A DNA stretch of 64,000 nt from Paraflavitalea sp. CAU 1676 (lineage in GTDB: Bacteria > Bacteroidota > Bacteroidia > Chitinophagales > Chitinophagaceae), in the NCBI RefSeq assembly GCF_029223285.1, contig NZ_JARHUJ010000002.1, positions 248,001 to 312,000 of the forward strand, read 5' to 3'. A program made the translations under genes and the position numbers. The notes below the pieces were generated by a model that made no database searches, had not been told where the DNA came from, and worked only from the letters and a program-made list of their open reading frames with translations. Shown here piece after piece: positions 1 to 64,000 of the stretch; within the stretch, counting starts at the first letter, position 1, and each line of letters opens with the position of its first letter.

Positions 1-161
1 CTGGTGTCGCGCTCAAACAGTCGATGGCCGGTATAAGTTTCAAGCGATCTTAAGTGCAGGCTTACGCCAGGTTGGGAAATGAAAAGTTCCTGCGCTGCTG
101 CAGACAAGTTACCGGTTTCGTAAATAGCTTTAAAAGTTCTAAACCATTCGAGGTTCAACAT
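1..161 (-). CDS. LysR-family transcriptional regulator, N-terminal part (runs off the window)
   Basis: On the minus strand an ATG at 161-159 opens a frame that stays open to the window edge and gives 53 residues beginning MLNLEWFRTFKAIYETGNLS. This is the winged helix-turn-helix of LysR-type regulators: the typical 'F..v.e.gs.s.AA..l..sQpavS.hi..LE...g..LFeR' pattern is visible (SAAAQELFISQPGVSLHLRS, then LFERDT). The effector domain lies outside the window, so the ligand and targets cannot be judged. Two identical dyads lie 180-230 bases upstream and could be its operator. The match to the LysR N-terminus is strong; everything beyond it is unseen. Confidence 0.9.
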   Translation of the reverse strand, partial: MLNLEWFRTFKAIYETGNLSAAAQELFISQPGVSLHLRSLETYTGHRLFERDT

Positions 162-339
162 AAATAAGCGTTTTAATGATCGATACCAGCTCTGATGTCA
201 GGCGGTTAACAGCGTCTGCTATTGCTATGCCAGGGAAGATATTTCTGGAGTGTATTCGCGAAGAAATTTGCAATTGCTTGATATATAAATAATTCTGCGA
301 CCCGCTAGTAGACAAGGAGGGATGAGGCAGGAATTGAAA

Positions 340-389
340 CTCCAAAAGGATTGGAGCACGAAGTGTAGTAGCGTCCAATCTTGTTGGAG
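340..389. promoter_or_regulatory. Two identical TCCAA-N5-TTGGA dyads, 33 bp apart
   Basis: TCCAA-N5-TTGGA occurs at 341-355 and again at 374-388, with the same arms and the same 5-base spacer and centres 33 bp apart (about three helical turns). The first is extended to CTCCAA/TTGGAG. They lie between the end of the sigma54-activator gene (401) and the start of the LysR gene (161). Interrupted 15-bp palindromes of this form suit LysR-type operators (family knowledge). They could also fold as RNA hairpins at the end of the upstream transcript. The 239-bp gap holds no gene that I trust. Confidence 0.45.
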
Positions 390-400
390 CTTGATGCCAA

Positions 401-2101
401 TTACTGATTGGTAAATTCGTTTCTTTGTATGTTAAGCTTATGTATCCTGGCTTCCAGTGTAGTAGGTTTAAGGTTTAACAAGGCTGCTGCCCCGTTTGCA
501 CCGCGGATACGCCCGGCTGTCCTTTTGAGAATGGAAATAATATATTCTCTTTCCGATTCGATTTGAATACGTTTTATATCGTCAAGTGATTGAACATCCG
601 CTTTCGGGGTTGATTCCCTGGCAGATCCCGTAAGACTTCGCTTCAGTTCCAATGCAGCGTTGCCGTCAGAAAGTATGATCGCCTGTTCTATGACGTTCTC
701 CAGTTCACGGATGTTGCCCGGCCAGTCGTAAGCAATCATTTCTTCCATCATAGTTGCGGCGAAACCGTTGAATCTTTTATTGAACGCAGAGCAATTCTTT
801 TGGGCAAAGTAGATTGCCAGGGCTTTTATATCACTTTTCCGGTCGCGCAGCGATGGTAATGTTATAGGGAAGACATTCAATCTGTAATATAGGTCGAGCC
901 GGAAATTGCCTGCCGCTACTTCCTGCTCGAGGTTTCGATTGGTGGCTGCTATGATACGAACATCGACCTTGACAGGGGCCATGCCGCCCACGTATTCAAT
1001 TTCCTTTTCCTGCAGAACACGCAACAACTTTACCTGCATGTCGAGGGGAAGTTCTCCAATCTCATCCAGGAAAAGAGTACCTCCTGCAGCCAGCTCGAAC
1101 CGGCCCTTGCGTTTTTCTGTAGCGCCGGTGAATGCGCCTTTTTCATGACCAAACAATTCCGATTCGATGAGGGTAGGGGGGATTGCCCCGCAATTTAATT
1201 TTATAAAGGGGCCAGCCTTCCGGGAAGAAAGCAGGTGTATGGATTGTGCTACCTTTTCCTTGCCCGTACCGCTTTCTCCAAGTAGTAAAACCGATGTGTT
1301 GTAGGGGGCCACCTGGATGGCAAGATCCAATGCGGCCAGCAAGAGATGGTGTTTCCCGATGATATGGTGAAACTCCGGTCGCTCGGCAGCCTGCGTGAGT
1401 GACCCTGCTGTAGCGCCCGATGAGATATTGGAAGCCTGGTTACTTCCTTCCGTAAGCGCTTCAGCGGTTTTTGTAATACACGTTCCTAAACGGTTCAGCA
1501 AGGCAATATGATTATCAGTATATATACCTTGCTGGCGGCTGTAGAAAAAGTAATGGAACGATAACCCATTACCCATACTTACCGGGAATACCAGAAAGGA
1601 CTTTATCTGAAAGGTATCGATCAGGGTTTTCTGCAGCGAAGGTACAGGTAGCTTCCCACTGTCTGTTTGCTCCTGGTAGATAACCGGCCTGGGGTCTGTA
1701 TGGCTGTTGGCAAGTATGACAGAAAGGGCCGTCCTTTTTAGATTAGCAATGGTTAACAGTTCGTCTTCTCCGATAAATTGATATTCATTTAATCCAATAC
1801 GCAGCCAGGCTTTGTCATTGAATGGCCCCATACTAAGCGGCCTAAGGCCGCTGGCGATGAGGTCGAATGGGATATAAGCCTGAAAGATCCTTGCAATCTC
1901 CAACATTTTCTGCTGGCTGTTCTGGCCCGCCTGGCTCGTCGCCAGGAGCTGTTGTTGCAACAGGTTTTCTTGTTGTGACTTTGCTTCGAGGCTTTGATAA
2001 TGCCGGTACCAGGCAATATCCAACATCACCTGCAGGTCCTTTTTCCTGAATGGCTTCACGAGGAATCCATAAGGTTCTGTTTTCTTTGCCTCTTCGAGCA
2101 C
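401..2101 (-). CDS. Sigma54-dependent activator, C-terminal fragment (end of receiver, GAF-like, AAA+, Fis HTH)
   Basis: This 566-residue frame (GTG at 2101, not a convincing natural start) begins in mid-receiver with the conserved beta5 lysine segment (GFLVKPF). A GAF-like region follows at about 70-215, then a sigma54 AAA+ domain: Walker A GESGTGKE at 275-282, an intact GAFTGA sigma54-contact loop at 322-327 and Walker B (GGTLFLDE) at about 340-347. It ends in a Fis-type helix-turn-helix. The frame is continuous with the upstream receiver fragment at 2111-2368; only one TAA codon separates them. The full gene would encode an NtrC-like response regulator of about 650 residues, activating sigma54 promoters in response to the adjacent kinase. 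As the sequence stands, the effector could be made only by re-initiation or readthrough. Confidence 0.85.
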   Translation of the reverse strand: MLEEAKKTEPYGFLVKPFRKKDLQVMLDIAWYRHYQSLEAKSQQENLLQQQLLATSQAGQNSQQKMLEIARIFQAYIPFDLIASGLRPLSMGPFNDKAWLRIGLNEYQFIGEDELLTIANLKRTALSVILANSHTDPRPVIYQEQTDSGKLPVPSLQKTLIDTFQIKSFLVFPVSMGNGLSFHYFFYSRQQGIYTDNHIALLNRLGTCITKTAEALTEGSNQASNISSGATAGSLTQAAERPEFHHIIGKHHLLLAALDLAIQVAPYNTSVLLLGESGTGKEKVAQSIHLLSSRKAGPFIKLNCGAIPPTLIESELFGHEKGAFTGATEKRKGRFELAAGGTLFLDEIGELPLDMQVKLLRVLQEKEIEYVGGMAPVKVDVRIIAATNRNLEQEVAAGNFRLDLYYRLNVFPITLPSLRDRKSDIKALAIYFAQKNCSAFNKRFNGFAATMMEEMIAYDWPGNIRELENVIEQAIILSDGNAALELKRSLTGSARESTPKADVQSLDDIKRIQIESEREYIISILKRTAGRIRGANGAAALLNLKPTTLEARIHKLNIQRNEFTNQ

Positions 2102-2110
2102 TTGCCGGTT

Positions 2111-2113
2111 TTA
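2111..2113 (-). other. In-frame TAA interrupting the response-regulator gene
   Basis: On the minus strand the codons read ...TCG GCC AAT TAA AAC CGG CAA GTG CTC GAA GAG... Receivers of this family usually read 'LSANSN' here, so a TCA-to-TAA change fits best (inference from the family). There is no indel: both sides are in the same frame. Confidence 0.85.
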
Positions 2114-2368
2114 ATTGGCCGACAAATAGATAAAACCAATATTCTCCGTTCTTAGCATCCTGGCTATATCGATCCCGGTTAGTTCTCCCTGCAGCCTGAT
2201 ATCAAGTAAAGCTAAATCAGGTCTGTCATTCCGGACGATCTCTGCTGCTTCTGCGGCTGTGGCCGCTATGCCCACCACTTCATAGCCAAATCGTGTTAAC
2301 ACCTGCCGCAGGTTGTTGGCTACGATGTATTCGTCCTCCACTATTAGCATTTTCTTCTTCATAGGCAT
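2111..2368 (-). CDS. Response-regulator receiver domain, truncated N-terminal fragment
   Basis: These 85 residues carry the start of a CheY-like receiver: acidic pair E11/D12, phospho-acceptor D56 (ALLDIRLQGELTGID) and the switch Ser83 in 'IYLSAN'. Translation stops there at TAA (2113-2111), before beta5 and its conserved lysine, which sit in the same frame just downstream. It starts four bases after the kinase stop, so kinase and regulator are co-transcribed. On its own the fragment lacks beta5-alpha5 and should not fold properly. It is best read as the N-terminal part of the 401-2368 gene. Confidence 0.85.
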   Translation of the reverse strand: MPMKKKMLIVEDEYIVANNLRQVLTRFGYEVVGIAATAAEAAEIVRNDRPDLALLDIRLQGELTGIDIARMLRTENIGFIYLSAN

Positions 2369-2372
2369 TGGG

Positions 2373-4844
2373 TTAAGCTATGGCCAAAGAACCATGTAAT
2401 AATTGATTCCTGAGCGCGGCAAATTTGATTGCAATACGTAAGCCCTGGTTACTTTCCATAGTAAAGCTGCCGTTCAATTGCCTTGTAAGTCCCTGCATGA
2501 GATCAAGCCCCAGTGATGCATGTGATTTGGGATCAAATCCTTCAGGAAGCCCTATGCCATTGTCAGCTATCTCCAACGACAGGGAGTGGTCTTCCGACCG
2601 GTGCAAATGGATCCTGACAACTCCTTTCCTGCCCATCGGAAATGCGTATTTGATGGCGTTGACAATACATTCGTTAATGATGAGGCCAAGCGGAATGGCC
2701 TGGGAAACATCGAGATCAATTGGTTCAACTGAGCGCTCAAAATGGATCTGGTTGCCTGTATCGAAGCTGTCCTGGGCATAATGAACGAGCTCATTAATGT
2801 ACTCGGGCATGGCAATGGTAGATACATCTTCTGATTGATACAACTTCTGGTGGATAAGCGCCATGGCGTGAACACGCTGCATATTTTCTTCAATCGCGGC
2901 CAGCGCCGCATCGTTGTCGATATATTCAGACTGGGAGTCGAGCAAGCTGATAACGATCTGGAGATTGTTTTTGACGCGATGATGGATTTCTTTCAATAGC
3001 CATTCCTTGTCACTTAACAATTGCTGTAGTTGGCTGTTTTTCTCAGTGATCACTTCGTTGCTTTTCTTTCTCAGGCGATTTTGGCGATATAACAGGCCCG
3101 CTATGATCAATGTTCCTATAATGCCGGCGATCGTCAGATCTTTCATAATAGCTGCTTTCTCAGAATTGGCTTTTTCCAGTTTTGATTGCTGCATCAGGGA
3201 GGTGATCTGGTTTTCTTTTTCATTCATCTGGTAAACCACCTGCAGTTCTTCCGCCTGCCTTGTCTTGGATATTCTAAAACTGGAGTCAAGCAATTGAGCG
3301 TATTTCTTATAATGGCCCACGGCCGCCGCATGGTCTCCAAGTGCCGAGTCAATGTATATCAACGAGCGGTACAAACTAATACTGGAGACCAGGGCAGTAC
3401 TGATAGGACGGGGGGAGTTAAATTGTTTTTCGAAATATTGGCGGGCTTTCAGGTACTCTCCTTTTGCCAGGAATAATTGGCCCCATTGCACATCGATCTC
3501 AAACCTTCGCATCGGACCGATATACATGGCTATGCCTTTTTCTAATTCATCCATTTTCCTGATCTCCATTTCTGCCTCATCGAGCAATTTCAGATTCAAA
3601 TAGCAACTGGAAAGTAACAGGTGGTAGGCAAACCGATCCGAAAATGTGGTTGGATAGCCTATCTTATCTGCAATATCGCGAGCAAGGTCCAACGCTTCCT
3701 GACTACGCCCTCTTTTACCCATGTATTCGACTACATCATTTAGAATTCGATAGCCCGAAGGATTGCGGTCGGCGACAAATCGGTGCAGGGATCTTTGCGA
3801 CCAATAGAAGCATTCCTCCTCCCTGCCTTCCAACTCCATCATGGCAGCCATCCGGGTATAAAAATAGCACCAGGCCAGGCTGTCGCGGGTGGCTTCTGCG
3901 GTCCTGATCGTTTGGTAAGTATATCTCAGAGGCTCTCCGAACTTTCCCTGGAAGAATGTAATCGTGGTAAGTGCCTGCGAATTATAATGTGTATAGGGGT
4001 ACCCGATCTTTTCCGCCAGTTCGAGGGCTCTTGACAGAATATCATAGGCAGCCGGCAAATTGCCGGCAATAACCGATAAATAGCCGAGATCAGTGAGTGC
4101 ATTGATCTCGCCTTCGAAGTTGCCAAGGCTATCGTATAAGGCGGCTGCCTGCTCCGCATCGTTCATCTTTTTCTGTATCGTGTTGGCCCTGGGTGGCGTG
4201 AACTTACTTCTGTAGGCCAATGCCCTGGCTTCCGTATCCCGGTCGCCGGCTATCCTGCATTGTTTGATCAATTCCTGGCAAGTCGAATCAGCCAGTTGTT
4301 CATTTCCTAGCGAATACACTTTAACCAGCAAGCCCAGGGCCACCCTGGTCAATTTATCTTCCCGGAGAGATTTACTTTCGTTGATAGCCCGTGTAAGGAA
4401 ATACTCTACACTGTCTTTGTGCCTATAATAATTATAGGGTTGAAAAGCATAATAGGCGCCCAATAATAAAAGCTGGAGCAAATGTTTTTTGCCGGTAGTA
4501 TTAGCCAGTAACCGTTTGCCTGTACCTGGATCCTGCCGGTCGAGCCAGTTAGATTGCGCGGCCAGGTCCGGATCGTCGATCCCTTCGGCCAGCAGGGAAT
4601 AGCGGCTTATGCCCATGGTGCGACTGGCGACCTGTATACAACTGTCTATGTCTGCCTGCCCTTCTTTCGCCACAACCAGGTAGGTGGCCCCCAATAGCAG
4701 GTTCAATCTTTGCCAGGAGGGTTTGTCTTCACTTCGTGGATGGAAGGTGTAGCCCGGAATAGTAGATGGTGCTGGAATTGGAGCTTGTCCCATGAGGGAC
4801 AGGATCTGGAAGAGAAACATGGAAAGGAGAATCACCCGGAACAT
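2373..4844 (-). CDS. TPR-containing sensor histidine kinase, HisKA_2 type
   Basis: 823 residues. An N-terminal signal segment (FRVILLSMFLFQILSLMG) leads into a long helical region of TPR-like repeats (about 100-560), probably periplasmic. One membrane helix follows (ITIAGIIGTLIIAGLLY-like, about 565-590), then a HisKA_2 dimerisation domain with H-box EIHHRVKNNLQ (His at 621/622) and a HATPase domain with N-box (NECIVNAIKYAF, about 725) and G-box DNGIG (about 761). This class autophosphorylates on His. The target is probably the receiver encoded four bases downstream. Many Bacteroidota TPR kinases pair with LuxR- or LytTR-type regulators, so a sigma54-type partner is less usual. The signal sensed is unknown. 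Confidence 0.9.
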   Translation of the reverse strand: MFRVILLSMFLFQILSLMGQAPIPAPSTIPGYTFHPRSEDKPSWQRLNLLLGATYLVVAKEGQADIDSCIQVASRTMGISRYSLLAEGIDDPDLAAQSNWLDRQDPGTGKRLLANTTGKKHLLQLLLLGAYYAFQPYNYYRHKDSVEYFLTRAINESKSLREDKLTRVALGLLVKVYSLGNEQLADSTCQELIKQCRIAGDRDTEARALAYRSKFTPPRANTIQKKMNDAEQAAALYDSLGNFEGEINALTDLGYLSVIAGNLPAAYDILSRALELAEKIGYPYTHYNSQALTTITFFQGKFGEPLRYTYQTIRTAEATRDSLAWCYFYTRMAAMMELEGREEECFYWSQRSLHRFVADRNPSGYRILNDVVEYMGKRGRSQEALDLARDIADKIGYPTTFSDRFAYHLLLSSCYLNLKLLDEAEMEIRKMDELEKGIAMYIGPMRRFEIDVQWGQLFLAKGEYLKARQYFEKQFNSPRPISTALVSSISLYRSLIYIDSALGDHAAAVGHYKKYAQLLDSSFRISKTRQAEELQVVYQMNEKENQITSLMQQSKLEKANSEKAAIMKDLTIAGIIGTLIIAGLLYRQNRLRKKSNEVITEKNSQLQQLLSDKEWLLKEIHHRVKNNLQIVISLLDSQSEYIDNDAALAAIEENMQRVHAMALIHQKLYQSEDVSTIAMPEYINELVHYAQDSFDTGNQIHFERSVEPIDLDVSQAIPLGLIINECIVNAIKYAFPMGRKGVVRIHLHRSEDHSLSLEIADNGIGLPEGFDPKSHASLGLDLMQGLTRQLNGSFTMESNQGLRIAIKFAALRNQLLHGSLAIA

Positions 4845-5165
4845 AATATCCTTTTAATGGTCATCATACAAGGAAGGACTTTCAAAGGATGATCGATTTA
4901 AAGTACAATGATCAATTGGCAGGATAGCTCCATGGGTACAATTAGGGAAAGCTAACGAAAAATGTTTAATATTTTACTTTTTTCTTGTGCTTTCGACAAT
5001 AATTCGCGCTGTTGAATGGAAAATTGTTATTCTCATTGACTTTTCTACATCTATTATCAGAATAATAAGAGCACCTATTACGCGACTTATTTGTTCCGGG
5101 AACAAGTTCTTGCCATTTTTGTCGTCAGGCTACGATTGCGTATTTCACCATCTATCGATTTTATT
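4845..5165. other. Divergent intergenic region, no gene seen
   Basis: This 321-bp AT-rich stretch lies between the minus-strand kinase and the plus-strand ABM gene, so promoters for both should be here. I did not find a full TTTG/TAnnTTTG pair on either strand. A frame extending the ABM gene back to 5091 lacks family sequence and was not used. Confidence 0.5.
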
Positions 5166-5900
5166 ATGTTTCAACGATGGAGAAGGACTGTTTTATCCAT
5201 AACAGCTAACCTAATAGGAACAGAATGCCGGGCTTCGGATGATCCAATGGCCGTGGTCTTGACACGATACCAGGTAAAGGCGGCTCGCCAGGACGAGTTT
5301 ATGCAGGTGTTGAGGGGGTATGTTTCCAGCTCATTGCTGGAGGCGGGAAACGTGATGGCGGCCGCTTATTCCGAGCATGGAGACCCCTCTGTTATTTGGG
5401 TAGTGGAGCGATGGACCAATAAAGAATATTATGCAAAAAATGGAAAAAGCCCGGCAGCACAGGCAGTTACTTTATTAGCCAGGACCGGATTGTCTGCACG
5501 TGTGGAGAAGATGTATTTAAAAGACCTGGGCCTGTTTTCGGGAAGTGATGTCCACCGGGTTGCCGCGGGAGTAGAAAATCCATTGATCATTATGTTGATC
5601 GTAGACGTAAAAAGGAAAGAGGAAGATCAGTTCAGGCTCATCAATCACGCAGCGATAGCTACATTAGGCGCAGAACCTGGCTTACTCTCTTTTCGGTTTA
5701 GCCAGGATTGTAACCGTAAGGGAAGGTTCGTCATTCACAAGGAATTTCACGACAGACAGGCATTTCAAAGCCATTTGAAAAACCCTGGTATTGCACCGGT
5801 AATCAGGTTCCTGCAGCACTCTGTCAGGAAACCTCCCTTCGAGAAGAAATACCATCATCTCATTGAGTTGGCACCCCCGGACCTCCGCGTTAATCGTTAG
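5166..5900 (+). CDS. Tandem ABM-domain protein (antibiotic biosynthesis monooxygenase fold), copy A
   Basis: 244 residues from the ATG at 5166. A basic, non-hydrophobic leader of about 28 residues precedes two successive ABM (dimeric alpha/beta barrel) repeats. The first is 'MAVVLTRYQVKAARQDEFMQ... VIWVVERW', the second 'PLIIMLIVDVKRKEEDQFRL... RFVIHKEFHDRQAFQSHLK'. Single ABM proteins such as YgiN act on quinols or are cofactor-free monooxygenases; a tandem fusion would form the two-barrel unit in one chain (inference). A clear paralogue lies at 11858-12697 in the opposite orientation; both share the C-terminal signature PPFEK..H.LIELAP. The start could also be the ATG at 5247 (MAVVL). Substrate unknown. 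Confidence 0.75.
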   Translation: MFQRWRRTVLSITANLIGTECRASDDPMAVVLTRYQVKAARQDEFMQVLRGYVSSSLLEAGNVMAAAYSEHGDPSVIWVVERWTNKEYYAKNGKSPAAQAVTLLARTGLSARVEKMYLKDLGLFSGSDVHRVAAGVENPLIIMLIVDVKRKEEDQFRLINHAAIATLGAEPGLLSFRFSQDCNRKGRFVIHKEFHDRQAFQSHLKNPGIAPVIRFLQHSVRKPPFEKKYHHLIELAPPDLRVNR

Positions 5901-5941
5901 TGCCACAAAAACAACTGAATGAACCTATGGGCGCCTGATCT

Positions 5942-6595
5942 TTAAAATTGCCAGGTACAGGCAATGAAAAACAGATTGAGCGGGCCTGCGTACCGGTCCT
6001 GTTGCCTTACGAAGGTTACATCAGCCAGCCACTTTGCATTGAGATCGCTGCTGATTCCGAAAGCAGCGCGGTTTCGCACAACACTTTTTACGTTAAACAG
6101 GTAAAACACCTCATCATAGGCATACAGCTTTGTGGTGGCTGACCAGGTTTTGAATGCCCGGTTGATCCGCAACCTGTTTCGATAATAATGTCTAGACTGA
6201 ATGCCAGTTGTCCACCTGTTCCAGATCATATTCCTGTCCTCGATCAGGAGGTTGCTACTTTTCACCTGGAAGATCACGGCGTTCATGAGGTAGTGTTCCC
6301 AAACGCGCGGCACTGTTGGCCTTTTTTGCAAGGCATAGATATAGGCCGGGTTTAGTATGACATGCTTATTCAGCGTGATAAAGCCTTGCGGAAAAAAGAT
6401 ACCCATCCTGTAATAGTTATTGTACCCCAATTGGGCAACCAGCCGAACATTGTTGGCCGGCCGCCAACTGGCGGCCGGCATCAGCCAGGCCGCAGAAGGC
6501 GTGCGTTTCTGACCGGTAGCGCCTTGCTGCTTTACCAAGACCAGGAGTATGGACAATAAAATGGCCAGGAGCGGAGATTTAATCGAATAGCCCAT
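5942..6595 (-). CDS. DUF2490-family outer-membrane-type protein
   Basis: 217 residues with a signal peptide (SPLLAILLSILLVLVK, cut probably near GATGQ), then alternating aromatic strands typical of a small beta-barrel, ending in the aromatic residue Phe (TWQF), the usual outer-membrane insertion signal. The central 'RWTTGIQSRHYYRNRLRINR' segment matches the DUF2490 pattern (W..GIR.R...R.R..). The molecular role of DUF2490 is not known. It is the last gene of the minus-strand redox operon, 38 bp after the ABM gene, and could act as a pore for the compounds handled by that operon (inference). Confidence 0.75.
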   Translation of the reverse strand: MGYSIKSPLLAILLSILLVLVKQQGATGQKRTPSAAWLMPAASWRPANNVRLVAQLGYNNYYRMGIFFPQGFITLNKHVILNPAYIYALQKRPTVPRVWEHYLMNAVIFQVKSSNLLIEDRNMIWNRWTTGIQSRHYYRNRLRINRAFKTWSATTKLYAYDEVFYLFNVKSVVRNRAAFGISSDLNAKWLADVTFVRQQDRYAGPLNLFFIACTWQF

Positions 6596-6633
6596 GGCTG
6601 ATCACCAGGTTAACTTACTTAATGAGCGGTACC

Positions 6634-6936
6634 TTATTCTGTTATCGGAATGGCGAGCGTAACTTCCCGCTGGTCAAGTAAGGGAACTATCTGTTCTATC
6701 ACCAGCAACTTGAAGTGTTCGGAACTGGTATGCGCTTTTTGTGCCACTTCATCCGTATATCCCTCAAAAAGAAGCAGGGTGTTTTCGTCCGCCTTGCTTT
6801 GATGCACCATATAAAACAGGTTTCCTGGTTCCTGAATGGTCTGTGAACGTACCACCTTTAGCAGATCCAACACAATTTCGAGGTTTCCCTCCTTTACTTT
6901 CCATTGGGCAAAGACATGTATGGGTATTGTTGCCAT
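6634..6936 (-). CDS. Single-domain ABM protein, putative quinol monooxygenase (YgiN-like)
   Basis: 100 residues from the ATG at 6936-6934. The sequence starts MATIPIHVFAQWKVKEGN and keeps the classical ABM features: 'F.v..GN.e.vl..l..v...t..EPGnl.Y.vhqs...e...llfEgy.d..a...H..s.hFk'. A longer frame starting at 6990 would overlap the aldehyde dehydrogenase end and adds no family sequence, so the inner ATG, 16 bp after that gene's stop, was chosen. The family comprises cofactor-independent oxidases or monooxygenases and quinol-modifying enzymes; the exact substrate is not readable. No signal peptide, so cytoplasmic. Confidence 0.85.
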   Translation of the reverse strand: MATIPIHVFAQWKVKEGNLEIVLDLLKVVRSQTIQEPGNLFYMVHQSKADENTLLLFEGYTDEVAQKAHTSSEHFKLLVIEQIVPLLDQREVTLAIPITE

Positions 6937-6952
6937 GCTGTTAATTTTAGAG

Positions 6953-8320
6953 CTATTTGATGTATACCGTTTTAATGTTGACAAATTCAAGGATGCCGAA
7001 GGAGCTCAGTTCTCTGCCATAACCTGAATGCTTGATGCCGCCGAAGGGTAGGCGTGGGTCCGACTTCACCCGTTCATTGACATAGCTGGAACCTGCGTCG
7101 AGTTCAAAGCGGGCTATTTGTTCGCCCCGGATGGTGTTCCGGGTAAATACGGCTGAACCCAGGCCAAATTCACTATCGTTAGCGATGCGCAGCGCGTCGG
7201 CCTCATCCTTCGCAAGGATGATGGATGCTACCGGTCCGAAGAGTTCTTCGTCGTATGCCGGCATGCCGGGTTTTACATTGGTCAGGATAGTAGGCGGGTA
7301 ATAAGCATGATTGCCCGCTGCTATAGTTCCGCCCAGGATACAGGTAGCTCCTTTTTCAATGGATTTGAGTACCTGTGCATGTAACTCATCCCGCAGATCG
7401 GCACGTGCCTGCGGACCAACATCTGTTGACCTGTCGAGGGGATCGCCGAGTACTTTACGTTGCATTGCATCAAGGAACAATTTAATAAAAGCTTCCGCTA
7501 CCGGTTCAACTACAATGAATCGCTTGGCTGCAATACAACTTTGCCCGCTGTTGATGAGCCGGCTGTCGACACAGGTGGCTGCGGCCAGTTCCAAGTCTGC
7601 ATCGGCCAGCACCACGTAAGCATCGCTACCACCTAATTCCAATACGACCTTTTTAAGTACCGAGCCTGCCTTGCCGGCCACCTGGATGCCGGCGTTGTTG
7701 CTGCCCGTTAATGTAACGGCCCTGATGGCAGGATGTTCGATCACCTGATTTACGAGGTTACTGCTGATGAGCAATGTTTGAAACACATGGGGCGGAAATC
7801 CTGCTTCTTGCACAATGTCTTCGATGATCAAAGCACAGCCAGGTACATTAGACGCATGTTTCAACACACCGCAATTGCCAGCTGCCAATGCTGGCGCCAG
7901 GAACCGGAATACCTGCCACAAGGGGAAGTTCCAGGGCATCACAGCCAGCACTATCCCTAGTGGTTGAAAGCTGGCGTAGCTTTTGGAAGCTTCTGTTTCA
8001 ATGATGCGGTCCGCCAGGTGAACAGGTCCTTCCGCCGCATAATACGCGCAGCACTCCGCACATTTCTCCACTTCTGCAAGCCCTTGCGAAACAGGTTTGC
8101 CCATTTCGGTGGCCATCAAAATGGCCAATTCCTGGCTACGCTTTCTTAGTACGCCGGCCATATTATTAAGGTAAGTGCTGCGCGTTTCGTGGCTCGACCT
8201 TCTCCAACTCGCCCATGCATTTTGGGTCTGGTCAATCTTTTTGAACGTATCCTCGATCGTTAAGGTAGGGTAAGTCTTGATCTCCTGGCCATTGGCCGGA
8301 TTGATGGAAACGATAGGCAT
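6953..8320 (-). CDS. NAD(P)-dependent aldehyde dehydrogenase, succinate-semialdehyde dehydrogenase-like
   Basis: 455 residues, full length for the Sad/YneI-type semialdehyde dehydrogenases. Catalytic residues are visible: Glu228 in LELGGSD and the nucleophile Cys262 in NSGQSCIAAKRF. MPWNFPLWQ and the C-terminal 'FGGIKHSGYGRELS' are also family signatures. It oxidises aldehydes to acids with NAD(P). Succinate semialdehyde is the named substrate of close relatives, but GABA genes are absent here, and the neighbours (DJ-1/PfpI, ABM, ADH, SDR) suggest general aldehyde detoxification (inference). Fourth from the distal end of the operon order hydrolase-ALDH-ABM-DUF2490. Confidence 0.9.
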   Translation of the reverse strand: MPIVSINPANGQEIKTYPTLTIEDTFKKIDQTQNAWASWRRSSHETRSTYLNNMAGVLRKRSQELAILMATEMGKPVSQGLAEVEKCAECCAYYAAEGPVHLADRIIETEASKSYASFQPLGIVLAVMPWNFPLWQVFRFLAPALAAGNCGVLKHASNVPGCALIIEDIVQEAGFPPHVFQTLLISSNLVNQVIEHPAIRAVTLTGSNNAGIQVAGKAGSVLKKVVLELGGSDAYVVLADADLELAAATCVDSRLINSGQSCIAAKRFIVVEPVAEAFIKLFLDAMQRKVLGDPLDRSTDVGPQARADLRDELHAQVLKSIEKGATCILGGTIAAGNHAYYPPTILTNVKPGMPAYDEELFGPVASIILAKDEADALRIANDSEFGLGSAVFTRNTIRGEQIARFELDAGSSYVNERVKSDPRLPFGGIKHSGYGRELSSFGILEFVNIKTVYIK

Positions 8321-8372
8321 ACCAAATGGTTTTAGATTTTACAGAACTGTTCACTGCAAAGGCCCATGATCA

Positions 8373-9185
8373 CTATTGTTCGCTGGCCGCCCGTAAGATG
8401 ACTTCTGCAACTATTTCGGGTTTTGATAGCATGGCAACATGACTCGTAGGAAGATGATATGTTTTGGCTCCGATATTTTTTGCCATCTCTCTTTCAAGCT
8501 GGGGAGCAATGATATGGTCATTGTCGGACACGATAAAGTAGCTGGGTTTGTTTTTCCAGGCAGGATTGGACACTTTAGCGGAGATGGTGCTCACGTGAAA
8601 CCGGCCCTGGCCAGCGGCTATGAGCTTCGCTTCCTGCTCGGGAAGGTCCTGTGCAAAATGATTGATGACGTCTTTCTCTTTTAGTCGTATAAATCCATCC
8701 GTTACTATTGGATCGGCCAGCCCCGGAACATTCTGTAACTTCCTCACTTCAAATGCATCTTTATTGATGCTCTCAATACTTTGCCCTTCATCCGGCGCAA
8801 AGGCAGCCACATAGACGAGTGAACTGACTTTTTCGTTGTTGCCAGCCTGTGTGATGACAACGCCTCCCCAGGAATGGCCTACGAGCACTACTTTGCCCTG
8901 CACTTCTCCGAGAGCCCGCTCAACGAAGGCTACATCATCTGACAGGGAAGTGAGTGGGTTTTGCACGGCGATCGCCTGGTAGCCATTTTTCTGCAAAATG
9001 GGGATCACTTTGTTCCATGACGACCCATCGGCAAATGCGCCATGCACCAGTACTATGGTTGGTTTGTTTGCTGTAGCTGAATGGAGCGTCATACGATTGT
9101 TGTTTTTGAAGGTAATAAATGACGAACTGGTTGCCAGCAGTACGGTGGCGGCTGTTAACACCAGGAAGATCTTCCTTGATTTCAT
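8373..9185 (-). CDS. Exported alpha/beta-fold hydrolase
   Basis: 270 residues with an N-terminal signal segment (RKIFLVLTAATVLLATSSS). The oxyanion 'LVHGAFADGSSW' and nucleophile elbow GHSWGG (Ser105) are clear, and the C-terminal 'PTSHVAMLSKPE' supplies the catalytic His. This 'VHGAFADGSSWNKVIP' group includes plant-esterase-like and haloperoxidase-like hydrolases of small esters; the substrate cannot be told. It sits 52 bp upstream of the aldehyde dehydrogenase and 50 bp downstream of the Hsp31-like gene. Confidence 0.88.
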   Translation of the reverse strand: MKSRKIFLVLTAATVLLATSSSFITFKNNNRMTLHSATANKPTIVLVHGAFADGSSWNKVIPILQKNGYQAIAVQNPLTSLSDDVAFVERALGEVQGKVVLVGHSWGGVVITQAGNNEKVSSLVYVAAFAPDEGQSIESINKDAFEVRKLQNVPGLADPIVTDGFIRLKEKDVINHFAQDLPEQEAKLIAAGQGRFHVSTISAKVSNPAWKNKPSYFIVSDNDHIIAPQLEREMAKNIGAKTYHLPTSHVAMLSKPEIVAEVILRAASEQ

Positions 9186-9235
9186 ATTCCCTGTTTTTTG
9201 GATTAATAATCTGTATTAAGGTTCATGAATGGCGG

Positions 9236-9913
9236 TTAGCTCATGCCTTCCAGTATAGCCACCACCTTTTCGCCGACACCCTTGGCAGAGGCTGGGTTTT
9301 GACCCGTTACCAGTTTTCCGTCGGCAACACTGTTGGCCGTCCAGGGTGGGGTAGTGTGGTATACAGCTCCTTGTTTGGTAAGCGCTGTCTGCAAATCGAA
9401 GGGAACATCGGCTCTCGCATAATTGTCCTCTTCCGCTGTCGTAAAAGAGGCAATGTTCTTACCTTTTACGAGATATGTACCGTCGCTAAGCGTAACATTC
9501 AGCAATGATACAGGGCCGTGACAAACTGCCGCAACGACTGCACCCCGGTCCCAGGTTTCTCTGATCACCTGCTTAAGAAGCGGCGCTTCCGGCATATCCA
9601 CCATGGGTGCCAGTCCGCCCGGCATAAAGATGGCATCATAGGTACTGACATCCACATCGGAAAGTTTTTTAGCCTTTTGCATCGTGACCCAACCCTTTCC
9701 AACCAAGAACTTCAGGTTGTCGGGGTCGTCGGCGAGGTTCAGTGCATCCAAATAAGGAGTGTCGCCCGACAAACTGGCGAAGTCGATCTGGTAGCCGGCT
9801 TTGTCGAATTCCGCATAAGGATGTGCTACTTCTGAGAGGAAGTTGCCGGTTCTTCTGTTATGAGGACCTATCGTGTTGGCATTGGAAACGACGATCAGAA
9901 TTTTCTTTTTCAT
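9236..9913 (-). CDS. DJ-1/PfpI family protein, Hsp31/glyoxalase III-like
   Basis: 225 residues from the ATG at 9913-9911 (MKKKILIVVSNANTIG). The start was chosen because sequence before it is not family-like and would run into the bestrophin gene. It has the Hsp31-type catalytic set: Glu28 in 'RRTGNFLSEVAHPY', nucleophile Cys131 and His132 in 'AAVCHGPVSLL', and the PGG turn (MPGGLAPM). Hsp31 and glyoxalase III members convert methylglyoxal to lactate without glutathione and can act as chaperones (family knowledge). That fits an operon of aldehyde and quinone enzymes. No signal peptide. Confidence 0.88.
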   Translation of the reverse strand: MKKKILIVVSNANTIGPHNRRTGNFLSEVAHPYAEFDKAGYQIDFASLSGDTPYLDALNLADDPDNLKFLVGKGWVTMQKAKKLSDVDVSTYDAIFMPGGLAPMVDMPEAPLLKQVIRETWDRGAVVAAVCHGPVSLLNVTLSDGTYLVKGKNIASFTTAEEDNYARADVPFDLQTALTKQGAVYHTTPPWTANSVADGKLVTGQNPASAKGVGEKVVAILEGMS

Positions 9914-9968
9914 TTTAGCTGATTTATTTATAGTCAATAGATACGGCGGTATGCGGCGAAGCCAGCAA

Positions 9969-10988
9969 TCATAGCAAAACAGCTCCTTTCGGCTGGATAG
10001 GCTGGGGGATATCCGGCATGCCCAGCATCTGCAGCATATCGATCTCAATGGCGCGGCAAATGGCAAGCATGGGTGTGTCATTATGTAATCCTTCGAATGG
10101 GTTTTCGGAATAGTCGCCGATCATTTCCATGACGACATAGACCCATCCAACAATCGCCCCAGCCGGAATGCTGAGCCAAATGCCCGCATTGCCCAACTTG
10201 CTGAATTCGCCGATGATCCCAAAGGGGAGGAAGAATATGAAAATGCAGACGAACAGGAAGCTGAAGCTGGCGTATTTGCGGGGAAAAGGCGCCTGCTTGA
10301 TCCTTTCTGCATTGCCCTGTAGCTCGTAGGTCGACTTAATGGTCGCTTCCAGATCTATTTGCTGGATCATATTGATGGCCTTGCGTTCGTAGAGCAGCTG
10401 GATCATTTCGGTTTGTTTGTCCAGTAATTGTGCTGCTTTGTTGTTGTAGCCGAGCAGGCTCACCTGTTCTTCATTCGTTAAATACTGTTGATGGGCGACC
10501 TCCGAGAGCTCTGCCGCGTATTGCTCGTTCAGTTTTGCGCGCCTTCGGCGGTTACAAGGGCCGCTGGTGCGGCTTTCGGGGCTCACATGTTCCCAGGGCG
10601 TTGGTTGCAGCAGCTGTTCCCTGAGCAGGTAGAGATAGGCAATGTGCCGGAATATGATCTGTTTTCTGATGGCTGCACCATCGTCAGCAGGCATTTCTTC
10701 CGTTCGATAGTGCTTGATCATCGTTGTGAGTTTTCTGCTTTCATTTACCAGGGCACTCCATATTTTTATCCCTCCCCATAACCTGTCGTAAGCATGGCTG
10801 TTCTTAAAACCCACGTAAAATGCTACGGCCGTGCCTATCAATGCCAGGGGTAGCCAGGGAAATGATAATTTACAATGGGTGAAATAACATATACCTGCTA
10901 CCAGCGACATCCAGGCGGTTAACCACCATAAATGGTATCCGGCAAATTCATAGATGAACCTCAGCGTAAGCGTTTTCTTTACTATCAT
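9969..10988 (-). CDS. Bestrophin-family membrane channel
   Basis: 339 residues, the usual length for bacterial bestrophins (UPF0187). Membrane helices are visible near 30-50 and 48-66, at about 240-262 (FSFLFVCIFIFFLPFG) and 265-290. The conserved 'AFYVGFKNSHAYDRLWGG' after the second helix and 'YSENPFEGLHNDTPM' near the C-terminus are bestrophin signatures. Bacterial members form pentameric ion channels, cation- or anion-selective (family knowledge). Finding one between two DJ-1/PfpI genes (33 and 55 bp gaps) is unusual; it may adjust ions or potential during electrophile stress, much as other bacteria couple electrophile sensing to ion efflux (inference). Confidence 0.88.
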   Translation of the reverse strand: MIVKKTLTLRFIYEFAGYHLWWLTAWMSLVAGICYFTHCKLSFPWLPLALIGTAVAFYVGFKNSHAYDRLWGGIKIWSALVNESRKLTTMIKHYRTEEMPADDGAAIRKQIIFRHIAYLYLLREQLLQPTPWEHVSPESRTSGPCNRRRRAKLNEQYAAELSEVAHQQYLTNEEQVSLLGYNNKAAQLLDKQTEMIQLLYERKAINMIQQIDLEATIKSTYELQGNAERIKQAPFPRKYASFSFLFVCIFIFFLPFGIIGEFSKLGNAGIWLSIPAGAIVGWVYVVMEMIGDYSENPFEGLHNDTPMLAICRAIEIDMLQMLGMPDIPQPIQPKGAVLL

Positions 10989-11021
10989 AGCGATGGGGTA
11001 AACAGTGAAGAAGACTTGCGG

Positions 11022-11810
11022 TTATTGCTTTTTTACCAGCCAGTCGGCCACCGCCCGGGAGAAATCAGCTACGTCGATGGGGTGCCTGCTGGTGATGAGA
11101 TTACCATCTACCACCACCGGCTCGTCCGATAACTGGCCTCCCGCATTGATCAGGTCGGAATGTACATTCCAATACCCTGTGAGCTTCCTGCCTTTCAAAA
11201 TATTGGCTGTTGCCAACACGACAGGGGCATGACAAATGGCTGCCACTAATTTTCCTGCCTGGTTGAATTGTTGTATGAAGCGGATCACGTCTTTGTCAAA
11301 GCGAAGGTTATCCGGATTCCAGGCGCCGCCGGGAATGAATATGGCATCGTAGTCCTCTACTTTTATCTGATCGGCGGTTCGATCAACCTTTATCCACCCC
11401 ACGGGGTTGAGGTATTGAATAGCCATGATATGATCTTTTGCCATTTCGGGCATCGTGAGTCCGTACCTCTCAGGAGCTGGGTTGTATTTGGGAGCCACCA
11501 CGTCGACTTTGGCGCCCAGTTCCCTGAAATACCACAAGGGCCCCAGTAGTTCAATTTCTTCGAAGCCGTCTGCTGCGATCACAGCCATTCTTTTTCCCTG
11601 CAGCTTCGTTTTGTTCCCGACGGGTGTGAGGAAAAAGCTTTTCAGCTTTTCGTTGCCCGGTGCATTCAGCATGGCCGGCATCGACAATCCCGCCACAACG
11701 GGCTGGGTCGATAGTTTCGTAAGCATGTCGAATTCTTTCGTTGCCGTATTTTGGGCGTTGCCTGACATAACAATGATTGAAACGGTGAAAAATAGTGTTC
11801 CTTTTTTCAT
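11022..11810 (-). CDS. Exported DJ-1/PfpI family protein
   Basis: 262 residues. The N-terminus (KKGTLFFTVSIIVMSGNAQ) is a signal peptide; a linker of about 50 residues precedes the class I glutamine-amidotransferase-like domain. The PfpI motifs are present: 'AADGFEEIEL', 'IFIPGGAWNPD' and nucleophile elbow AAICHAPVVLA with Cys193-His194. Most PfpI/DJ-1 proteins are cytoplasmic, so a periplasmic member beside a second cytoplasmic one at 9236-9913 is notable. A role against reactive carbonyl or oxidative damage in the envelope is an inference from the family and neighbours. Confidence 0.85.
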   Translation of the reverse strand: MKKGTLFFTVSIIVMSGNAQNTATKEFDMLTKLSTQPVVAGLSMPAMLNAPGNEKLKSFFLTPVGNKTKLQGKRMAVIAADGFEEIELLGPLWYFRELGAKVDVVAPKYNPAPERYGLTMPEMAKDHIMAIQYLNPVGWIKVDRTADQIKVEDYDAIFIPGGAWNPDNLRFDKDVIRFIQQFNQAGKLVAAICHAPVVLATANILKGRKLTGYWNVHSDLINAGGQLSDEPVVVDGNLITSRHPIDVADFSRAVADWLVKKQ

Positions 11811-11857
11811 GGCTAACTCCTTTAGTGGTTTTATCGTTTATAATAGCATGCTGTGTT

Positions 11858-12697
11858 TCAATAACTCCTATGTAGCGGAGCCAGTTCAATCAGCCTGTGT
11901 AGCCCCTTCTCAAAAGGCGGTGCTGTAATAGATGTTTGCAGGAATTGCAATACGGGTTCAACAGCGGATTCCTTCAGGTGTTCCCGGAATGCTTCCTCAC
12001 TGCGGAATTTTTCATAAGTGATAAACTTTGTTTTGTCAGCTATCGACTGGCAAAGTTGATAGGTGATCACGCCTGGTTCATCACGAAATGCCGGCATGGC
12101 AGCGTGATAGAGCTTTTTGAAAGTATCTTCCGTACCCTTTTTAGTATCCACGAATAACATAATTGTCAATGGATGATCATGGGCGGCTGGCGTCCTGCGG
12201 TAGGCTTCATCGGGCAGCGGTTCCAGGTCTGCTACGAGGTAGGTTTGCGCTGGTGACTCCAGCCCTTCTTTAGCTAATGCCTTTATATGTCTCGCTACCG
12301 GGCTTTCTTCGTTTTTTTGAAGGGTTTGATTGTTGTCCCATCGTTCGATGATCCACAGGGTGGTTGAGTCTCCTTCCTCGTAATAGGCTTCCGACATAAT
12401 ATTGCCTGGAGTTTTCAAAGAGCTGAATACATACCTGGTCAATGCTTCCCAGAACACTTCCTGGTAAGCTTGTTTTACGTTGTATTGGATAAGTCGCACG
12501 GATGCCTGATAATCACGGAGCCCATGATTTCCCGTATCTTCTTGTACCAGGTCGGTCTTGTATTGTTCGCTTGATGGAGAACCGAAATCAGATGTGGCGA
12601 GTGAGCAGAGAGGCGCTTTGATCAACTCCACCAGGAAAGACAATGCCGCGATCCAACGTCCTGTAGAACTTTTAAGTGGAAAATAATTGCTGTGCAT
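11858..12697 (-). CDS. Tandem ABM-domain protein, copy B (first gene of the redox operon)
   Basis: 279 residues. The N-terminus has a hydrophobic stretch (WIAALSFLVELIKAPL) that may be a signal or anchor, followed by a charged linker and two ABM repeats ('ASVRLIQYNVKQAYQEVF... LWIIERWDNN' and 'PLTIMLFVDTKKGTEDTFKK... FITYEKFRSEEAFREHL'). It is a diverged paralogue of the 5166-5900 protein, sharing the order of the repeats and the end PPFEKGLHRLIELAP. It opens the minus-strand operon, 47 bp before the PfpI gene, with 286 bp upstream to the divergent SDR gene. Substrate unknown; a quinol or small aromatic is typical of the family. Confidence 0.78.
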   Translation of the reverse strand: MHSNYFPLKSSTGRWIAALSFLVELIKAPLCSLATSDFGSPSSEQYKTDLVQEDTGNHGLRDYQASVRLIQYNVKQAYQEVFWEALTRYVFSSLKTPGNIMSEAYYEEGDSTTLWIIERWDNNQTLQKNEESPVARHIKALAKEGLESPAQTYLVADLEPLPDEAYRRTPAAHDHPLTIMLFVDTKKGTEDTFKKLYHAAMPAFRDEPGVITYQLCQSIADKTKFITYEKFRSEEAFREHLKESAVEPVLQFLQTSITAPPFEKGLHRLIELAPLHRSY

Positions 12698-12983
12698 GTT
12701 GACTGATTTGACTACTCAAAATTGAAAATAACAGCAGTGCCAAACAAATAACCAGAGTTATAGGTGCCCTTACTTTTCTTATGGCTTTCGATTGCGGGAA
12801 AATATAGGATTGCTCTGTAGAGCGTGAACCGTGAATGTCATCGCTTTAGATATCGTCAATGCAGGGGCTTATTATTTTTTGGATACCTGCTATCAGCGAT
12901 GTGATTTTAATATGCTGTCTCTGGATTTGATCTTTGACTGGGAAAGCGATTCATCGGAAAACAACTACTAAATCATAACGTAC

Positions 12984-13730
12984 ATGGAAAATCCACTACA
13001 AAACAAGGTGATCGTTATTACAGGTGCGAGCAGCGGACTAGGGGAGGCAACCGCAATATATCTGGCGGCAAAAGGAGCCAGCGTGGTATTGGGGGCGAGG
13101 CGGGCCGACAGACTGGAGGCGATCGTTGCTGACATTACTGGAGCGGGAGGAAAAGCGACGGCGCTTGTTACAGATGTTACCAGGGTGAATGAAGTGCAGA
13201 ATCTCGTATTGAAAGCGATTGCAACTTATGGCAGGATCGATGTGATGATCAATAACGCCGGGATAATGCCTATCGCGCCAATGGTAGAGTTAAGAACCAG
13301 CGAATGGGACTCCATGATCGATATAAATGTTAAGGGGGTGTTGTATGGCATAGCCGCTGCCTTGCCTTTTTTTGAAAAACAAGCGGAAGGACATTTTATT
13401 AACATCGGTTCCGTTGCAGGGGTCAGGGTATTTAGTCCCGGTGGAACAGTATACAGTGGTACCAAATTCGCCGTCCGGGCCATCAGCGAAGGATTGAGAC
13501 ACGAGGTGCATTCAAAAGGTATCCGGACTACTGTAATTCAACCGGGAGCAGTAGACTCCGAACTGAAATTCAGTACCGCCCATCAGCAAAGTGCCAAACA
13601 GGTTGCTGAGTTTTATAAAATGGCAATTCCCGCAGATACCATTGCACGTGCCATCGCTTATGCGATCGAGCAGCCAGCCGACGTAGATATTAACGAGATC
13701 ATCCTGCGGCCAACCGTTCAGGAGTTTTAA
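12984..13730 (+). CDS. Short-chain dehydrogenase/reductase (SDR)
   Basis: 248 residues, classical SDR length. The Rossmann motif TGASSGLG at 13-20, NNAG at about 91-94, catalytic Ser143, Tyr157 and Lys161 (YSGTK) are all in place. ARR at about 38-40 after beta2 suggests NADP preference (inference). It reduces or oxidises an alcohol/carbonyl substrate that the sequence does not reveal. It is divergent from the redox operon and 128 bp upstream of a zinc alcohol dehydrogenase on the same strand. A 286-bp gap before it (12698-12983) must hold promoters for both directions; no clear consensus was seen there. Confidence 0.9.
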   Translation: MENPLQNKVIVITGASSGLGEATAIYLAAKGASVVLGARRADRLEAIVADITGAGGKATALVTDVTRVNEVQNLVLKAIATYGRIDVMINNAGIMPIAPMVELRTSEWDSMIDINVKGVLYGIAAALPFFEKQAEGHFINIGSVAGVRVFSPGGTVYSGTKFAVRAISEGLRHEVHSKGIRTTVIQPGAVDSELKFSTAHQQSAKQVAEFYKMAIPADTIARAIAYAIEQPADVDINEIILRPTVQEF

Positions 13731-13858
13731 AACCCCGCTTTCATTCCCTTCCTTTTCAACGACTACCGTTAGCGAAACTCCGGCATTTCCGATGCCGGAG
13801 GGCAATGGATTGCGCATGCGTTTCTTAAACTGGATTATATCATCAAAACAGGAAAAAG

Positions 13859-14899
13859 ATGTTACCAAAAAAGATGAAAGCAGCGGTGCTGCATGAATTT
13901 GGGAAGCCGTTAAGTATTGAAGAAGTGCCCGTAAAGCCGCCCAAGGACAATGAGGTGGTCGTAAAAGTAGTTGCTTGTGGTGTTTGCCACAGTGATGTGC
14001 ATGCAGCCAATGGCGAATGGCCTATAAAACCCAAAATGCCACTGATCATGGGGCATGAATCGATCGGGTATGTGGCTGCTATTGGCGCCGATGTGAAGAA
14101 CCTGAAAGAAGGGGATGTTGTGGGTATCCCCTGGTTGAACGGGGCCTGCAATTGCTGTCACTATTGTGGCCAGGGCAGGTCGGCGCTGTGCGTAGATCAG
14201 CAAAACAGCGGCTATACGGTGGACGGCGGCTATGCAGAATATGTTACAGCCAATGCAGCTTATGTGGCCCGCTTTCCCCAGGGTGGTTTCAACTTCACAG
14301 AGATGGCACCGGTGCTTTGCGCCGGCATCACCGTGTACAAAGGTCTTAAAGTATCGGGCTTGAATCCTGGTGAATGGGTGGGGATTTCTGGTATTGGCGG
14401 CCTGGGCCATCTGGCCGTGCAATATGCAAAAGCATTAGGATACAGGGTAGCAGCCATCGACGTGGATGATAGTAAACTGGCGCTTGCCAAAGAAGTTGGT
14501 GCCGACATTACGGTCAACGCCAGTAAGCAGTCGCCAGACGACTTCCTTAAAAAGGAGATTGGCGGTGTACATGGTATGCTGGTAACGGCAGTAGTGAACG
14601 AAGCCTTTAGCCAGACCCTCCGCGCGATTCGACCGGGCGGTACAATGACCATGGCCGGCATTCCCGACGGCGCATTGCCGGTCTCTGTTTTCGATGCCTG
14701 CATGGGGGAGATCATCGTGAGGGGAACACTTATCGGTACTAGGACAGAAATGCAGGAAGCCATTGAACTGGCTTTACAAGGGAAAGTTAGAACAAGAGCG
14801 ACCGGAGCCAAGCTGGAAGACATCAACGATATCCTGCCCAGACTGCATCAGGGCAAGATCACAGGGCGTGTAGTGCTGGAAATATCGGATCCATTGTAG
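13859..14899 (+). CDS. Zinc-dependent alcohol dehydrogenase (AdhP-like)
   Basis: 346 residues, the size of AdhP. The catalytic zinc site is shown by CGVCHSDVHA and GHE(S), and the structural zinc by four cysteines spaced C-x2-C-x2-C-x7-C (ACNCCHYCGQGRSALC). The Rossmann turn GIGGLGHLAVQYAKALG follows, with Asp at the end of beta2 (AIDVDDSKL), indicating NAD. The start at 13859 is preceded by GGAAAAAG; ATG 13874 (MKAAV) is an alternative. It interconverts primary alcohols and aldehydes and, with the SDR and ALDH, gives the locus both reductive and oxidative routes for aldehydes. Confidence 0.93.
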   Translation: MLPKKMKAAVLHEFGKPLSIEEVPVKPPKDNEVVVKVVACGVCHSDVHAANGEWPIKPKMPLIMGHESIGYVAAIGADVKNLKEGDVVGIPWLNGACNCCHYCGQGRSALCVDQQNSGYTVDGGYAEYVTANAAYVARFPQGGFNFTEMAPVLCAGITVYKGLKVSGLNPGEWVGISGIGGLGHLAVQYAKALGYRVAAIDVDDSKLALAKEVGADITVNASKQSPDDFLKKEIGGVHGMLVTAVVNEAFSQTLRAIRPGGTMTMAGIPDGALPVSVFDACMGEIIVRGTLIGTRTEMQEAIELALQGKVRTRATGAKLEDINDILPRLHQGKITGRVVLEISDPL

Positions 14900-14916
14900 A
14901 GAACAAGGAGAGCCCG

Positions 14917-14953
14917 CAAGGTGATGACTAACTGTTGTCACCTTGTTCTTTTT
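14917..14953 (+). terminator. Rho-independent terminator after the alcohol dehydrogenase
   Basis: CAAGGTGA (14917-14924) pairs with TCACCTTG (14938-14945), followed by TTCTTTTT. It closes the SDR-ADH transcript just before the convergent gene ending at 14955. Confidence 0.75.
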
Positions 14954-14954
14954 G

Positions 14955-15521
14955 TTAATTGGGTGATATCGACGAATCCGGCGCACACTTATTCAAGCTG
15001 AACTTTGCCTCCTCAAACTTTACCCAGCATCCATCATTGGTGCTGTCTTGAACTTCCGTGTCGATATGCCTTACCAGGATGGGCACTGTTGTAAACCTGT
15101 AGAGCTCGTACGTTACCAGCTCGCCGCCTATTAAGTCCTGGTGCAGGACCTGGTTAACACGATAGCGGCCCGTGGCCCAGCGTTCTTTTGTCGTAATACT
15201 GCCAGCGAAAGCAGCACCCACAGAAACGATTCCTCCTACTACCAGGAGCGTTATCGATATCATTATGGAGGCGAGCGTCTTTCGTCCTATATCTGCTATC
15301 CAGATGGCAAACGCACAACTCATGCCTACGATGATAAAGATGTCGTAAATATGCGCCACTGCGTATTTGAGACCGAAAAGGGCCGGTAGTAGTGGAGCCA
15401 GGGAGCACCACAGCACTATTTTCAAATTCTTTCGTTGCACGAGGTTGTGCAGTAAGAGGCCAAGCAAAGGAAAAATAAAAAGCAGCACCTGCAAGCCGCT
15501 GTGCTCCATCATTGATTTCAT
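14955..15521 (-). CDS. Small integral membrane protein of unknown function
   Basis: 188 residues. Four hydrophobic helices are visible at about 10-28, 35-52, 58-76 and 84-108, followed by a soluble tail of about 80 residues with two Cys (GCWVKF and NKCAPD). No family motif was recognised. It lies 25 bp downstream of another unknown gene (15547-16212) on the same strand, so the two are probably co-transcribed, divergent from the sigma factor gene. Possible roles cannot be told from sequence. Confidence 0.6.
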   Translation of the reverse strand: MKSMMEHSGLQVLLFIFPLLGLLLHNLVQRKNLKIVLWCSLAPLLPALFGLKYAVAHIYDIFIIVGMSCAFAIWIADIGRKTLASIMISITLLVVGGIVSVGAAFAGSITTKERWATGRYRVNQVLHQDLIGGELVTYELYRFTTVPILVRHIDTEVQDSTNDGCWVKFEEAKFSLNKCAPDSSISPN

Positions 15522-15546
15522 AGTGGTTTAGTGTTAGGGTTTATCA

Positions 15547-16212
15547 TTATGCCATCGGTTCCAGGTCTTCTTCCCAATATCTCTTCTCCATCAGTTTCCC
15601 GTCTACCATCAAATTGTACATACAGGTTTGCTCATTCATATGGTAAAAACGATCCATGATATAGCCGATCCGCAAGGTACGCACGCGGGTATTGAGGATC
15701 GTGCGTACTTTTTGTCCGATCGCGAATGCAAAGCGCGTTTCTGTATGGGGCGGTTCGAACAATTGCCCGATCTGTAAACAAACCGCTGCCGGCGCCGCCG
15801 CGGTGAGCTGGCGCATCACGTCGGCAAACAAGTCATCTCGCCATAGCTTGATTTTCCATAATGGGACAGCCTTCTGCAGGTTACCGGCGCCTCCGCGCTT
15901 CCTGTAGACTACCTGAAAGGGTATGCCATCCTGGCCTGACTCTCCTAATGTTATGGTTACGGCTCCTCCCCGGCAGGGAAAGACCTGCTCACGCTGTTCG
16001 TCGGTTATTCTGTTGTAGGGATCACTTAACTGGTTATAAAATGCAATAAGCTTTTTGAGGGGTAGGAGGTCGGTGCCTTTCCAGCTGATGGATTCGCCAA
16101 AACCCACCTGCATGGTGCCGGTACAGTACAATTTATCCTTCACTGTCCAAGTCGCATCGGGTCCTGATGCCCTATTGCCCCTTTTTATTTTGATTTCTAT
16201 GCCTTCAAACAT
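15547..16212 (-). CDS. Conserved-looking protein of unknown function
   Basis: 221 residues, soluble, no signal peptide. The N-terminus (MFEGIEIKIKRGNR) and beta-rich charged composition look like a genuine coding sequence, but I recognise no domain. Four Cys are scattered and do not form a metal motif. It shares a 60-bp AT-rich divergent promoter region with the sigma factor gene at 16273, and runs with the membrane protein at 14955-15521. The shared region could mean co-regulation with the SusC/SusD locus (inference). Confidence 0.6.
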   Translation of the reverse strand: MFEGIEIKIKRGNRASGPDATWTVKDKLYCTGTMQVGFGESISWKGTDLLPLKKLIAFYNQLSDPYNRITDEQREQVFPCRGGAVTITLGESGQDGIPFQVVYRKRGGAGNLQKAVPLWKIKLWRDDLFADVMRQLTAAAPAAVCLQIGQLFEPPHTETRFAFAIGQKVRTILNTRVRTLRIGYIMDRFYHMNEQTCMYNLMVDGKLMEKRYWEEDLEPMA

Positions 16213-16272
16213 GGTGTACGGTTAAAACGGAAGCATTATTTATTTATTTTTATTGCAAATGGATCGCCGCCT

Positions 16273-16869
16273 GTGAATATCCCCCATCTACTGCCAGACG
16301 AGAAATTGCTGTTCGGTCAAATTGCCGACGGTGATGAAGCTGCTTTCCGCAAGCTGTTCCAGGCCTATATGCCCATGGTGTTCCCGATGATCGCGCAGGT
16401 CACCAAATCGGGACCGGCAGCCGAAGACATCATCCAGGAAACTTTTTTGCGTCTTTGGGTTCACCGCGACAAACTTAAAGAAATCCAACAACCGAGGGCC
16501 TGGATCCTTCGCATCGCCTATTTTCAGGCTTTTACCTACCTGAGAGACCAATCCATTCATTCTAAAGCCATCGATAAGCTGGCCACCGTTGATGAAGTGA
16601 ACCAGGCGGATACCGACCTGCAAATGATGTTCAGGCATACGGAAGCCCTGGTACGCAGAGCAGTCGACGAACTGCCCAAGCAGCAAAAGCAGGCCTATCG
16701 GCTCAGCCGGGAAAGCGGCTACAAAACAGCTGAGATCGCCCGGGCCATGAACCTGTCGGAACAATCGGTGAAGAATACACTCGTGCGGGCCCTGAAATTC
16801 ATCCGGGACTACCTGGAAAAGGCTGGCTATGCGCTGCTGGTGCTTTTTTTAATGAACAATAGGTACTAA
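16273..16869 (+). CDS. ECF RNA polymerase sigma-70 factor (SusC/FecR-associated type)
   Basis: 198 residues from a GTG start; no in-frame ATG lies upstream and the next ATGs fall inside region 2. Region 2 is clear ('EAAFRKLFQAYMPMVF... AEDIIQETFLRLW'), and region 4 carries the helix-turn-helix 'YKTAEIARAMNLSEQSVKN'. A short hydrophobic C-terminus (ALLVLFLMNN) follows. In Bacteroidota such factors are held by a FecR anti-sigma and released when an STN-bearing SusC senses its substrate. The FecR gene starts 45 bp downstream and the STN-SusC is next, so this is a complete trans-envelope signalling cassette. Confidence 0.93.
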   Translation: MNIPHLLPDEKLLFGQIADGDEAAFRKLFQAYMPMVFPMIAQVTKSGPAAEDIIQETFLRLWVHRDKLKEIQQPRAWILRIAYFQAFTYLRDQSIHSKAIDKLATVDEVNQADTDLQMMFRHTEALVRRAVDELPKQQKQAYRLSRESGYKTAEIARAMNLSEQSVKNTLVRALKFIRDYLEKAGYALLVLFLMNNRY

Positions 16870-16914
16870 TAAGAAACAAACGCGTCTTTTATAACTGTAA
16901 AATCGTGCAGCAAC

Positions 16915-18126
16915 ATGTTAAGCGACCCTCAATTGAAGGAATTACTGGATAAAGCATTGGCCGGCAATGCCAGTGGGGAAGAATTGTCTTCCCTGGCCGA
17001 AGCTTTGAAACAGGATGATTCCTTTGTGCTCACCGATCAGCTGGCTGCACGGTTAAATAGCGCGACTACCACAATTGCCCTGCCCAGCCAGGAGCGCATG
17101 ACCATGATGGCTGATGCGATCCTCTGCGCGGATAAACTGCCCGAACAGGAGACAGGCTCCAAGGGCCGCGTGATCGGCTGGTGGAAATGGACAGTCGCTG
17201 CAGCAGTGCTGGCAGCCGTTGCCATCACAACTTATTTCATGTGGCCTTCGGCGAAACCGGCTGCAGATCCTGTGGCTACAGCCGAACCGATCGTGGCACC
17301 CGGTATCCAGACAGGGAATAATAAGGCGCGTCTCATCCTGGCCGACAGCTCTTCTATCCTTTTGGACTCGATCGGCACTGGTAAAGTTTCGCGTCAGGGA
17401 CAGGTGGAGATCGCCAAGCAAAAAGATGGTCAGCTCCTGTATTCGACCGCCGGTAATGCGGCAACTCCGGTTACTTCGGGGGAGCTGCTCTATAATACGA
17501 TCGCTATTCCCCGTGGTGGTCAATATCAACTCATATTGGCCGACGGTACGAAGGTTTGGCTCAATGCCGCTTCTTCGCTTCGTTTTCCGGTGGCTTTTGC
17601 TGCCGGCGAGCGCCGGGTGCAACTGGATGGGGAGGGGTATTTTGAAGTGGCCAAAGAAGCCAACCGGCCCTTTATCGTGCAAACCAAAACGGCCGATGTG
17701 CAGGTGCTGGGCACCCACTTCAATGTATTCGCTTATGCCGATGAAGCCTGGAAGACGACGCTTTTTGAAGGTAGTGTAGCCGTAAAGCTCCTCAGTTCCC
17801 AAGCCATTCTAAAGCCGGGTAACCAGGCGATCGTTAAAGCCGGGGGCAATGATATTACTACCGTGAGGGATGCGAATACGGAGGAAGCCATCGCCTGGAA
17901 AGAAGGCTACTTTCATTTCAACGATGCAGATGTGGTCTCTATCATGAACCAGCTTTCGAGGTGGTATGATGTGGATATCATCTATAATGGGTCGGTTAAA
18001 TCATCTCTCTTCACCGGTAAAGGACGCATCAACCGGAACATCAAGTTGTTGGGGGTGGTCAACGCCCTCAAGGAAGGGGGCATCAAATGCAAGATCGATC
18101 AAAATAGGCTCGTGGTATATCCTTGA
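16915..18126 (+). CDS. FecR-family anti-sigma factor
   Basis: 403 residues. A cytoplasmic N-terminus of about 83 residues is followed by one membrane helix (KWTVAAAVLAAVAITTYF), then a periplasmic FecR domain ('IAIPRGGQYQLILADGTKVW', 'RRVQLDGEGYFEVAKEANRP', 'VQVLGTHFNVFAY') and a C-terminal DUF4974 STN-like domain ('GYFHFNDADVVSIMNQLSRW'). It should bind the ECF factor encoded just upstream and receive the signal from the STN domain of the SusC at 18261. The whole periplasmic region looks intact. Confidence 0.93.
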   Translation: MLSDPQLKELLDKALAGNASGEELSSLAEALKQDDSFVLTDQLAARLNSATTTIALPSQERMTMMADAILCADKLPEQETGSKGRVIGWWKWTVAAAVLAAVAITTYFMWPSAKPAADPVATAEPIVAPGIQTGNNKARLILADSSSILLDSIGTGKVSRQGQVEIAKQKDGQLLYSTAGNAATPVTSGELLYNTIAIPRGGQYQLILADGTKVWLNAASSLRFPVAFAAGERRVQLDGEGYFEVAKEANRPFIVQTKTADVQVLGTHFNVFAYADEAWKTTLFEGSVAVKLLSSQAILKPGNQAIVKAGGNDITTVRDANTEEAIAWKEGYFHFNDADVVSIMNQLSRWYDVDIIYNGSVKSSLFTGKGRINRNIKLLGVVNALKEGGIKCKIDQNRLVVYP

Positions 18127-18173
18127 TAATTAACTTACTGCATTAACTGCTTGTCTGGCACAGGGCCAATGGA

Positions 18174-18198
18174 CCATAAAATGGATGATTTTTTATGG
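18174..18198. repeat. Inverted repeat CCATAAAA-N9-TTTTATGG upstream of SusC
   Basis: The arms at 18174-18181 and 18191-18198 are perfect. It lies in the 134-bp gap between fecR and the STN-SusC gene, 63 bp before the SusC start, and may be an operator or a leader hairpin. Confidence 0.4.
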
Positions 18199-18260
18199 TA
18201 ACATGTCCAAAACATATAAATTGCTACCGCTGTACGAAATTTGTATTGTAAACTGCTGGA

Positions 18261-21200
18261 ATGCGGGTCAATATTGCCTTGCTTACTACCTTACTACTGC
18301 TGCTCTCCCTGGACAATTATGCCCAGAAGATAACTATTGTGCAGAAGGGAGTTGCACTCGGTAAGGTGTTCTCGCTCATTCAACAACAAAGCGGCCTCTC
18401 GCTCTTCTATGACAGCCGCCTCTTCAAAGACGATAAAAAGATCGACATCGATGTGAAGGATGCTTCCGTAGAAACGGTGATGGATCATTGTCTCAAAGAC
18501 CTCCCATTTACTTACGTCATTACCGACAATATCATTGTCATCAAGGAAAAGGTGGTGGCGCCTCCTGCAGAAACTAAATACCTACTGACCATTTCAGGAA
18601 CGATCCGGGGTAAAGACAGTGTGGCCCTGCCCGGTGCTACGGTAATGCTTAAAGAGATCAAACGAGCTGCGCAAACCGATGGTGACGGCCAGTTTACGAT
18701 CGAACATGTGCCGCCTGGTTCTTATACTGTATTGATCTCCTTTGTGGGTTACGAATCTATTCAGCGCCCGATCTCCGTTTCAGAACGTACGCCCGCCATT
18801 GTCGTTACCTTACCCAAAACGGAAGATCGTCTGGATGAGATCACCGTCACTGCGCTGGGGCTTACGCGTAAAACACGTTCGCTCACGTATGCCACCCAAA
18901 AAGTATCGGGCGAAGAGTTCAGTACCGTCAAGAACACGAATATCCTCAATAGCCTCAATGGTAAAGTGAGTGGGGTACAGGTGAATCGCACTACGGGTGG
19001 CCCGGGTGGTTCCGTGCGGATCGTATTGCGCGGTGATAAATCGACCCGCAACAGTCAGCCGCTGTATGTGCTGGATGGTTTGCCCATCGTGAACCCCACC
19101 GGCGGACCGGTGGCTGGTCTTTATAATGATGCGCCCGATGCCGGCGATATTATCAGCGCCATCAATCCCGATGATATTGAAAGCGTGAGTATATTGAAAG
19201 GGGCTGCTGCTTCGGCCCTGTATGGCAGTCAGGGGAGCAATGGGGTGGTACTCATTTCAACGCGCGGGGGCAACCCGGGTGCGGCCCGCATCAATTTCTC
19301 CAGCAGTGTTACCGCAGAACAGCCCATCGTTTTCCCGCAAACCCAGTTCAACTATAAGCAGTCGGCCGTAGGCGATGCTTCGAGCCCGGGTAGTGAAGAC
19401 AGTTGGGGCGATGCGGGCGCTACGACGCCCAACCGGGATTATGTCAAAGACTTTTTCCAGACAGGCATTACTTTTATCAACGGCATCAACATCACCGGCG
19501 GTACGGCCAAGTCTTCGCAATACGTATCCTATTCCAACACCCGCAACAAAGGCATTCTGCCTACCAGCGATTTCAAGCAACATACTTTGTGCTTCCGGCA
19601 AACCGGAAAGTTCCTTAATGACAAGCTGGTCTTTGACGGCAGTTTCCTGGGCAGCATTCAAAATGCCCACAACAGGCTTACACCCGGCATTTACTATAAC
19701 CCTTTAACGGGGCTGTACCTGATGCCCCGTGGTTTTGATTTCAACGATTTCAAGCAGTTCGAATACCTGTCACCTTCCCGTTACCTCTACGCGCAAAACT
19801 GGTGGAATATCAATTATGAGAAGGACCAGGCGAATGGCGGCGGTTGGGGCGGCCAGGATTACCAGCAGAATCCGTACTGGGTGATGAACCGCAATGTGGT
19901 GAAGACCCGTAACCAGCATGCCTGGCTTTCGGCCTCCTTAAAATATTACTTCAACAGTGCCCTTACACTCCAGGTTCGTGGTTATGTGAATCATTTCGTG
20001 AACGAGTATGAGCGCAATATCTACGCTACCACGCAGGCTACTTTGTCGCGTGTGAACGGGGTGCTGCACACGATCGAGACGGCGAACACCACGGCCTATG
20101 GCGATCTTTTATTGAGCGGCAGCAAGAACCTGAGTGCAGACTGGGACCTGAACTTTACAGGTGGCGCTTCGCTCCAGCATCACCAGGGGACTATGTTGTC
20201 GATTGCCGGTTCGCCCACCGTGCCCAATGTTTTCCTGGAGTCGGCGCTAGACAAGGCGACCATCGATATCCGCAACTTCAATGAAAAAACGAATAGTCCG
20301 GCCCGTAAGGAAGTGCAATCAATTTTTGGTACTGTGCAGGTGAGTTACCGGAACAAGCTATTCTTAGACCTCTCGAACCGGAACGACTGGTCATCGACGC
20401 TGGCGAACACGCCGTCGGAAAAGAGCGGGTACAATTATTTCTCCGCCGGTGCGGCCGTTGCCTTACATGAAATGTTTACGCTGCCGGCTGTGCTGGATTA
20501 TTTGCGGGTGCGCGCTTCGTACGCCGTAGTGGGTAATGATATCGCGGCGTTCAGCAGTTACCCCCTGTATACGTTTACCCAGGGCAATGCGACGCCTCCG
20601 GGCAGTGCGCCGGTCCAGTTGTTGCCGGGCCATGCGCTGAAGCCAGAGACGAACCGGTCGCTGGAGATCGGTTTGCAATGGAAAACCCGTGAGAACAAAG
20701 TTCAGCTGGATGCCTCCTGGTATAAATCGAATATCGAGCACCAGTACTTTAAAGGGGTGGCGCTGCCGCCGGGCATTGGCTCTGGTGGGTATGCCGATAT
20801 CAACAGCGGCAATATCCGGAATATGGGCATCGAGGGCAGCCTGCGCATCAATATTGTGCAACGGAAGGGTTTTGAATGGAATACGATCATTAATGTTTCG
20901 CACAACAGCAATAAGGTGATCGAATTGTTTGACCCGGCCATTGTGCCCAGCAATTCGCCCAACCAATTGTACCGGCTACAGGGAGGCACGGGAGGCTATG
21001 ACGGCATTCTGAAGCAGGGTGGATCGTACGGCGATTTTTATGGCAGTGGTTATCAGCGCGACGCGCAGGGCCGCATTATCATGAACACGGTTTCGGGGCT
21101 GCCCCTGGTGGCGGATGACCTGTACCTGGGTAATCCGAACCCGAAGGTGATCGTGGGCTGGCAGAACAGCTTTACGATCAAAAACTGCACGTTCAGCTTC

Positions 21201-21662
21201 CTGATCGATGGGAAGTTTGGCGGGAGGGTGCTCAGCATTGCAGAAGCCTATATGGATCAATTGGGTATCAGCAAGCGTACGGGCGAGGTACGGGATAACG
21301 GTGGCCAGGTGTACCTGAAGGATGCGGTGAGCGAGAGCGGACAACCTTACAAGGGGGGAATCGACGCGGAGACTTATTATAAATATATAGGCGGAAAAAC
21401 GCCGCTGGCCGAAGCTTATATGTACGATGCCACGGCCATCCGTTTGCGGGAGCTGTCGGTAGCTTACCGGCTGCCGCTGCGTAACAAGAAAATTGGCGAT
21501 ATCCGCCTGGGCCTTATTGGCTGTAACCTCTTTTTCCTGAAGCGGAATGCGCCATTCGACCCCGAGCAGGTGGCGGGCGTAAACCCCGGCGGGGTGGGGG
21601 TCGATGTTTTTGGGTTGCCTGCTTACCGGAGCTTCGGTATGAGCCTTCAATACACGCTTTAA
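18261..21662 (+). CDS. SusC/RagA TonB-linked outer membrane protein with STN signalling domain
   Basis: 1133 residues: signal peptide (ALLTTLLLLLSLDNYAQ), STN domain at about 25-95 ('GKVFSLIQQQSGLSLFYDSR'), carboxypeptidase-regulatory-like domain at about 110-195 (SGTIRGKDSVALPGATV), TonB plug ('VNRTTGGPGGSVRIVLRG', 'SALYGSQGSNGVVLIST') and a 22-strand-type barrel ending 'FGMSLQYTL'. SusC proteins import oligosaccharides or peptides with TonB energy; the STN domain adds signalling to FecR. It is closely related to the SusC immediately downstream but has no SusD directly after it. It may act mainly as the sensor copy (inference). Confidence 0.95.
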   Translation: MRVNIALLTTLLLLLSLDNYAQKITIVQKGVALGKVFSLIQQQSGLSLFYDSRLFKDDKKIDIDVKDASVETVMDHCLKDLPFTYVITDNIIVIKEKVVAPPAETKYLLTISGTIRGKDSVALPGATVMLKEIKRAAQTDGDGQFTIEHVPPGSYTVLISFVGYESIQRPISVSERTPAIVVTLPKTEDRLDEITVTALGLTRKTRSLTYATQKVSGEEFSTVKNTNILNSLNGKVSGVQVNRTTGGPGGSVRIVLRGDKSTRNSQPLYVLDGLPIVNPTGGPVAGLYNDAPDAGDIISAINPDDIESVSILKGAAASALYGSQGSNGVVLISTRGGNPGAARINFSSSVTAEQPIVFPQTQFNYKQSAVGDASSPGSEDSWGDAGATTPNRDYVKDFFQTGITFINGINITGGTAKSSQYVSYSNTRNKGILPTSDFKQHTLCFRQTGKFLNDKLVFDGSFLGSIQNAHNRLTPGIYYNPLTGLYLMPRGFDFNDFKQFEYLSPSRYLYAQNWWNINYEKDQANGGGWGGQDYQQNPYWVMNRNVVKTRNQHAWLSASLKYYFNSALTLQVRGYVNHFVNEYERNIYATTQATLSRVNGVLHTIETANTTAYGDLLLSGSKNLSADWDLNFTGGASLQHHQGTMLSIAGSPTVPNVFLESALDKATIDIRNFNEKTNSPARKEVQSIFGTVQVSYRNKLFLDLSNRNDWSSTLANTPSEKSGYNYFSAGAAVALHEMFTLPAVLDYLRVRASYAVVGNDIAAFSSYPLYTFTQGNATPPGSAPVQLLPGHALKPETNRSLEIGLQWKTRENKVQLDASWYKSNIEHQYFKGVALPPGIGSGGYADINSGNIRNMGIEGSLRINIVQRKGFEWNTIINVSHNSNKVIELFDPAIVPSNSPNQLYRLQGGTGGYDGILKQGGSYGDFYGSGYQRDAQGRIIMNTVSGLPLVADDLYLGNPNPKVIVGWQNSFTIKNCTFSFLIDGKFGGRVLSIAEAYMDQLGISKRTGEVRDNGGQVYLKDAVSESGQPYKGGIDAETYYKYIGGKTPLAEAYMYDATAIRLRELSVAYRLPLRNKKIGDIRLGLIGCNLFFLKRNAPFDPEQVAGVNPGGVGVDVFGLPAYRSFGMSLQYTL

Positions 21663-21683
21663 AAAAAGGTTAATTTTTTTTGT

Positions 21684-21707
21684 GTACCGGTAGGTACTCT
21701 TTTTTTG
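21684..21707 (+). terminator. Possible attenuator/terminator between the two SusC genes
   Basis: GTACC-GGTA-GGTAC (21684-21697) is followed by TCTTTTTTTG. Just upstream, seven A (21661-21667) can pair with seven T (21674-21680). Both lie in the 96-bp gap between the SusC genes and could reduce readthrough. Confidence 0.5.
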
Positions 21708-21758
21708 CTGGTGAGTCATTTGGGAGGACAAAACATCAAACCTCTAAAATGATTGCTT

Positions 21759-24700
21759 ATGAAACAATCTCTCCTTGGTTTCCTGCTGCTATTATTAACC
21801 CTTTCGGTTTTCTCCCAGAGCCGTATCGTTTCGGGTACGGTATCCGACGCGCAGGGGAAGGCCGTAGCTGCAGTAAGCATTAAAGCAAGACTCAGTGGCG
21901 CCGGCACGGTATCTAACGACAATGGCCGCTTTTCGCTGGCTGTATTGGAAGGTGATTCGCTCGATATTACCTCTGCAGGCTATGCGAAGATGGTGGTGCC
22001 GGTGGGCTCCGGCAGTTCGCTCAACGTTTCTTTGTTGACGGACGCCAAGAACCTCGAAACGGTGGTAGTAACGGCTTTGGGTATTACCCGGAAGTCCCGT
22101 TCACTCACCTATTCCACGCAAAGCGTGGGTAATGAAGAACTCAGTACGGTGAAAAATACCAACGTATTGAACAGTCTTAACGGTAAGGTGGCCGGTGTGC
22201 AGGTGAACCGTACCTCGGGTGGTCCCGGTGGTTCGGTGCGCGTCACGTTGCGGGGTGACAAATCTACCCGTAACAGCCAGCCGCTATACGTAATTGACGG
22301 TATGCCTATCGTAAACCAGATCGGTGGTCCCGATGCGGGCCTATATAATGGTGCGCCCGACGGTGGTGATATCTTAAGTACGCTGAACCCAGATGATATT
22401 GAATCGATGAACGTGCTGAAAGGCGCTTCTGCCTCGGCGCTGTACGGCAGCCAGGGCAGTAACGGTGTAATCCTGATCACTACCAAGAAAGGTAAAAATG
22501 GTACTGCCCGGCTCGATTTTTCGAGCAGTGTGACCATGGATAAAGTTTCTGTGTTGCCAGAATTGCAATATGAGTACGCTCAAACGACGCCCGGTACGGC
22601 TACTTCTCCCGGTAGTGAAGATTCCTGGGGGGCGAAAGGCGCTGTTAACAACTCCGGCGATTATGTAAAGGATTTCTTCCAGACCGGTATTACTTTCATC
22701 AACAGCCTGGCCCTCACAACAGGCAATGACCGTTCTACCAACTATCTGTCTTATTCCAATACAGACAACAAGGGTATTTTGCCTGGGAGCACGTTGAAGC
22801 AACATACGCTGACCTTCCGCCAAACGACCCGTTTGCTGCAGGATAAGCTGATCCTCGACGGTACATTTACCGGCAGTATCCAGAAGGCGCATAACCGTAT
22901 GACGCCGGGTATTTATTTCAACCCGCTTACCGGTTTGTACTTAATTCCCCGCGGACAGGAGTTCAGTAATTTCAGGGACAACTACGAATATTTTTCTCCT
23001 TCCCGTTACCTGAATGCACAGAACTGGTGGAATATCAACTATGATAAAGACCTTGCCAACGGTGGCGGCTGGGGTGGACAAGACTACCAGCAAAACCCCT
23101 ACTGGGTCATGAACAGGAATACTGTTGATACCCGTAACCAGAATGTATTTGCCGCCCTGAGTGCCAAATACCTGCTGAGTTCCTGGCTGTCGGTTCAGGT
23201 ACGCGGTAATATCACCAATTTCATTGCCGAATACCAGCGCGATGTGTATGCTTCTACCCAGGGTACCCTTGCGCGTTTCAATGGTAACTACAACTCAACC
23301 CGCACTAATACTACCAACCTGTATGGTGACATCTTGCTGCTCGGTGATAAGCAACTGAGCCAGGACTGGGGCTTAAACTTTACATTGGGTGGTTCTATTC
23401 AGGATCAAAAGGGTAAGATGCTGATCGTAAATGGCTCGCCAACGGTGCCCAATGTGTTCCTGGAATCGGCGCTGGATAAGGCAACTATCGATGTCCGTAA
23501 CTTCGACAATGGCAATCCGGCTCAAAGAAGGGTAAATTCGGTATTTGGATCACTTCAATTGAACTGGCGTAATAAACTGTTCCTGGACTTCAGCGACCGT
23601 AACGACTGGTCTTCGACGCTGGCCTGGACTCCATCCGAAACGAAGGGTTATAACTATTATTCTGTTGGTGTGAGTGCGGTGTTGAGCGATCTGTTCACTT
23701 TACCGGCTGTTATCAATTTTGCGAAGCTGCGGGCTTCTTACGCTGTGGTGGGTAACGATATTAATGCCTTCAGTTCAAATCCCCTGTACACTTTTAACCA
23801 GGGTGGTATCTCGAACCCTCCCGCCAGCCAGCCCATCAGTAATGCGCAGGGTGTCGATATCGACCTGAAACCTGAACGGAGCAAATCGGGTGAAATAGGT
23901 TTGCAACTGGGCTTTATGCAAAACAGGTTGACTGTCGACCTCGCCTGGTATAAGTCGAATACGTTTAACCAATACTATAGCGGACTTGGATTGCAGGCGG
24001 CTACCACTAAAACCGATATCAATACCGGTAATATCCAGAACTCGGGGTTAGAAGCTTCGGTATCCTACAAGGTGTTGCAGTCTAAGAAGCTGAGTTGGAC
24101 TACCACTGTTAATTTCTCAAGAAATAAGAATACGATCGTTCAGTTGTTTGACCCGGCCGTGGTGCCCGGCGCCGACAAGAACTCAACCTACTACCTGGGA
24201 AGCAGTGGTAACTATACGGCACTGCGTCAGGACGTGCCATTCGGTTCCTTGTTTGGACGTACCTTCCAACTGGATCAGCAGGGTAGGATGATTGTGGATC
24301 CCAGTAACAAGTATCTGCCTGTATTCGTAGATAGTTTCTTTGCCAATCCCAATCCGAAGTTTATACTTGGTTGGAACAACAGCTTCTCGTTTGGACGTTT
24401 TGGCGCCAGTTTCCTGATCGATGGCAAGTTCGGTGGCGATGTATTGAGCATCACACAGGGCTACCTGGATCAGTTTGGTGTTAGCCAAAGAACGGCTGAT
24501 GCAAGAAACAATGGCGGTAAAGTAAAGATCGAGAATGCAGTTGATAATGCAGGCCATGCCTGGAGCGGGGAGATCGATGCTGCTACCTATTATCGCCACA
24601 TTGGTGGTAAAACACCTGCCGGTGCGGCTTATAGTTACAGCGCTACGGTTGTAAGAATGCGTGAAATATCTATTTCTTACCAAATACCTGTTGAAGGTAA

Positions 24701-24875
24701 AGTGATCAAGAGCCTGCGGGTGGCTGCCATCGGCAACAACCTGTTCTTCTTCAAGAAGGATGCTCCTTTTGATCCTGAGCAGGTGGCTGGTGTAAATGCC
24801 GGTGGTGTGGGTATCGATGCTTTCGGTTTCCCTGCTTACCGCAGTTATGGTCTTAGCTTAAAATGCTCTTTCTAA
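21759..24875 (+). CDS. SusC/RagA TonB-linked outer membrane protein, second copy without STN
   Basis: 1038 residues from the ATG at 21759 (MKQSLLGFLLLLLTLSVFSQ). A carboxypeptidase-regulatory-like domain (about 25-95), plug (LGITRKSRSLTYSTQ, then VNRTSGGPGGSVRVTLRG) and barrel are present; it ends YGLSLKCSF. Long runs match the upstream SusC, including the 'QNWWNINY.KD.ANGGGWGGQDYQQNPYWVMNRN' stretch, so the pair arose by duplication. Lacking STN, this copy is probably the transporter proper, paired with the SusD 36 bp downstream. Its codons look different from those of copy 1 (more GGT and CGT), which may reflect stronger expression (impression, not computed). Confidence 0.95.
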   Translation: MKQSLLGFLLLLLTLSVFSQSRIVSGTVSDAQGKAVAAVSIKARLSGAGTVSNDNGRFSLAVLEGDSLDITSAGYAKMVVPVGSGSSLNVSLLTDAKNLETVVVTALGITRKSRSLTYSTQSVGNEELSTVKNTNVLNSLNGKVAGVQVNRTSGGPGGSVRVTLRGDKSTRNSQPLYVIDGMPIVNQIGGPDAGLYNGAPDGGDILSTLNPDDIESMNVLKGASASALYGSQGSNGVILITTKKGKNGTARLDFSSSVTMDKVSVLPELQYEYAQTTPGTATSPGSEDSWGAKGAVNNSGDYVKDFFQTGITFINSLALTTGNDRSTNYLSYSNTDNKGILPGSTLKQHTLTFRQTTRLLQDKLILDGTFTGSIQKAHNRMTPGIYFNPLTGLYLIPRGQEFSNFRDNYEYFSPSRYLNAQNWWNINYDKDLANGGGWGGQDYQQNPYWVMNRNTVDTRNQNVFAALSAKYLLSSWLSVQVRGNITNFIAEYQRDVYASTQGTLARFNGNYNSTRTNTTNLYGDILLLGDKQLSQDWGLNFTLGGSIQDQKGKMLIVNGSPTVPNVFLESALDKATIDVRNFDNGNPAQRRVNSVFGSLQLNWRNKLFLDFSDRNDWSSTLAWTPSETKGYNYYSVGVSAVLSDLFTLPAVINFAKLRASYAVVGNDINAFSSNPLYTFNQGGISNPPASQPISNAQGVDIDLKPERSKSGEIGLQLGFMQNRLTVDLAWYKSNTFNQYYSGLGLQAATTKTDINTGNIQNSGLEASVSYKVLQSKKLSWTTTVNFSRNKNTIVQLFDPAVVPGADKNSTYYLGSSGNYTALRQDVPFGSLFGRTFQLDQQGRMIVDPSNKYLPVFVDSFFANPNPKFILGWNNSFSFGRFGASFLIDGKFGGDVLSITQGYLDQFGVSQRTADARNNGGKVKIENAVDNAGHAWSGEIDAATYYRHIGGKTPAGAAYSYSATVVRMREISISYQIPVEGKVIKSLRVAAIGNNLFFFKKDAPFDPEQVAGVNAGGVGIDAFGFPAYRSYGLSLKCSF

Positions 24876-24911
24876 ACCAAGGTATTTCTGAACCGATTAA
24901 ATGAAACAACT

Positions 24912-26552
24912 ATGTTAAAAACATCCCTATATAAATTTACTGCGGCCTGCTCTATTGCGGCATTGCTGGGAACGGGCTGTACCAAAGACTTCCAGGATAT
25001 CAATACCAACCCGGCGGGGGTAACCGACGATGTTTTCCTGGCCGATTTCCAGGCTGTTATTCTGCCCCTGCAAAATGGTCAGCGCAACCTGGTGCATTAT
25101 GTGAACTGGCAGTACCAGTTACAGCAAAACCTGAATGCCGATATCTATAGCGGCTATATGATGACGCCAACGCCCTTCAACGGTGGCAACAACAATAGCA
25201 ACTATTTCATGATGGATGGCTGGAACGAATGGGTGCTCAACATCGCTTATGATGGTGTGATGCAGGCAACTTCCGACTTCAATAAATACAGCCTGGGTTA
25301 TAAGACGGCCGATCTGTCGGACGCTGCGGCCATGGCCAAGATCATCAATGTGATCGGCATGCACAAAGCGGCTGATATATTCGGACCGATCATTTATACC
25401 AAATTCGGTAAACCAAACGCAGACCTTTCTATCGACTATGATTCGCAGCAAGGCGCCTACCAGGCTTTCTTTGCGGACCTCGATGTGGCTGTTGCCAACC
25501 TGAAGCCTTTTGTGGCCGGCACCAAGAAGGTGGGTACCGCTTTTAAGAAGGCTGATATGATGCTGGGCGGCGATCCTGCCAAATGGTTAAAGCTGGCGAA
25601 TACCATGCGGTTGCGTCTTGCGCTGCGCCTGGCCTATGTTGATGCTGCTACGGCCAAAACACAGGGTGAAAAAGCTTTGGACCCTGCCAATGGTGGATTG
25701 CTATCTGCTGTTGCGGACAATGCGCTGGTAGTATACGGTACTGAAAGCCCCATTGGTGTGATCATCAATGACTGGGACGATATCCGCGCGGGTGCGCCTT
25801 TGAGTTCTTTATTGAACGGTTATAGTGACCCACGTGCTTCTCACTACCTTTCTACGGCTTCTGACGCGGCTGTTAGCGGCCAGTACATTGGTATCCGCAA
25901 TGGCGTGGCCATCGATGCCAAAGCGCGTTACTCTGGTTATTCCAAGCCTATTGCCAAAGGGGCCAGTGCCGACTACTTCGATAAAGCGGGTGGCCGTGCC
26001 AAGATCGCTACTTCGGCTGAGGCCTGGTTTCTGCGGGCTGAAGCTGCGTTGCGTGGTTGGACCAATGCCGGTGATGCACAAACTGCCTATGAAACCGGTA
26101 TCGACCGCTCTTTCGAAGAGTGGGGGGCAGGTTCTGCGGCTGCATACAAAGCAGACGATACGAAGAAAGCAGCTCCATATGTAGACCCTAAATCACAGGT
26201 AGCTGGTGCCAATAACGTGCCTGCTGGTAATGCCAACTTAAGCACTATTACTATTAAATGGGACGGAGGTGCCTCGAATGAACTGAAGCTCGAGCGCATC
26301 ATTACCCAGAAATGGCTGGCTCTGTATCCCGATGGTCAGGAAGCCTGGAGCGAGTTCCGCCGCACAGGTTATCCTAAGCTGTTCCCGGTGGTGACGAATA
26401 ACAGTGGTGGTACTGTAACTGGGTTCATTAAACGCCTCCCCATTCCTTCCAAATTCAAGAATAGCAATAAGACTGGCTATGATAAGGCCGTTGCTACGCT
26501 CGGTGGCCCGGACAATGCCGGTACCAAAGTTTGGTGGGATAAGAAACCATAA
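24912..26552 (+). CDS. SusD/RagB-like nutrient-binding outer membrane lipoprotein (SusD-like_2 type)
   Basis: 546 residues. Lipoprotein signal with lipobox LLGTGC (Cys23), followed by the SusD start 'FQDINTNPAGV'. The body is helical TPR-like, with 'WLKLANTMRLRLALRL' and 'ITQKWLALYPDGQEAWSEFRRTGYPKL', typical of the SusD-like_2 group. SusD forms the lid on its partner SusC and captures substrate at the cell surface. The partner is the SusC ending 36 bp upstream. A strong terminator follows at 26580-26614. Confidence 0.94.
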   Translation: MLKTSLYKFTAACSIAALLGTGCTKDFQDINTNPAGVTDDVFLADFQAVILPLQNGQRNLVHYVNWQYQLQQNLNADIYSGYMMTPTPFNGGNNNSNYFMMDGWNEWVLNIAYDGVMQATSDFNKYSLGYKTADLSDAAAMAKIINVIGMHKAADIFGPIIYTKFGKPNADLSIDYDSQQGAYQAFFADLDVAVANLKPFVAGTKKVGTAFKKADMMLGGDPAKWLKLANTMRLRLALRLAYVDAATAKTQGEKALDPANGGLLSAVADNALVVYGTESPIGVIINDWDDIRAGAPLSSLLNGYSDPRASHYLSTASDAAVSGQYIGIRNGVAIDAKARYSGYSKPIAKGASADYFDKAGGRAKIATSAEAWFLRAEAALRGWTNAGDAQTAYETGIDRSFEEWGAGSAAAYKADDTKKAAPYVDPKSQVAGANNVPAGNANLSTITIKWDGGASNELKLERIITQKWLALYPDGQEAWSEFRRTGYPKLFPVVTNNSGGTVTGFIKRLPIPSKFKNSNKTGYDKAVATLGGPDNAGTKVWWDKKP

Positions 26553-26579
26553 TCACTCAACTCTATTGATCAAGTAACG

Positions 26580-26620
26580 GCGAAGCCCGGGCCTTTCCCG
26601 GGCCCGGGCTTCGCTTTGCT
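26580..26620 (+). terminator. Strong GC-rich hairpin after SusD
   Basis: CGAAGCCCGGGCC (26581-26593) pairs perfectly with GGCCCGGGCTTCG (26601-26613) around a 7-base loop, plus a flanking G-C pair. The T-run is short (TTTG), so it may act as a partial terminator that lowers expression of the GH18 gene relative to SusD. Confidence 0.75.
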
Positions 26621-26726
26621 ATTGGCTGAACTTTTAACCGATCTCTTCATATTAAAAATATATGGCCTATGGATCTACCCTTGATCGTGCCCTGGTACCT
26701 TATCTAATTCATCTTAAACCAATTTT

Positions 26727-27959
26727 ATGGTAAACCTATTCTATCTGATCAGAAAAAACAGCCTTATTCTACTCCTCGCTACGATTGCTGTCTCAACGTA
26801 TTCCTGTAAAAAGAACCTGCCCGGTGAAGACGCTGCCCCGATTGCCAGTGATGATGAAGTTGGTTTGAATGCCGTGGGTGTAAGCGGACCTAAAACAGTT
26901 GTTTATGTAGAAGTAAACAGTAACGATTTTGCCAATGTAGGAAAATATTCTCTCGCTACCGGTCAACCTTTATTCGATATCGGCATCATCTTCGCCGCCA
27001 ATATCAATTATAATACTTCTACCCAGTCGGCCTATCTCTCTTTCAATACGCAGGTCACCAATGTGCTGAACAACCGCGCTACCACTATTCAACCACTGCA
27101 AGCCAAGGGGGTCAAGGTGTTGCTCTCCATTCTGGGCAACCACCAGGGGGCGGGTATCTGCAACTTCCCCAGCCAGGCCGCTGCACAGGCTTTTGCGCAG
27201 GAGCTGGCCAATGCGGTGAACACCTATGGCCTCGATGGTATTGACTTCGACGATGAGTATTCCGACTACGGCGTGAATGGCACCGGACAGCCCAACGCCA
27301 GCTCTTTCGTATATCTCGTAACGGCTTTGCGCAGCCTGTTGCCTACGAAGATCATTTCTTTCTATTACTATGGACCAGCAACCTCACGCCTGTCGTATAA
27401 TGGGGTTACCGTTGGTTCGAAAGTTAACTATAGCTGGAATGCGATTTATGGTACGTGGTCGGTGCCCAATGTGCCGGGTTTAACGGCTGCCAACCTGGGG
27501 CCGGCTGCTGTTAACATCACTTCGACCAGTTCGTCGACTGCCGCTTCGCTGGCGACGCAAACGGTCAACAATAACTATGGCATCTACCTGACCTATAACC
27601 TGCCCAACAACGACGTGAGCAGCTACCTCAGTAGTTTCTCGAATGTATTATATGGTCAGCCGACGGTGTATAATGGCGGCGGCGGCGCTACAGGTGTGAA
27701 GTTTCACCAGCACACCAATTATGGCGGTACGGCCACCAGTAGTATCCCGAAAGGCAATTATACCTTGTCTCAGCTTCAGGCTTATGGTTTCGTGAATGAC
27801 TGGGCTTCGTCGGTCACTATCCCGGCAGGCTGGACGGTGATCATGTATTCGAATAATAATTTCTCCGGCACTTCGTGGACTTTGACGAGCAGTAATGCCA
27901 ATTTCCCCGGCTTATCGCCCAATGCGAACGATGTTGTCACTTCTGTAAGGATCCAATAA
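26727..27959 (+). CDS. GH18 endo-beta-N-acetylglucosaminidase-like lipoprotein with beta/gamma-crystallin domain
   Basis: 410 residues. Lipoprotein signal ending at Cys27 (STYSC). The GH18 barrel carries the complete DxxDxDxE motif in LDGIDFDDEY (D170, D173, D175, catalytic E177), in the form found in Endo H-type enzymes that cut the chitobiose core of N-glycans. The 'KVLLSILGNHQGAG' strand is also Endo H-like. A C-terminal domain (about 325-410; 'VKFHQHTNYGG', 'VIMYSNNNFSGTSWTL') has two Greek-key halves of beta/gamma-crystallin type, often Ca2+- or glycan-binding. Together with the SusC/SusD genes this suggests surface release and uptake of N-glycans. Plain chitinase activity is less likely. 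Confidence 0.88.
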   Translation: MVNLFYLIRKNSLILLLATIAVSTYSCKKNLPGEDAAPIASDDEVGLNAVGVSGPKTVVYVEVNSNDFANVGKYSLATGQPLFDIGIIFAANINYNTSTQSAYLSFNTQVTNVLNNRATTIQPLQAKGVKVLLSILGNHQGAGICNFPSQAAAQAFAQELANAVNTYGLDGIDFDDEYSDYGVNGTGQPNASSFVYLVTALRSLLPTKIISFYYYGPATSRLSYNGVTVGSKVNYSWNAIYGTWSVPNVPGLTAANLGPAAVNITSTSSSTAASLATQTVNNNYGIYLTYNLPNNDVSSYLSSFSNVLYGQPTVYNGGGGATGVKFHQHTNYGGTATSSIPKGNYTLSQLQAYGFVNDWASSVTIPAGWTVIMYSNNNFSGTSWTLTSSNANFPGLSPNANDVVTSVRIQ

Positions 27960-27980
27960 TAGCAGTTATAGTAAGCAAGG

Positions 27981-28010
27981 CCCCGTGCGTCTGCACGGGG
28001 TCATTTTATT
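27981..28010 (+). terminator. Rho-independent terminator after the GH18 gene
   Basis: CCCCGTGC (27981-27988), loop GTCT, GCACGGGG (27993-28000), then TCATTTTATTT. It ends the sigma-FecR-SusC-SusC-SusD-GH18 block before the convergent TPR gene. Confidence 0.85.
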
Positions 28011-28050
28011 TGCATGAACCAGGGTGTGGCGGGCACCGGTCGTGGGTCTT

Positions 28051-28980
28051 CTATTTATTGACGGTTTTCAATACTTCATCATTCTTCAACAAGTCGGCAG
28101 CGCTGGTAGTAAACTCGTTGGTTACTTTTTGTTGTTGACCCAGTTCTACCACTTTCTTAAAGGAGGCAGCTGCGCGGAAGGGCGCTTCCAGATCGAGTAG
28201 TTGAAGAGACATCTGCCCCAGCCGATAATGCGCTTCGATCCAGTCGGGCTTGAGCTCGGTGGCTTTCATAAAGGCTTCTACGGCCTGGTTGAGCCGCTGG
28301 CTGGTTTCACCATCAAAGGGGCTGTCGTCTTCCTGTGGCTGACCGAGGACCATGCCCAGGCCAAAATGAGCCGCCGCTATTTGGGGATCGAGGTTAATGG
28401 CATTTCTGAATTGATGATGTGCCACATCCATATCGCCGTTTACCAAATCCGTTATCCCGGCTGTAGTATATAGATAAGCGTCATTGGAGTCGTTCAATTG
28501 TTCTTCGGTTGTTTGGGTGAGCATCTCAAATGCATTCCCATCCATCCCTGGATTTAAATCCAGCGACAGCAGCAGGCTATCGAGGGCCTTGGGGTATTGT
28601 TTCAGGCTGAGGTAAACGCTGGAGAGGTAAGCTGCTCCCATGGCGCCATTGCGGGGTTTGAGGTCTTCGGGTACCTGCTGTAAGAACTGCTCCAGGTGGT
28701 CGGCCGCTTTTTTGAACTGTTCTGTTCTTGCATAGAACATGCCCAGGTTTAAGAGAATGGGGTATTTCTCTTTGCAATTCTTCAACCCTTCCAGGTATGT
28801 ATTTTCTGCTGAATCAACGTCGCCACTCATGGCCAATGCCATACCCAGGTTGCCGTATGCAGGTGCGTATCCGGCATCGGTGGAAATGGCCTGGCGGTAG
28901 AGGCCGATCGCTTCGTCGAGCTTTCCTTTTTGCATTAACTGATTGCCTTTGTCTTTCAATGCTTCTGCTGTTGTTGCCAT
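28051..28980 (-). CDS. Tetratricopeptide-repeat protein
   Basis: 309 residues, cytoplasmic (no signal). Several TPR units are visible: 'GNQLMQKGKLDEAIGLYRQAISTD', 'APAYGNLGMALAMSGDVDSAENTYLEGL' and 'IAAAHFGLGMVLG', ending in 'WIEAHYRLGQMSLQLLD'. TPRs mediate protein binding; the partner is unknown. It lies 211 bp downstream of the TldD gene on the same strand and could belong to that transcript. Confidence 0.85.
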   Translation of the reverse strand: MATTAEALKDKGNQLMQKGKLDEAIGLYRQAISTDAGYAPAYGNLGMALAMSGDVDSAENTYLEGLKNCKEKYPILLNLGMFYARTEQFKKAADHLEQFLQQVPEDLKPRNGAMGAAYLSSVYLSLKQYPKALDSLLLSLDLNPGMDGNAFEMLTQTTEEQLNDSNDAYLYTTAGITDLVNGDMDVAHHQFRNAINLDPQIAAAHFGLGMVLGQPQEDDSPFDGETSQRLNQAVEAFMKATELKPDWIEAHYRLGQMSLQLLDLEAPFRAAASFKKVVELGQQQKVTNEFTTSAADLLKNDEVLKTVNK

Positions 28981-29191
28981 ATCGATATTGAGATTTTAGA
29001 TGATACGGCGTGTAGTATAGAGATATTTTCAGCTTTTTGAAAGTGATATACGCTCAACTGGCAAAACCCTCGCCGGAACTGTCTTGAGGGATGGATGAGT
29101 GGATCGGCTTTAAAGAGTGGAGGATGAGACAAAAACAAACAGGATAGCCTGGGCCATCCTGTTTTGCAGTGGTACACTATGGTGTTTTCGT

Positions 29192-30838
29192 TTATCCGAT
29201 CTTACGGGCGGTGTTGATGACATTGACGCCTTCGAATTTGGCGGTGGAAGAACCGTGAGATACGGCGCTTACCTGAGAGGGTTGCCCTTTGCCATCGTTG
29301 AAGGTGCCGAAGAGACGGTAGTCGCTTTGATCGGCAATATCCGTCATCGAATTCCAGAACTCCTGTGTATTGGACTGGTAGGCGACATCGTTGAGCATGC
29401 CGGCGATCTGGCCGTCTTTGATCTCATAGAACAGCTGGCCGCCAAACTGGAAGTTGTAGCGCTGCTGATCGATGGAGTAGGAGCCACGGCCGATGATATA
29501 AATTCCCTTCTTTACGCTTTTGATGATATCGGCCACGCTGCGCTTTTGCTTGTTGGGCATGAGCGATACGTTGGGCATACGCTGAAACTGCACGCTATCC
29601 CAGCTGTCGGCATAACAGCATCCCTGCGATGCTTTGAGGCCAAGGATATGCGCCTGGTCGCGGATGGTTTGGTAGTTGACCAGTACGCCATCTTTGATGA
29701 TATCCCATTGTCCGCCGGGTACGCCTTCGTCGTCGAAGCCTACTGCGCCGAGTGAACCGGGCTGCAGTTTATCGGCTTGCACGTTGACGATCTTGCTTCC
29801 ATAATTGAACTTGCCGGTCTTCCACTTGTCGAGCGTAAGGAAACTGGTGCCGGCGTAATTGGCTTCGTAGCCGAGTACGCGGTCGAGCTCGGTAGGGTGG
29901 CCGGTAGATTCGTGGATGGTGAGACCAAGGTGCGTGGGATCGAGTACGAGATCGTATTTGCCGGGCTCTACGCTTTTGGCAGTGATCTTTTCTCCCACGT
30001 GTTGGGTAGCAGCCTTTACATCTTCGAGCATATCATAGCGACCACGATACAATGTAGTGGGGCCACCGATGATCTTGTGTTCGGGTGATGCATACATATA
30101 CTCATAGCCCATACCCATGGGGGCGCTGAGGGCGTCGCGTGTCTGGAACTTACCCGATGCTTTGTCGGTCTTCGTTACCGTGAAGGTGGGCCAGATGCGA
30201 TGCACATCCTGGTCGATATAGGAGCCATCGGAGCTGGCGAAGTATTTCTGTTCGTTGACCATGAACAGGGCTGCATTGATGAAGTTGGCGCCGCCTTTGA
30301 GGGCTGCGTCGTTGACGCTGAGCAGCAGGTCTACTTTTTCTTTGACAGGTATTTCGAAGCCGTTCTTTTCGATGGGTGTTTTCCAGGTGATCTCGCCGAG
30401 GCCCTTTTGCGGAGCCAACTGTACAGGTTCGGTGAGCAGTTTGGCGTTGCCTTTGGCAATGGCTACTGCGAGTGCAGCGGTCTTGGCGATGCTGTCGTTA
30501 TCGAGTTTTTCGGAGGCGGCGAAGCCCCAGCTGCCGTTGGCGATGACGCGGATGCCGATACCGTAGCTTTCGGTGTTGGCTACGTTCTGCACGCGGTTGT
30601 CGCGCGTTACCACGGCCTGGTTGAGGTAGCGGCCGATACGCACATCGGTATAGGTAGCACCTTTGCTGCGGGCGGCTTGCAAGGCGATGTCGGCCATGCG
30701 TTTCTTAGTGGCCGCATCGGCGCGCATCACCAGTGCTTCTGCTTCTTCAATGCTTCTACCCATTACCGGGAAGCCCTGCAACAGGGCGCCGGCTGCTCCC
30801 ATGCCTGCCAGTCCGATAAAATTTCTTCTTTTCAACAC
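29192..30838 (-). CDS. tldD: TldD/PmbA-family metallopeptidase with Tat-like signal (copy 2)
   Basis: 548 residues. The N-terminus MLKRRNFIGLAGMGAAGALL resembles a twin-arginine signal. The zinc site HESTGH (His309, Glu310, His314) followed by PTELDR is the TldD signature HExxGH. TldD/TldE heterodimers cleave unfolded peptides and, in E. coli, process microcin B17 and the CcdA antitoxin (family knowledge). It is the third gene of a TldD-TldE-TldD series and nearly collinear with the TldD at 32352-33989. The apparent export signal is at odds with the signal-less TldE partner. Confidence 0.9.
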   Translation of the reverse strand: MLKRRNFIGLAGMGAAGALLQGFPVMGRSIEEAEALVMRADAATKKRMADIALQAARSKGATYTDVRIGRYLNQAVVTRDNRVQNVANTESYGIGIRVIANGSWGFAASEKLDNDSIAKTAALAVAIAKGNAKLLTEPVQLAPQKGLGEITWKTPIEKNGFEIPVKEKVDLLLSVNDAALKGGANFINAALFMVNEQKYFASSDGSYIDQDVHRIWPTFTVTKTDKASGKFQTRDALSAPMGMGYEYMYASPEHKIIGGPTTLYRGRYDMLEDVKAATQHVGEKITAKSVEPGKYDLVLDPTHLGLTIHESTGHPTELDRVLGYEANYAGTSFLTLDKWKTGKFNYGSKIVNVQADKLQPGSLGAVGFDDEGVPGGQWDIIKDGVLVNYQTIRDQAHILGLKASQGCCYADSWDSVQFQRMPNVSLMPNKQKRSVADIIKSVKKGIYIIGRGSYSIDQQRYNFQFGGQLFYEIKDGQIAGMLNDVAYQSNTQEFWNSMTDIADQSDYRLFGTFNDGKGQPSQVSAVSHGSSTAKFEGVNVINTARKIG

Positions 30839-30944
30839 TCAATGATTTCGTGGTTAATAATTTCCCTGGCGCCTGGTGGCAGAAAATGCTGCGGCCATCT
30901 GCATCGTTACCGATCGATGGCCACAGCGCAGGTGTATCTTGTCG

Positions 30945-32282
30945 TTAGATAGCGTCGGACAGGGAGGTGAAGGTGAAATCCCTGATCTTCATGGGTGGCA
31001 ATATAGAAGAGCCGGTGCGCACGGGCTTGCCGAGTTCTTCCACGTTGTTGAGCATGATGATGGGGCTTTCGTTGAAACGGAAGTTCTTTACCGGGAACTT
31101 GATCTGTCCGTTCTCGATGTAGAAAGTTCCGTCGCGTGTGAGGCCTGTTTGCACCAGTGTTTGCTGGTCGACCATACGTATGTACCAGAAGCGGGTTACG
31201 AGGATACCTTTTTCGGTATTCTTGATCATGTCCTCGATAGAGGCTGTGCCACCGGCCATGATCATACCGCCACCACCAAAGCGTCCACCGCCGGGACCAT
31301 TGAGTGCTTTGAGGCCTTTCTTCTGTGCCCAAAAGCGGCTGCAGGCGAGGTTCTTCACGATGCCGTTCTCTACCCACACTGTTTTTTCGATGGGGCTGCC
31401 ATCGCCGCTCCAGGTGGCGCCGGGCAGGTCGGGGTTGAGGGGATCGCTCCAGATATTTACTTTTTCGTCGAAGAGTTGTTCGCCAAGGCGGGTGCCGCCG
31501 CCTTTCTTGCTCATGAAGCTACGGCCTTCATCGGCGGTGCGCTGTTCGAAGCCCCGTACGATGCCGCCAAGCATATCGCTGGCTGCGAGTGGCTCGAGGA
31601 TCACGGTATAACGGCCCGGCTCAATGGCTTTGGCGCCTGCGGAGCTGGTGGCTTTGTTGGCCGCGATCTTTGTCAGGGACAAGGTATCGAGCTTGCTTAC
31701 ATCGTTGTAGCTGTGGTCTACATATCCCGAGCCGGTGCCTTCCTGGTTACGCACGGTAACGGAGAACGATACATCGGTGGCCTGGGTATAGGCATAGAGG
31801 CCTTTGGAGTTGGCGATGGCGCGGAAGCCTGCACTGTTTTGCAGGAAACCGGCTGATTCCAGTTTATTGTCTTTCGCTACTTTAAGACTCTTGGCCACCA
31901 TCTCGGCCCGGGTATCGGGTGTCATGGCGGCGGTGTTCTTGTTGTAGCCGATCGATTCTGCGAAATTGGAGGGGCCGAGGAGCGGCATATACTCCGGATT
32001 TTCAGGAGCGAGGCGCGCGAGCTCTTCTGCGCGGCGCACTACTTTTTCGAGCGATGCATCATCAAACTCATTGATGGTGGCGTTGCCGGTCCTTTTACCA
32101 AAGGAAGAGCTTACGCTGAGGTTGAGGTTGCTTACTTCGCCGGCGGTAGATACGGCATTGCGGGCATACCGTATGTTGCCGCTTTGCTGGCCGCCCAGGC
32201 CTACTTCTGTTTCATCGGCTTTGGCGTAACTCAGCACTTTCTTCATGATCACTTGTGCTTCGTCTTTACTTAAGATAGCCAT
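30945..32282 (-). CDS. pmbA: TldE/PmbA-family subunit
   Basis: 445 residues. It has the PmbA/TldD fold landmarks ('IRYARNAVSTAGEVSNLNLS', 'EPGRYTVILEPLAASDMLGG', 'VENGIVKNLACSRFWAQKKG') but no HExxxH, as expected for the non-catalytic TldE partner. A Gly-rich loop (GPGGGRFGGGGMIMAGG) is distinctive. No signal peptide. It sits between two TldD genes with 69- and 106-bp gaps, so each could pair with it. Substrates unknown. Confidence 0.88.
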   Translation of the reverse strand: MAILSKDEAQVIMKKVLSYAKADETEVGLGGQQSGNIRYARNAVSTAGEVSNLNLSVSSSFGKRTGNATINEFDDASLEKVVRRAEELARLAPENPEYMPLLGPSNFAESIGYNKNTAAMTPDTRAEMVAKSLKVAKDNKLESAGFLQNSAGFRAIANSKGLYAYTQATDVSFSVTVRNQEGTGSGYVDHSYNDVSKLDTLSLTKIAANKATSSAGAKAIEPGRYTVILEPLAASDMLGGIVRGFEQRTADEGRSFMSKKGGGTRLGEQLFDEKVNIWSDPLNPDLPGATWSGDGSPIEKTVWVENGIVKNLACSRFWAQKKGLKALNGPGGGRFGGGGMIMAGGTASIEDMIKNTEKGILVTRFWYIRMVDQQTLVQTGLTRDGTFYIENGQIKFPVKNFRFNESPIIMLNNVEELGKPVRTGSSILPPMKIRDFTFTSLSDAI

Positions 32283-32351
32283 AGTTTTTTATTGTGCGTT
32301 TATGGTAGTTATTAATGTTTGGATGCTTGCGGTTGTTTCCGCTGCCTCCGG

Positions 32352-33989
32352 TTACCCGATCTTGCGACCGGTGTTGATGACGTTTACTCCGTTGAAGCGG
32401 GCCGTAGAACTGCCATGCGATACGGCGCTGCTTTGTCCGGGTTGTCCTTTTCCATCGTTGAAGGATCCGCCGAGGCGATAATCGCTTTCGTCGCAGATAG
32501 CGGCGCAGGAGTTCCAGAACTCCTGGGTATTGGACTGATACGCCACGTCGTTGAGCATGCCGGTGATCTTTCCGTTGGTGATCTCATAGAAAGTTTGACC
32601 GCCAAACTGGAAGTTGTAGCGCTGCTGATCGATGGAGTAGGAGCCGTCGCCGATGATGTAGATGCCTTTCTCTACGTTCTTGATCATATCGTCTACGCTC
32701 AGCTTTTGCTGGCCGGGGCGCAGTGATACGTTGGGCATACGTTGGAACTGGATATCATCCCAGCCCTGCGAATAGCAGCAGCCTTGCGACTCCTTGAGAC
32801 CGATGATGTGTGCCTGATCGCGGATGGCCTGGTAGTTGACGAGGACACCGTCTTTGATGAGGTCCCACTCTTTACATTTCACGCCTTCATCATCCCAACC
32901 TACTGCGCCGAGTGAGCCTTTTTGTGTTTTGTCGGCTACGATGTTGACGTGTTTATTGCCGAAGTTGAATTTCTTCGACTGCCATTTGTCGAGGGTGAGG
33001 AAGCTCGTGCCGGCGTAGTTGGCTTCATAGCCGAGTACGCGGTCGAGCTCGGTGGGGTGGCCAACCGATTCGTGGATGGTGAGCCAAAGGTGTGATGGGT
33101 CGAGTACCACATCGTATTTACCGGGCTCTACTGATTTTGCTTTCAGTTTATCATCTACGTCTTTCGTGGCGTTCTTTACGTCTTCGAGGATATCATAACG
33201 GTCTTTGTAACGTGTTACGATGCCCTGTATCTTATCCTGCGGGCGGGCGTGCATGTATTCGTAGCCCATGCCCATGGGGGCGCTGAAGGCGTTACGCTGC
33301 ATGAACTTACCGGCGGCGCGGTCTATCTTGGTTACGTTGAAGGTGGGGTAGATGCGATGGATGTCCTGGTCGATGTAGGACCCGTCGGTGGACGCGAAAT
33401 ACTTCTGCTCGTTCACCGCCGATATCATCGCCGTTACGAAGCTGGCGCCATTGGTGAGGGCGATGTCGTTCACCTGCAACAACAGATCGACCTTTTCCTT
33501 GATGGGCACTTCGAAGGCATTGATCTCGATGGGACATTTCCAGTTCACTTCGCCGAATCCCTTTTGGGGGGCCAGCTGTACGGGATCGCCCTGGATCTTT
33601 GCATTGGCTTTGGCCACGGCTACGGCCTGCTCGGCGCATTTGGCGATGGCGTCTTTGGTAACGGTATGCGTGGCGGCAAAGCCCCAGGCGCCGTTAACCA
33701 GTACGCGAATGCCCACACCATAGTTTTCGGTGTTGGCTACGCCCTGTACGCGCTTATCGCGGGTGGCCACGAACTGTCGCAGGTAGCGGCCAATGCGTAC
33801 ATCGGCATAGGTTGCGCCTTTTGATTTGGCGGCATTGAGGCCAATATCTGCCAGCTCGCGTTTTACAGCTGCATCAACACCTTGTAGTGCTTCGGCAGGG
33901 TCAATGTCGCGCGCAAAGGCCGACATTCCGGGAAGCATGAGTGAGCCAAGACCCAGTCCCGTGTACCTGATAAAATCTTTACGTTTCAA
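32352..33989 (-). CDS. tldD: TldD/PmbA-family metallopeptidase with Tat-like signal (copy 1)
   Basis: 545 residues. N-terminus MKRKDFIRYTGLGLGSLMLP is Tat-like (KR rather than RR). Zinc motif HESVGH at His306-Glu307-His311 followed by PTELDR. It shares long identical stretches with the TldD at 29192-30838 (for example 'GHPTELDRVLGYEANYAG'), indicating duplication around the TldE gene. First gene of the cluster. If both TldD proteins are exported, TldE must reach the periplasm by hitch-hiking, or the apparent signals are retained cytoplasmic tails; the sequence cannot decide. Confidence 0.9.
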   Translation of the reverse strand: MKRKDFIRYTGLGLGSLMLPGMSAFARDIDPAEALQGVDAAVKRELADIGLNAAKSKGATYADVRIGRYLRQFVATRDKRVQGVANTENYGVGIRVLVNGAWGFAATHTVTKDAIAKCAEQAVAVAKANAKIQGDPVQLAPQKGFGEVNWKCPIEINAFEVPIKEKVDLLLQVNDIALTNGASFVTAMISAVNEQKYFASTDGSYIDQDIHRIYPTFNVTKIDRAAGKFMQRNAFSAPMGMGYEYMHARPQDKIQGIVTRYKDRYDILEDVKNATKDVDDKLKAKSVEPGKYDVVLDPSHLWLTIHESVGHPTELDRVLGYEANYAGTSFLTLDKWQSKKFNFGNKHVNIVADKTQKGSLGAVGWDDEGVKCKEWDLIKDGVLVNYQAIRDQAHIIGLKESQGCCYSQGWDDIQFQRMPNVSLRPGQQKLSVDDMIKNVEKGIYIIGDGSYSIDQQRYNFQFGGQTFYEITNGKITGMLNDVAYQSNTQEFWNSCAAICDESDYRLGGSFNDGKGQPGQSSAVSHGSSTARFNGVNVINTGRKIG

Positions 33990-34085
33990 AGTAGATTCCT
34001 CCGCAGTTTTTAATGGTTGATAAATGAATACTATCTATCGTGATCCTAAAACTCTTTAATGTGCTGTTTCCGGCGTTGTTGTACC

Positions 34086-35864
34086 TCATGCCTGTGCCTT
34101 CTTTTCTTCCCACCACAAATAACCGGCAGCCAGCAGGAAGAGCGACCAAAACATGACCGGTGGTACCGGTCGCTGCTCCTGGCCGGGCGCGTCTTGTTTA
34201 GACGCCGGCATTCCTGTGCTTACTGCGCTATACTGTTTATTTAGCGTGATTCGTTGTGCCGCCTGCACCGTGCTCCAATCGTTGTTGCCGAATACATAGA
34301 CGGACAAACTATCGACCCCTTCGTATATAGGCTGCCAGCCTGCCTTTACCGGCCACCAGGTGGCGGTATAGGTATGCGGTATGTGCCGGTATTGTTCAGC
34401 CTCTAAGCGACCATTGGGCGTTTCAATGCCGGGCAGCCCTGCACGGGTGCTTTCCATGACTATTGTTACAGGATTACCTACCGCCGGATAGGCGCTGATG
34501 GTTTGCCAGTTGATGACCAGCTGGCTGCGCCGGGCGGCTTTCTGGATCAGGAGTGACCAAAACCGGGCGTAATCCGGTTCATGACCTCCCAATACCCAAC
34601 TATACGTATTATTTACGGTATTAACAACGAGTTTTCCATGACCGTACAAGCCGGCTGCCGCTACCACGGTTCCTTCGTTGTCGGTTACCAGTGGCTGCAA
34701 CTGCGGATTGGCACTGATGGATATCCATTGGTCGGGCTGAACGGGCGCCGTGTTGCCGGATGTTGCAGGAATGATGAGCGGACGCGCATTGACCGGCGTG
34801 CGATTCTGTTTGGCAAGCTGCCACCCTGTTGTGAAAGGCGCGCTTAGTTGTGTGCTATCGGTTTGCAATATCAGCCCCAGTCCTTTTTCGACCTGTTGTT
34901 TTAAAGCGTTCCTTTCGGCGGGTGTGAGTGCTGCGAGCTGCGTATTATCGCATATCACCAGATCGATTTTCTCCAGCAAGCCTGGCGTTATGTTTTGAAT
35001 GGTTTGCTTGTTGTTGTCCAGGAATTGACTGCTGTATTTGTTCCTGCTGACGGTGCTGCGCACAATCGCTTTATAGTGATTGTTGTGCAGGAAGGATAGC
35101 AGGAATTTATTGTCGAACCCGGGTGATGAGCTCAGGAGCAATACCTGTACTGTTTGTGCTGGCTGTACCTGCACGGGCAGTTTTTCGGTAGTGGTGGTGG
35201 CGGATGTTTCCAGTTCGTACAGGACCTGGCCGATATGGGCTGGTTTATTGCGCAGGTAAAACGGTTGGGTGGAGCCGGGGGCTATGGTGGCGGAATCGAA
35301 ACGGGTGCCGAGTCCGGTAAGGATGATGCGAACGGTATCTTTTCCCGGATTGTTGTATTGGCCCTGCACGTCGAATGGCTGGCCCTTGTTCAGCCGGCGG
35401 GGCCAACTGACGGTGGTGAATCCTGCTGGCGGTGGTGCAGGATGGTAATATGTTCTGATACTTTTTGCAGCCAGTTGTTTCCAGGTGGCTTCCTCCAACC
35501 CATCGCCCACGATGTGTAGCTCGTTAAGGGGTGGGTGTTGCTGAAGGTAATAAAGCAGATCGGCCGTATAGTGAAGGCGATTGGTGGCGATGGCAGCGTC
35601 GGTGGTGATGGCGGGCATGTTGCGGAAGCGGGAGAGATCCTCTTGCCGGTAGCCCGCTGTAACTACCAGGATCGCCTGTTGGTCTTGTCCAGCTGTGCTG
35701 ACGGTATATTCTGGTTTTAACAGCAGCGCCGTGATGGATGCTACAGCTATTACGCTGGCGATGATGCGCCAGGCCAGGTGCTGCCGGGCAGCTCTTTTCG
35801 TTTCTTTCCAGAGTAGGAAGAAAAGCAGTAATGCAGCCGCTATGCAGATTGCTATGGTGATCAT
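34086..35864 (-). CDS. Membrane protein of the MoxR/BatA-type operon, last gene
   Basis: 592 residues. Two N-terminal hydrophobic helices (ITIAICIAAALLLFFLLW and IIASVIAVASITALLL) and one C-terminal helix (PVMFWSLFLLAAGYLWW) frame a long periplasmic region. That region has Ig-like strands ('VSWPRRLNKGQPFDVQGQYNNPGKD') and a Rossmann-like segment ('VLLLSSSPGFDNKFLLSFLHNN') like the glutamine-amidotransferase-like domain of other Bat-associated membrane proteins. No enzyme residues were recognised. It overlaps the previous gene by four bases, so translation is coupled. Likely an envelope component working with the MoxR ATPase. Confidence 0.75.
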   Translation of the reverse strand: MITIAICIAAALLLFFLLWKETKRAARQHLAWRIIASVIAVASITALLLKPEYTVSTAGQDQQAILVVTAGYRQEDLSRFRNMPAITTDAAIATNRLHYTADLLYYLQQHPPLNELHIVGDGLEEATWKQLAAKSIRTYYHPAPPPAGFTTVSWPRRLNKGQPFDVQGQYNNPGKDTVRIILTGLGTRFDSATIAPGSTQPFYLRNKPAHIGQVLYELETSATTTTEKLPVQVQPAQTVQVLLLSSSPGFDNKFLLSFLHNNHYKAIVRSTVSRNKYSSQFLDNNKQTIQNITPGLLEKIDLVICDNTQLAALTPAERNALKQQVEKGLGLILQTDSTQLSAPFTTGWQLAKQNRTPVNARPLIIPATSGNTAPVQPDQWISISANPQLQPLVTDNEGTVVAAAGLYGHGKLVVNTVNNTYSWVLGGHEPDYARFWSLLIQKAARRSQLVINWQTISAYPAVGNPVTIVMESTRAGLPGIETPNGRLEAEQYRHIPHTYTATWWPVKAGWQPIYEGVDSLSVYVFGNNDWSTVQAAQRITLNKQYSAVSTGMPASKQDAPGQEQRPVPPVMFWSLFLLAAGYLWWEEKKAQA

Positions 35865-38047
35865 GGGCGGCTGCTTTGAAGGTGTTTGTAATAAGCTTCG
35901 GACAAACTGCCGGCAGGTGCGCTGGCTTGCTTTTGCGGCAGGCTGTTGACGGGCTTCGCCAGTTTAACCAGTGCCGCCTGTACTTGGTTTATGTTGCCTA
36001 TTGACGGTTTGCTCGTCTGCGCTGTTATGCTGCGAATGGCATTGAGGGCCGGCAGGTAATCGGCCGGGGCCCTGATGGCCTGTTCTGCTATTCGTTGGGT
36101 TGCCACGGTTAATGCCGGCATGGATGCGGCGCTTATTGGTTGTCCCTGTTTCAGTTGCTCGAGCAGGCCGATGGCTGTTTCGAGTGTGGCTGTCGTGTTA
36201 TCGGGTGCCGGACTTTGTTTGGTTGTTGCCGGATCGCTTATTTTGTCGAGCTCTCCGGTAAGGCGCTTCTCGGGTTTGAGCGGTGGCATTTTGACCGATG
36301 TTTTACTTACATAAGCGCGCGACTTCTGTTGCATGTCTTTCAACAGGCGCAGGGCTTTGTAGGCGTAGGGCAGTGCTTCGCGCGGATAGTAGGTGCGCAA
36401 CTTCAGTTCGCTGCTCCACATTTCGGTGAGTATGGTCTTGAGCTGTGCTTTTTGTGCGGGCTCGAGGTAGGTGGCGTCTTCTGCGTTGTCGTGCTTGTGG
36501 GCATACTGGTCTTCGATGGCTTTGATATCGCCGATGGGTACGGTTTGTTCTTCGTGGTGATCGTCTTCTTTATCGCCTTCTTTCTTTTCGTCGTGCCCTT
36601 CCCTTTCGTTGGCATGGTCGTGTCCATCGCCGGGATGGTGGCCACCGCTTTCCCATTCTTCGCCAACGAATTTGCCATAGCGTAAACGAAGCAGTTTCTG
36701 ATCGTCGCCCAATACATTGCTCCGGGCATTGAAGGAGTCTTTGGGTATGGTGGCTTGTTGTTGCAAGAGTTTTTCAATGTCGATGATGATCTGCCGCTGG
36801 CTGCGGAAGTATTCGGGCACCTGGCTGATGCCTGATTCGAGGCCGGACATGCTGAGCAGCTTGGCCGTATCGGGCAGGCTGATGAAGTACATGTCGGAGC
36901 GGCTTTCCTGGTTGTGGTTGTCGATAGCCTTGATGTAGAAATAGAGCTCGTCGCCGGCTTTGAGTCCGAGGGCGTGCAGGTCGAGTTGTTTGTTCAACAA
37001 CATTTCCCGGCGGTTGTCGAAGGTGGTGGGGAAGGTTAGTTGCTGCTCCTGGAAGCTGACGCTTTCGCCTTTGCCGCTGGCTTTGGTGGCGATGATGACG
37101 GCCTGGCGGATGCCGTAGTCGTCGGTGAGTTGTACGGATAGTTTGGCTATGGGTGCACGGCCGGGTTCGATGGCGCTGTATTGTGCGGGTGTAACGATGT
37201 GTATATCGACCGGCTGATCGGATATGGCTTCGAGTGTATATAATTGCGATGCCTGTCCGCCCAACACTACCTGGTAGAAACCTGTTTCGATGATATCCTT
37301 TTGCAAGATCCAGCTGGTGCTGTCGCTATTGTTTGGATGCAACTTAACGGTGTCGCGGGCATTGAATACGAGTTGTAATTGTTCGACGGGTTGATTGGTT
37401 TGGATATTCCATTGCAGGTGACTGCCTGCTTCTACCTTGAGGGTGAACTGTTGTTGTTGCCGAGGCTGTCGGCCAGTATAGGCCGGTGGTGTTACCTGTA
37501 TGCTGTATTGCGTAATGCCTGGTAAGACCGTTTCCTGAACTTTGGGAACAGAGAGGCCGGCATCGTCGGTAAAAGGATGGGCGTTGGCCGGCAGCAAACT
37601 GGCGAGCGCTGCCAAGATGGCCGTGATGCTGAGACTGCCCACCAGCATGATGCTGCTTTTAATGAGCCCCTGATGCATGGCAGCGGGCGGTGGTATGGTT
37701 TGCAACACGGGACCGATCTTATTTACCTGCATTTGTTGCAGGAGGCTGAGCGATTGGGTGGGTTGCAATAACAGTTGCGTGCTTTCTTCGAGCTGGGGGT
37801 AGCTGCGGTTGAGGAAGCTCGCCAGGTGATCGGGCGTGAGCTTGCGGGGTTTCTTCATCAGGAAGACTACGGTGGCAATGAGCAGGAAGATCGTTGTGGT
37901 CAATCCCTCCAACAAATGCAAGCCGTAGTGCGCCAGCGTGGCCAGGGGCGCGCTGATGGCGATGCTGTTGCATACAGCGGCCACCAGGTTGTTCCTGCTC
38001 CACTTATGGGTAAGTGCCTGTATGATATGGGTGCTTTGATCAGGCAT
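35861..38047 (-). CDS. DUF4175-like membrane protein with His/acid-rich linker (MoxR operon)
   Basis: 728 residues. Three hydrophobic helices lie at about 22-42, 48-64 and 130-153, followed by Ig-like beta domains (about 175-390) and a helical C-terminal half. Residues 463-500 hold 7 His and 16 Asp/Glu in 38 positions (for example GHHPGDGHDHANEREGHDE), resembling metal-binding linkers of zinc transporters and chaperones. The layout matches the large membrane protein found in other MoxR-DUF58-BatA operons. It overlaps the gene on each side (8 bp and 4 bp). Function unknown; the linker may bind divalent metal (inference). Confidence 0.72.
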   Translation of the reverse strand: MPDQSTHIIQALTHKWSRNNLVAAVCNSIAISAPLATLAHYGLHLLEGLTTTIFLLIATVVFLMKKPRKLTPDHLASFLNRSYPQLEESTQLLLQPTQSLSLLQQMQVNKIGPVLQTIPPPAAMHQGLIKSSIMLVGSLSITAILAALASLLPANAHPFTDDAGLSVPKVQETVLPGITQYSIQVTPPAYTGRQPRQQQQFTLKVEAGSHLQWNIQTNQPVEQLQLVFNARDTVKLHPNNSDSTSWILQKDIIETGFYQVVLGGQASQLYTLEAISDQPVDIHIVTPAQYSAIEPGRAPIAKLSVQLTDDYGIRQAVIIATKASGKGESVSFQEQQLTFPTTFDNRREMLLNKQLDLHALGLKAGDELYFYIKAIDNHNQESRSDMYFISLPDTAKLLSMSGLESGISQVPEYFRSQRQIIIDIEKLLQQQATIPKDSFNARSNVLGDDQKLLRLRYGKFVGEEWESGGHHPGDGHDHANEREGHDEKKEGDKEDDHHEEQTVPIGDIKAIEDQYAHKHDNAEDATYLEPAQKAQLKTILTEMWSSELKLRTYYPREALPYAYKALRLLKDMQQKSRAYVSKTSVKMPPLKPEKRLTGELDKISDPATTKQSPAPDNTTATLETAIGLLEQLKQGQPISAASMPALTVATQRIAEQAIRAPADYLPALNAIRSITAQTSKPSIGNINQVQAALVKLAKPVNSLPQKQASAPAGSLSEAYYKHLQSSRP

Positions 38048-39461
38048 GTTGCGGTCGTTGTTGCCACCAGGCGAGGATGCGCTCGGCTGTAAATAGCAGC
38101 CCTGCGATGATCCCCAGTAAGGTTGTTAATGAATATTGGCTGGCATTGTGGCCATTGGTGTTGTTGATGGCGTTGTTCTTTTTCCCCGTGGCCGGTTGCG
38201 GTATTGCCTGCCGGTCGTCGAGGGCGCGCTGATCGTATGCGATGTCGATGTTGGTGACTGGTATGGCAAAGGGAAGGAGCAGTGCTGCAAACCCATCTTC
38301 CCAAACCAGGTCGCCCCAACCGGGATTGAACCGGCTTTTATAGTGATACGCTTGTTTGCCGGCTGTGTCCTCTACGGTGAGCAAGGGGAGGCCGTTGGCG
38401 AGTGTCCAAACCGGATGGCCTTCGGCGGGTCCGGTCACATACCGGTGGATCTTGTATTGATTGTTGCCCGGCGCTGCGGATGATGGATGTTGCAGGTAGC
38501 TGGGTTGGTCTATGACCTTACCGGTATCGTATTGAAAAAGTATACCGTTGGTGGTGAGGTTTTGCAATAATTGAGTGGCTGGTTGTTCATCCAGCCGGAT
38601 AATAAGCTGTTGCGGCACCTGCGGTGTTTGGTTGCCCGTGAGACTGGTGATCTGAAATCTTTTGCCGGTTGCTTCGGCAATGGCTTCCAGTGCTGCTTTT
38701 ACGTAGCGGGCATCGGCCAGGTTGTTGCCCGGATAAATGGTGATGTTGGTGGTGGCGCTATCGGCCCCGGCCGTGTTGGGGTTATAGGCTGTATTTTCAA
38801 TCGGCGCATAACTGTGCCATTGGAGTGACAGGTGGGTGTTGGGCCTGGCGCCTGCATATTGCGAGAGGCTGTTGCTGGCGAATACCTGTACCGGATAGCC
38901 GGCGGGCAGACGGGTATCGAGTTCTTTGACGAGTGCCCAGGGGCGTACTTCTACTGGTTCTCCGGGGTCGTAGTATATGCGTGGTCTGCCGGCTTGTCCG
39001 CCTTGTTGCCATTCTACCGGAGCAGGGGAGGCTCCCAGCTCTTTGGGTGAAAGGTCTATAAAGCCATTGCCAAACTCATGCAGCTCCCATTGGGCGGCCA
39101 GCAATGAATCTATCTTTTGTTTGTAGGCTGCATAGGCGATGTGCTGTTCGGCGGCCGGTATCAGTATCCAGCCTTTGGCGTTTGCTTTAACGTCTTTTTG
39201 CCAAACAGGTGATGCCAATAGAAAGGCCAGGGTGAATATGAGCAAGCAGCGCAGTAAGAAGAGCGGCCAGTTGTGGATGCGCAGGCTGGTGGATCGTGTG
39301 CGTGCGCTGCCTTCGATGAGGGCGATGCTGCCGATGCGCAGTGTTTTTCCCTTGCGTACGCGCCATAGGTGTACCAATATTGGTATCATTACCGCGGTGG
39401 CGGCCAACAATCCTATGGGATTCAACAACTGTAGCAATGTTTTCTCATGTTTAAAAGGCAT
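38040..39461 (-). CDS. BatA-like N-terminal domain membrane protein
   Basis: 473 residues. The N-terminus 'LLNPIGLLAATAVMIPILVHLW' with the following 'GKTLRIGSIALIEG' is the BatA (aerotolerance regulator N-terminal) domain. A second helix (LFLLRCLLIFTLAFLLASPVW) follows, then a long periplasmic part and a C-terminal helix (TTLLGIIAGLLFTAERILAW). BatA-type proteins act with MoxR ATPases and DUF58/vWA proteins in envelope or stress functions. It lies 37 bp after the DUF58 gene. The von Willebrand domain usual in true BatA was not seen, so it is a shorter relative. Confidence 0.8.
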   Translation of the reverse strand: MPFKHEKTLLQLLNPIGLLAATAVMIPILVHLWRVRKGKTLRIGSIALIEGSARTRSTSLRIHNWPLFLLRCLLIFTLAFLLASPVWQKDVKANAKGWILIPAAEQHIAYAAYKQKIDSLLAAQWELHEFGNGFIDLSPKELGASPAPVEWQQGGQAGRPRIYYDPGEPVEVRPWALVKELDTRLPAGYPVQVFASNSLSQYAGARPNTHLSLQWHSYAPIENTAYNPNTAGADSATTNITIYPGNNLADARYVKAALEAIAEATGKRFQITSLTGNQTPQVPQQLIIRLDEQPATQLLQNLTTNGILFQYDTGKVIDQPSYLQHPSSAAPGNNQYKIHRYVTGPAEGHPVWTLANGLPLLTVEDTAGKQAYHYKSRFNPGWGDLVWEDGFAALLLPFAIPVTNIDIAYDQRALDDRQAIPQPATGKKNNAINNTNGHNASQYSLTTLLGIIAGLLFTAERILAWWQQRPQHA

Positions 39462-39498
39462 CGAGGCAATCCCGACATTCGTCGGGACATCGAGGCCT

Positions 39499-40374
39499 TT
39501 ACCGGTTCCTTGCTTTCAAATAGTTTCGTAATGCCTGGTCTACCGGTTCATCGGTGATGAGGAGCCGGTAATCTATATTACGACCGAGTAATTCTTTTTT
39601 GATGTTCTCCAGGTGCGTGTTCAGCTTTTCCTGGTATTCTTTTTTGATGGCGGCTGTATCGACCTGAACGGTGTTGCCTGTTTCGAGGTCTTCCAGCGTG
39701 GTGTAGCCGCTATAGGTAAGGTCCATTTCATTGCGGCCCATCAGGTGCAGTACGATGATCTCGTGCCGCAATGCGCCCAGCAGATCGAGCAACGTGTATA
39801 TCTCGTTGTTCTCCTGGTATAGGTCTGTTATGAATACCAGGAGTTCGCGTGTGCGGCCTCCTGCATAGATGTCTTTGTAATGGACGGGCTGGGTGAATTT
39901 GCCAGCCGGGCCTGCCTGTTCGAGCTGGTAGTACAGGCGGTTGAGGTTCTGGAATCCCTGCCGTGCCGCCAGCGAAAAGATACCATCTTCCCGCATCACA
40001 TATAATCCTACGGCATCGCCCTGCATATTGGCCAGGTAGGCGAGGCAGGCGGCAAGGTAGCGGGCATATTCCATCTTGGTGTATTGCCCATCGCGGTGGT
40101 CCATCGAGGCGCTCGCATCTACGAGCAGGCGTACGCTGATATTGGTTTCGGATTCAGACTCCCTGATATAATAGCGGTCGCTGCGTGCATACATCTTCCA
40201 ATCCATCCACCGCAGGTCATCGCCGGGCATATAACTTCTGTACTGGCTGAACTCCATACCACTGCCCTTGATAGCGCTTTTGTTGGCGCCCGTCATGAAC
40301 CCATCGATGGTGGTCTTTGCCGCCAGCGACAGATTGCGCAGGGATATCAATATGTTGGGATCAGCTATGGGCAT
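39499..40374 (-). CDS. DUF58 / von Willebrand-like protein
   Basis: 291 residues. The DUF58 signature 'GSGMEFSQYRSYMPGDDLRWMDWKMYARSD' segment (described in parts: residues about 36-65) is followed by a vWA-like core with the metal site DASASM. DUF58 proteins are the usual partners of MoxR AAA+ ATPases, probably as chaperone adaptors. It starts one base after the MoxR stop, a clear operon arrangement. No membrane segment. Confidence 0.9.
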   Translation of the reverse strand: MPIADPNILISLRNLSLAAKTTIDGFMTGANKSAIKGSGMEFSQYRSYMPGDDLRWMDWKMYARSDRYYIRESESETNISVRLLVDASASMDHRDGQYTKMEYARYLAACLAYLANMQGDAVGLYVMREDGIFSLAARQGFQNLNRLYYQLEQAGPAGKFTQPVHYKDIYAGGRTRELLVFITDLYQENNEIYTLLDLLGALRHEIIVLHLMGRNEMDLTYSGYTTLEDLETGNTVQVDTAAIKKEYQEKLNTHLENIKKELLGRNIDYRLLITDEPVDQALRNYLKARNR

Positions 40375-40375
40375 T

Positions 40376-41371
40376 CTACCATGCTTTGGGCCTTTCTATT
40401 ACCTGTAAGAGTTTTTCGGTGACCATATCGGAGGTGACCTTCTCCGCATCTGCTTTGAAGTTCATGAGGATACGGTGGCGCAGTACGGGATAGGCCATGG
40501 CCTGTATATCGGCCGGGGTTACGGCATAACGTCCGTGCAGGAGCGCGCGTGCCTTGGCGGTCAATATCAGCGCTTGTCCGGCACGGGGACCGGCGCCCCA
40601 TCGTACCCATTCTTTTACATAGTCGGCCGTTGTAGTATCGGGCCTGGTGGCGCGGACCAGTTTGCCTGCCCAGGCGGTGAGGTCGTCGCTGACGGTTACT
40701 TCCCGTACGAGGGTCTGCAACTGGATGATCTCTTCGCCGCTGACAATGGCTTCTACTTTATTTTTCTTTGTACCGGTGGTATTGCTGAGTATTTGTATCT
40801 CTTCCTGTTCGGACGGGTAGCCAATCTTTACATAGAGCAGGAATCGATCGAGCTGTGCTTCGGGCAGGGGGTAGGTGCCTGCCTGTTCGATGGGGTTCTG
40901 CGTAGCCAGGATAAAGAAGGGCCTGTCGAGGTGATAGGTTTTGCCTGCGTAGGTCACTTCAAACTCCTGCATGGCTTCGAGCAGGGCCGATTGTGTTTTC
41001 GGCGGGGTGCGGTTGATCTCATCGGCCAAAAGTATATTGGCAAAGAGAGGGCCTTTGGTAAAGGTGAACATCCGCTTGCCGGTTACGAGGTCTTCTTCGA
41101 GTATTTCGGTGCCGATGATATCGGACGGCATCAGATCGGGCGTGAACTGTATGCGGCGGAAGCTGAGGTGCAGGGCCTGCGACATGGTGCGTACCATGAG
41201 TGTTTTCGCGAGTCCTGGTACACCTTCCAGCAGGCAGTGGCCGCCAGCGAGCAGGGCAACGAGTATTTCTTCGAGTACTTCATCCTGTCCAACGATCACT
41301 TTCTGGATCTCTTGTTTCAGTAAGGATACCTTTTTAAGCAGGTCGCCTACTTTGTGCTCTGTTATTACCAA
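40376..41371 (-). CDS. MoxR-family AAA+ ATPase
   Basis: 331 residues, normal MoxR length. Walker A GVPGLAKT, Walker B 'LLADEINRTPPKTQSALLEAMQE', sensor 1 'FILATQNPIEQAGTYPLPEAQLDRF' (parts) and the C-terminal helical lid ('VRWGAGPRAGQALILTAKARA') are all present. MoxR ATPases are thought to mature protein complexes together with vWA/DUF58 partners. First gene of a five-gene minus-strand operon reaching to 34086. Confidence 0.93.
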   Translation of the reverse strand: MVITEHKVGDLLKKVSLLKQEIQKVIVGQDEVLEEILVALLAGGHCLLEGVPGLAKTLMVRTMSQALHLSFRRIQFTPDLMPSDIIGTEILEEDLVTGKRMFTFTKGPLFANILLADEINRTPPKTQSALLEAMQEFEVTYAGKTYHLDRPFFILATQNPIEQAGTYPLPEAQLDRFLLYVKIGYPSEQEEIQILSNTTGTKKNKVEAIVSGEEIIQLQTLVREVTVSDDLTAWAGKLVRATRPDTTTADYVKEWVRWGAGPRAGQALILTAKARALLHGRYAVTPADIQAMAYPVLRHRILMNFKADAEKVTSDMVTEKLLQVIERPKAW

Positions 41372-41630
41372 CGTCGATAATAGTTTTGGTGATGATGATT
41401 ATCTCTCTCTATGGAAGCAAAGACCGTGATCCTGTTTTACATGGCGTGGTGGGTAATTTACCCGGTAGCGACGGAAGTTCGTAATTTTTGACGTCATAAC
41501 ACCTGTTTTCTTTTGCCTGCCATTAAAAAAATAGAATTTTAATCTACATTTTATTCCGCTAATTTGTCGACCTCCAGGTGTGATGCTTAGATTGCATCGA
41601 TCTGTAATGTGACAAGGCGCAAGCAGTTTT

Positions 41631-42257
41631 ATGAGGCAAGGCAATACTTTTACTTTTACCCGCATCAGTTATCGTTCCGGCGACTGGGATACCGACCAGC
41701 GCATGCCGTCAAATTTATTGAACTCACTGGTCGAGTACACTACCATTCCTGTAAATCCGAAAGAGCGGATCGTGGAGCTGGGCAGTGAGGATATGTTTAC
41801 GGCGCCCTTCTGCTACCTGAGCGGGCACAAGCTGGTGCAGTTCGATGCGCGGGAGCAGGCCAACTTCAGAAAGTATGTGCAGAACGGCGGCTTTGTTTTC
41901 GTAGACGACTGCAACCATGATATCGACGGGTTGTTTGCCAAATCGTTCGAGAGCCAGATGGCGAATACGTTTGGTCCGCCCGCTTTGAAAAAGATCCCCA
42001 ATAACCACGAACTCTATCGTTCTTTCTTCACTTTTGAAAAGGGACCTCCTCCTACGTCATTCGAGCTCAATGGCTGGGGCGACGACCTGGTGCATGATTA
42101 CCTCAAAGCGATTGAAATAAACGGCCGTATTGGCGTGCTGTACAGCAATAAGGACTATGGCTGCGAATGGGATTATGATTTCCGGAATAAGCGTTTTATG
42201 GCTGAGGACAATACGAAGTTTGGGCTGAATATTATTTTGTATGCGATGCAGACGTAG
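41631..42257 (+). CDS. DUF4159-domain protein
   Basis: 208 residues, no signal peptide. The DUF4159 pattern is visible: 'FTFTRISYRSGDWDTDQ', 'NGGFVFVDDCNH', 'IPNNHELYRSFFTF' and 'GRIGVLYSNKDYGCEWDYD'. The fold resembles the glutamine-amidotransferase-like domain found at the end of MoxR/BatA systems, where DUF4159 commonly occurs. Here the gene is divergent from moxR (259-bp shared gap), not inside the operon. Function unknown; a role with that system is inferred from context. Confidence 0.83.
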   Translation: MRQGNTFTFTRISYRSGDWDTDQRMPSNLLNSLVEYTTIPVNPKERIVELGSEDMFTAPFCYLSGHKLVQFDAREQANFRKYVQNGGFVFVDDCNHDIDGLFAKSFESQMANTFGPPALKKIPNNHELYRSFFTFEKGPPPTSFELNGWGDDLVHDYLKAIEINGRIGVLYSNKDYGCEWDYDFRNKRFMAEDNTKFGLNIILYAMQT

Positions 42258-42508
42258 GGAAGGCACCTAGGCAACCAGGCGCCTAGGAATCGAGGGGGAA
42301 AGGCCCCGAGGCTGCTAAACAGTTAGGCAACGTAGATTCCCGACAAGCGCCGGGGTAACTCATCCAGGGAGGGCCGGATTAAATGTTTCTTACCTAAGAC
42401 TTTACAGATTATGTTTTGATACCCTGGCAGGTGGATAAATTGGCTGCTGCGTAATGCTAATTAATTTAGTATTTATCCGTAATTTAGCTAACTACATTAC
42501 CAATAGCT

Positions 42509-44503
42509 ATGGCGGATATTAAGATCACGGGGAAGGGGATTCAGCGTGTGCTGAGCAAATTTGACTACCGGCAGGCAATTGCCGAATATATCTGGAACGG
42601 GTTTGATGCGCAGGCCACGGCGGTGAGCCTGGATTATGAAGCCAATGCGCTGGGGTTCCTTTCCAAGATCGAGATCAGCGATAACGGGTACGGTATCCAT
42701 CGCACCAAGCTCGCGGAAAAGTTCTCTCCTTTCTTCGATTCGCAGAAAGCCATCGAGATCGAATCTCCCAAAAACACTTCTGCCGTGCATGGCAAAAACG
42801 GAGTAGGGCGGCTGACCTTTTTCAAGTTCGCCACAGAAGCCATCTGGCGCACGGTGTATGCCGAGAAGAAAAAGAAGTATGAATACTTTATCAATATCAA
42901 GTTCGAGTCGATCAATAAGTATGATAGTCCGGAGTCGGCTGTGCGGGAAGTGAAGTCAAAGACAGGTACTTCCGTTACCTTTTATAATATTCTTCCCGAT
43001 CTCAATGAGGCGAAGTTGCAAGAGGAGTTAATGAGTTTCCTGTGCCTGGAGTTTGGCTGGTACCTGGAGTTGCACAAAGAGAACAGTTATGCTTTGCTCA
43101 TCAATGGTCAACCCCTCGACTACTCGGCCCTGGTAGGGGATACCCAGCATTTCATGCTGAACCATGAAGATACCAGCACCCAGTTTGAAGTGCGGTATGT
43201 GCGGTGGAATGAGAAGATCAATAAAGAGTTCTCCAAATACTATTATATCGGGTCGGATGATACGGAGCGGTATAAAGAGTTTACCTCCCTCAACAACAAA
43301 GGGGATCATTTCTTTCACAGTGTGTTCATCAAGAGCGATTATTTCAACCAGTTCCGTTTCAGGGGTACGGGCACCGACCAGCAGTTGGCCCTTATTGGTG
43401 GTAACCGCATGGATGCTGTATTCCGGTACCTGCACAAGCGACTGCATCTCTACCTGCAGGACAAACGGAAACCTTACCTGAAACAATATACTGATGTGCT
43501 GATCGAGCAGTATGAGCAGGATAAAGTTTTTCCTGTATTCCCGGCCAATCCCTGGGATGGCCTACGCAAGGCTGAACTGGAGAACCTGGTGCGCAACCTG
43601 TACGAGATCCAACCCAAGTTATTCCTGAACCTGAACATCGAGCAGAAGAAAACCTTTGTGCGCCTGCTGAATCTGCTGCTCGATAGCCTGGAACGCGATA
43701 AGCTCTTCGCCATCCTGGATGGGGTGGTAGAGTTGTCGGCCGAGGAGCGACAACAGATGGCGGATGTGCTGCAGGTGACGCAGCTGGCGCGCGTTAACCA
43801 TACCATCCGGCTGATCGAAGACCGGTACAAGACGATCGATCACCTGCGCGACCTGATCGTTCGAAAGGAGCTGAAGGCGAATGAGCGCGATCACCTGCAA
43901 CAGCTGATCGAAGCGCATTACTGGATCTTTGGCGAACAATATCACTTAGTAACGGCGGCAGAGCCGAAGTTTGATGAAGCGTTGAGAAGGCATATTCATT
44001 TGTTGCGGGGCGAGGCGCCCGTGCGGCCGGTTGATCATGAGGACAAGTATCGCGAGATGGATATTTTCCTTTGCCGGCAGGATGTGCTGACGAATGAGAT
44101 CAGGAATATCGTGGTAGAACTGAAGCACCCGAACCTGAAACTGGGTGAACAAGAACTGACGCAGGTGAAGAAATATATGAACGTGATCATGGACGAGCCG
44201 CAGTTTAACGGCGCCAATATGAGTTGGACCTTTTACCTGGTGGGGACGGATTTCAACAGCAAGGGAGAGATCGAAGCGGCGTTGGACAATGCGAAGCCGC
44301 ATGGGGAGCCTTCGCTGGCCTTTAAAACCGGCCAGTACAAGATCTATGTGAAGAAATGGAGCGAACTGATCAACGAGTTTGAGATGAAGCACAAGTTCCT
44401 CAACGATAAGCTGCAGCTGGAGCGTAAGCTGTTGCACCAGCCGCTCGACACGGCGGGCGAAACAGTGGCAGCGGCGCGGGCTAATACGGCAGCGGTGCTG
44501 TAG
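42509..44503 (+). CDS. GHKL ATPase fused to a Shedu/DUF4263-like PD-(D/E)xK nuclease domain
   Basis: 664 residues. The N-terminal GHKL ATPase domain has all boxes: N-box EYIWNGFDA (Glu26, Asn30), G1 SDNGYGI (Asp58) and G2 GKNGVG at 95-100. The middle (about 330-470) is helical. The C-terminal part resembles DUF4263/Shedu nucleases: a 'HYWIFGEQY' segment, then Asp518 (REMDIF), Glu537-x-Lys539 (VVELKHP) and Gln552...Tyr556 (QVKKY), a credible PD-(D/E)xK site. An ATP-gated clamp driving a nuclease, as in MutL- or Hsp90-like machines, would suit DNA surveillance or anti-phage defence (inference). The gene stands alone, with no other defence gene next to it. Confidence 0.8.
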   Translation: MADIKITGKGIQRVLSKFDYRQAIAEYIWNGFDAQATAVSLDYEANALGFLSKIEISDNGYGIHRTKLAEKFSPFFDSQKAIEIESPKNTSAVHGKNGVGRLTFFKFATEAIWRTVYAEKKKKYEYFINIKFESINKYDSPESAVREVKSKTGTSVTFYNILPDLNEAKLQEELMSFLCLEFGWYLELHKENSYALLINGQPLDYSALVGDTQHFMLNHEDTSTQFEVRYVRWNEKINKEFSKYYYIGSDDTERYKEFTSLNNKGDHFFHSVFIKSDYFNQFRFRGTGTDQQLALIGGNRMDAVFRYLHKRLHLYLQDKRKPYLKQYTDVLIEQYEQDKVFPVFPANPWDGLRKAELENLVRNLYEIQPKLFLNLNIEQKKTFVRLLNLLLDSLERDKLFAILDGVVELSAEERQQMADVLQVTQLARVNHTIRLIEDRYKTIDHLRDLIVRKELKANERDHLQQLIEAHYWIFGEQYHLVTAAEPKFDEALRRHIHLLRGEAPVRPVDHEDKYREMDIFLCRQDVLTNEIRNIVVELKHPNLKLGEQELTQVKKYMNVIMDEPQFNGANMSWTFYLVGTDFNSKGEIEAALDNAKPHGEPSLAFKTGQYKIYVKKWSELINEFEMKHKFLNDKLQLERKLLHQPLDTAGETVAAARANTAAVL

Positions 44504-44638
44504 GGTTGGGCGCGTGGGTGCAGGTTGCGTTGGTGGGGCCGGGTTGAGCTCGAGGGTAAGAGGTGGCCGGGGCGCTGGTTGCACAGGGGATTGCAAGGAC
44601 CAGGTAGACCGCGGGCTGCTGTGGCACGAAGGGCATTC

Positions 44639-45205
44639 TTACAGAACCTGGTACTTCCGAATGATCCAGAAGAAGTTGTACAGTATAAAGAAGATGACGA
44701 GGGCGGCGTGGAAGCGTTCGTTGCGGGTGCGGATGGCGACCAGACACAGTATGACATGAATGGCGATGCGTATGAGGTATTCGGTGCCCAGCGATTGATA
44801 ATACTCCACTCCCTTGAGGAAAGTGTCGCCTACATCAAACAGGAAGGATAAGCCGAGGAAAGAGAATATCCAGTTCTTCCTCGAATAGTAATACTCTTTA
44901 TACCCTGCATATTCCTTCATGTCGTCGGGGAAGAGCAGGGAGCAGGTTATATAGTATACCACCACATAACTGATGATGAACAGGTAGACCTCGAAACTCC
45001 ATTCTTTTACCCCTTTGAGCCTGATCTCCCACCACCAGAAATCGATGAGCGAGAGAAACACAAATGCCACCCAAAGCAGGTGGACCCAGTATATGCGCAC
45101 TTTGGTGGGGTGCTCGATCAGTTTGGCCACTCCCTTCAATAATGTAGCTACACTAAGGCTGACTATGATGCTCATGAGCATCCTTATATGGAAGAACTGG
45201 TCCAT
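44639..45205 (-). CDS. Integral membrane protein of unknown function
   Basis: 188 residues with about five hydrophobic helices: 'LMSIIVSLSVATLLKGV', 'IYWVHLLWVAFVFLSLIDFW', 'VYLFIISYVVVYYITCSLLF', 'WIFSFLGLSFLFDVGD' and 'IAIHVILCLVAI'. A charged loop (PDDMKEYAGYKEYYYSRKN) lies in the middle. The composition is genuine membrane protein; no family recognised. It is convergent with the GHKL-nuclease gene (135-bp gap) and stands alone on its strand. Confidence 0.7.
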   Translation of the reverse strand: MDQFFHIRMLMSIIVSLSVATLLKGVAKLIEHPTKVRIYWVHLLWVAFVFLSLIDFWWWEIRLKGVKEWSFEVYLFIISYVVVYYITCSLLFPDDMKEYAGYKEYYYSRKNWIFSFLGLSFLFDVGDTFLKGVEYYQSLGTEYLIRIAIHVILCLVAIRTRNERFHAALVIFFILYNFFWIIRKYQVL

Positions 45206-45347
45206 GAGAAATGTCTTTTGTCTATAATGGGGGGATTGAAGTTCAGGGTATTGACTGTCAATTTAACGATTAGTATTCATAAATGGGGGTTTCGCTTAAA
45301 ACCGGGCGAGGGGCTTGGGGCGGGGAGGCCGTGAAGCGGGCTGTGTG

Positions 45348-45469
45348 GCGGCCAGGATGAATGAAGAGTAACCGTGGGTGTGGCGGGTAGGATAGGTGTT
45401 GGTTTGAAGGGTAACCTAAGGTGAAGCCGGTAGTGTGCGGCCAGGATGAATGAAGGGTAACCGTGGGTG
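45348..45469. repeat. 33-bp imperfect direct repeat in a 367-bp intergenic region
   Basis: The 33-mers at 45348-45380 and 45437-45469 differ at one base (AGAGTA versus AGGGTA) and start 89 bp apart. Both begin GCGGCCAGGATGAATGAA and end ACCGTGGGTG. The rest of the 45206-45572 gap is G-rich on the plus strand and has no credible gene. The pair could be a remnant of a larger duplication or a binding site. Confidence 0.7.
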
Positions 45470-45535
45470 AAGGGTTGTCGCCATAGCCCCTGCTTTTTGT
45501 CAGGCCCGTACCCCATTTATTAGGGGTGCTGGCCC

Positions 45536-45543
45536 TAGTTTTG
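45536..45543 (+). promoter_or_regulatory. -7 element TAGTTTTG of a Bacteroidota-type promoter
   Basis: TAGTTTTG fits TAnnTTTG exactly and lies 30 bp before the ATG at 45573. No TTTG was found at the ideal upstream distance. It supports 45573 rather than 45546 as the translation start of the next gene. Confidence 0.5.
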
Positions 45544-45572
45544 TAGTGTATTCATCTATAAAACTTAATGCT

Positions 45573-45926
45573 ATGGACAACAGAAAAATTATCACGGAGT
45601 TCCTGGACGCTTTCGATAAAAATGATCTCGAGGGTATTCTTAGTCATATAGCTGAGGACGCGAGCTGGGATATTTTGAACGATCAGAAGATCGTGGGAAA
45701 AGAAGCGTTGCGCAAATTCTTCTACGACAATCAAAACATGAAAGTGGTAAGTGCCACGCGGGAGCATTTTATCGTGGATGGTGACCGCGCTTCTGTAGGT
45801 GGAGAGGCGATCTGTAAAAATATGGACAGCGGCGACGAGTACGATATGTACTATTGTGACGTATACGGTTTGAAGAATGGTAAGATCAACAATATGGTGA
45901 CGTATACCATCAACAAGAAAAAATAA
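45573..45926 (+). CDS. SnoaL/NTF2-like fold protein
   Basis: 117 residues from the ATG at 45573 (MDNRKIITEFLDAFDKNDLE). It shows the SnoaL-like pattern: 'I..FLdAf.knDlegil.hiaeDasWdi', 'VGKEALRKFF' and a closing beta-sheet ('YDMYYCDVYGLKNGKINNMVTY'). Such proteins are small cone-shaped isomerase- or binding-type folds; the ligand is unknown. A longer GTG start at 45546 lies almost on the promoter -7 element and was rejected. A strong terminator follows 18 bp after the stop. Confidence 0.82.
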   Translation: MDNRKIITEFLDAFDKNDLEGILSHIAEDASWDILNDQKIVGKEALRKFFYDNQNMKVVSATREHFIVDGDRASVGGEAICKNMDSGDEYDMYYCDVYGLKNGKINNMVTYTINKKK

Positions 45927-45943
45927 TTGCCTTTGTATAATGG

Positions 45944-45977
45944 GCCCTGCTGTTCAAAAGACAGCGGGGCTTTTTTT
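45944..45977 (+). terminator. Rho-independent terminator after the SnoaL-like gene
   Basis: GCCCTGCTGT (45944-45953) pairs with ACAGCGGGGC (45961-45970), one G-U pair, followed by TTTTTTTA. Confidence 0.88.
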
Positions 45978-45994
45978 ATGCCTATTTTCAGGTG

Positions 45995-46026
45995 CCCTGT
46001 TGCTCTATAGCAACGGGTCTTTTTTG
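45995..46026 (+). terminator. Second tandem terminator
   Basis: CCC-GTTGCT (45995-46004, one bulged T) pairs with AGCAACGGG (46009-46017), followed by TCTTTTTTG. It is a back-up for the terminator 20 bp upstream and faces the end of the convergent gene at 46030. Confidence 0.65.
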
Positions 46027-46029
46027 TGC

Positions 46030-46383
46030 TTACTGGTTTTTCTTTCTGCTGAGGGAGATATTGTATTCGCTCGCTGCGGTGAGTTTAACTTCCAGCGTGT
46101 CGAAGTCGCAATGGCTGAATACCAGTATGGAATCTTTTTCGGTGACCGGGATATAGTATATACCATCTGCCTGCGTGCCGGATACAGTTTTGGTTCCTTT
46201 TACTGCTACCGATACTCCTTCTATCGGCGTGCTTTCTCCAGCGGCCAGTATGGTGCCAGTGATAGTGCGTTGTGATCTTCGCTGTTGTGTGGTGCTGTTC
46301 CTTTCTTCCCGTGTTACTGCTTTCCAGGATAGCTGCAATATGCCAACCGTCATCAACAGCAATAGGGCGTGTTTGCGTATCAT
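46030..46383 (-). CDS. Stand-alone carboxypeptidase-regulatory-like domain protein
   Basis: 117 residues. A signal peptide (HALLLLMTVGILQLSW) is followed by one CarboxypepD_reg-like domain: 'TITGTILAAGESTPIEGVSV', 'GTQADGIYYIPV' and 'DSILVFSHCDFDTLEVKL'. This is the domain usually found at the N-terminus of SusC proteins, here with no plug or barrel. It faces away from the SusC at 46543 and shares a 159-bp promoter region. It may be a degraded or split SusC remnant, or a separate surface/periplasmic adaptor. The protein ends cleanly with a basic tail, so it looks intact. Confidence 0.75.
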   Translation of the reverse strand: MIRKHALLLLMTVGILQLSWKAVTREERNSTTQQRRSQRTITGTILAAGESTPIEGVSVAVKGTKTVSGTQADGIYYIPVTEKDSILVFSHCDFDTLEVKLTAASEYNISLSRKKNQ

Positions 46384-46419
46384 ATGCGGTTATTTTTATT
46401 AGTCTACTAAAAATATAGA

Positions 46420-46427
46420 CAAATATA
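46420..46427 (-). promoter_or_regulatory. -7 element TATATTTG for the minus-strand gene
   Basis: Reading the minus strand, TATATTTG matches TAnnTTTG and lies 37 bp before the start at 46383. A good -33 TTTG was not found at the expected distance. Confidence 0.5.
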
Positions 46428-46435
46428 GGTCATTA

Positions 46436-46468
46436 TTTGGTAGAGTACGAAATATGCTTTTATATTTG
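46436..46468 (+). promoter_or_regulatory. Bacteroidota-type promoter TTTG-N21-TATATTTG for SusC
   Basis: TTTG at 46436-46439 and TATATTTG at 46461-46468, separated by 21 bases, match the major-sigma consensus of Bacteroidota. The start codon of the SusC gene is 74 bp downstream. Confidence 0.75.
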
Positions 46469-46542
46469 CTCACTTCATCAACAGGGTACGCTTTTCTTGC
46501 TTACGAAATAGATCAGCAATTCTCATTCATTAAAATTTTGTC

Positions 46543-49500
46543 ATGAACCCAAGACTTGTGTTTTTGACAATGCTGTCTATTGTGCTCCATTCAATTAGTA
46601 GCATTGCCCAACCGACACCCCGCACCATTCGCGGAACTGTTTTATCAGAAGATCAACTGCCTTTGGAAGGCGCCAGTATTACCATCAAAGGAAGCGGACA
46701 GGGTACGGCTAGCCGTAAAGACGGGAGCTTTGAACTTCCCGTTACGCCGCAAGCAAAAACGCTCCTGGTTTCTTTTGCCGGTTTTGAATTCCAGGAAATT
46801 CCCCTTTCTCAAAAAGACGTTTACCGTGTTGTTTTAAAAAAGTCGAGCACCCAGCTGGAAGATATTGTGGTGACCGGCTATAGTACGCAGCGGAAACGAT
46901 TTATTGCCGGCGCCATTACCACCGTGGGTGGTGATGAGATCAAGAATAGTCCGGCGGCTGGCTTTAACCAGCTGCTGCAGGGCAAGGCCAGCGGTGTGCA
47001 GGTGTTGTCGAACTCGGGTGTTGCCGGTGGCAGTATTACCTTCCGCATACGGGGTAATAATTCGATCAATGCAAGCAGTGATCCTTTATATATTATCGAT
47101 GGCGTTTTTGTGAGCAATGCTGAGACGATCCAAACAGGATTGGGTCAACAGCAACCTACGAACCCGTTGGCGACGATCAATCCTTCCGATATCGAGAGCA
47201 TCACCATTCTTAAAGATGCCAACGCTACGGCGATCTATGGGTCGCAGGGGGCGAATGGTGTGGTGATCGTTACGACGCGACGCGGTAAACAAAATACGCG
47301 GGCTAAGATATCGCTCAATACTTACCAGGGCTGGTCGAAGCCGGTAGGTGAATTGACCGTTGCCAATGGTGTGGAGACGGCGAAGCTGGCGAATGAGGCC
47401 GTCGTGAATACGGCGAAGGACAATGGGATAGACCCGAGTACGGTGGTGTTGCCGTTTCCCAATCCCGATACGTTGAAGACCTATGACCGCCTGGGTGATG
47501 TATACCGCACGGGGCGTACCTCGAGCTATGAACTCTCGGCCCAGGGTGGGGCGGACAGGAATACGTATTATGCCAGTATCGGTTACCTGAAGCAGGAATC
47601 GGTGACGCGGCCTACGGATTTTGAGCGCTTTACCGCGCGGTTGAACTATGATAACCAGCTGGCGAAGAAGCTGAAGCTGGGTACAAGTATCGGTATTACG
47701 CGCACGTTCCGCAATGTGAGCAGCAGTGATAATAATCCGCAGGGGGTGATCAACTCTGCTTATTTCGTGCGTAGTTACCTGCCTGTGTACAATGCCAATG
47801 GCACTTATGCGCGGTATGGCAGCTTCGATAACCATCAGGCGCTGATCGACCACCTCGATAATAAAGCAGTGGGCTGGCGTATCATCGGCAATGCCTTCCT
47901 CGAATATTCCTTTTTGCCGGAGCTGAAGCTGCGCAGCAGCTGGAGTATAGACAAGGCCGATGAGCAGGAAAATAACTATGCGAGTACGTTGATCAGTGCG
48001 GGTGTTTCCTCGAACGGTTCGGGGGCTGCTTTTGAAACGCACAACCTGGTATTGCTGAATGAGCAGGTGCTTACCTGGATCAAGTCTTTTGGCACCGACC
48101 GGCAACATGCCATCAATGCGCTGGTGGGTAATACGATCAGTAACACGATCAGTGAACTGACGTCTGCATCCGGTACCGGTTTCCCCAGCAATAATATTAC
48201 GGCCATTTCGGGTGCGTCTATCCGCTCGGGTTCTTCTTCGCGTTCGGTGGCCAAACTGGCTTCCTTCTTCGGCAAGGCGAGCTATACGTATAACGATAAG
48301 TATACCATCGATGCGAGTTTGCGCGCTGATGGTTCTTCGCGCTTCGGGGCCAATAACCAGTGGGGTTATTTCCCTTCGGGTGGTGTGACCTGGAGAGCGG
48401 GACAGGAGTCGTTCATTGAAAGCCTCCACTTCTTTGATGACCTGAAGCTGCGCGCCAGCTTTGGATTGACGGGCAACCAAAATGGCGTTGGCGCTTATGC
48501 TGCCAAGGGCCTGTGGGGTGCGGGCGCCAACTACCTGGAGATTGCGGGTACGGCGCCATCGCAGCTGGCCAACCCAGACCTTACCTGGGAAACGACCAGA
48601 CAGTTCGATGCCGGTGTGGATGTGACCATCCTGAACAAACGCTTAAGCGTTAGCCTGGACTATTATCACAAGTATACATATGACCTGTTGCTGAATGTAC
48701 CGGTGCCTAACCGCCTTGGTTTTGCTTCTGTGCTCCAGAACTATGGGACCGTGAGCAACAAGGGTTTTGAGGTAAGTGTGCACAGCAATAACCTGAGCAG
48801 CCGCGACTTTGTGTGGACGACAGACTTCAACATTTCTTTCAACACGAATAAGATCGAGAAGCTGGCGGCTGATATCAGTCTGGGAGCTTCTGGCCGTAAT
48901 ATCTCGATCCTGCGCCAGGGTTATGCCGTCAATTCTTTCCAATTGTACAAACAATTGTATGTGGACCGGAACAGCGGTAATGCCGTGTATGATGATGTCA
49001 ATAAAGATGGTTCCATTACCAATGCCGACCGGCAGATCGTGGGCAATGCGCTGCCGAAGTATTCCGGTGGGCTGACGAATAACCTGCAATACAAAAACTT
49101 CGATCTGAACGTGTTCATTTATTTCCAGCAGGGAAACAAGATCATGGACATGAATGAATTCTTCATGGTGCATGGTGGCCTGCAGGCCAATATCGGCTTT
49201 GCGCCGAGGCAACTGGAGCGCTGGCAAAAGCCGGGTGATGTTACTGACATCCCGCGCTTAACTACGGCGAAAGCCAATCCCAATGATAACGGCGGCGCTG
49301 CCAATAACTACGGCGGTTTTGTGGCCAACCTGAGCAGCCGCTACCTGAAGGACGGTTCTTTTGCCAGGTTGAAAACGCTTTCGCTGGGCTATACTTTGCC
49401 CGGCAGCTGGCTGAGTGCGGTGAAGTTCAGTTCGGCCAGGTTGTATGTGCAGGCCACCAACCTGTTTACAGTAACGAACTATACCGGTGCTGATCCTGAG

Positions 49501-49599
49501 GTGAGCTCGCAGAGCGGCAATCAGAATACGGCGGGTTATGATTGGGCTACCGTGCCTCAACCGAAAACGGTGCAGGTGGGGCTTACTGTAAGCTTCTAG
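46543..49599 (+). CDS. SusC/RagA TonB-linked outer membrane protein (second locus)
   Basis: 1018 residues: signal peptide (LVFLTMLSIVLHSISSIAQ), carboxypeptidase-regulatory-like domain (about 28-105), plug ('LLQGKASGVQVLSNSGVAGG', 'TAIYGSQGANGVVIVTTRRG') and barrel ending 'VQVGLTVSF'. No STN domain, so it is not coupled to a FecR. It differs clearly from the two SusC proteins at 18-25 kb. The cognate SusD starts 93 bp downstream, and an M14 peptidase-like gene and a GH28-like gene follow, which points to a proteinaceous or pectic substrate; the porin sequence does not say which. Confidence 0.95.
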   Translation: MNPRLVFLTMLSIVLHSISSIAQPTPRTIRGTVLSEDQLPLEGASITIKGSGQGTASRKDGSFELPVTPQAKTLLVSFAGFEFQEIPLSQKDVYRVVLKKSSTQLEDIVVTGYSTQRKRFIAGAITTVGGDEIKNSPAAGFNQLLQGKASGVQVLSNSGVAGGSITFRIRGNNSINASSDPLYIIDGVFVSNAETIQTGLGQQQPTNPLATINPSDIESITILKDANATAIYGSQGANGVVIVTTRRGKQNTRAKISLNTYQGWSKPVGELTVANGVETAKLANEAVVNTAKDNGIDPSTVVLPFPNPDTLKTYDRLGDVYRTGRTSSYELSAQGGADRNTYYASIGYLKQESVTRPTDFERFTARLNYDNQLAKKLKLGTSIGITRTFRNVSSSDNNPQGVINSAYFVRSYLPVYNANGTYARYGSFDNHQALIDHLDNKAVGWRIIGNAFLEYSFLPELKLRSSWSIDKADEQENNYASTLISAGVSSNGSGAAFETHNLVLLNEQVLTWIKSFGTDRQHAINALVGNTISNTISELTSASGTGFPSNNITAISGASIRSGSSSRSVAKLASFFGKASYTYNDKYTIDASLRADGSSRFGANNQWGYFPSGGVTWRAGQESFIESLHFFDDLKLRASFGLTGNQNGVGAYAAKGLWGAGANYLEIAGTAPSQLANPDLTWETTRQFDAGVDVTILNKRLSVSLDYYHKYTYDLLLNVPVPNRLGFASVLQNYGTVSNKGFEVSVHSNNLSSRDFVWTTDFNISFNTNKIEKLAADISLGASGRNISILRQGYAVNSFQLYKQLYVDRNSGNAVYDDVNKDGSITNADRQIVGNALPKYSGGLTNNLQYKNFDLNVFIYFQQGNKIMDMNEFFMVHGGLQANIGFAPRQLERWQKPGDVTDIPRLTTAKANPNDNGGAANNYGGFVANLSSRYLKDGSFARLKTLSLGYTLPGSWLSAVKFSSARLYVQATNLFTVTNYTGADPEVSSQSGNQNTAGYDWATVPQPKTVQVGLTVSF

Positions 49600-49692
49600 T
49601 GCCTCCTGACTGTGGGGCGCCGATGCCTTGTGGTTGTTGGGCTTGCCGATGGGCCGATGTTTTTTTGATCTTAACTGTTTAAAGGATTTACC

Positions 49693-51039
49693 ATGAATCG
49701 TATAACTATAATTCTTGTGGCTGCAGGTTTGGTCTCCTTGTCGTCCTGCTCCAAATTCCTCGAAGAGAACCCTAACAATGCGATACCGTCGGAGACGGCG
49801 GTGACTGATGTGGGTACGGCCCGTGCGGCCATTACCGGCGTATATGACGCTATACAGGGATATTTTGCCTCCAATTATGTTACCCTGGGTACGATCACTG
49901 CCGATAATGTGATCGCCAATGGCACGCTGACCCAGTATTTGCAACTGGATCAGAATGCGATCCCTACCGATAACGTGACTACCGTTGCGGCCTACCAGGG
50001 GATTTATAAAGTGATCAATGCTGCGAATAGTGTGATCACTTATGTGCCGGCTGTGACTGACCCGCTGCTGACGACCGCTGAAAAAAATAAGATACTGGGT
50101 GAGGCTTATTTTGCCCGGGCCCTGGGGTATTTTGACCTGGGCCGTGGCTGGGGCGGGGTGCAGTTGCAACTGAAGCCTACTACGGTGGTGAGTGATGCCA
50201 AGGGCATCAAGCGCAGTACCCTCGACCAAACCTATGACCAGGTGCTGGCCGATCTTATTGAAGCCGAAAAGCTGCTGCCCGAAGATGCTACTACGCGTAA
50301 CCGGGCACAGAAGAGCACGGCACGTGCGTTGCGTGCGCGGCTGCATTTGTATCGCAAGCAATGGGCGGATGCGGAACAATATGCTTCGCAGGTGATCGCC
50401 AATACGGCCAAGTATGAACTGATCCCGTATAAGAATTTCTTTACGGCCCCCTTTTTGACGAAGGAATCGGTCTTTGAACTTACGTTCTCGGCCAATGACC
50501 GTAACAGCTACTGGAACCTGTGGTATCCCAGTTCTGGTGGCGGTCAGTATACGCTGAAACCTGCCGCTGGTTTTGTGACGAAGGTTAAAAATGCGGCGAT
50601 CGGTGGTTCAAGAACGAGTCTCATCGCCGGAAGTGGTACTGATGTGTATGGTGTTTTGTACAATGCCAGTGCCACGAGTACCGATCCGTCGTATGTGATC
50701 CGTATAGCGGAGTTGTACCTGATCCGCGCGGAAGCCCGTGCGCAGCAGGGTAAGCTGACGGGGACCGATGGCGCCATTGCCGACCTGAATGCCGTACGCG
50801 CACGCGCCGGCGTGGCTGGCACGGCGGCTACGACCAAAGACGAGGTATTGCTGGCGATCGAGGAGGAGAACGGTATCGAGTTTGCGTTTGAGGCGCACCG
50901 CTGGTTTGACCTGGTGCGTACGGAAAGAGCTGGTGCGGTGCTGGGCCTTACGAACCGTAATTTCTGGTTGTTTCCTTTGCCTTTCGCTGACGTATTATCT
51001 GACCCGGACCTGGAGGGTAAGAACAATCCTGGTTATTAA
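49693..51039 (+). CDS. SusD/RagB-family lipoprotein (second locus)
   Basis: 448 residues. Lipobox LSSC (Cys19) followed by 'SKFLEENPNN', the standard SusD beginning. 'AEKNKILGEAYFARALGYFDLGRGWGG' (in part), 'YLIRAEARAQQG' and 'IEEENGIEFAFEAHRWFDLVRT' are hallmark RagB/SusD segments. It should cap the SusC encoded upstream and capture substrate at the surface. Confidence 0.95.
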   Translation: MNRITIILVAAGLVSLSSCSKFLEENPNNAIPSETAVTDVGTARAAITGVYDAIQGYFASNYVTLGTITADNVIANGTLTQYLQLDQNAIPTDNVTTVAAYQGIYKVINAANSVITYVPAVTDPLLTTAEKNKILGEAYFARALGYFDLGRGWGGVQLQLKPTTVVSDAKGIKRSTLDQTYDQVLADLIEAEKLLPEDATTRNRAQKSTARALRARLHLYRKQWADAEQYASQVIANTAKYELIPYKNFFTAPFLTKESVFELTFSANDRNSYWNLWYPSSGGGQYTLKPAAGFVTKVKNAAIGGSRTSLIAGSGTDVYGVLYNASATSTDPSYVIRIAELYLIRAEARAQQGKLTGTDGAIADLNAVRARAGVAGTAATTKDEVLLAIEEENGIEFAFEAHRWFDLVRTERAGAVLGLTNRNFWLFPLPFADVLSDPDLEGKNNPGY

Positions 51040-51101
51040 TAAGGTTTATGTGTCGCTTGTTTTCGTTTTGCTCTGTTTCTTCTATTCTCAAAAAATAATT
51101 T

Positions 51102-53702
51102 ATGCTTCGTCGACTTGTTCAACGCTCACTTTTCCTGTTGCTGTTGCTGGCTACCTGGGTTGCCGGTGTTGCGCAGAATGATTATTTCTTTTCGAAATCT
51201 GAATCCTTTGATCCCAAGGTCCCTACACCTGAGCAGTTTTTGGGTTACCCGATCGGGTCACATTATACCAGGCACGATCAATTGATCGCTTACCTGCGTG
51301 AACTTGCGCGGGTGAGTGATAAGGTGCATTACCAGGTGATCGGCAAAACCTATGAGCTGCGCGACCAGGTGATCGTAACGATCACGGCGCCGGAAAACTA
51401 TGCTAAGCTGGAAGCCATCCGGCAGGAGCATGCGAACCAGGTAGATCCTTCTAAACCTGCTTTGCCGGCTGATGCGCCTGCGATCGTGTTGCTGGGGTAC
51501 AGCGTGCATGGCAATGAAACGTCGAGCGGAGAGGCTGCTTTGCTGACGGCTTATTATCTGGCTGCGGGTCAAAGTGCGACGACGCAAAAATGGCTGAAGG
51601 AGTCGGTGGTGTTCATCGATCCTTCACTGAACCCGGATGGGCGTGACCGCGCTGCCAACTGGCATAATTCTTATAAATCTTTTCCCAATACCGCCGACCC
51701 GGCTGATAAGGAACATATTGAAGGCTGGCCCAATGGGCGGAGCAACCACTATCTCTCCAACCTCAACCGCGACTGGCTGAGCGCCACGCAGGTGGAGAGT
51801 CAGAACCGGCTGGTGTTCTTTCACCAGTGGTACCCGAACGTGCACATCGATTTTCACGAGATGGGTGGCAACAGTACTTATTATTTCGAGCCTTCGCCCA
51901 AGCGGACGCAGAGCCCTATTGTGCCGCAGGCTTCGTACGACTTCAACACCACGCTGGCGAAATACCATGCGGCTGCGCTGGACCAGATCGGTTCACTGTA
52001 CTTCACCAAGGAGCAGTTTGATAATCTTTCGCCGATCTATGGCTCTACGTATCCCGATTTCTATGGCGCTGTAGGTATCACGTTCGAGCAGGGCAGTTCG
52101 CGCGGGCTGGAGCAGGAAACTGAGACGGGTGTGCTTACTTTTCCCTTCACCATCCGCAACCATGTTACGACTGGCCTTGCCACCGTGAAGGCTGCGGTGG
52201 AAGAAAAGAAGGGTTTGTTCAACCTGCAAAAGGAGTTCTTCAAGACCGCCCAGGAGCAGGGTAGGGCCTATCCTTATAAAGCTTTTGTGTTTGGTGATAG
52301 CCGCGATCAGTCGCTGACACGTTCGTTCCTCGATCTTTTATTGAAGCATCATGTTCATGTGTATGAGTTGAGTGGTGATGTGGCGCAGGAGGGAAAGAAG
52401 TTTGAGAAGGGCAAGGCTTATGTGGTGCCGGCCGATCAGCCTAATTTCCGCATTGTGCATTCTTTGTTTGAGGAAACGGCCAAGCTGAATGACAGTTTGT
52501 ATTATGACAATACATCGTGGAGCCTGATCCATGCTTATGGTTTGCAGTATGCGCGGCTGACGGCTGCTCCCGCTACGCGTGGCGCTGCCGTTACGGCGGT
52601 TCCTGTTGTGAAGGGTGAAGTGAAAGGCGGCGCTGCGGGTTATGCCTATTTGGTGAACTGGAGCGAGTACAATGCTTCGCGGGTGTTGTTTTACCTGCAA
52701 AATAAAGGTGTGGTGGTGAAGGCGGCGTTTAAGCCGGTGACCATTACGACCACTACGGGTGTGCGCGAGTTCAGCTATGGCAGCCTCATTATCCCCGTGG
52801 CTGCACAACGAGTGTTGCCTGACAGCTTGTATGCTTATGTAAAACAAGCGGCTGAAAAAGCGGGTGTGGATGTGTATGGCGCGGCTGGCGGTTTTAGCAC
52901 GGAAGGCATCGATCTTGGCAGTAACAATATCAAGGTGGTGCAGAAACCTTCGGTGGCGGTGATTGCCGGTACGGGTACCAATTTTGAGGAGGTGGGTCAG
53001 GTTTGGTTTTTGCTGAACCAGCACCTTGGTTTGGCGGTGACGAAACTGGATGTGGCTTCTATTGGCCGCGCCAACCTGAACCGGTACAACAATATCGTTT
53101 TGGTGAGTGGTAACTATAATGGCGTGGATAAGGCTGTAGTGGCCCGTTTAAAGAACTGGGTAGAAGAAGGCGGTACGTTGATCGCTTTCAAGAATGCGGC
53201 CGACTGGGCGATTCAACAGGAGTTGATCAAAGAAAAACTCTTTATCGATTCTTCGGCGCTGAAGGGCAGCAATGAGCGGATCGACTATGTGCAGCAGGAG
53301 GTGACGGAGGCTGCGCGCCGCATCAATGGCGGCATTTTTACCGGCGATATCGATATCAGCAACCCGATCGCTTTTGGGTTGACGAGCCGGAAGATCTTCT
53401 TTACGAAGAACAGTCAGACGATTTTGCAACCCAGCCGCAACAAATATGCGACGATCGCGAAGTATACGCCGGAGTCGTATGTGGGTGGTTATGTTTCGAA
53501 GAAGAATATTGCGCGTATCAATAATACGGCTGCGATCCTGGTGAGCCAGGCTGGCGGCGGCAAGGTGATCTCGTTTGCCGATGATCCTACTTACCGCAGC
53601 TACTGGCATGGTACGGACCGGCTGTTGTTAAATGCTTTATTCTTCGGTTCCAATATCCAACTGGGAAGTGGTTTGAACTTTGGTGAGGAGCACGAAGAAT
53701 AA
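51102..53702 (+). CDS. M14-family zinc carboxypeptidase-like protein, exported
   Basis: 866 residues with a signal peptide (SLFLLLLLATWVAGVAQ). The M14 zinc motif HxxE is present (His136, Glu139 in YSVHGNETSSGE), the substrate region 'FIDPSLNPDGRDRAANW' follows, and the third ligand is His248 or His252 (NVHIDFHEMGG). A Glu in 'GITFEQGSSRG' fits the catalytic base. The C-terminal half (from about 390) includes a glutamine-amidotransferase-like fold seen in other large M14 proteins of Bacteroidota. It would trim peptides in the periplasm or at the surface. Located 62 bp after SusD, so it is probably part of that locus. Confidence 0.88.
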   Translation: MLRRLVQRSLFLLLLLATWVAGVAQNDYFFSKSESFDPKVPTPEQFLGYPIGSHYTRHDQLIAYLRELARVSDKVHYQVIGKTYELRDQVIVTITAPENYAKLEAIRQEHANQVDPSKPALPADAPAIVLLGYSVHGNETSSGEAALLTAYYLAAGQSATTQKWLKESVVFIDPSLNPDGRDRAANWHNSYKSFPNTADPADKEHIEGWPNGRSNHYLSNLNRDWLSATQVESQNRLVFFHQWYPNVHIDFHEMGGNSTYYFEPSPKRTQSPIVPQASYDFNTTLAKYHAAALDQIGSLYFTKEQFDNLSPIYGSTYPDFYGAVGITFEQGSSRGLEQETETGVLTFPFTIRNHVTTGLATVKAAVEEKKGLFNLQKEFFKTAQEQGRAYPYKAFVFGDSRDQSLTRSFLDLLLKHHVHVYELSGDVAQEGKKFEKGKAYVVPADQPNFRIVHSLFEETAKLNDSLYYDNTSWSLIHAYGLQYARLTAAPATRGAAVTAVPVVKGEVKGGAAGYAYLVNWSEYNASRVLFYLQNKGVVVKAAFKPVTITTTTGVREFSYGSLIIPVAAQRVLPDSLYAYVKQAAEKAGVDVYGAAGGFSTEGIDLGSNNIKVVQKPSVAVIAGTGTNFEEVGQVWFLLNQHLGLAVTKLDVASIGRANLNRYNNIVLVSGNYNGVDKAVVARLKNWVEEGGTLIAFKNAADWAIQQELIKEKLFIDSSALKGSNERIDYVQQEVTEAARRINGGIFTGDIDISNPIAFGLTSRKIFFTKNSQTILQPSRNKYATIAKYTPESYVGGYVSKKNIARINNTAAILVSQAGGGKVISFADDPTYRSYWHGTDRLLLNALFFGSNIQLGSGLNFGEEHEE

Positions 53703-53737
53703 GTTCTTTTCCGCGTGTTTATGTTTTCAATGAAGGC

Positions 53738-53768
53738 GGCCCGGGCGTATGCGCGGGCCGTTCCTTTT
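53738..53768 (+). terminator. Terminator-like hairpin after the M14 gene
   Basis: CGGCCCG (53738-53744) pairs with CGGGCCG (53755-53761) with inner GC pairs, followed by TTCCTTTT. The T-run is imperfect, so some readthrough to the GH28-like gene is possible. Confidence 0.6.
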
Positions 53769-53868
53769 GGGGTGTGGGCGAGTGTATGTGGTGGTGGCGT
53801 TAAGATTGCTTAGTCAATGGCTATTATTGTTGTGTGAACGTGTGTTCTTTTGACGAATATTCGTTGGT

Positions 53869-55566
53869 ATGAATAACACGCCTTCTTTTTCGCGCCGCCA
53901 ATGGCTGGAGCGCCTGGCCCTGCCGGCTGTAGCGGCAGCCGGTGCAGGTCTGGTTGGTTTGCCAGCTGCTGCTGCCCCTGTGCATAGTGCCTTGCCTATT
54001 GCCGCCGCGCCGCCTCCCAGCGCCGGTGTCTTCAATGTAAAGGACTATGGCGCCAAAGGGGATGGAGATACGGCTGATACCCTTGCGATACAAGCGGCGA
54101 TCGATGCCTGCCATACGGCGCGTGGTGGTGTGGTGCTGTTGCCGGCGGGTGATTTTATTTGTGGTACCATTGAGCTCAAATCGGGTGTTACGCTTCATGT
54201 GGCGGCTAATGGGCGGCTGCTGGGCAGTAAGCGCCGGGAAGATTATTCGGCGGGGAAGGGCGTGCCTTCGGGCAATGGTAATATCGTTTTCATCTATGCA
54301 GCGAATGCCGACAATATAGCGATCGAGGGTTATGGTACCATCGATGGGAACGGGTTGGCTTTCTATACTGGCAAGGGTGATAATACGGGTCCGGGGCAGA
54401 AGGGTGTGGGCGGTAATTTCGACCGGCCGCACCTGATCGTGTTTTATCAATGTACGCGGTTTACTGTGCGGGATATTTTTCTGACCAACAGCGCCTATCA
54501 CTGTTTCCGTATTCTGAAGTGCAAGCACGTACAGCTGCAGAATATCCGTATCTACAACCGGGTGAACAAGAACAATGATGGTTTCCATTTCAACGATACG
54601 CAGTATGTACATATTACGGGCTGCGATGTGCAATGCCAGGATGATGCGTGTGCGTTGTTTGGCAGCAACCAGTTTGTGACGGTGAGCGATTGCAGTTTCA
54701 GTACGCGCTGGTCGGTTTTCCGGTTTGGCGGCGGTGAGGCGCAAAATATTACGGTGACCAATTGTTTGATCTATGAAACCTATGGTTGCCCGATCAAGAT
54801 CAGCTCGGGCAAGGCGCGGATCGAGAATCTTCATTTTTCTCATATTACGATGCGGAATGTAACGGGGCCGATCGGTATTGGCTTTACCGGTGGCGGCGAC
54901 GCCGGCGCTGTTGATGGTGGTGGGGCTGCCTCGTTTGTCCGGAATATTTCTTTCAGTAATATCCGGGCTACGGTGGTGGAGAAACCGGTGAACCACCCGG
55001 ATATTCATTTTGGGGTGAATGTTTTTGACGGCGAGCTGAATTCCTGTATCACGCTGAATGGGGTGGGGAAGGCTTTCCTGGAGAATATCAGCTTCTCGGA
55101 TGTGCATGTGGTATATGCGGGCGGTGGTACCCAGGAACAGGCTGCGAAGCGGCAGGTGCCGGAGCTGAGTGCGGAATACTTCGGGGTGTGGGGCACGAAG
55201 CCTTTTGGCCCGCCGGCGTATGGTTTGTATGCCCGCAATGTGAAAGGGTTGAGTTTACACAATGTGCGCTTTTCTTTTGATAAGGCCGATGAACGGCCTG
55301 CTATTGTTTTTGATCATGTGACGGATGCGACGGTGCATGGTTTGAGTGCACAGGGTTCGCCGTCGTCGGAATTGATCCGCCTGGTGAATTCGAGTGATAT
55401 CATTTTTACGGCGGTACGGGTGTTAACGCCTGCGGCTGTTTTTATGAAGGTGGAAGGTGCGGCTTCGGAACACATTAAGGCGGATGGCGATCTCGGCAGG
55501 GCCGTTAAACCGCTGGTGCTGGATGCGGCAGTGGGTAAGAAAGCAGTTAGTATCCGTTCGTTGTGA
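53869..55566 (+). CDS. GH28-like right-handed beta-helix protein with Tat signal
   Basis: 565 residues. A twin-arginine signal (SRRQWLERLALPAVAAAGAG) precedes 'FNVKDYGAKGDGDTADTLAIQ', the standard opening of pectate-lyase-3/GH28 helices. Polygalacturonase-like motifs follow: NNDGFHFND (like NTDG), CQDDACAL (the DD pair) and ETYGCPIKI in the place of G-H-G. The usual catalytic His and the RIK motif are not in their normal form, so the activity may differ from polygalacturonase (uronic-acid- or glycan-active hydrolase or lyase). It is 166 bp after the M14 gene and convergent with the slipin gene, nine bases away. Confidence 0.8.
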   Translation: MNNTPSFSRRQWLERLALPAVAAAGAGLVGLPAAAAPVHSALPIAAAPPPSAGVFNVKDYGAKGDGDTADTLAIQAAIDACHTARGGVVLLPAGDFICGTIELKSGVTLHVAANGRLLGSKRREDYSAGKGVPSGNGNIVFIYAANADNIAIEGYGTIDGNGLAFYTGKGDNTGPGQKGVGGNFDRPHLIVFYQCTRFTVRDIFLTNSAYHCFRILKCKHVQLQNIRIYNRVNKNNDGFHFNDTQYVHITGCDVQCQDDACALFGSNQFVTVSDCSFSTRWSVFRFGGGEAQNITVTNCLIYETYGCPIKISSGKARIENLHFSHITMRNVTGPIGIGFTGGGDAGAVDGGGAASFVRNISFSNIRATVVEKPVNHPDIHFGVNVFDGELNSCITLNGVGKAFLENISFSDVHVVYAGGGTQEQAAKRQVPELSAEYFGVWGTKPFGPPAYGLYARNVKGLSLHNVRFSFDKADERPAIVFDHVTDATVHGLSAQGSPSSELIRLVNSSDIIFTAVRVLTPAAVFMKVEGAASEHIKADGDLGRAVKPLVLDAAVGKKAVSIRSL

Positions 55567-55575
55567 TGGCGGGTG

Positions 55576-56349
55576 CTAGTCTCTTTGCTTGTTTTGCTCA
55601 AGAAATGGTTTCAGTAAGTCGATGGGCACGGGGAAGATGGTGGTGGAGTTCTTTTCGGTGGCTATTTCGCGTAAGGTTTGTAAATAGCGCAGCGTAAGCG
55701 CGCTGGGTTCTCCGGCCAATATCTTCGCAGCGTCGGCCAGGCGTTGTGATGCCTGGTATTCGCCTTCGGCTGCTATGACCTTGCTTCGACGTTCGCGTTC
55801 TGCTTCTGCCTGTTTGGCCATGGCCCGCTGCATTTCCTGTGGCAGGTCGATCTGTTTTACTTCCACGTTGGATACTTTTATGCCCCATGGTTCGGTATTG
55901 GAGTCGATGATCTGCTGCAGTTTGTGGTTGATCTTTTCGCGTTGTGACAGCAGGTCGTCGAGTTCGGACTGACCTAGTACGCTGCGCAGGGTAGTTTGCG
56001 ATAGCTGGGAGGTGGCCACCAGGTAATTCTCTACGCCAACGATGGCTTTTTGTGGTTCGATGACGCGAAAGTATACGACTGCATTTACTTTGATGGATAC
56101 GTTGTCCTGCGTGATGACGTCTTGTGTGGGTACATCCATCACGACGGTGCGCAGGCTTACGCGTACCATTTTATCGACGATGGGTATCAGCAGTATAAGT
56201 CCTGGTCCTTTTACGCCATTGTTGCCGATGAGGCGCCCCAGTCTGAATACGACTGCGCGTTCATATTCTCTGAGTATTCGGATGGCGTTGGCCAATAGTA
56301 TTACCAGGAACAACAAGAGTACGGCGGTTACGATGGGGAATTGTGGCAT
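55576..56349 (-). CDS. SPFH/stomatin-like slipin
   Basis: 257 residues from the ATG at 56349-56347 ([20 protein letters not shown]). A single N-terminal membrane helix is followed by the SPFH domain ('[16 protein letters not shown]', '[23 protein letters not shown]', '[20 protein letters not shown]') and a coiled-coil tail ([20 protein letters not shown]). A longer start at 56469 would overlap the NfeD gene and adds no family sequence. Slipins form membrane rings and are clients or partners of NfeD proteases, encoded here 17 bp upstream. Confidence 0.93.
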
Positions 56350-56366
56350 ATCTTTTTGTTTTTGAA

Positions 56367-57653
56367 TTATCGATCCACTGGTTCCACGTACAGGGTGAGG
56401 TTTTTGATCTCCTTTACCTGTACTTTTTCGCCTATGTTGATCACTCCCGTGGTGGACACTGCATTCCATACTTCTCCCTGGTACGAGACTCGTCCGGTGG
56501 GGGCCAGGAGGTCGAGCGCATGCGCTATAGCCCCTATCATTGCTTCCCTGCCGGTGGCTACTTTGGTTTTTTGTGCTCTCAATCCCATGCCAACGACAAA
56601 CAGGAAAAATAGGGCGCTGGCAATGGTGATGCCAATGATGGCTGCCCTCGATATATTAATCAACTCCAAGGAGGATTGGCTTCTGATGAGCATGATGGAT
56701 CCGAGGAATAAGGATACTATTCCTCCGATGGCCAGTATGCCGTGGCTGGCTATTTTGATCTCCAGTAAAAAAAGTATGATGGCAAACAGGATCAGCGCCA
56801 GGCCGGCATAATTGACGGGCAGGGTATGCATCGAGTAAAATGCCAGGATGAGGGATATGCCGCCTATAACGCCGGGGAGTATGGAGCCGGGGTTGAACAG
56901 TTCGAACATGATGCCGTAGATGCCGAGCATGAGTATGATGTAGGCGATGGTGGGATCGCTGATGACATTGAGTACCCTTTCGGCAAAGTTCATTTCGTAG
57001 GGTACTATGCGGGCGCCTTTGGTGTGCAGGGTGATGGTGGCGGTATTCATTTGTACCTGTTTGCCTTCTAACTGATCAAGGAGGTCGGCATCATTGAATG
57101 CTATGATATCGATGACCTGTTGCCGGAAAGCTTCTTTTTCGGTGATGGATACGCTTTTGCGTACTGCGTCTTCGGCCCATTGGATATTGCGGTTCCTTTT
57201 TTCGGCGATGGCGCGGATAAAGGCGGCGGCATCGTTGGTGCCTTTTTCATTCATGATAGAGTCGGTGGGTTGTTGAAAGCTTACCGGGTGTGCGGCACCG
57301 ATATTGGTGCCCGGCGCCATGGCGGAGATATGGGCTGCGAGGGTGATGAAGACTCCTGCGGAACCCGCATGCGATCCGCCCGGCGCTACATATACGACTA
57401 CTGGTACGGGCGATTCCAGCATATTGCTGACGATGACGCGGGTAGAATGCAGCAATCCTCCGGGTGTGTTGAGGTGTATCAGCAAGCAACTTGCCTTTTC
57501 CTTTTGGGCAAAGCTGATGCCTTTGCGGATATAGTCTGCCACGACGGGATTGATGGCGCCATCAATGTGTAAGGATGCAACTGTTTGAGCAGTCGATATG
57601 ATCGGCAGTAAGAAGAGGCAATATGATAGAAGGTACTTCACGTGACCATCCAT
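56367..57653 (-). CDS. nfeD: NfeD-family membrane serine protease (ClpP-class domain plus NfeD)
   Basis: 428 residues. Signal peptide ([18 protein letters not shown]), then a ClpP-class protease domain with nucleophile Ser98 in [11 protein letters not shown] and Lys137, matching the Ser-Lys dyad of archaeal 1510-N. '[16 protein letters not shown]' is the oxyanion strand. Four or more membrane helices follow (about 225-345), and a C-terminal OB-fold NfeD domain ('[18 protein letters not shown]'). It cleaves the slipin tail in characterised systems and is thought to act in membrane quality control. Operon with slipin. Confidence 0.92.
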
Positions 57654-57723
57654 TGGTTGAAGATGCCTGAACCTGGCGTAAAGAGCTATGCTAATTTACC
57701 AAATTCAGGCGACAACCAGGCGA

Positions 57724-58806
57724 TCAATCTGCAAACTGCAAGGAGTAGATCATGGGCAGGTAGTTGTTGATGACCTGCCAGTGATCTCCTTTGTCGTTAG
57801 AGATGAAGAGGTTACCCGTGGTGGTACCGAATGCTACCGCGTTGCCGGAGGTGGCCAGGGCGTGGCGGTATACGATATCGAAACAGTTTTCCTGGGGTAG
57901 TCCGTTCCGTTGTTCCTTCCAGGTTTTACCGCCGTCGTCGGTGCGGCAGATGACCAAGGCGCCTTTAATGGCGGTGCGCGTTTCATCGGCAGTGGCGGGG
58001 GCTACCCATGCCTGATCGGGATTGTCTTCGGCTACGGCGATGGCGAATCCAAAGTAAGCGGTAGTTCCTTTCTTGCCAATTTGGACCCATTCCTGTGCTC
58101 CGTTGGTGGTACGGAATATGCCGCAGTGGTTTTGTTGCCAGAGGTAATCGGGATTGGTGGGTGCGGCGACTACGATATGAGGATCGTGTCCTGTTTCGGG
58201 TGGCGGATCGGGCAGGAACTCGGCGGTGAGGCCATTGTTGCGGATGGACCAGGTTTTGCCGGCGTCGGTGGTTTCGAAGACTCCGGCACAGCTGATGCCG
58301 ATATGGATATGATCTTCATTGCGTGGGTCAACGACGATAGAATGTATTCCGGGGAGATCGCGTCCACCGCCGAACCAGCCTTCTTTGCGGGTGGGATGGT
58401 TCCATAATGATTCAACCAGTTGAAAGCTGTTGCCTTCGTCTTCACTTACGAAGAGACCACCGGGATCGGTGCCAGCCCAGATGCGGGAGGGATGTTGCGT
58501 GCCTCCGTGGGCCATGGACCAGATGTAGCGCGTGGTGGCAGGTGTGCCGTCCTTTACTTCGGCGCCTTCGGGATAGGCGGGGGCGGCTACTTCTTCCCAG
58601 GTTTTACCACGGTCTTTGGAGCGATGGAGCTTTACGCCCCAATGGCCGTGATCGAGGCAGGCCCACCAGGTGCCGTTGCGCGGATCGGCGTAGGCGATGG
58701 ATACGGGTACTCCTTCGAAGGAGAGGTTGGTGGTGTTCCATTGTCCGTTCTTGTGTTCATAGGCGATGAACCCTTTGCGGGTTCCGAGCAATATCGTTGA
58801 TTTCAT
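57724..58806 (-). CDS. Asp-box (BNR/sialidase-like) beta-propeller protein
   Basis: 360 residues, no signal peptide. Six Asp-box-like turns are visible: SKDRGKTW, SEDEGNSF, TTDAGKTW, TTNGAQEW, TDDGGKTW and SNDKGDHW. This is a propeller of the 'exo-alpha-sialidase' annotation group, but the Arg triad and Tyr/Glu pair of true sialidases are not apparent, so the name should not be taken as activity. It follows the MoaD-like gene by 18 bp. Relatives of this pair are adjacent in other bacteria as I recall, which suggests a shared, undescribed function. Confidence 0.82.
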   Translation of the reverse strand: MKSTILLGTRKGFIAYEHKNGQWNTTNLSFEGVPVSIAYADPRNGTWWACLDHGHWGVKLHRSKDRGKTWEEVAAPAYPEGAEVKDGTPATTRYIWSMAHGGTQHPSRIWAGTDPGGLFVSEDEGNSFQLVESLWNHPTRKEGWFGGGRDLPGIHSIVVDPRNEDHIHIGISCAGVFETTDAGKTWSIRNNGLTAEFLPDPPPETGHDPHIVVAAPTNPDYLWQQNHCGIFRTTNGAQEWVQIGKKGTTAYFGFAIAVAEDNPDQAWVAPATADETRTAIKGALVICRTDDGGKTWKEQRNGLPQENCFDIVYRHALATSGNAVAFGTTTGNLFISNDKGDHWQVINNYLPMIYSLQFAD

Positions 58807-58824
58807 GTGATGATGGTTTGTGTG

Positions 58825-59097
58825 TTATCCTCCCGACAAGGCTTGCATGATGTAGATCTCGCTGTTGTCGTGAAAGGCATCGCTGAGTTTTGTTTTGTCT
58901 TTGATAAGGGTGCCGTCGATGAAGATGTTGACGTGCTTGCGCAACTGGCCCTGTTCGTCGAGCACATAACTGCGCAGGCCGGGATAGGCGGTTTCCATTT
59001 CTTCGAGTACGGCGCTGAGGGTAGTTCCCCGGGCTGGTGTTTGCTGCAGTCCGGGGAAGAACCGTTTCAGTGCATAGGTAAATTTGACGGTGGGCAT
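58825..59097 (-). CDS. MoaD/ThiS-like ubiquitin-fold sulfur-carrier protein
   Basis: 90 residues. It has the beta-grasp pattern ('VKFTYALKRFFPGLQ', 'LSAVLEEMETAYPGLRSYVL', 'VNIFIDGT') and ends in SGG, the di-glycine tail that is adenylated and thiocarboxylated in MoaD/ThiS proteins. No MoeB/ThiF or molybdopterin gene is near, so the activating enzyme is elsewhere. It is between a DinB-fold gene (3 bp) and the Asp-box propeller (18 bp), an operon with no known sulfur pathway. Confidence 0.88.
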   Translation of the reverse strand: MPTVKFTYALKRFFPGLQQTPARGTTLSAVLEEMETAYPGLRSYVLDEQGQLRKHVNIFIDGTLIKDKTKLSDAFHDNSEIYIMQALSGG

Positions 59098-59100
59098 TGT

Positions 59101-59718
59101 TTAGTTGGCTTTGGCTTTTGGATATCCTGCATCTGCCATTACTTCTTTGATCTGGTTCGTGTGGCGGTTGGTGTGACCTGCCATGAAGAGGATCATCTGG
59201 TAGCTGTCGACTTGTCCGAACTGGAGGGCGACTACATGGTTGCGCAGGTCGTCGCTGGTGGATTTGATATAGTTTTCCAAATTAGCCCTGCTTGTTTTGA
59301 AGGCTTCGAGTGCTTCCGCCGCTGTCTTGTACTTAGAGTTTTCCGGTTGGAGGTTGGTGAAGGTCTTGCGTTTTTCGCTGCGGTCTTCTACCATTTTTAC
59401 GATCTGTTCGTCGGTGACCTTGATCTCGGCGCGCTTGTCGGGATTGGCGGGTTGTTTGATGGCGGCGTCGGTCATTTGCCAGAGCATGTCTTCGGTGGTG
59501 GCGATGTGGATGACGCATTCTTCAATACTCCAGCGATCGGGGGCTGGTTTGTATTTCAATTGTGCTTCATCGAGTCCTTTGAGTACGCTGGTGAGGTCTT
59601 TTTCGGTGGACTTCAATAATTGAAGGGCGCCTTTTCTTTCTTTTTTACTGAGTTCGTTTGTTGCGGGAATGAATGACAATGTTGCCAGTGCGATGGCAAT
59701 GAATAGCATCTTTTTCAT
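59101..59718 (-). CDS. DinB-fold protein, exported
   Basis: 205 residues from the ATG at 59718-59716. A signal peptide (KKMLFIAIALATLSFIPA) is followed by a DinB/DUF664 four-helix bundle. The metal-binding histidines are visible: His in 'WSIEECVIHIATTEDMLW' and His pair in 'FMAGHTNRHTNQI'. DinB-fold proteins include mycothiol- and bacillithiol-dependent transferases; a periplasmic one must use another partner (inference). The longer frame from 59892 lacks family sequence. First gene of the MoaD/Asp-box operon. Confidence 0.88.
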   Translation of the reverse strand: MKKMLFIAIALATLSFIPATNELSKKERKGALQLLKSTEKDLTSVLKGLDEAQLKYKPAPDRWSIEECVIHIATTEDMLWQMTDAAIKQPANPDKRAEIKVTDEQIVKMVEDRSEKRKTFTNLQPENSKYKTAAEALEAFKTSRANLENYIKSTSDDLRNHVVALQFGQVDSYQMILFMAGHTNRHTNQIKEVMADAGYPKAKAN

Positions 59719-59930
59719 AGCTGTGCAATTGAGTTGATGGTGATGTGTGAACGGTTTTGGCGGGCAGGAGGCTACTAAAGTTAGTGATATTTTTTTTATG
59801 GATATGCGGCCGGAATTTCGTATATTAATGGTATGCGTTTCGTTATGCGCAAACCTTCTTTCATATTGTCTATATACTCCTTCGACGGGCATCTACGGAC
59901 CCGTTTATCCTCTTTTGCCTGTCATTGAGA

Positions 59931-59985
59931 TACGCTCCCCCTACGGTCATCGTACGGTTGTGATACGGTCGTGGTACGGTCGTTA
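59931..59985. repeat. Five phased 11-bp units (TACGGT...)
   Basis: Units start at 59931 (TACGCTCCCCC), 59942 (TACGGTCATCG), 59953 (TACGGTTGTGA), 59964 (TACGGTCGTGG) and 59975 (TACGGTCGTTA). The first six bases are constant except in the first unit. An 11-bp period places the sites on one DNA face, as in cooperative protein-binding arrays. Confidence 0.75.
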
Positions 59986-60004
59986 CCACTGCTTACCCAA
60001 GACT

Positions 60005-60045
60005 TGATCAGGGCCTGATCACGGCTTGCTACCTGGTTGATCAGG
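60005..60045. promoter_or_regulatory. Operator-like palindrome TGATCAGG-G-CCTGATCA with third half-site
   Basis: A perfect 17-bp palindrome occupies 60005-60021, and another TGATCAGG lies at 60038-60045, 33 bp from the first, again about three turns. Confidence 0.5.
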
Positions 60046-60391
60046 ACTTCATCAGCGGGTGATTACGGAATGTCCACGGCGCCATCGGGAGTGAAGGGGC
60101 AGGGTGTGGGGCGTATGGTTGAAAAATGTACCAAAGATGGAAAGATGTTCCGAATTGCGACATGGTCATATCGGTGCTGTTGTAAGTTTGATCAGGGATG
60201 TTTTTGCGCAAGGGGTGGGGGTAGTTGGGGGCGTTTTGGGAGTTGAAGATAGGGAGCATGAAGAGGTGTTGCGACTGGCATTTGGACATTTTTAGATTTG
60301 AACGGAGACTGCGTCGGTGGGTGGTTGGGGCGTTTTAGACCGGTCAAAACCTGTCAAAACATGACATGAGTGCCGCTTAGCGACACCTGCG

Positions 60392-60424
60392 TTTGGAAAA
60401 ATGGCCCCTGTAGGGGTATGTTTA
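60392..60424 (+). promoter_or_regulatory. Promoter TTTG-N21-TATGTTTA with internal CCCC-TGTA-GGGG dyad
   Basis: TTTG at 60392-60395 and TATGTTTA at 60417-60424 are 21 bases apart, one mismatch from the consensus. The perfect dyad CCCC-TGTA-GGGG (60405-60416) fills the spacer and could bind a repressor. The ATG is 63 bp downstream. Confidence 0.55.
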
Positions 60425-60487
60425 ACTATACACGGTGGGGTACCGGGGACGGGTGTTTCACCGGATTATTAACCTAAAAACTATGTT

Positions 60488-61126
60488 ATGGGTAAGCAAA
60501 AGGGTCAACATCCGTTCACCGGGAAAATGGGCGGTACGATCGGGTATAAGGTCAAAGACGAATACCTGGAGCGGGAGAATGGTAACAAGGAAGGCAAGTC
60601 TTTTCGCCGTGATCCGAAGCGGGCGCGTACGATGCAGTGTGCCTATGCTTTTGGTGGTGTGTCGAAGGCGATGAAGCCTTTTTACCGGCTGCTGCCTGCA
60701 ACACAGCGGCAGCATGGCGTTTTCGGGGCGTTAACGGGCAGGGCTACGAAGCTGATGCGGGCGGGAAAAACGATGGAGGAGGTGCTGGCGCTGTTTCAGG
60801 AATGGTACGTGGTAGAGGGGCGGCCGGTGCTGGTGGAGAAAAAGGGGGAGGTGGCGGATGGTGCGGTATCAGGTGAGGCTGGTGCGGGTGCTGCGGGTGG
60901 AGGTAGTGTGGTGAGTTCGGCGGGAACGTCTTCGGTTGATGAAGTGGGCCCGAAAGAGGCGTCTTCGGGGCAGGGGAGTGTAGTGGCTTTGGGTGAGGCA
61001 GGCGTGGTTCCTTCGGTTGGCGTGGCGACTTTATCACCGGAGTGGCCATCTTCGGGTGGTGTGCCTCCGCAGCCATTCTATGTTATTGCCAGTGTACCGG
61101 CGCCCCGCTATTGGCAATCGATGTGA
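60488..61126 (+). CDS. MGKQKG-type small protein with low-complexity C-terminal tail
   Basis: 212 residues. The first 115 resemble a widespread Bacteroidota family of unknown function that opens 'MGKQKG...G..G...GYK.K..Y..R': here MGKQKGQHPFTGKMGG, then GYKVKDEYLER and 'DPKRARTMQCAYAFGGVSKA'. The last 90 or so residues are a low-complexity Gly/Ser/Ala/Val/Glu tail with no fold, closing on PAPRYWQSM. No signal peptide. Function unknown in the family as far as I know. It has its own promoter and is monocistronic. Confidence 0.72.
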   Translation: MGKQKGQHPFTGKMGGTIGYKVKDEYLERENGNKEGKSFRRDPKRARTMQCAYAFGGVSKAMKPFYRLLPATQRQHGVFGALTGRATKLMRAGKTMEEVLALFQEWYVVEGRPVLVEKKGEVADGAVSGEAGAGAAGGGSVVSSAGTSSVDEVGPKEASSGQGSVVALGEAGVVPSVGVATLSPEWPSSGGVPPQPFYVIASVPAPRYWQSM

Positions 61127-61167
61127 TGATCGCCAATAGTGGTCGTGGTGAATTTGATGGTTGTGTT

Positions 61168-63837
61168 TTACCTCACAAACCGATAGGTGCATTTTATCAG
61201 GAAGATATTTCTTGCCTGTTCATTGCTGAAGGCATTTTTGGTGAGGCTTTCTCCCAGGGGGCGGTCAATGTCTGCAGATGCATCTGGTGTATTGCCCTGC
61301 GACCATACGAGGTATAGCTCAGACCCTGGCTTGTATTCCCACCGTACTACGAAGTTGGAGCGGAACTGTACGAAATTGAAATCGGGCTTATTGAATGAGT
61401 AATCGGTGTTGCCGTCTCCATTTTCGTCTACTTCGAATTTGCCATTGGTGTATTTAATCTCATTGGGGCTGTATTGGTGAAAGCGATCATTGTATTTATT
61501 CGCCAACGGATCTGATACATAGGCGAAATGGTCATAGAGCGGCCGGGTAGTATAGGGTTGTCCGTAATACTGGAGCGTAAGATCGGGTGTGATGTTGTAG
61601 CTAAGGCGGCCGGTAAAGCGCAGGGTATTCTGTTTTACTTCTCCCACGATGGTGCGGGTGGTTCCGTTATAATCTGCGGTACTCACGTATTGATCCTGGC
61701 GGCGCCAGTATTCGCTATAGCCGGCATCGAAGCTGATGCGCAATGCATTGATGGGTTGATAGTTGATGCCGGCGCCATAATCGTGGTTGCGGACAGTGTT
61801 GTCGAAGCCCCAGCTATTGAACATGCTGAAGGCAAGAAATACTTTTTTGCGGGAGTCAGTGTTTAAGTAAATGTTATGGTTGAGCGAACCAGGCTGGCGC
61901 ATTGAGGAGGTTCCCCGCAACGCGGTGTTGCTGACCTCATAGACATTCCAGGTGAGGCCTGTGCCTGCCTGATAATTGTTTTTGAAGGTAGCGTGTGTAT
62001 TGGTGTTGAAGGCCTGATAGAGGAACTGGCCGCCATAATCCCACCGTGACCAGTGGTTGTAGTTGATGCGTGCCTGGCGGAATACAGAGAAAGGGGTTTG
62101 CCATTGCATGCCTGCCCAGGCGAAATAGTTGATCTCGTTGGAGGTGAGCATGAAGCCGATATCGTTCAGCTCCAATTGGGGCGAGCGGAAGGTGAGGCCT
62201 GTTTCGAAGCGCAATATCTCGCCATGTTTGCCACGCCTGCCCCCGATCTTCCCAAAGCGTACAGTGCCACCGAGACCCGTGAGTGAGGTGCGATTGCTGT
62301 CGACCGATACTTCGGGTGCGTCGCCCCTTTGGAACAGGTGTTCGAAGGCGGTTTGTGTATTGAGGATGGCTTCTTTGCTACCTTGTACCTGGCTGAACAC
62401 GATGTTGCCGCGGAGGTACCAGGCGCGGTTCTTCCAATACTGGAGGAAATCGATGCCGCCGGAGTAGGCACTGCGGTGCAGGATATCGTTCAATCCTTTT
62501 TCACGGTTCACGGCGGTGAAGATGCCACCAATGATGGTGTTGCCGGACTTGATGTCTTTTTGTACGCGGCCTACAAAGTAGTTGCTGAATGGCTCTACCA
62601 GTTCTTTGCGGCGGTTGCCTGATTGGTCGATGGTGGCCATTTCGCGTTCGGTTACGCTTTCCAGTACGCCGATGCTCCAGCCTTTCTTTGTTTTGCCGCT
62701 GAATTTGGCGGCGCCAAGAATGGAGGTGTTCTGCGGGTATTTGAGGTATTCTCCGTTGTTGATGTTGGGGTAGCCGTGGGGGGAGCCGCCGATGCGGCGG
62801 GAGTAGAAGAGGAGGTCGGAGTCGTAATCGCCTCCGGCTTCAGATCCCGTCAGCTGGTATTCGAAGATGTTGCGGCTTTCGATGAAGAAGGGCCTGCGTT
62901 CGCCAAAGAAGTTCTGGAAGCCATCGATACGCACCTGGGAGGGGTCGGCTTCTACCTGACCGAAGTCGGGGTTGATGGTGAAGTCGAGGATAAGGTCGTT
63001 GGTGACGGCCAGTTTACCATCGAGACCCACGGTGATCTTTTTTTCGGAGCCCTTTGCGAAGGGATTGCCGGGTTCTTTTTTGTATTTATCGGCCTGGGCG
63101 ATGACGTAGGGGGCGATCTCGACCTGGCGATGCATGGGGATATTATTTAAGCCGTGAAGCTCTCCGAAGCGGCTGACCCACACGCCAGAGTTTTGGGGTA
63201 TATATTGCCAGTAAGACCTTTCTTCCTTGCGGAAGAGGCGGCGGTTTACCTGCAATCCCCAGACTTTATTGGCTTCATTTCCATAGCGCAGCTGGCTAAG
63301 GGGGATCTTTACCTCGGCGGTCCAGCCGTCTGTGGCCGTATGTGTTTTGGCGAACCAGATGGGGTTCCAGTTGGCATCCCAGTTGTTGCCATCGTTGGAG
63401 GCAAATTCGTCGCTGCGTACTCCGGAGGCGGAAAGGGTAAAGGAGAAGCAGGTACGAAGATCATGATAACTATCTATGTTGATCTCGACCCAGTCGCCGG
63501 GGAACTGATCGCGCCGGTCCATGCGACGTACGATGGAGTCGGGTGCCGAATCGTGACACCGATAGGCTACGTACAGGAATTTTTCGTCGTACATGATCTT
63601 GAAGCTGGTAGGATGGGAGGGGGCGTGGCCTTCGTTGGGCATCCACTGGGTAAAGTCGCCGCCCCATTGTACGGTATTCCAGGCTTCTTCGTCGGGTATG
63701 CCATCGAGGGTGACTGTGCCGGCTATGTGTTGGGTATAATAGTGCTTTCTGACGATTGCCGTGTCGCCCTTAACGGTCTGGGCGTTTGCAATTGTACAGG
63801 CTATACTAAAGAGAGCAAGCAGGGTGGTCTTGATCAT
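61168..63837 (-). CDS. DUF5916 outer-membrane-type protein with CBM9-like N-terminal domain
   Basis: 889 residues. Signal peptide (TTLLALFSIACTIANAQ), then a carbohydrate-binding family 9-like (DOMON-type) domain: 'AGTVTLDGIPDEEAW', 'FLYVAYRCHDSAPD' and 'DWVEINIDSYHD'. The DUF5916 part follows ('DFGQVEADPSQV', 'NFFGERRPFFIE', then a long aromatic beta-rich region to the end 'CTYRFVR'), probably a barrel. The family is common in Bacteroidota and linked to surface proteins; its substrate is not known. Convergent with the MGKQKG gene (41-bp gap) and monocistronic as far as seen. Confidence 0.9.
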   Translation of the reverse strand: MIKTTLLALFSIACTIANAQTVKGDTAIVRKHYYTQHIAGTVTLDGIPDEEAWNTVQWGGDFTQWMPNEGHAPSHPTSFKIMYDEKFLYVAYRCHDSAPDSIVRRMDRRDQFPGDWVEINIDSYHDLRTCFSFTLSASGVRSDEFASNDGNNWDANWNPIWFAKTHTATDGWTAEVKIPLSQLRYGNEANKVWGLQVNRRLFRKEERSYWQYIPQNSGVWVSRFGELHGLNNIPMHRQVEIAPYVIAQADKYKKEPGNPFAKGSEKKITVGLDGKLAVTNDLILDFTINPDFGQVEADPSQVRIDGFQNFFGERRPFFIESRNIFEYQLTGSEAGGDYDSDLLFYSRRIGGSPHGYPNINNGEYLKYPQNTSILGAAKFSGKTKKGWSIGVLESVTEREMATIDQSGNRRKELVEPFSNYFVGRVQKDIKSGNTIIGGIFTAVNREKGLNDILHRSAYSGGIDFLQYWKNRAWYLRGNIVFSQVQGSKEAILNTQTAFEHLFQRGDAPEVSVDSNRTSLTGLGGTVRFGKIGGRRGKHGEILRFETGLTFRSPQLELNDIGFMLTSNEINYFAWAGMQWQTPFSVFRQARINYNHWSRWDYGGQFLYQAFNTNTHATFKNNYQAGTGLTWNVYEVSNTALRGTSSMRQPGSLNHNIYLNTDSRKKVFLAFSMFNSWGFDNTVRNHDYGAGINYQPINALRISFDAGYSEYWRRQDQYVSTADYNGTTRTIVGEVKQNTLRFTGRLSYNITPDLTLQYYGQPYTTRPLYDHFAYVSDPLANKYNDRFHQYSPNEIKYTNGKFEVDENGDGNTDYSFNKPDFNFVQFRSNFVVRWEYKPGSELYLVWSQGNTPDASADIDRPLGESLTKNAFSNEQARNIFLIKCTYRFVR

Positions 63838-63870
63838 GTGTCAATGTTACACAGAGGTTCCGTTAGCAAG

Positions 63871-64000
63871 ATGGTAATTTTGACCAACGGCCAATTTTTC
63901 ATGATGTCAGGTGGGGGGAGGGGCAACTGTGTGGGGATAGCCTGTAGTCCGTCTGAGCAATGGGAGTATTGCAAGGTATTGGTGGATGAGTTTACTGATG
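63871..64000 (+). CDS. Possible 5' end of a gene running off the window
   Basis: An ATG at 63871 (another in frame at 63901) opens a frame that stays open for 43 codons to the edge; it reads MVILTNGQFFMMSGGGRGN and contains two Cys. No family is recognised and the start is only 33 bp from the divergent DUF5916 start, so it may be chance. The minus strand also has an open frame here. Confidence 0.25.
   Translation, partial: MVILTNGQFFMMSGGGRGNCVGIACSPSEQWEYCKVLVDEFTD

Follow-up and report, generated by a model that had tools for sequence, protein, structure and literature searches.

The window analysed here, 64,000 nucleotides of the genome of Paraflavitalea sp. CAU 1676 (8.8 Mb, 23 contigs), contains a gene whose product joins a GHKL ATPase to a Shedu-type nuclease in a single chain (Table 1). 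We consider it likely that this gene is a stand-alone, single-gene anti-phage nuclease with an ATP-gated clamp, of the GHKL–Shedu kind that has been termed paraMORC3 and 'type I-D' Shedu. Its architecture, motifs, fold, relatives, synteny and constraint are documented below. The original prediction had already taken the gene for a candidate defence gene; both active sites fit this role, and the gene is very probably anti-phage, with the phenotype of this copy transferred by analogy from VcSduA of Vibrio cholerae. The prediction had also taken the gene to be uncharacterised, which did not hold, since its architecture is that of paraMORC3 (PMC2292703) and since VcSduA stops phages and depends on both active sites (PMC12137116).

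Thus the architecture (2008) and a tested GHKL–Shedu system from another bacterium (VcSduA, 2025) are known already. Added here are the fixation of the gene in its genus with conserved synteny (5/5 genomes), the hsdR-like or P4-like settings of some relatives, and a nuclease-less form of the ATPase in five Sphingobacteriaceae genomes. These findings place a widely scattered family beside an experimentally tested anti-phage system. Two features deserve to be followed: the gene is fixed in one genus, and copies that lack the nuclease are under selection.

Domain architecture and conserved residues

The GHKL boxes of the window protein are intact, as had been predicted (E26, N30, D33, D58xG60xG62, G95xxGxGR101 and G153-T154). 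Pfam HATPase_c_3 matches residues 21-136 (2.6e-15) and was found in 57/57 family members scanned, and the motif columns are conserved in 74 or 75 rows of a 75-row alignment. These rows comprise the window protein, three plasmid or phage relatives, and the 71 loci that are full-length among the best 80 of 240 relative-encoding stretches (nine truncated, split or nuclease-less loci were left out). In particular, N30, D33, D58, G60, G62, S78, G95, G98, G100, R101 and G153 occur in 75/75 rows, and E26, K80 and T154 in 74/75. The residues proposed for a PD-(D/E)xK site fared equally well: D518, E537, K539 and Q552 each occupy 75/75 rows and, like the GHKL residues checked, are unchanged in 15/15 rows of a second alignment composed mostly of more distant relatives, mostly of the order Enterobacterales. 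Together with E459, D518 and E537-x-K539 are identical in 75/75 and 15/15 rows, so that the protein has the C-terminal RE-fold nuclease with E-D-ExK of paraMORC3.

Table 1. Positions of the fusion gene, its domains and its flanking genes within the window
Feature	Coordinates	Strand	Remarks
GHKL-ATPase/Shedu-type nuclease fusion gene, 664 aa	42509..44503	+	ATG start, without internal stop
GHKL (Bergerat-fold) ATPase domain	42509..43123	+	approximately residues 1-205
S5-like middle domain	43124..43498	+	approximately residues 206-330; W233, N262, H270 and S271 conserved in alignment A2
Helical linker	43499..43849	+	approximately residues 331-447; from model secondary structure and conserved columns
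Shedu-type PD-(D/E)xK nuclease domain	43850..44443	+	residues 448-645
Nuclease site	D518 (44060), E537-x-K539 (44117-44125), Q552 (44162)	+	
DUF4159 protein	41631..42257	+	upstream flank; Pfam DUF4159 1e-52; not part of the system
188-aa protein	44639..45205	-	downstream, convergent; hydrophobic (by eye), unmatched in Pfam; probably no part of the system

The 'WIFGE.Y' segment, which the prediction had likened to Shedu, has W472 and E476 in 75/75 rows and G475 in 74/75, and it is paired with SduA_C in the profile alignment described below. W573 and W617 are likewise identical in 75/75 rows, and the linker residues P369 and R439 are invariant in alignment A2. In the 15 rows of the second alignment, position 476 is occupied by E (9 rows), D (4) or P (2), and position 573 by W (13) or F (2); the relative at locus L133, outside this set, carries N and F, respectively, at these positions. 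Loci L132, L133 and L134, which have Pro or Asn at 476 and Phe at 573, are possibly a distinct subfamily.

Residues 5-327 of the structural model align with the GHKL and middle domains of TRAP1 and MORC2 (rmsd 7-8, both domains together), and an S5 domain thus follows the GHKL domain, as in paraMORC3. A search of the PDB with the full profile retrieved chains of the MutL, TopoVI-B and kinase types, which aligned with no more than the GHKL part; with the single window protein as query, a PDB sequence search gave four matches, all at E 0.2 or worse. MutL, MORC and Hsp90 (TRAP1) proteins are not known to have a Shedu-type nuclease, and their cellular roles differ. Almost the full length of the window protein is matched by phrog_6203 of PHROGs (1.4e-67), a family of unknown function.

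The NCBIfam model for the type II restriction enzymes BbrUII/HgiDII, which have a related N-terminal GHKL ATPase, matches the window protein at 1.2e-13 with residues 24-203 as its best stretch, and the PADLOC REase_II model, a weak match to the window protein (0.0003), is found in 16/57 members. Both matches speak for an orphan relative of these enzymes, that is, a site-specific GHKL endonuclease that needs a cognate methylase. We regard this as very improbable, however, in that the best match stops at residue 203, scores 50.5 bits against a curated whole-protein cut-off of 550, and is shared at E <= 0.001 by 8/57 members, in that the C-terminus is related to Shedu, and in that no methylase family was found among the ten flanking proteins scanned (eight match Pfam families, none of them a methylase or nuclease family, and two match nothing). 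Among the papers listed by a literature search on HgiDII, none contains that name.

Relationship of the nuclease domain to Shedu

The Pfam model SduA_C (PF14082) gave no match to the window protein at E <= 1. This miss tells against assignment by the Pfam model and leaves the homology from profile comparison untouched. PADLOC SduA models match 10/57 and 3/57 members and the window protein weakly (0.003), and Pfam HSDR_N_2 gives a sub-threshold match to its residues 507-560 (0.0016). When a profile of 57 nuclease domains of the family and 12 more distant ones was compared by hhalign with 13 SduA_C proteins (of 17 over the cut-off; four, which the ExK-segment pattern missed, were dropped), the score was 57.9 with a probability of 95% over 131 columns, and the alignment paired the E/WIF segment, the D, the ExK-P and the Q region. 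Fifty column shuffles scored at most 18.3, and an HsdR-type control, which was small and imperfect (six N-terminal stretches, one of them, from L040, outside the HsdR-like cluster), scored 19.1. With the 57 domains alone the score was 45.3 (probability 89%); an earlier, smaller comparison, against seven full-length SduA_C proteins, had given a weak result, with a score of 27.3 (probability 7.3%, P 0.005; maximum of 20 shuffles, 15.0). Because the score of 57.9 stands against 18.3 for shuffles and 19.1 for the HsdR-type control, we read the nuclease domain as homologous with that of Shedu, as judged from sequence profiles. The predicted fusion of a GHKL ATPase to a Shedu-type nuclease is thereby supported by architecture and profile comparison together, even though the Pfam model misses the window protein.

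The original prediction had proposed a check of the nuclease fold by HHpred or Foldseek. Foldseek with the nuclease model returned nothing at E <= 0.001, with a weak list that also held acetyltransferases and other unrelated folds; in a second look by structural comparison (VIA) PD-(D/E)xK enzymes were at the top of the list. A PDB search with the nuclease profile returned nothing at E <= 10. The structural matches extend over 132-147 residues for Shedu and over 110 for EndoMS, and the latter bears on the main rival explanation, namely that the protein serves the maintenance of host DNA. In that case a MutL-like clamp joined to an EndoMS-like nuclease would have been domesticated, would be inherited vertically within the genus, and would process aberrant host DNA (mismatches, ends or stalled forks). 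The shorter EndoMS match argues against this explanation, which we consider rather unlikely also on the distribution of the family described below. Nuclease identity to Shedu SduA of E. coli and Bacillus cereus (PDB 8ps4/8ps5 and 8ti8/8ti9) is 15-19%. Neither of these SduA proteins is known to have a GHKL domain; Shedu is reportedly also treated by Gu 2025 and Loeff 2025. A different GHKL protein at locus L166 (ORF from 187) has a sub-threshold SduA_C match (E 4.5e-4), which suggests that GHKL–Shedu fusions may have arisen more than once.

The paraMORC3 architecture, a GHKL domain followed by S5 and a C-terminal RE-fold nuclease with E-D-ExK, was predicted by computation in 2008; that paper describes genes that stand alone, chiefly in Proteobacteria and Bacteroidetes, with a sporadic distribution (Iyer, Abhiman and Aravind, PMC2292703). 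The window protein has the same order of domains, and its family a similarly sporadic spread. VcSduA, as characterized in PMC12137116, is the product of a single gene on VSP-II of the V. cholerae WASA lineage, is called Shedu type I-D, and combines GHKL motifs I-IV with a DUF4263 nuclease. On its own in E. coli it is active against Drexlerviridae, strongly so against some, and the E27A and K557A variants have lost this activity. Cultures were robustly protected at all tested multiplicities of infection, which its authors read as direct restriction; the dimer model is entwined, and homologues occur in approximately 1.2% of genomes (PMC12137116; the same system is summarised in PMC12409362).

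Like VcSduA as described there, the window protein is encoded by a single gene and has a GHKL domain at its N-terminus and a PD-(D/E)xK nuclease at its C-terminus, with both sites intact; the catalytic E27 of VcSduA can be set beside E26, and its K557 stands against K539. Unlike VcSduA, which is island-borne, the window copy stands alone, and whereas VcSduA is described with DUF4263, SduA_C is reached by 1/57 members of the window family at E <= 0.01 (best E 7.4e-4). The spacing from E to K is 530 in VcSduA and 495-516 in 15 family proteins measured, and no Vibrio record is among the 46 plasmid records with relatives. Our preferred reading makes the window gene a distant member of the VcSduA kind, likened to it by published description.

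Genomic settings of the gene and its relatives

A search of genome contigs gave 249 stretches that fit the peptide pattern, and 240 of them encode a relative, the existence of which excludes chance. The best named match is that of Paraflavitalea pollutisoli (L002, 84% identity). By record title, relatives occur in Bacteroidota, Bacillota, Chloroflexota, Cyanobacteria, Proteobacteria, candidate phyla and Archaea, as well as in 46 plasmid and 2 phage records, and so scattered a distribution speaks for horizontal transfer. In plasmid, phage and E. coli records they are labelled, if at all, 'ATP-binding protein' or 'hypothetical protein'. A sample of 195 genomes of the same family included 20 with a match, 3 of these in the genus; among the other 192 genomes there were 9 near full-length matches, 3 short GHKL matches, and 3 partial matches that reach the nuclease end and lie in frames of 684-702 aa, which may be distant full-length members. 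In the gammaproteobacterial order of a Cognaticolwellia locus, 19 of 394 genomes match, 12 of them near full length, including the centre genome, which was picked because it carries a relative.

The family is thus sporadic, yet fixed in the genus of the window. The gene is present in all five genus genomes examined, at 79-84% identity in the four besides that of the window, and lies between the same DUF4159 and 188-aa neighbours; in one genome the match to the 188-aa protein is limited to 41 residues. The DUF4159 gene adjoins a divergent MoxR/DUF58/BatA gene cluster, and a SnoaL-like gene lies beyond the 188-aa gene, which had no tblastn match in loci L004-L081. Farther downstream, at window positions 46543-51039, is a SusC/SusD-type outer-membrane nutrient uptake pair. 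Across the genus, pN/pS is 0.133 for residues 1-645, and 0.127, 0.162, 0.163 and 0.095 for the GHKL, S5, linker and nuclease domains, as compared with 0.076 for DUF4159, 0.083 for MoxR and 0.150 for the 188-aa gene (4/5 genomes); with dS over the whole gene saturated or nearly so in all ten pairs, these values are only a rough guide. In six same-family genomes with a close DUF4159 gene, the fusion gene was absent from the 13-14 kb taken, and no empty site could be defined because the 188-aa neighbour is absent there as well.

This distribution weighs further against a host-maintenance enzyme: near full-length copies are found in 9/192 same-family genomes outside the genus and in 12/394 of the gammaproteobacterial order, and relatives are carried by a P4-like element, by plasmids and by phages. 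In addition, 5/5 genus genomes have a MutL_C match that passes the cut-off, which makes a MutL-replacement role unlikely.

That the gene stands alone, as originally noted, is true of this copy and of the genus, but there are relatives that lie downstream of hsdR-like genes or within a P4-like element. Close relatives of the Salmonella copy are carried by 11/5426 E. coli genomes; in the three of these 11 loci viewed, the gene lies between psu (the phage polarity suppression gene) and an integrase gene in a P4-like element at ssrA, a site that we take to be a defence hotspot of P4 satellites.

An HsdR-like gene (the cluster is named from its Pfam tally and length) ends 3-34 bp upstream of the relative in L005, L006, L044, L050 and L061, and further type I-like neighbours occur at L006, L015 and L039. 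Among 128 of 272 neighbour proteins scanned, from 67 of 72 loci (five nuclease-less loci were left out), the Pfam matches listed include HSDR_N (5), Methylase_S (3), TIR_2 (3), reverse transcriptase (3) and GmrSD_N (2), and the PADLOC matches listed include REase_I (5) and GajA models (3-4); these tallies cover the first 25 of 141 and of 442 families and have no matched control set. The HsdR-like neighbours, HSDR_N and Methylase_S would fit a protein that serves type I restriction systems as an accessory subunit and works in trans with an HsdR not linked to it. We give this explanation very little credence, since the gene is solitary in the window and the genus, the three E. coli loci viewed hold no type I gene, and VcSduA alone is described as protecting E. 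coli (PMC12137116). Most copies are without an upstream partner of this kind, as a same-strand gene lies within 60 bp upstream in 20/69 loci.

Related proteins of 465-549 aa lie beside the gene in L026, L030, L042, L051 and L068 and are a possible recurrent partner; SLFN_AlbA_2 and HATPase_c_4 occur four times each among the Pfam matches listed for the 128 neighbours. The Alistipes relative at L050 (5631-7637), directly 3' of hsdS-hsdR-like genes, has an in-frame TGA and is apparently a pseudogene.

Putative mechanism and nuclease-less relatives

For the anti-phage nuclease that we favor, we infer a dimer clamp, a trigger and a means of self/non-self choice. Two chains would dimerise via the C-terminal nuclease region, and upon ATP binding the GHKL domains would dimerise as well, such that the GHKL–S5 part might close round DNA like the clamps of MutL, MORC or topoisomerase VI subunit B. 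A signal from ATP binding or hydrolysis, relayed by the S5 domain and the helical linker, would license the PD-(D/E)xK site, and the invading DNA would be cut. The choice between self and non-self would probably be made by DNA ends, topology or replication state and not by modification, because no methylase partner was seen.

Five loci (L077-L081), from four Pedobacter genomes and one Sphingobacteriaceae MAG, encode GHKL-only relatives of approximately 423-437 residues (at about 9953-11278) that have the GHKL motifs, are 44-45% identical and end before the nuclease. In 5/5 the next gene is unrelated and begins 51-172 bp on, and a downstream gene is common to all five loci; one of the five genomes has a full-length copy as well. 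Similar GHKL-only proteins occur in two of the 192 genomes from the family of the window. The ATPase thus seems to be useful without a nuclease of its own. An unlikely further possibility is that the GHKL clamp is itself a functional unit, fixed in a genus as a resident genome guardian (as in the window) or kept nuclease-less (as in the five Sphingobacteriaceae and two same-family genomes), and traps or compacts foreign DNA in a MORC-like manner; the Shedu nuclease would then be a cutter that it can do without. The nuclease-less copies of L077-L081, with a pN/pS of 0.112 at dS 0.33-1.02, are under purifying selection and constitute a natural experiment on the ATPase clamp without its cutter.
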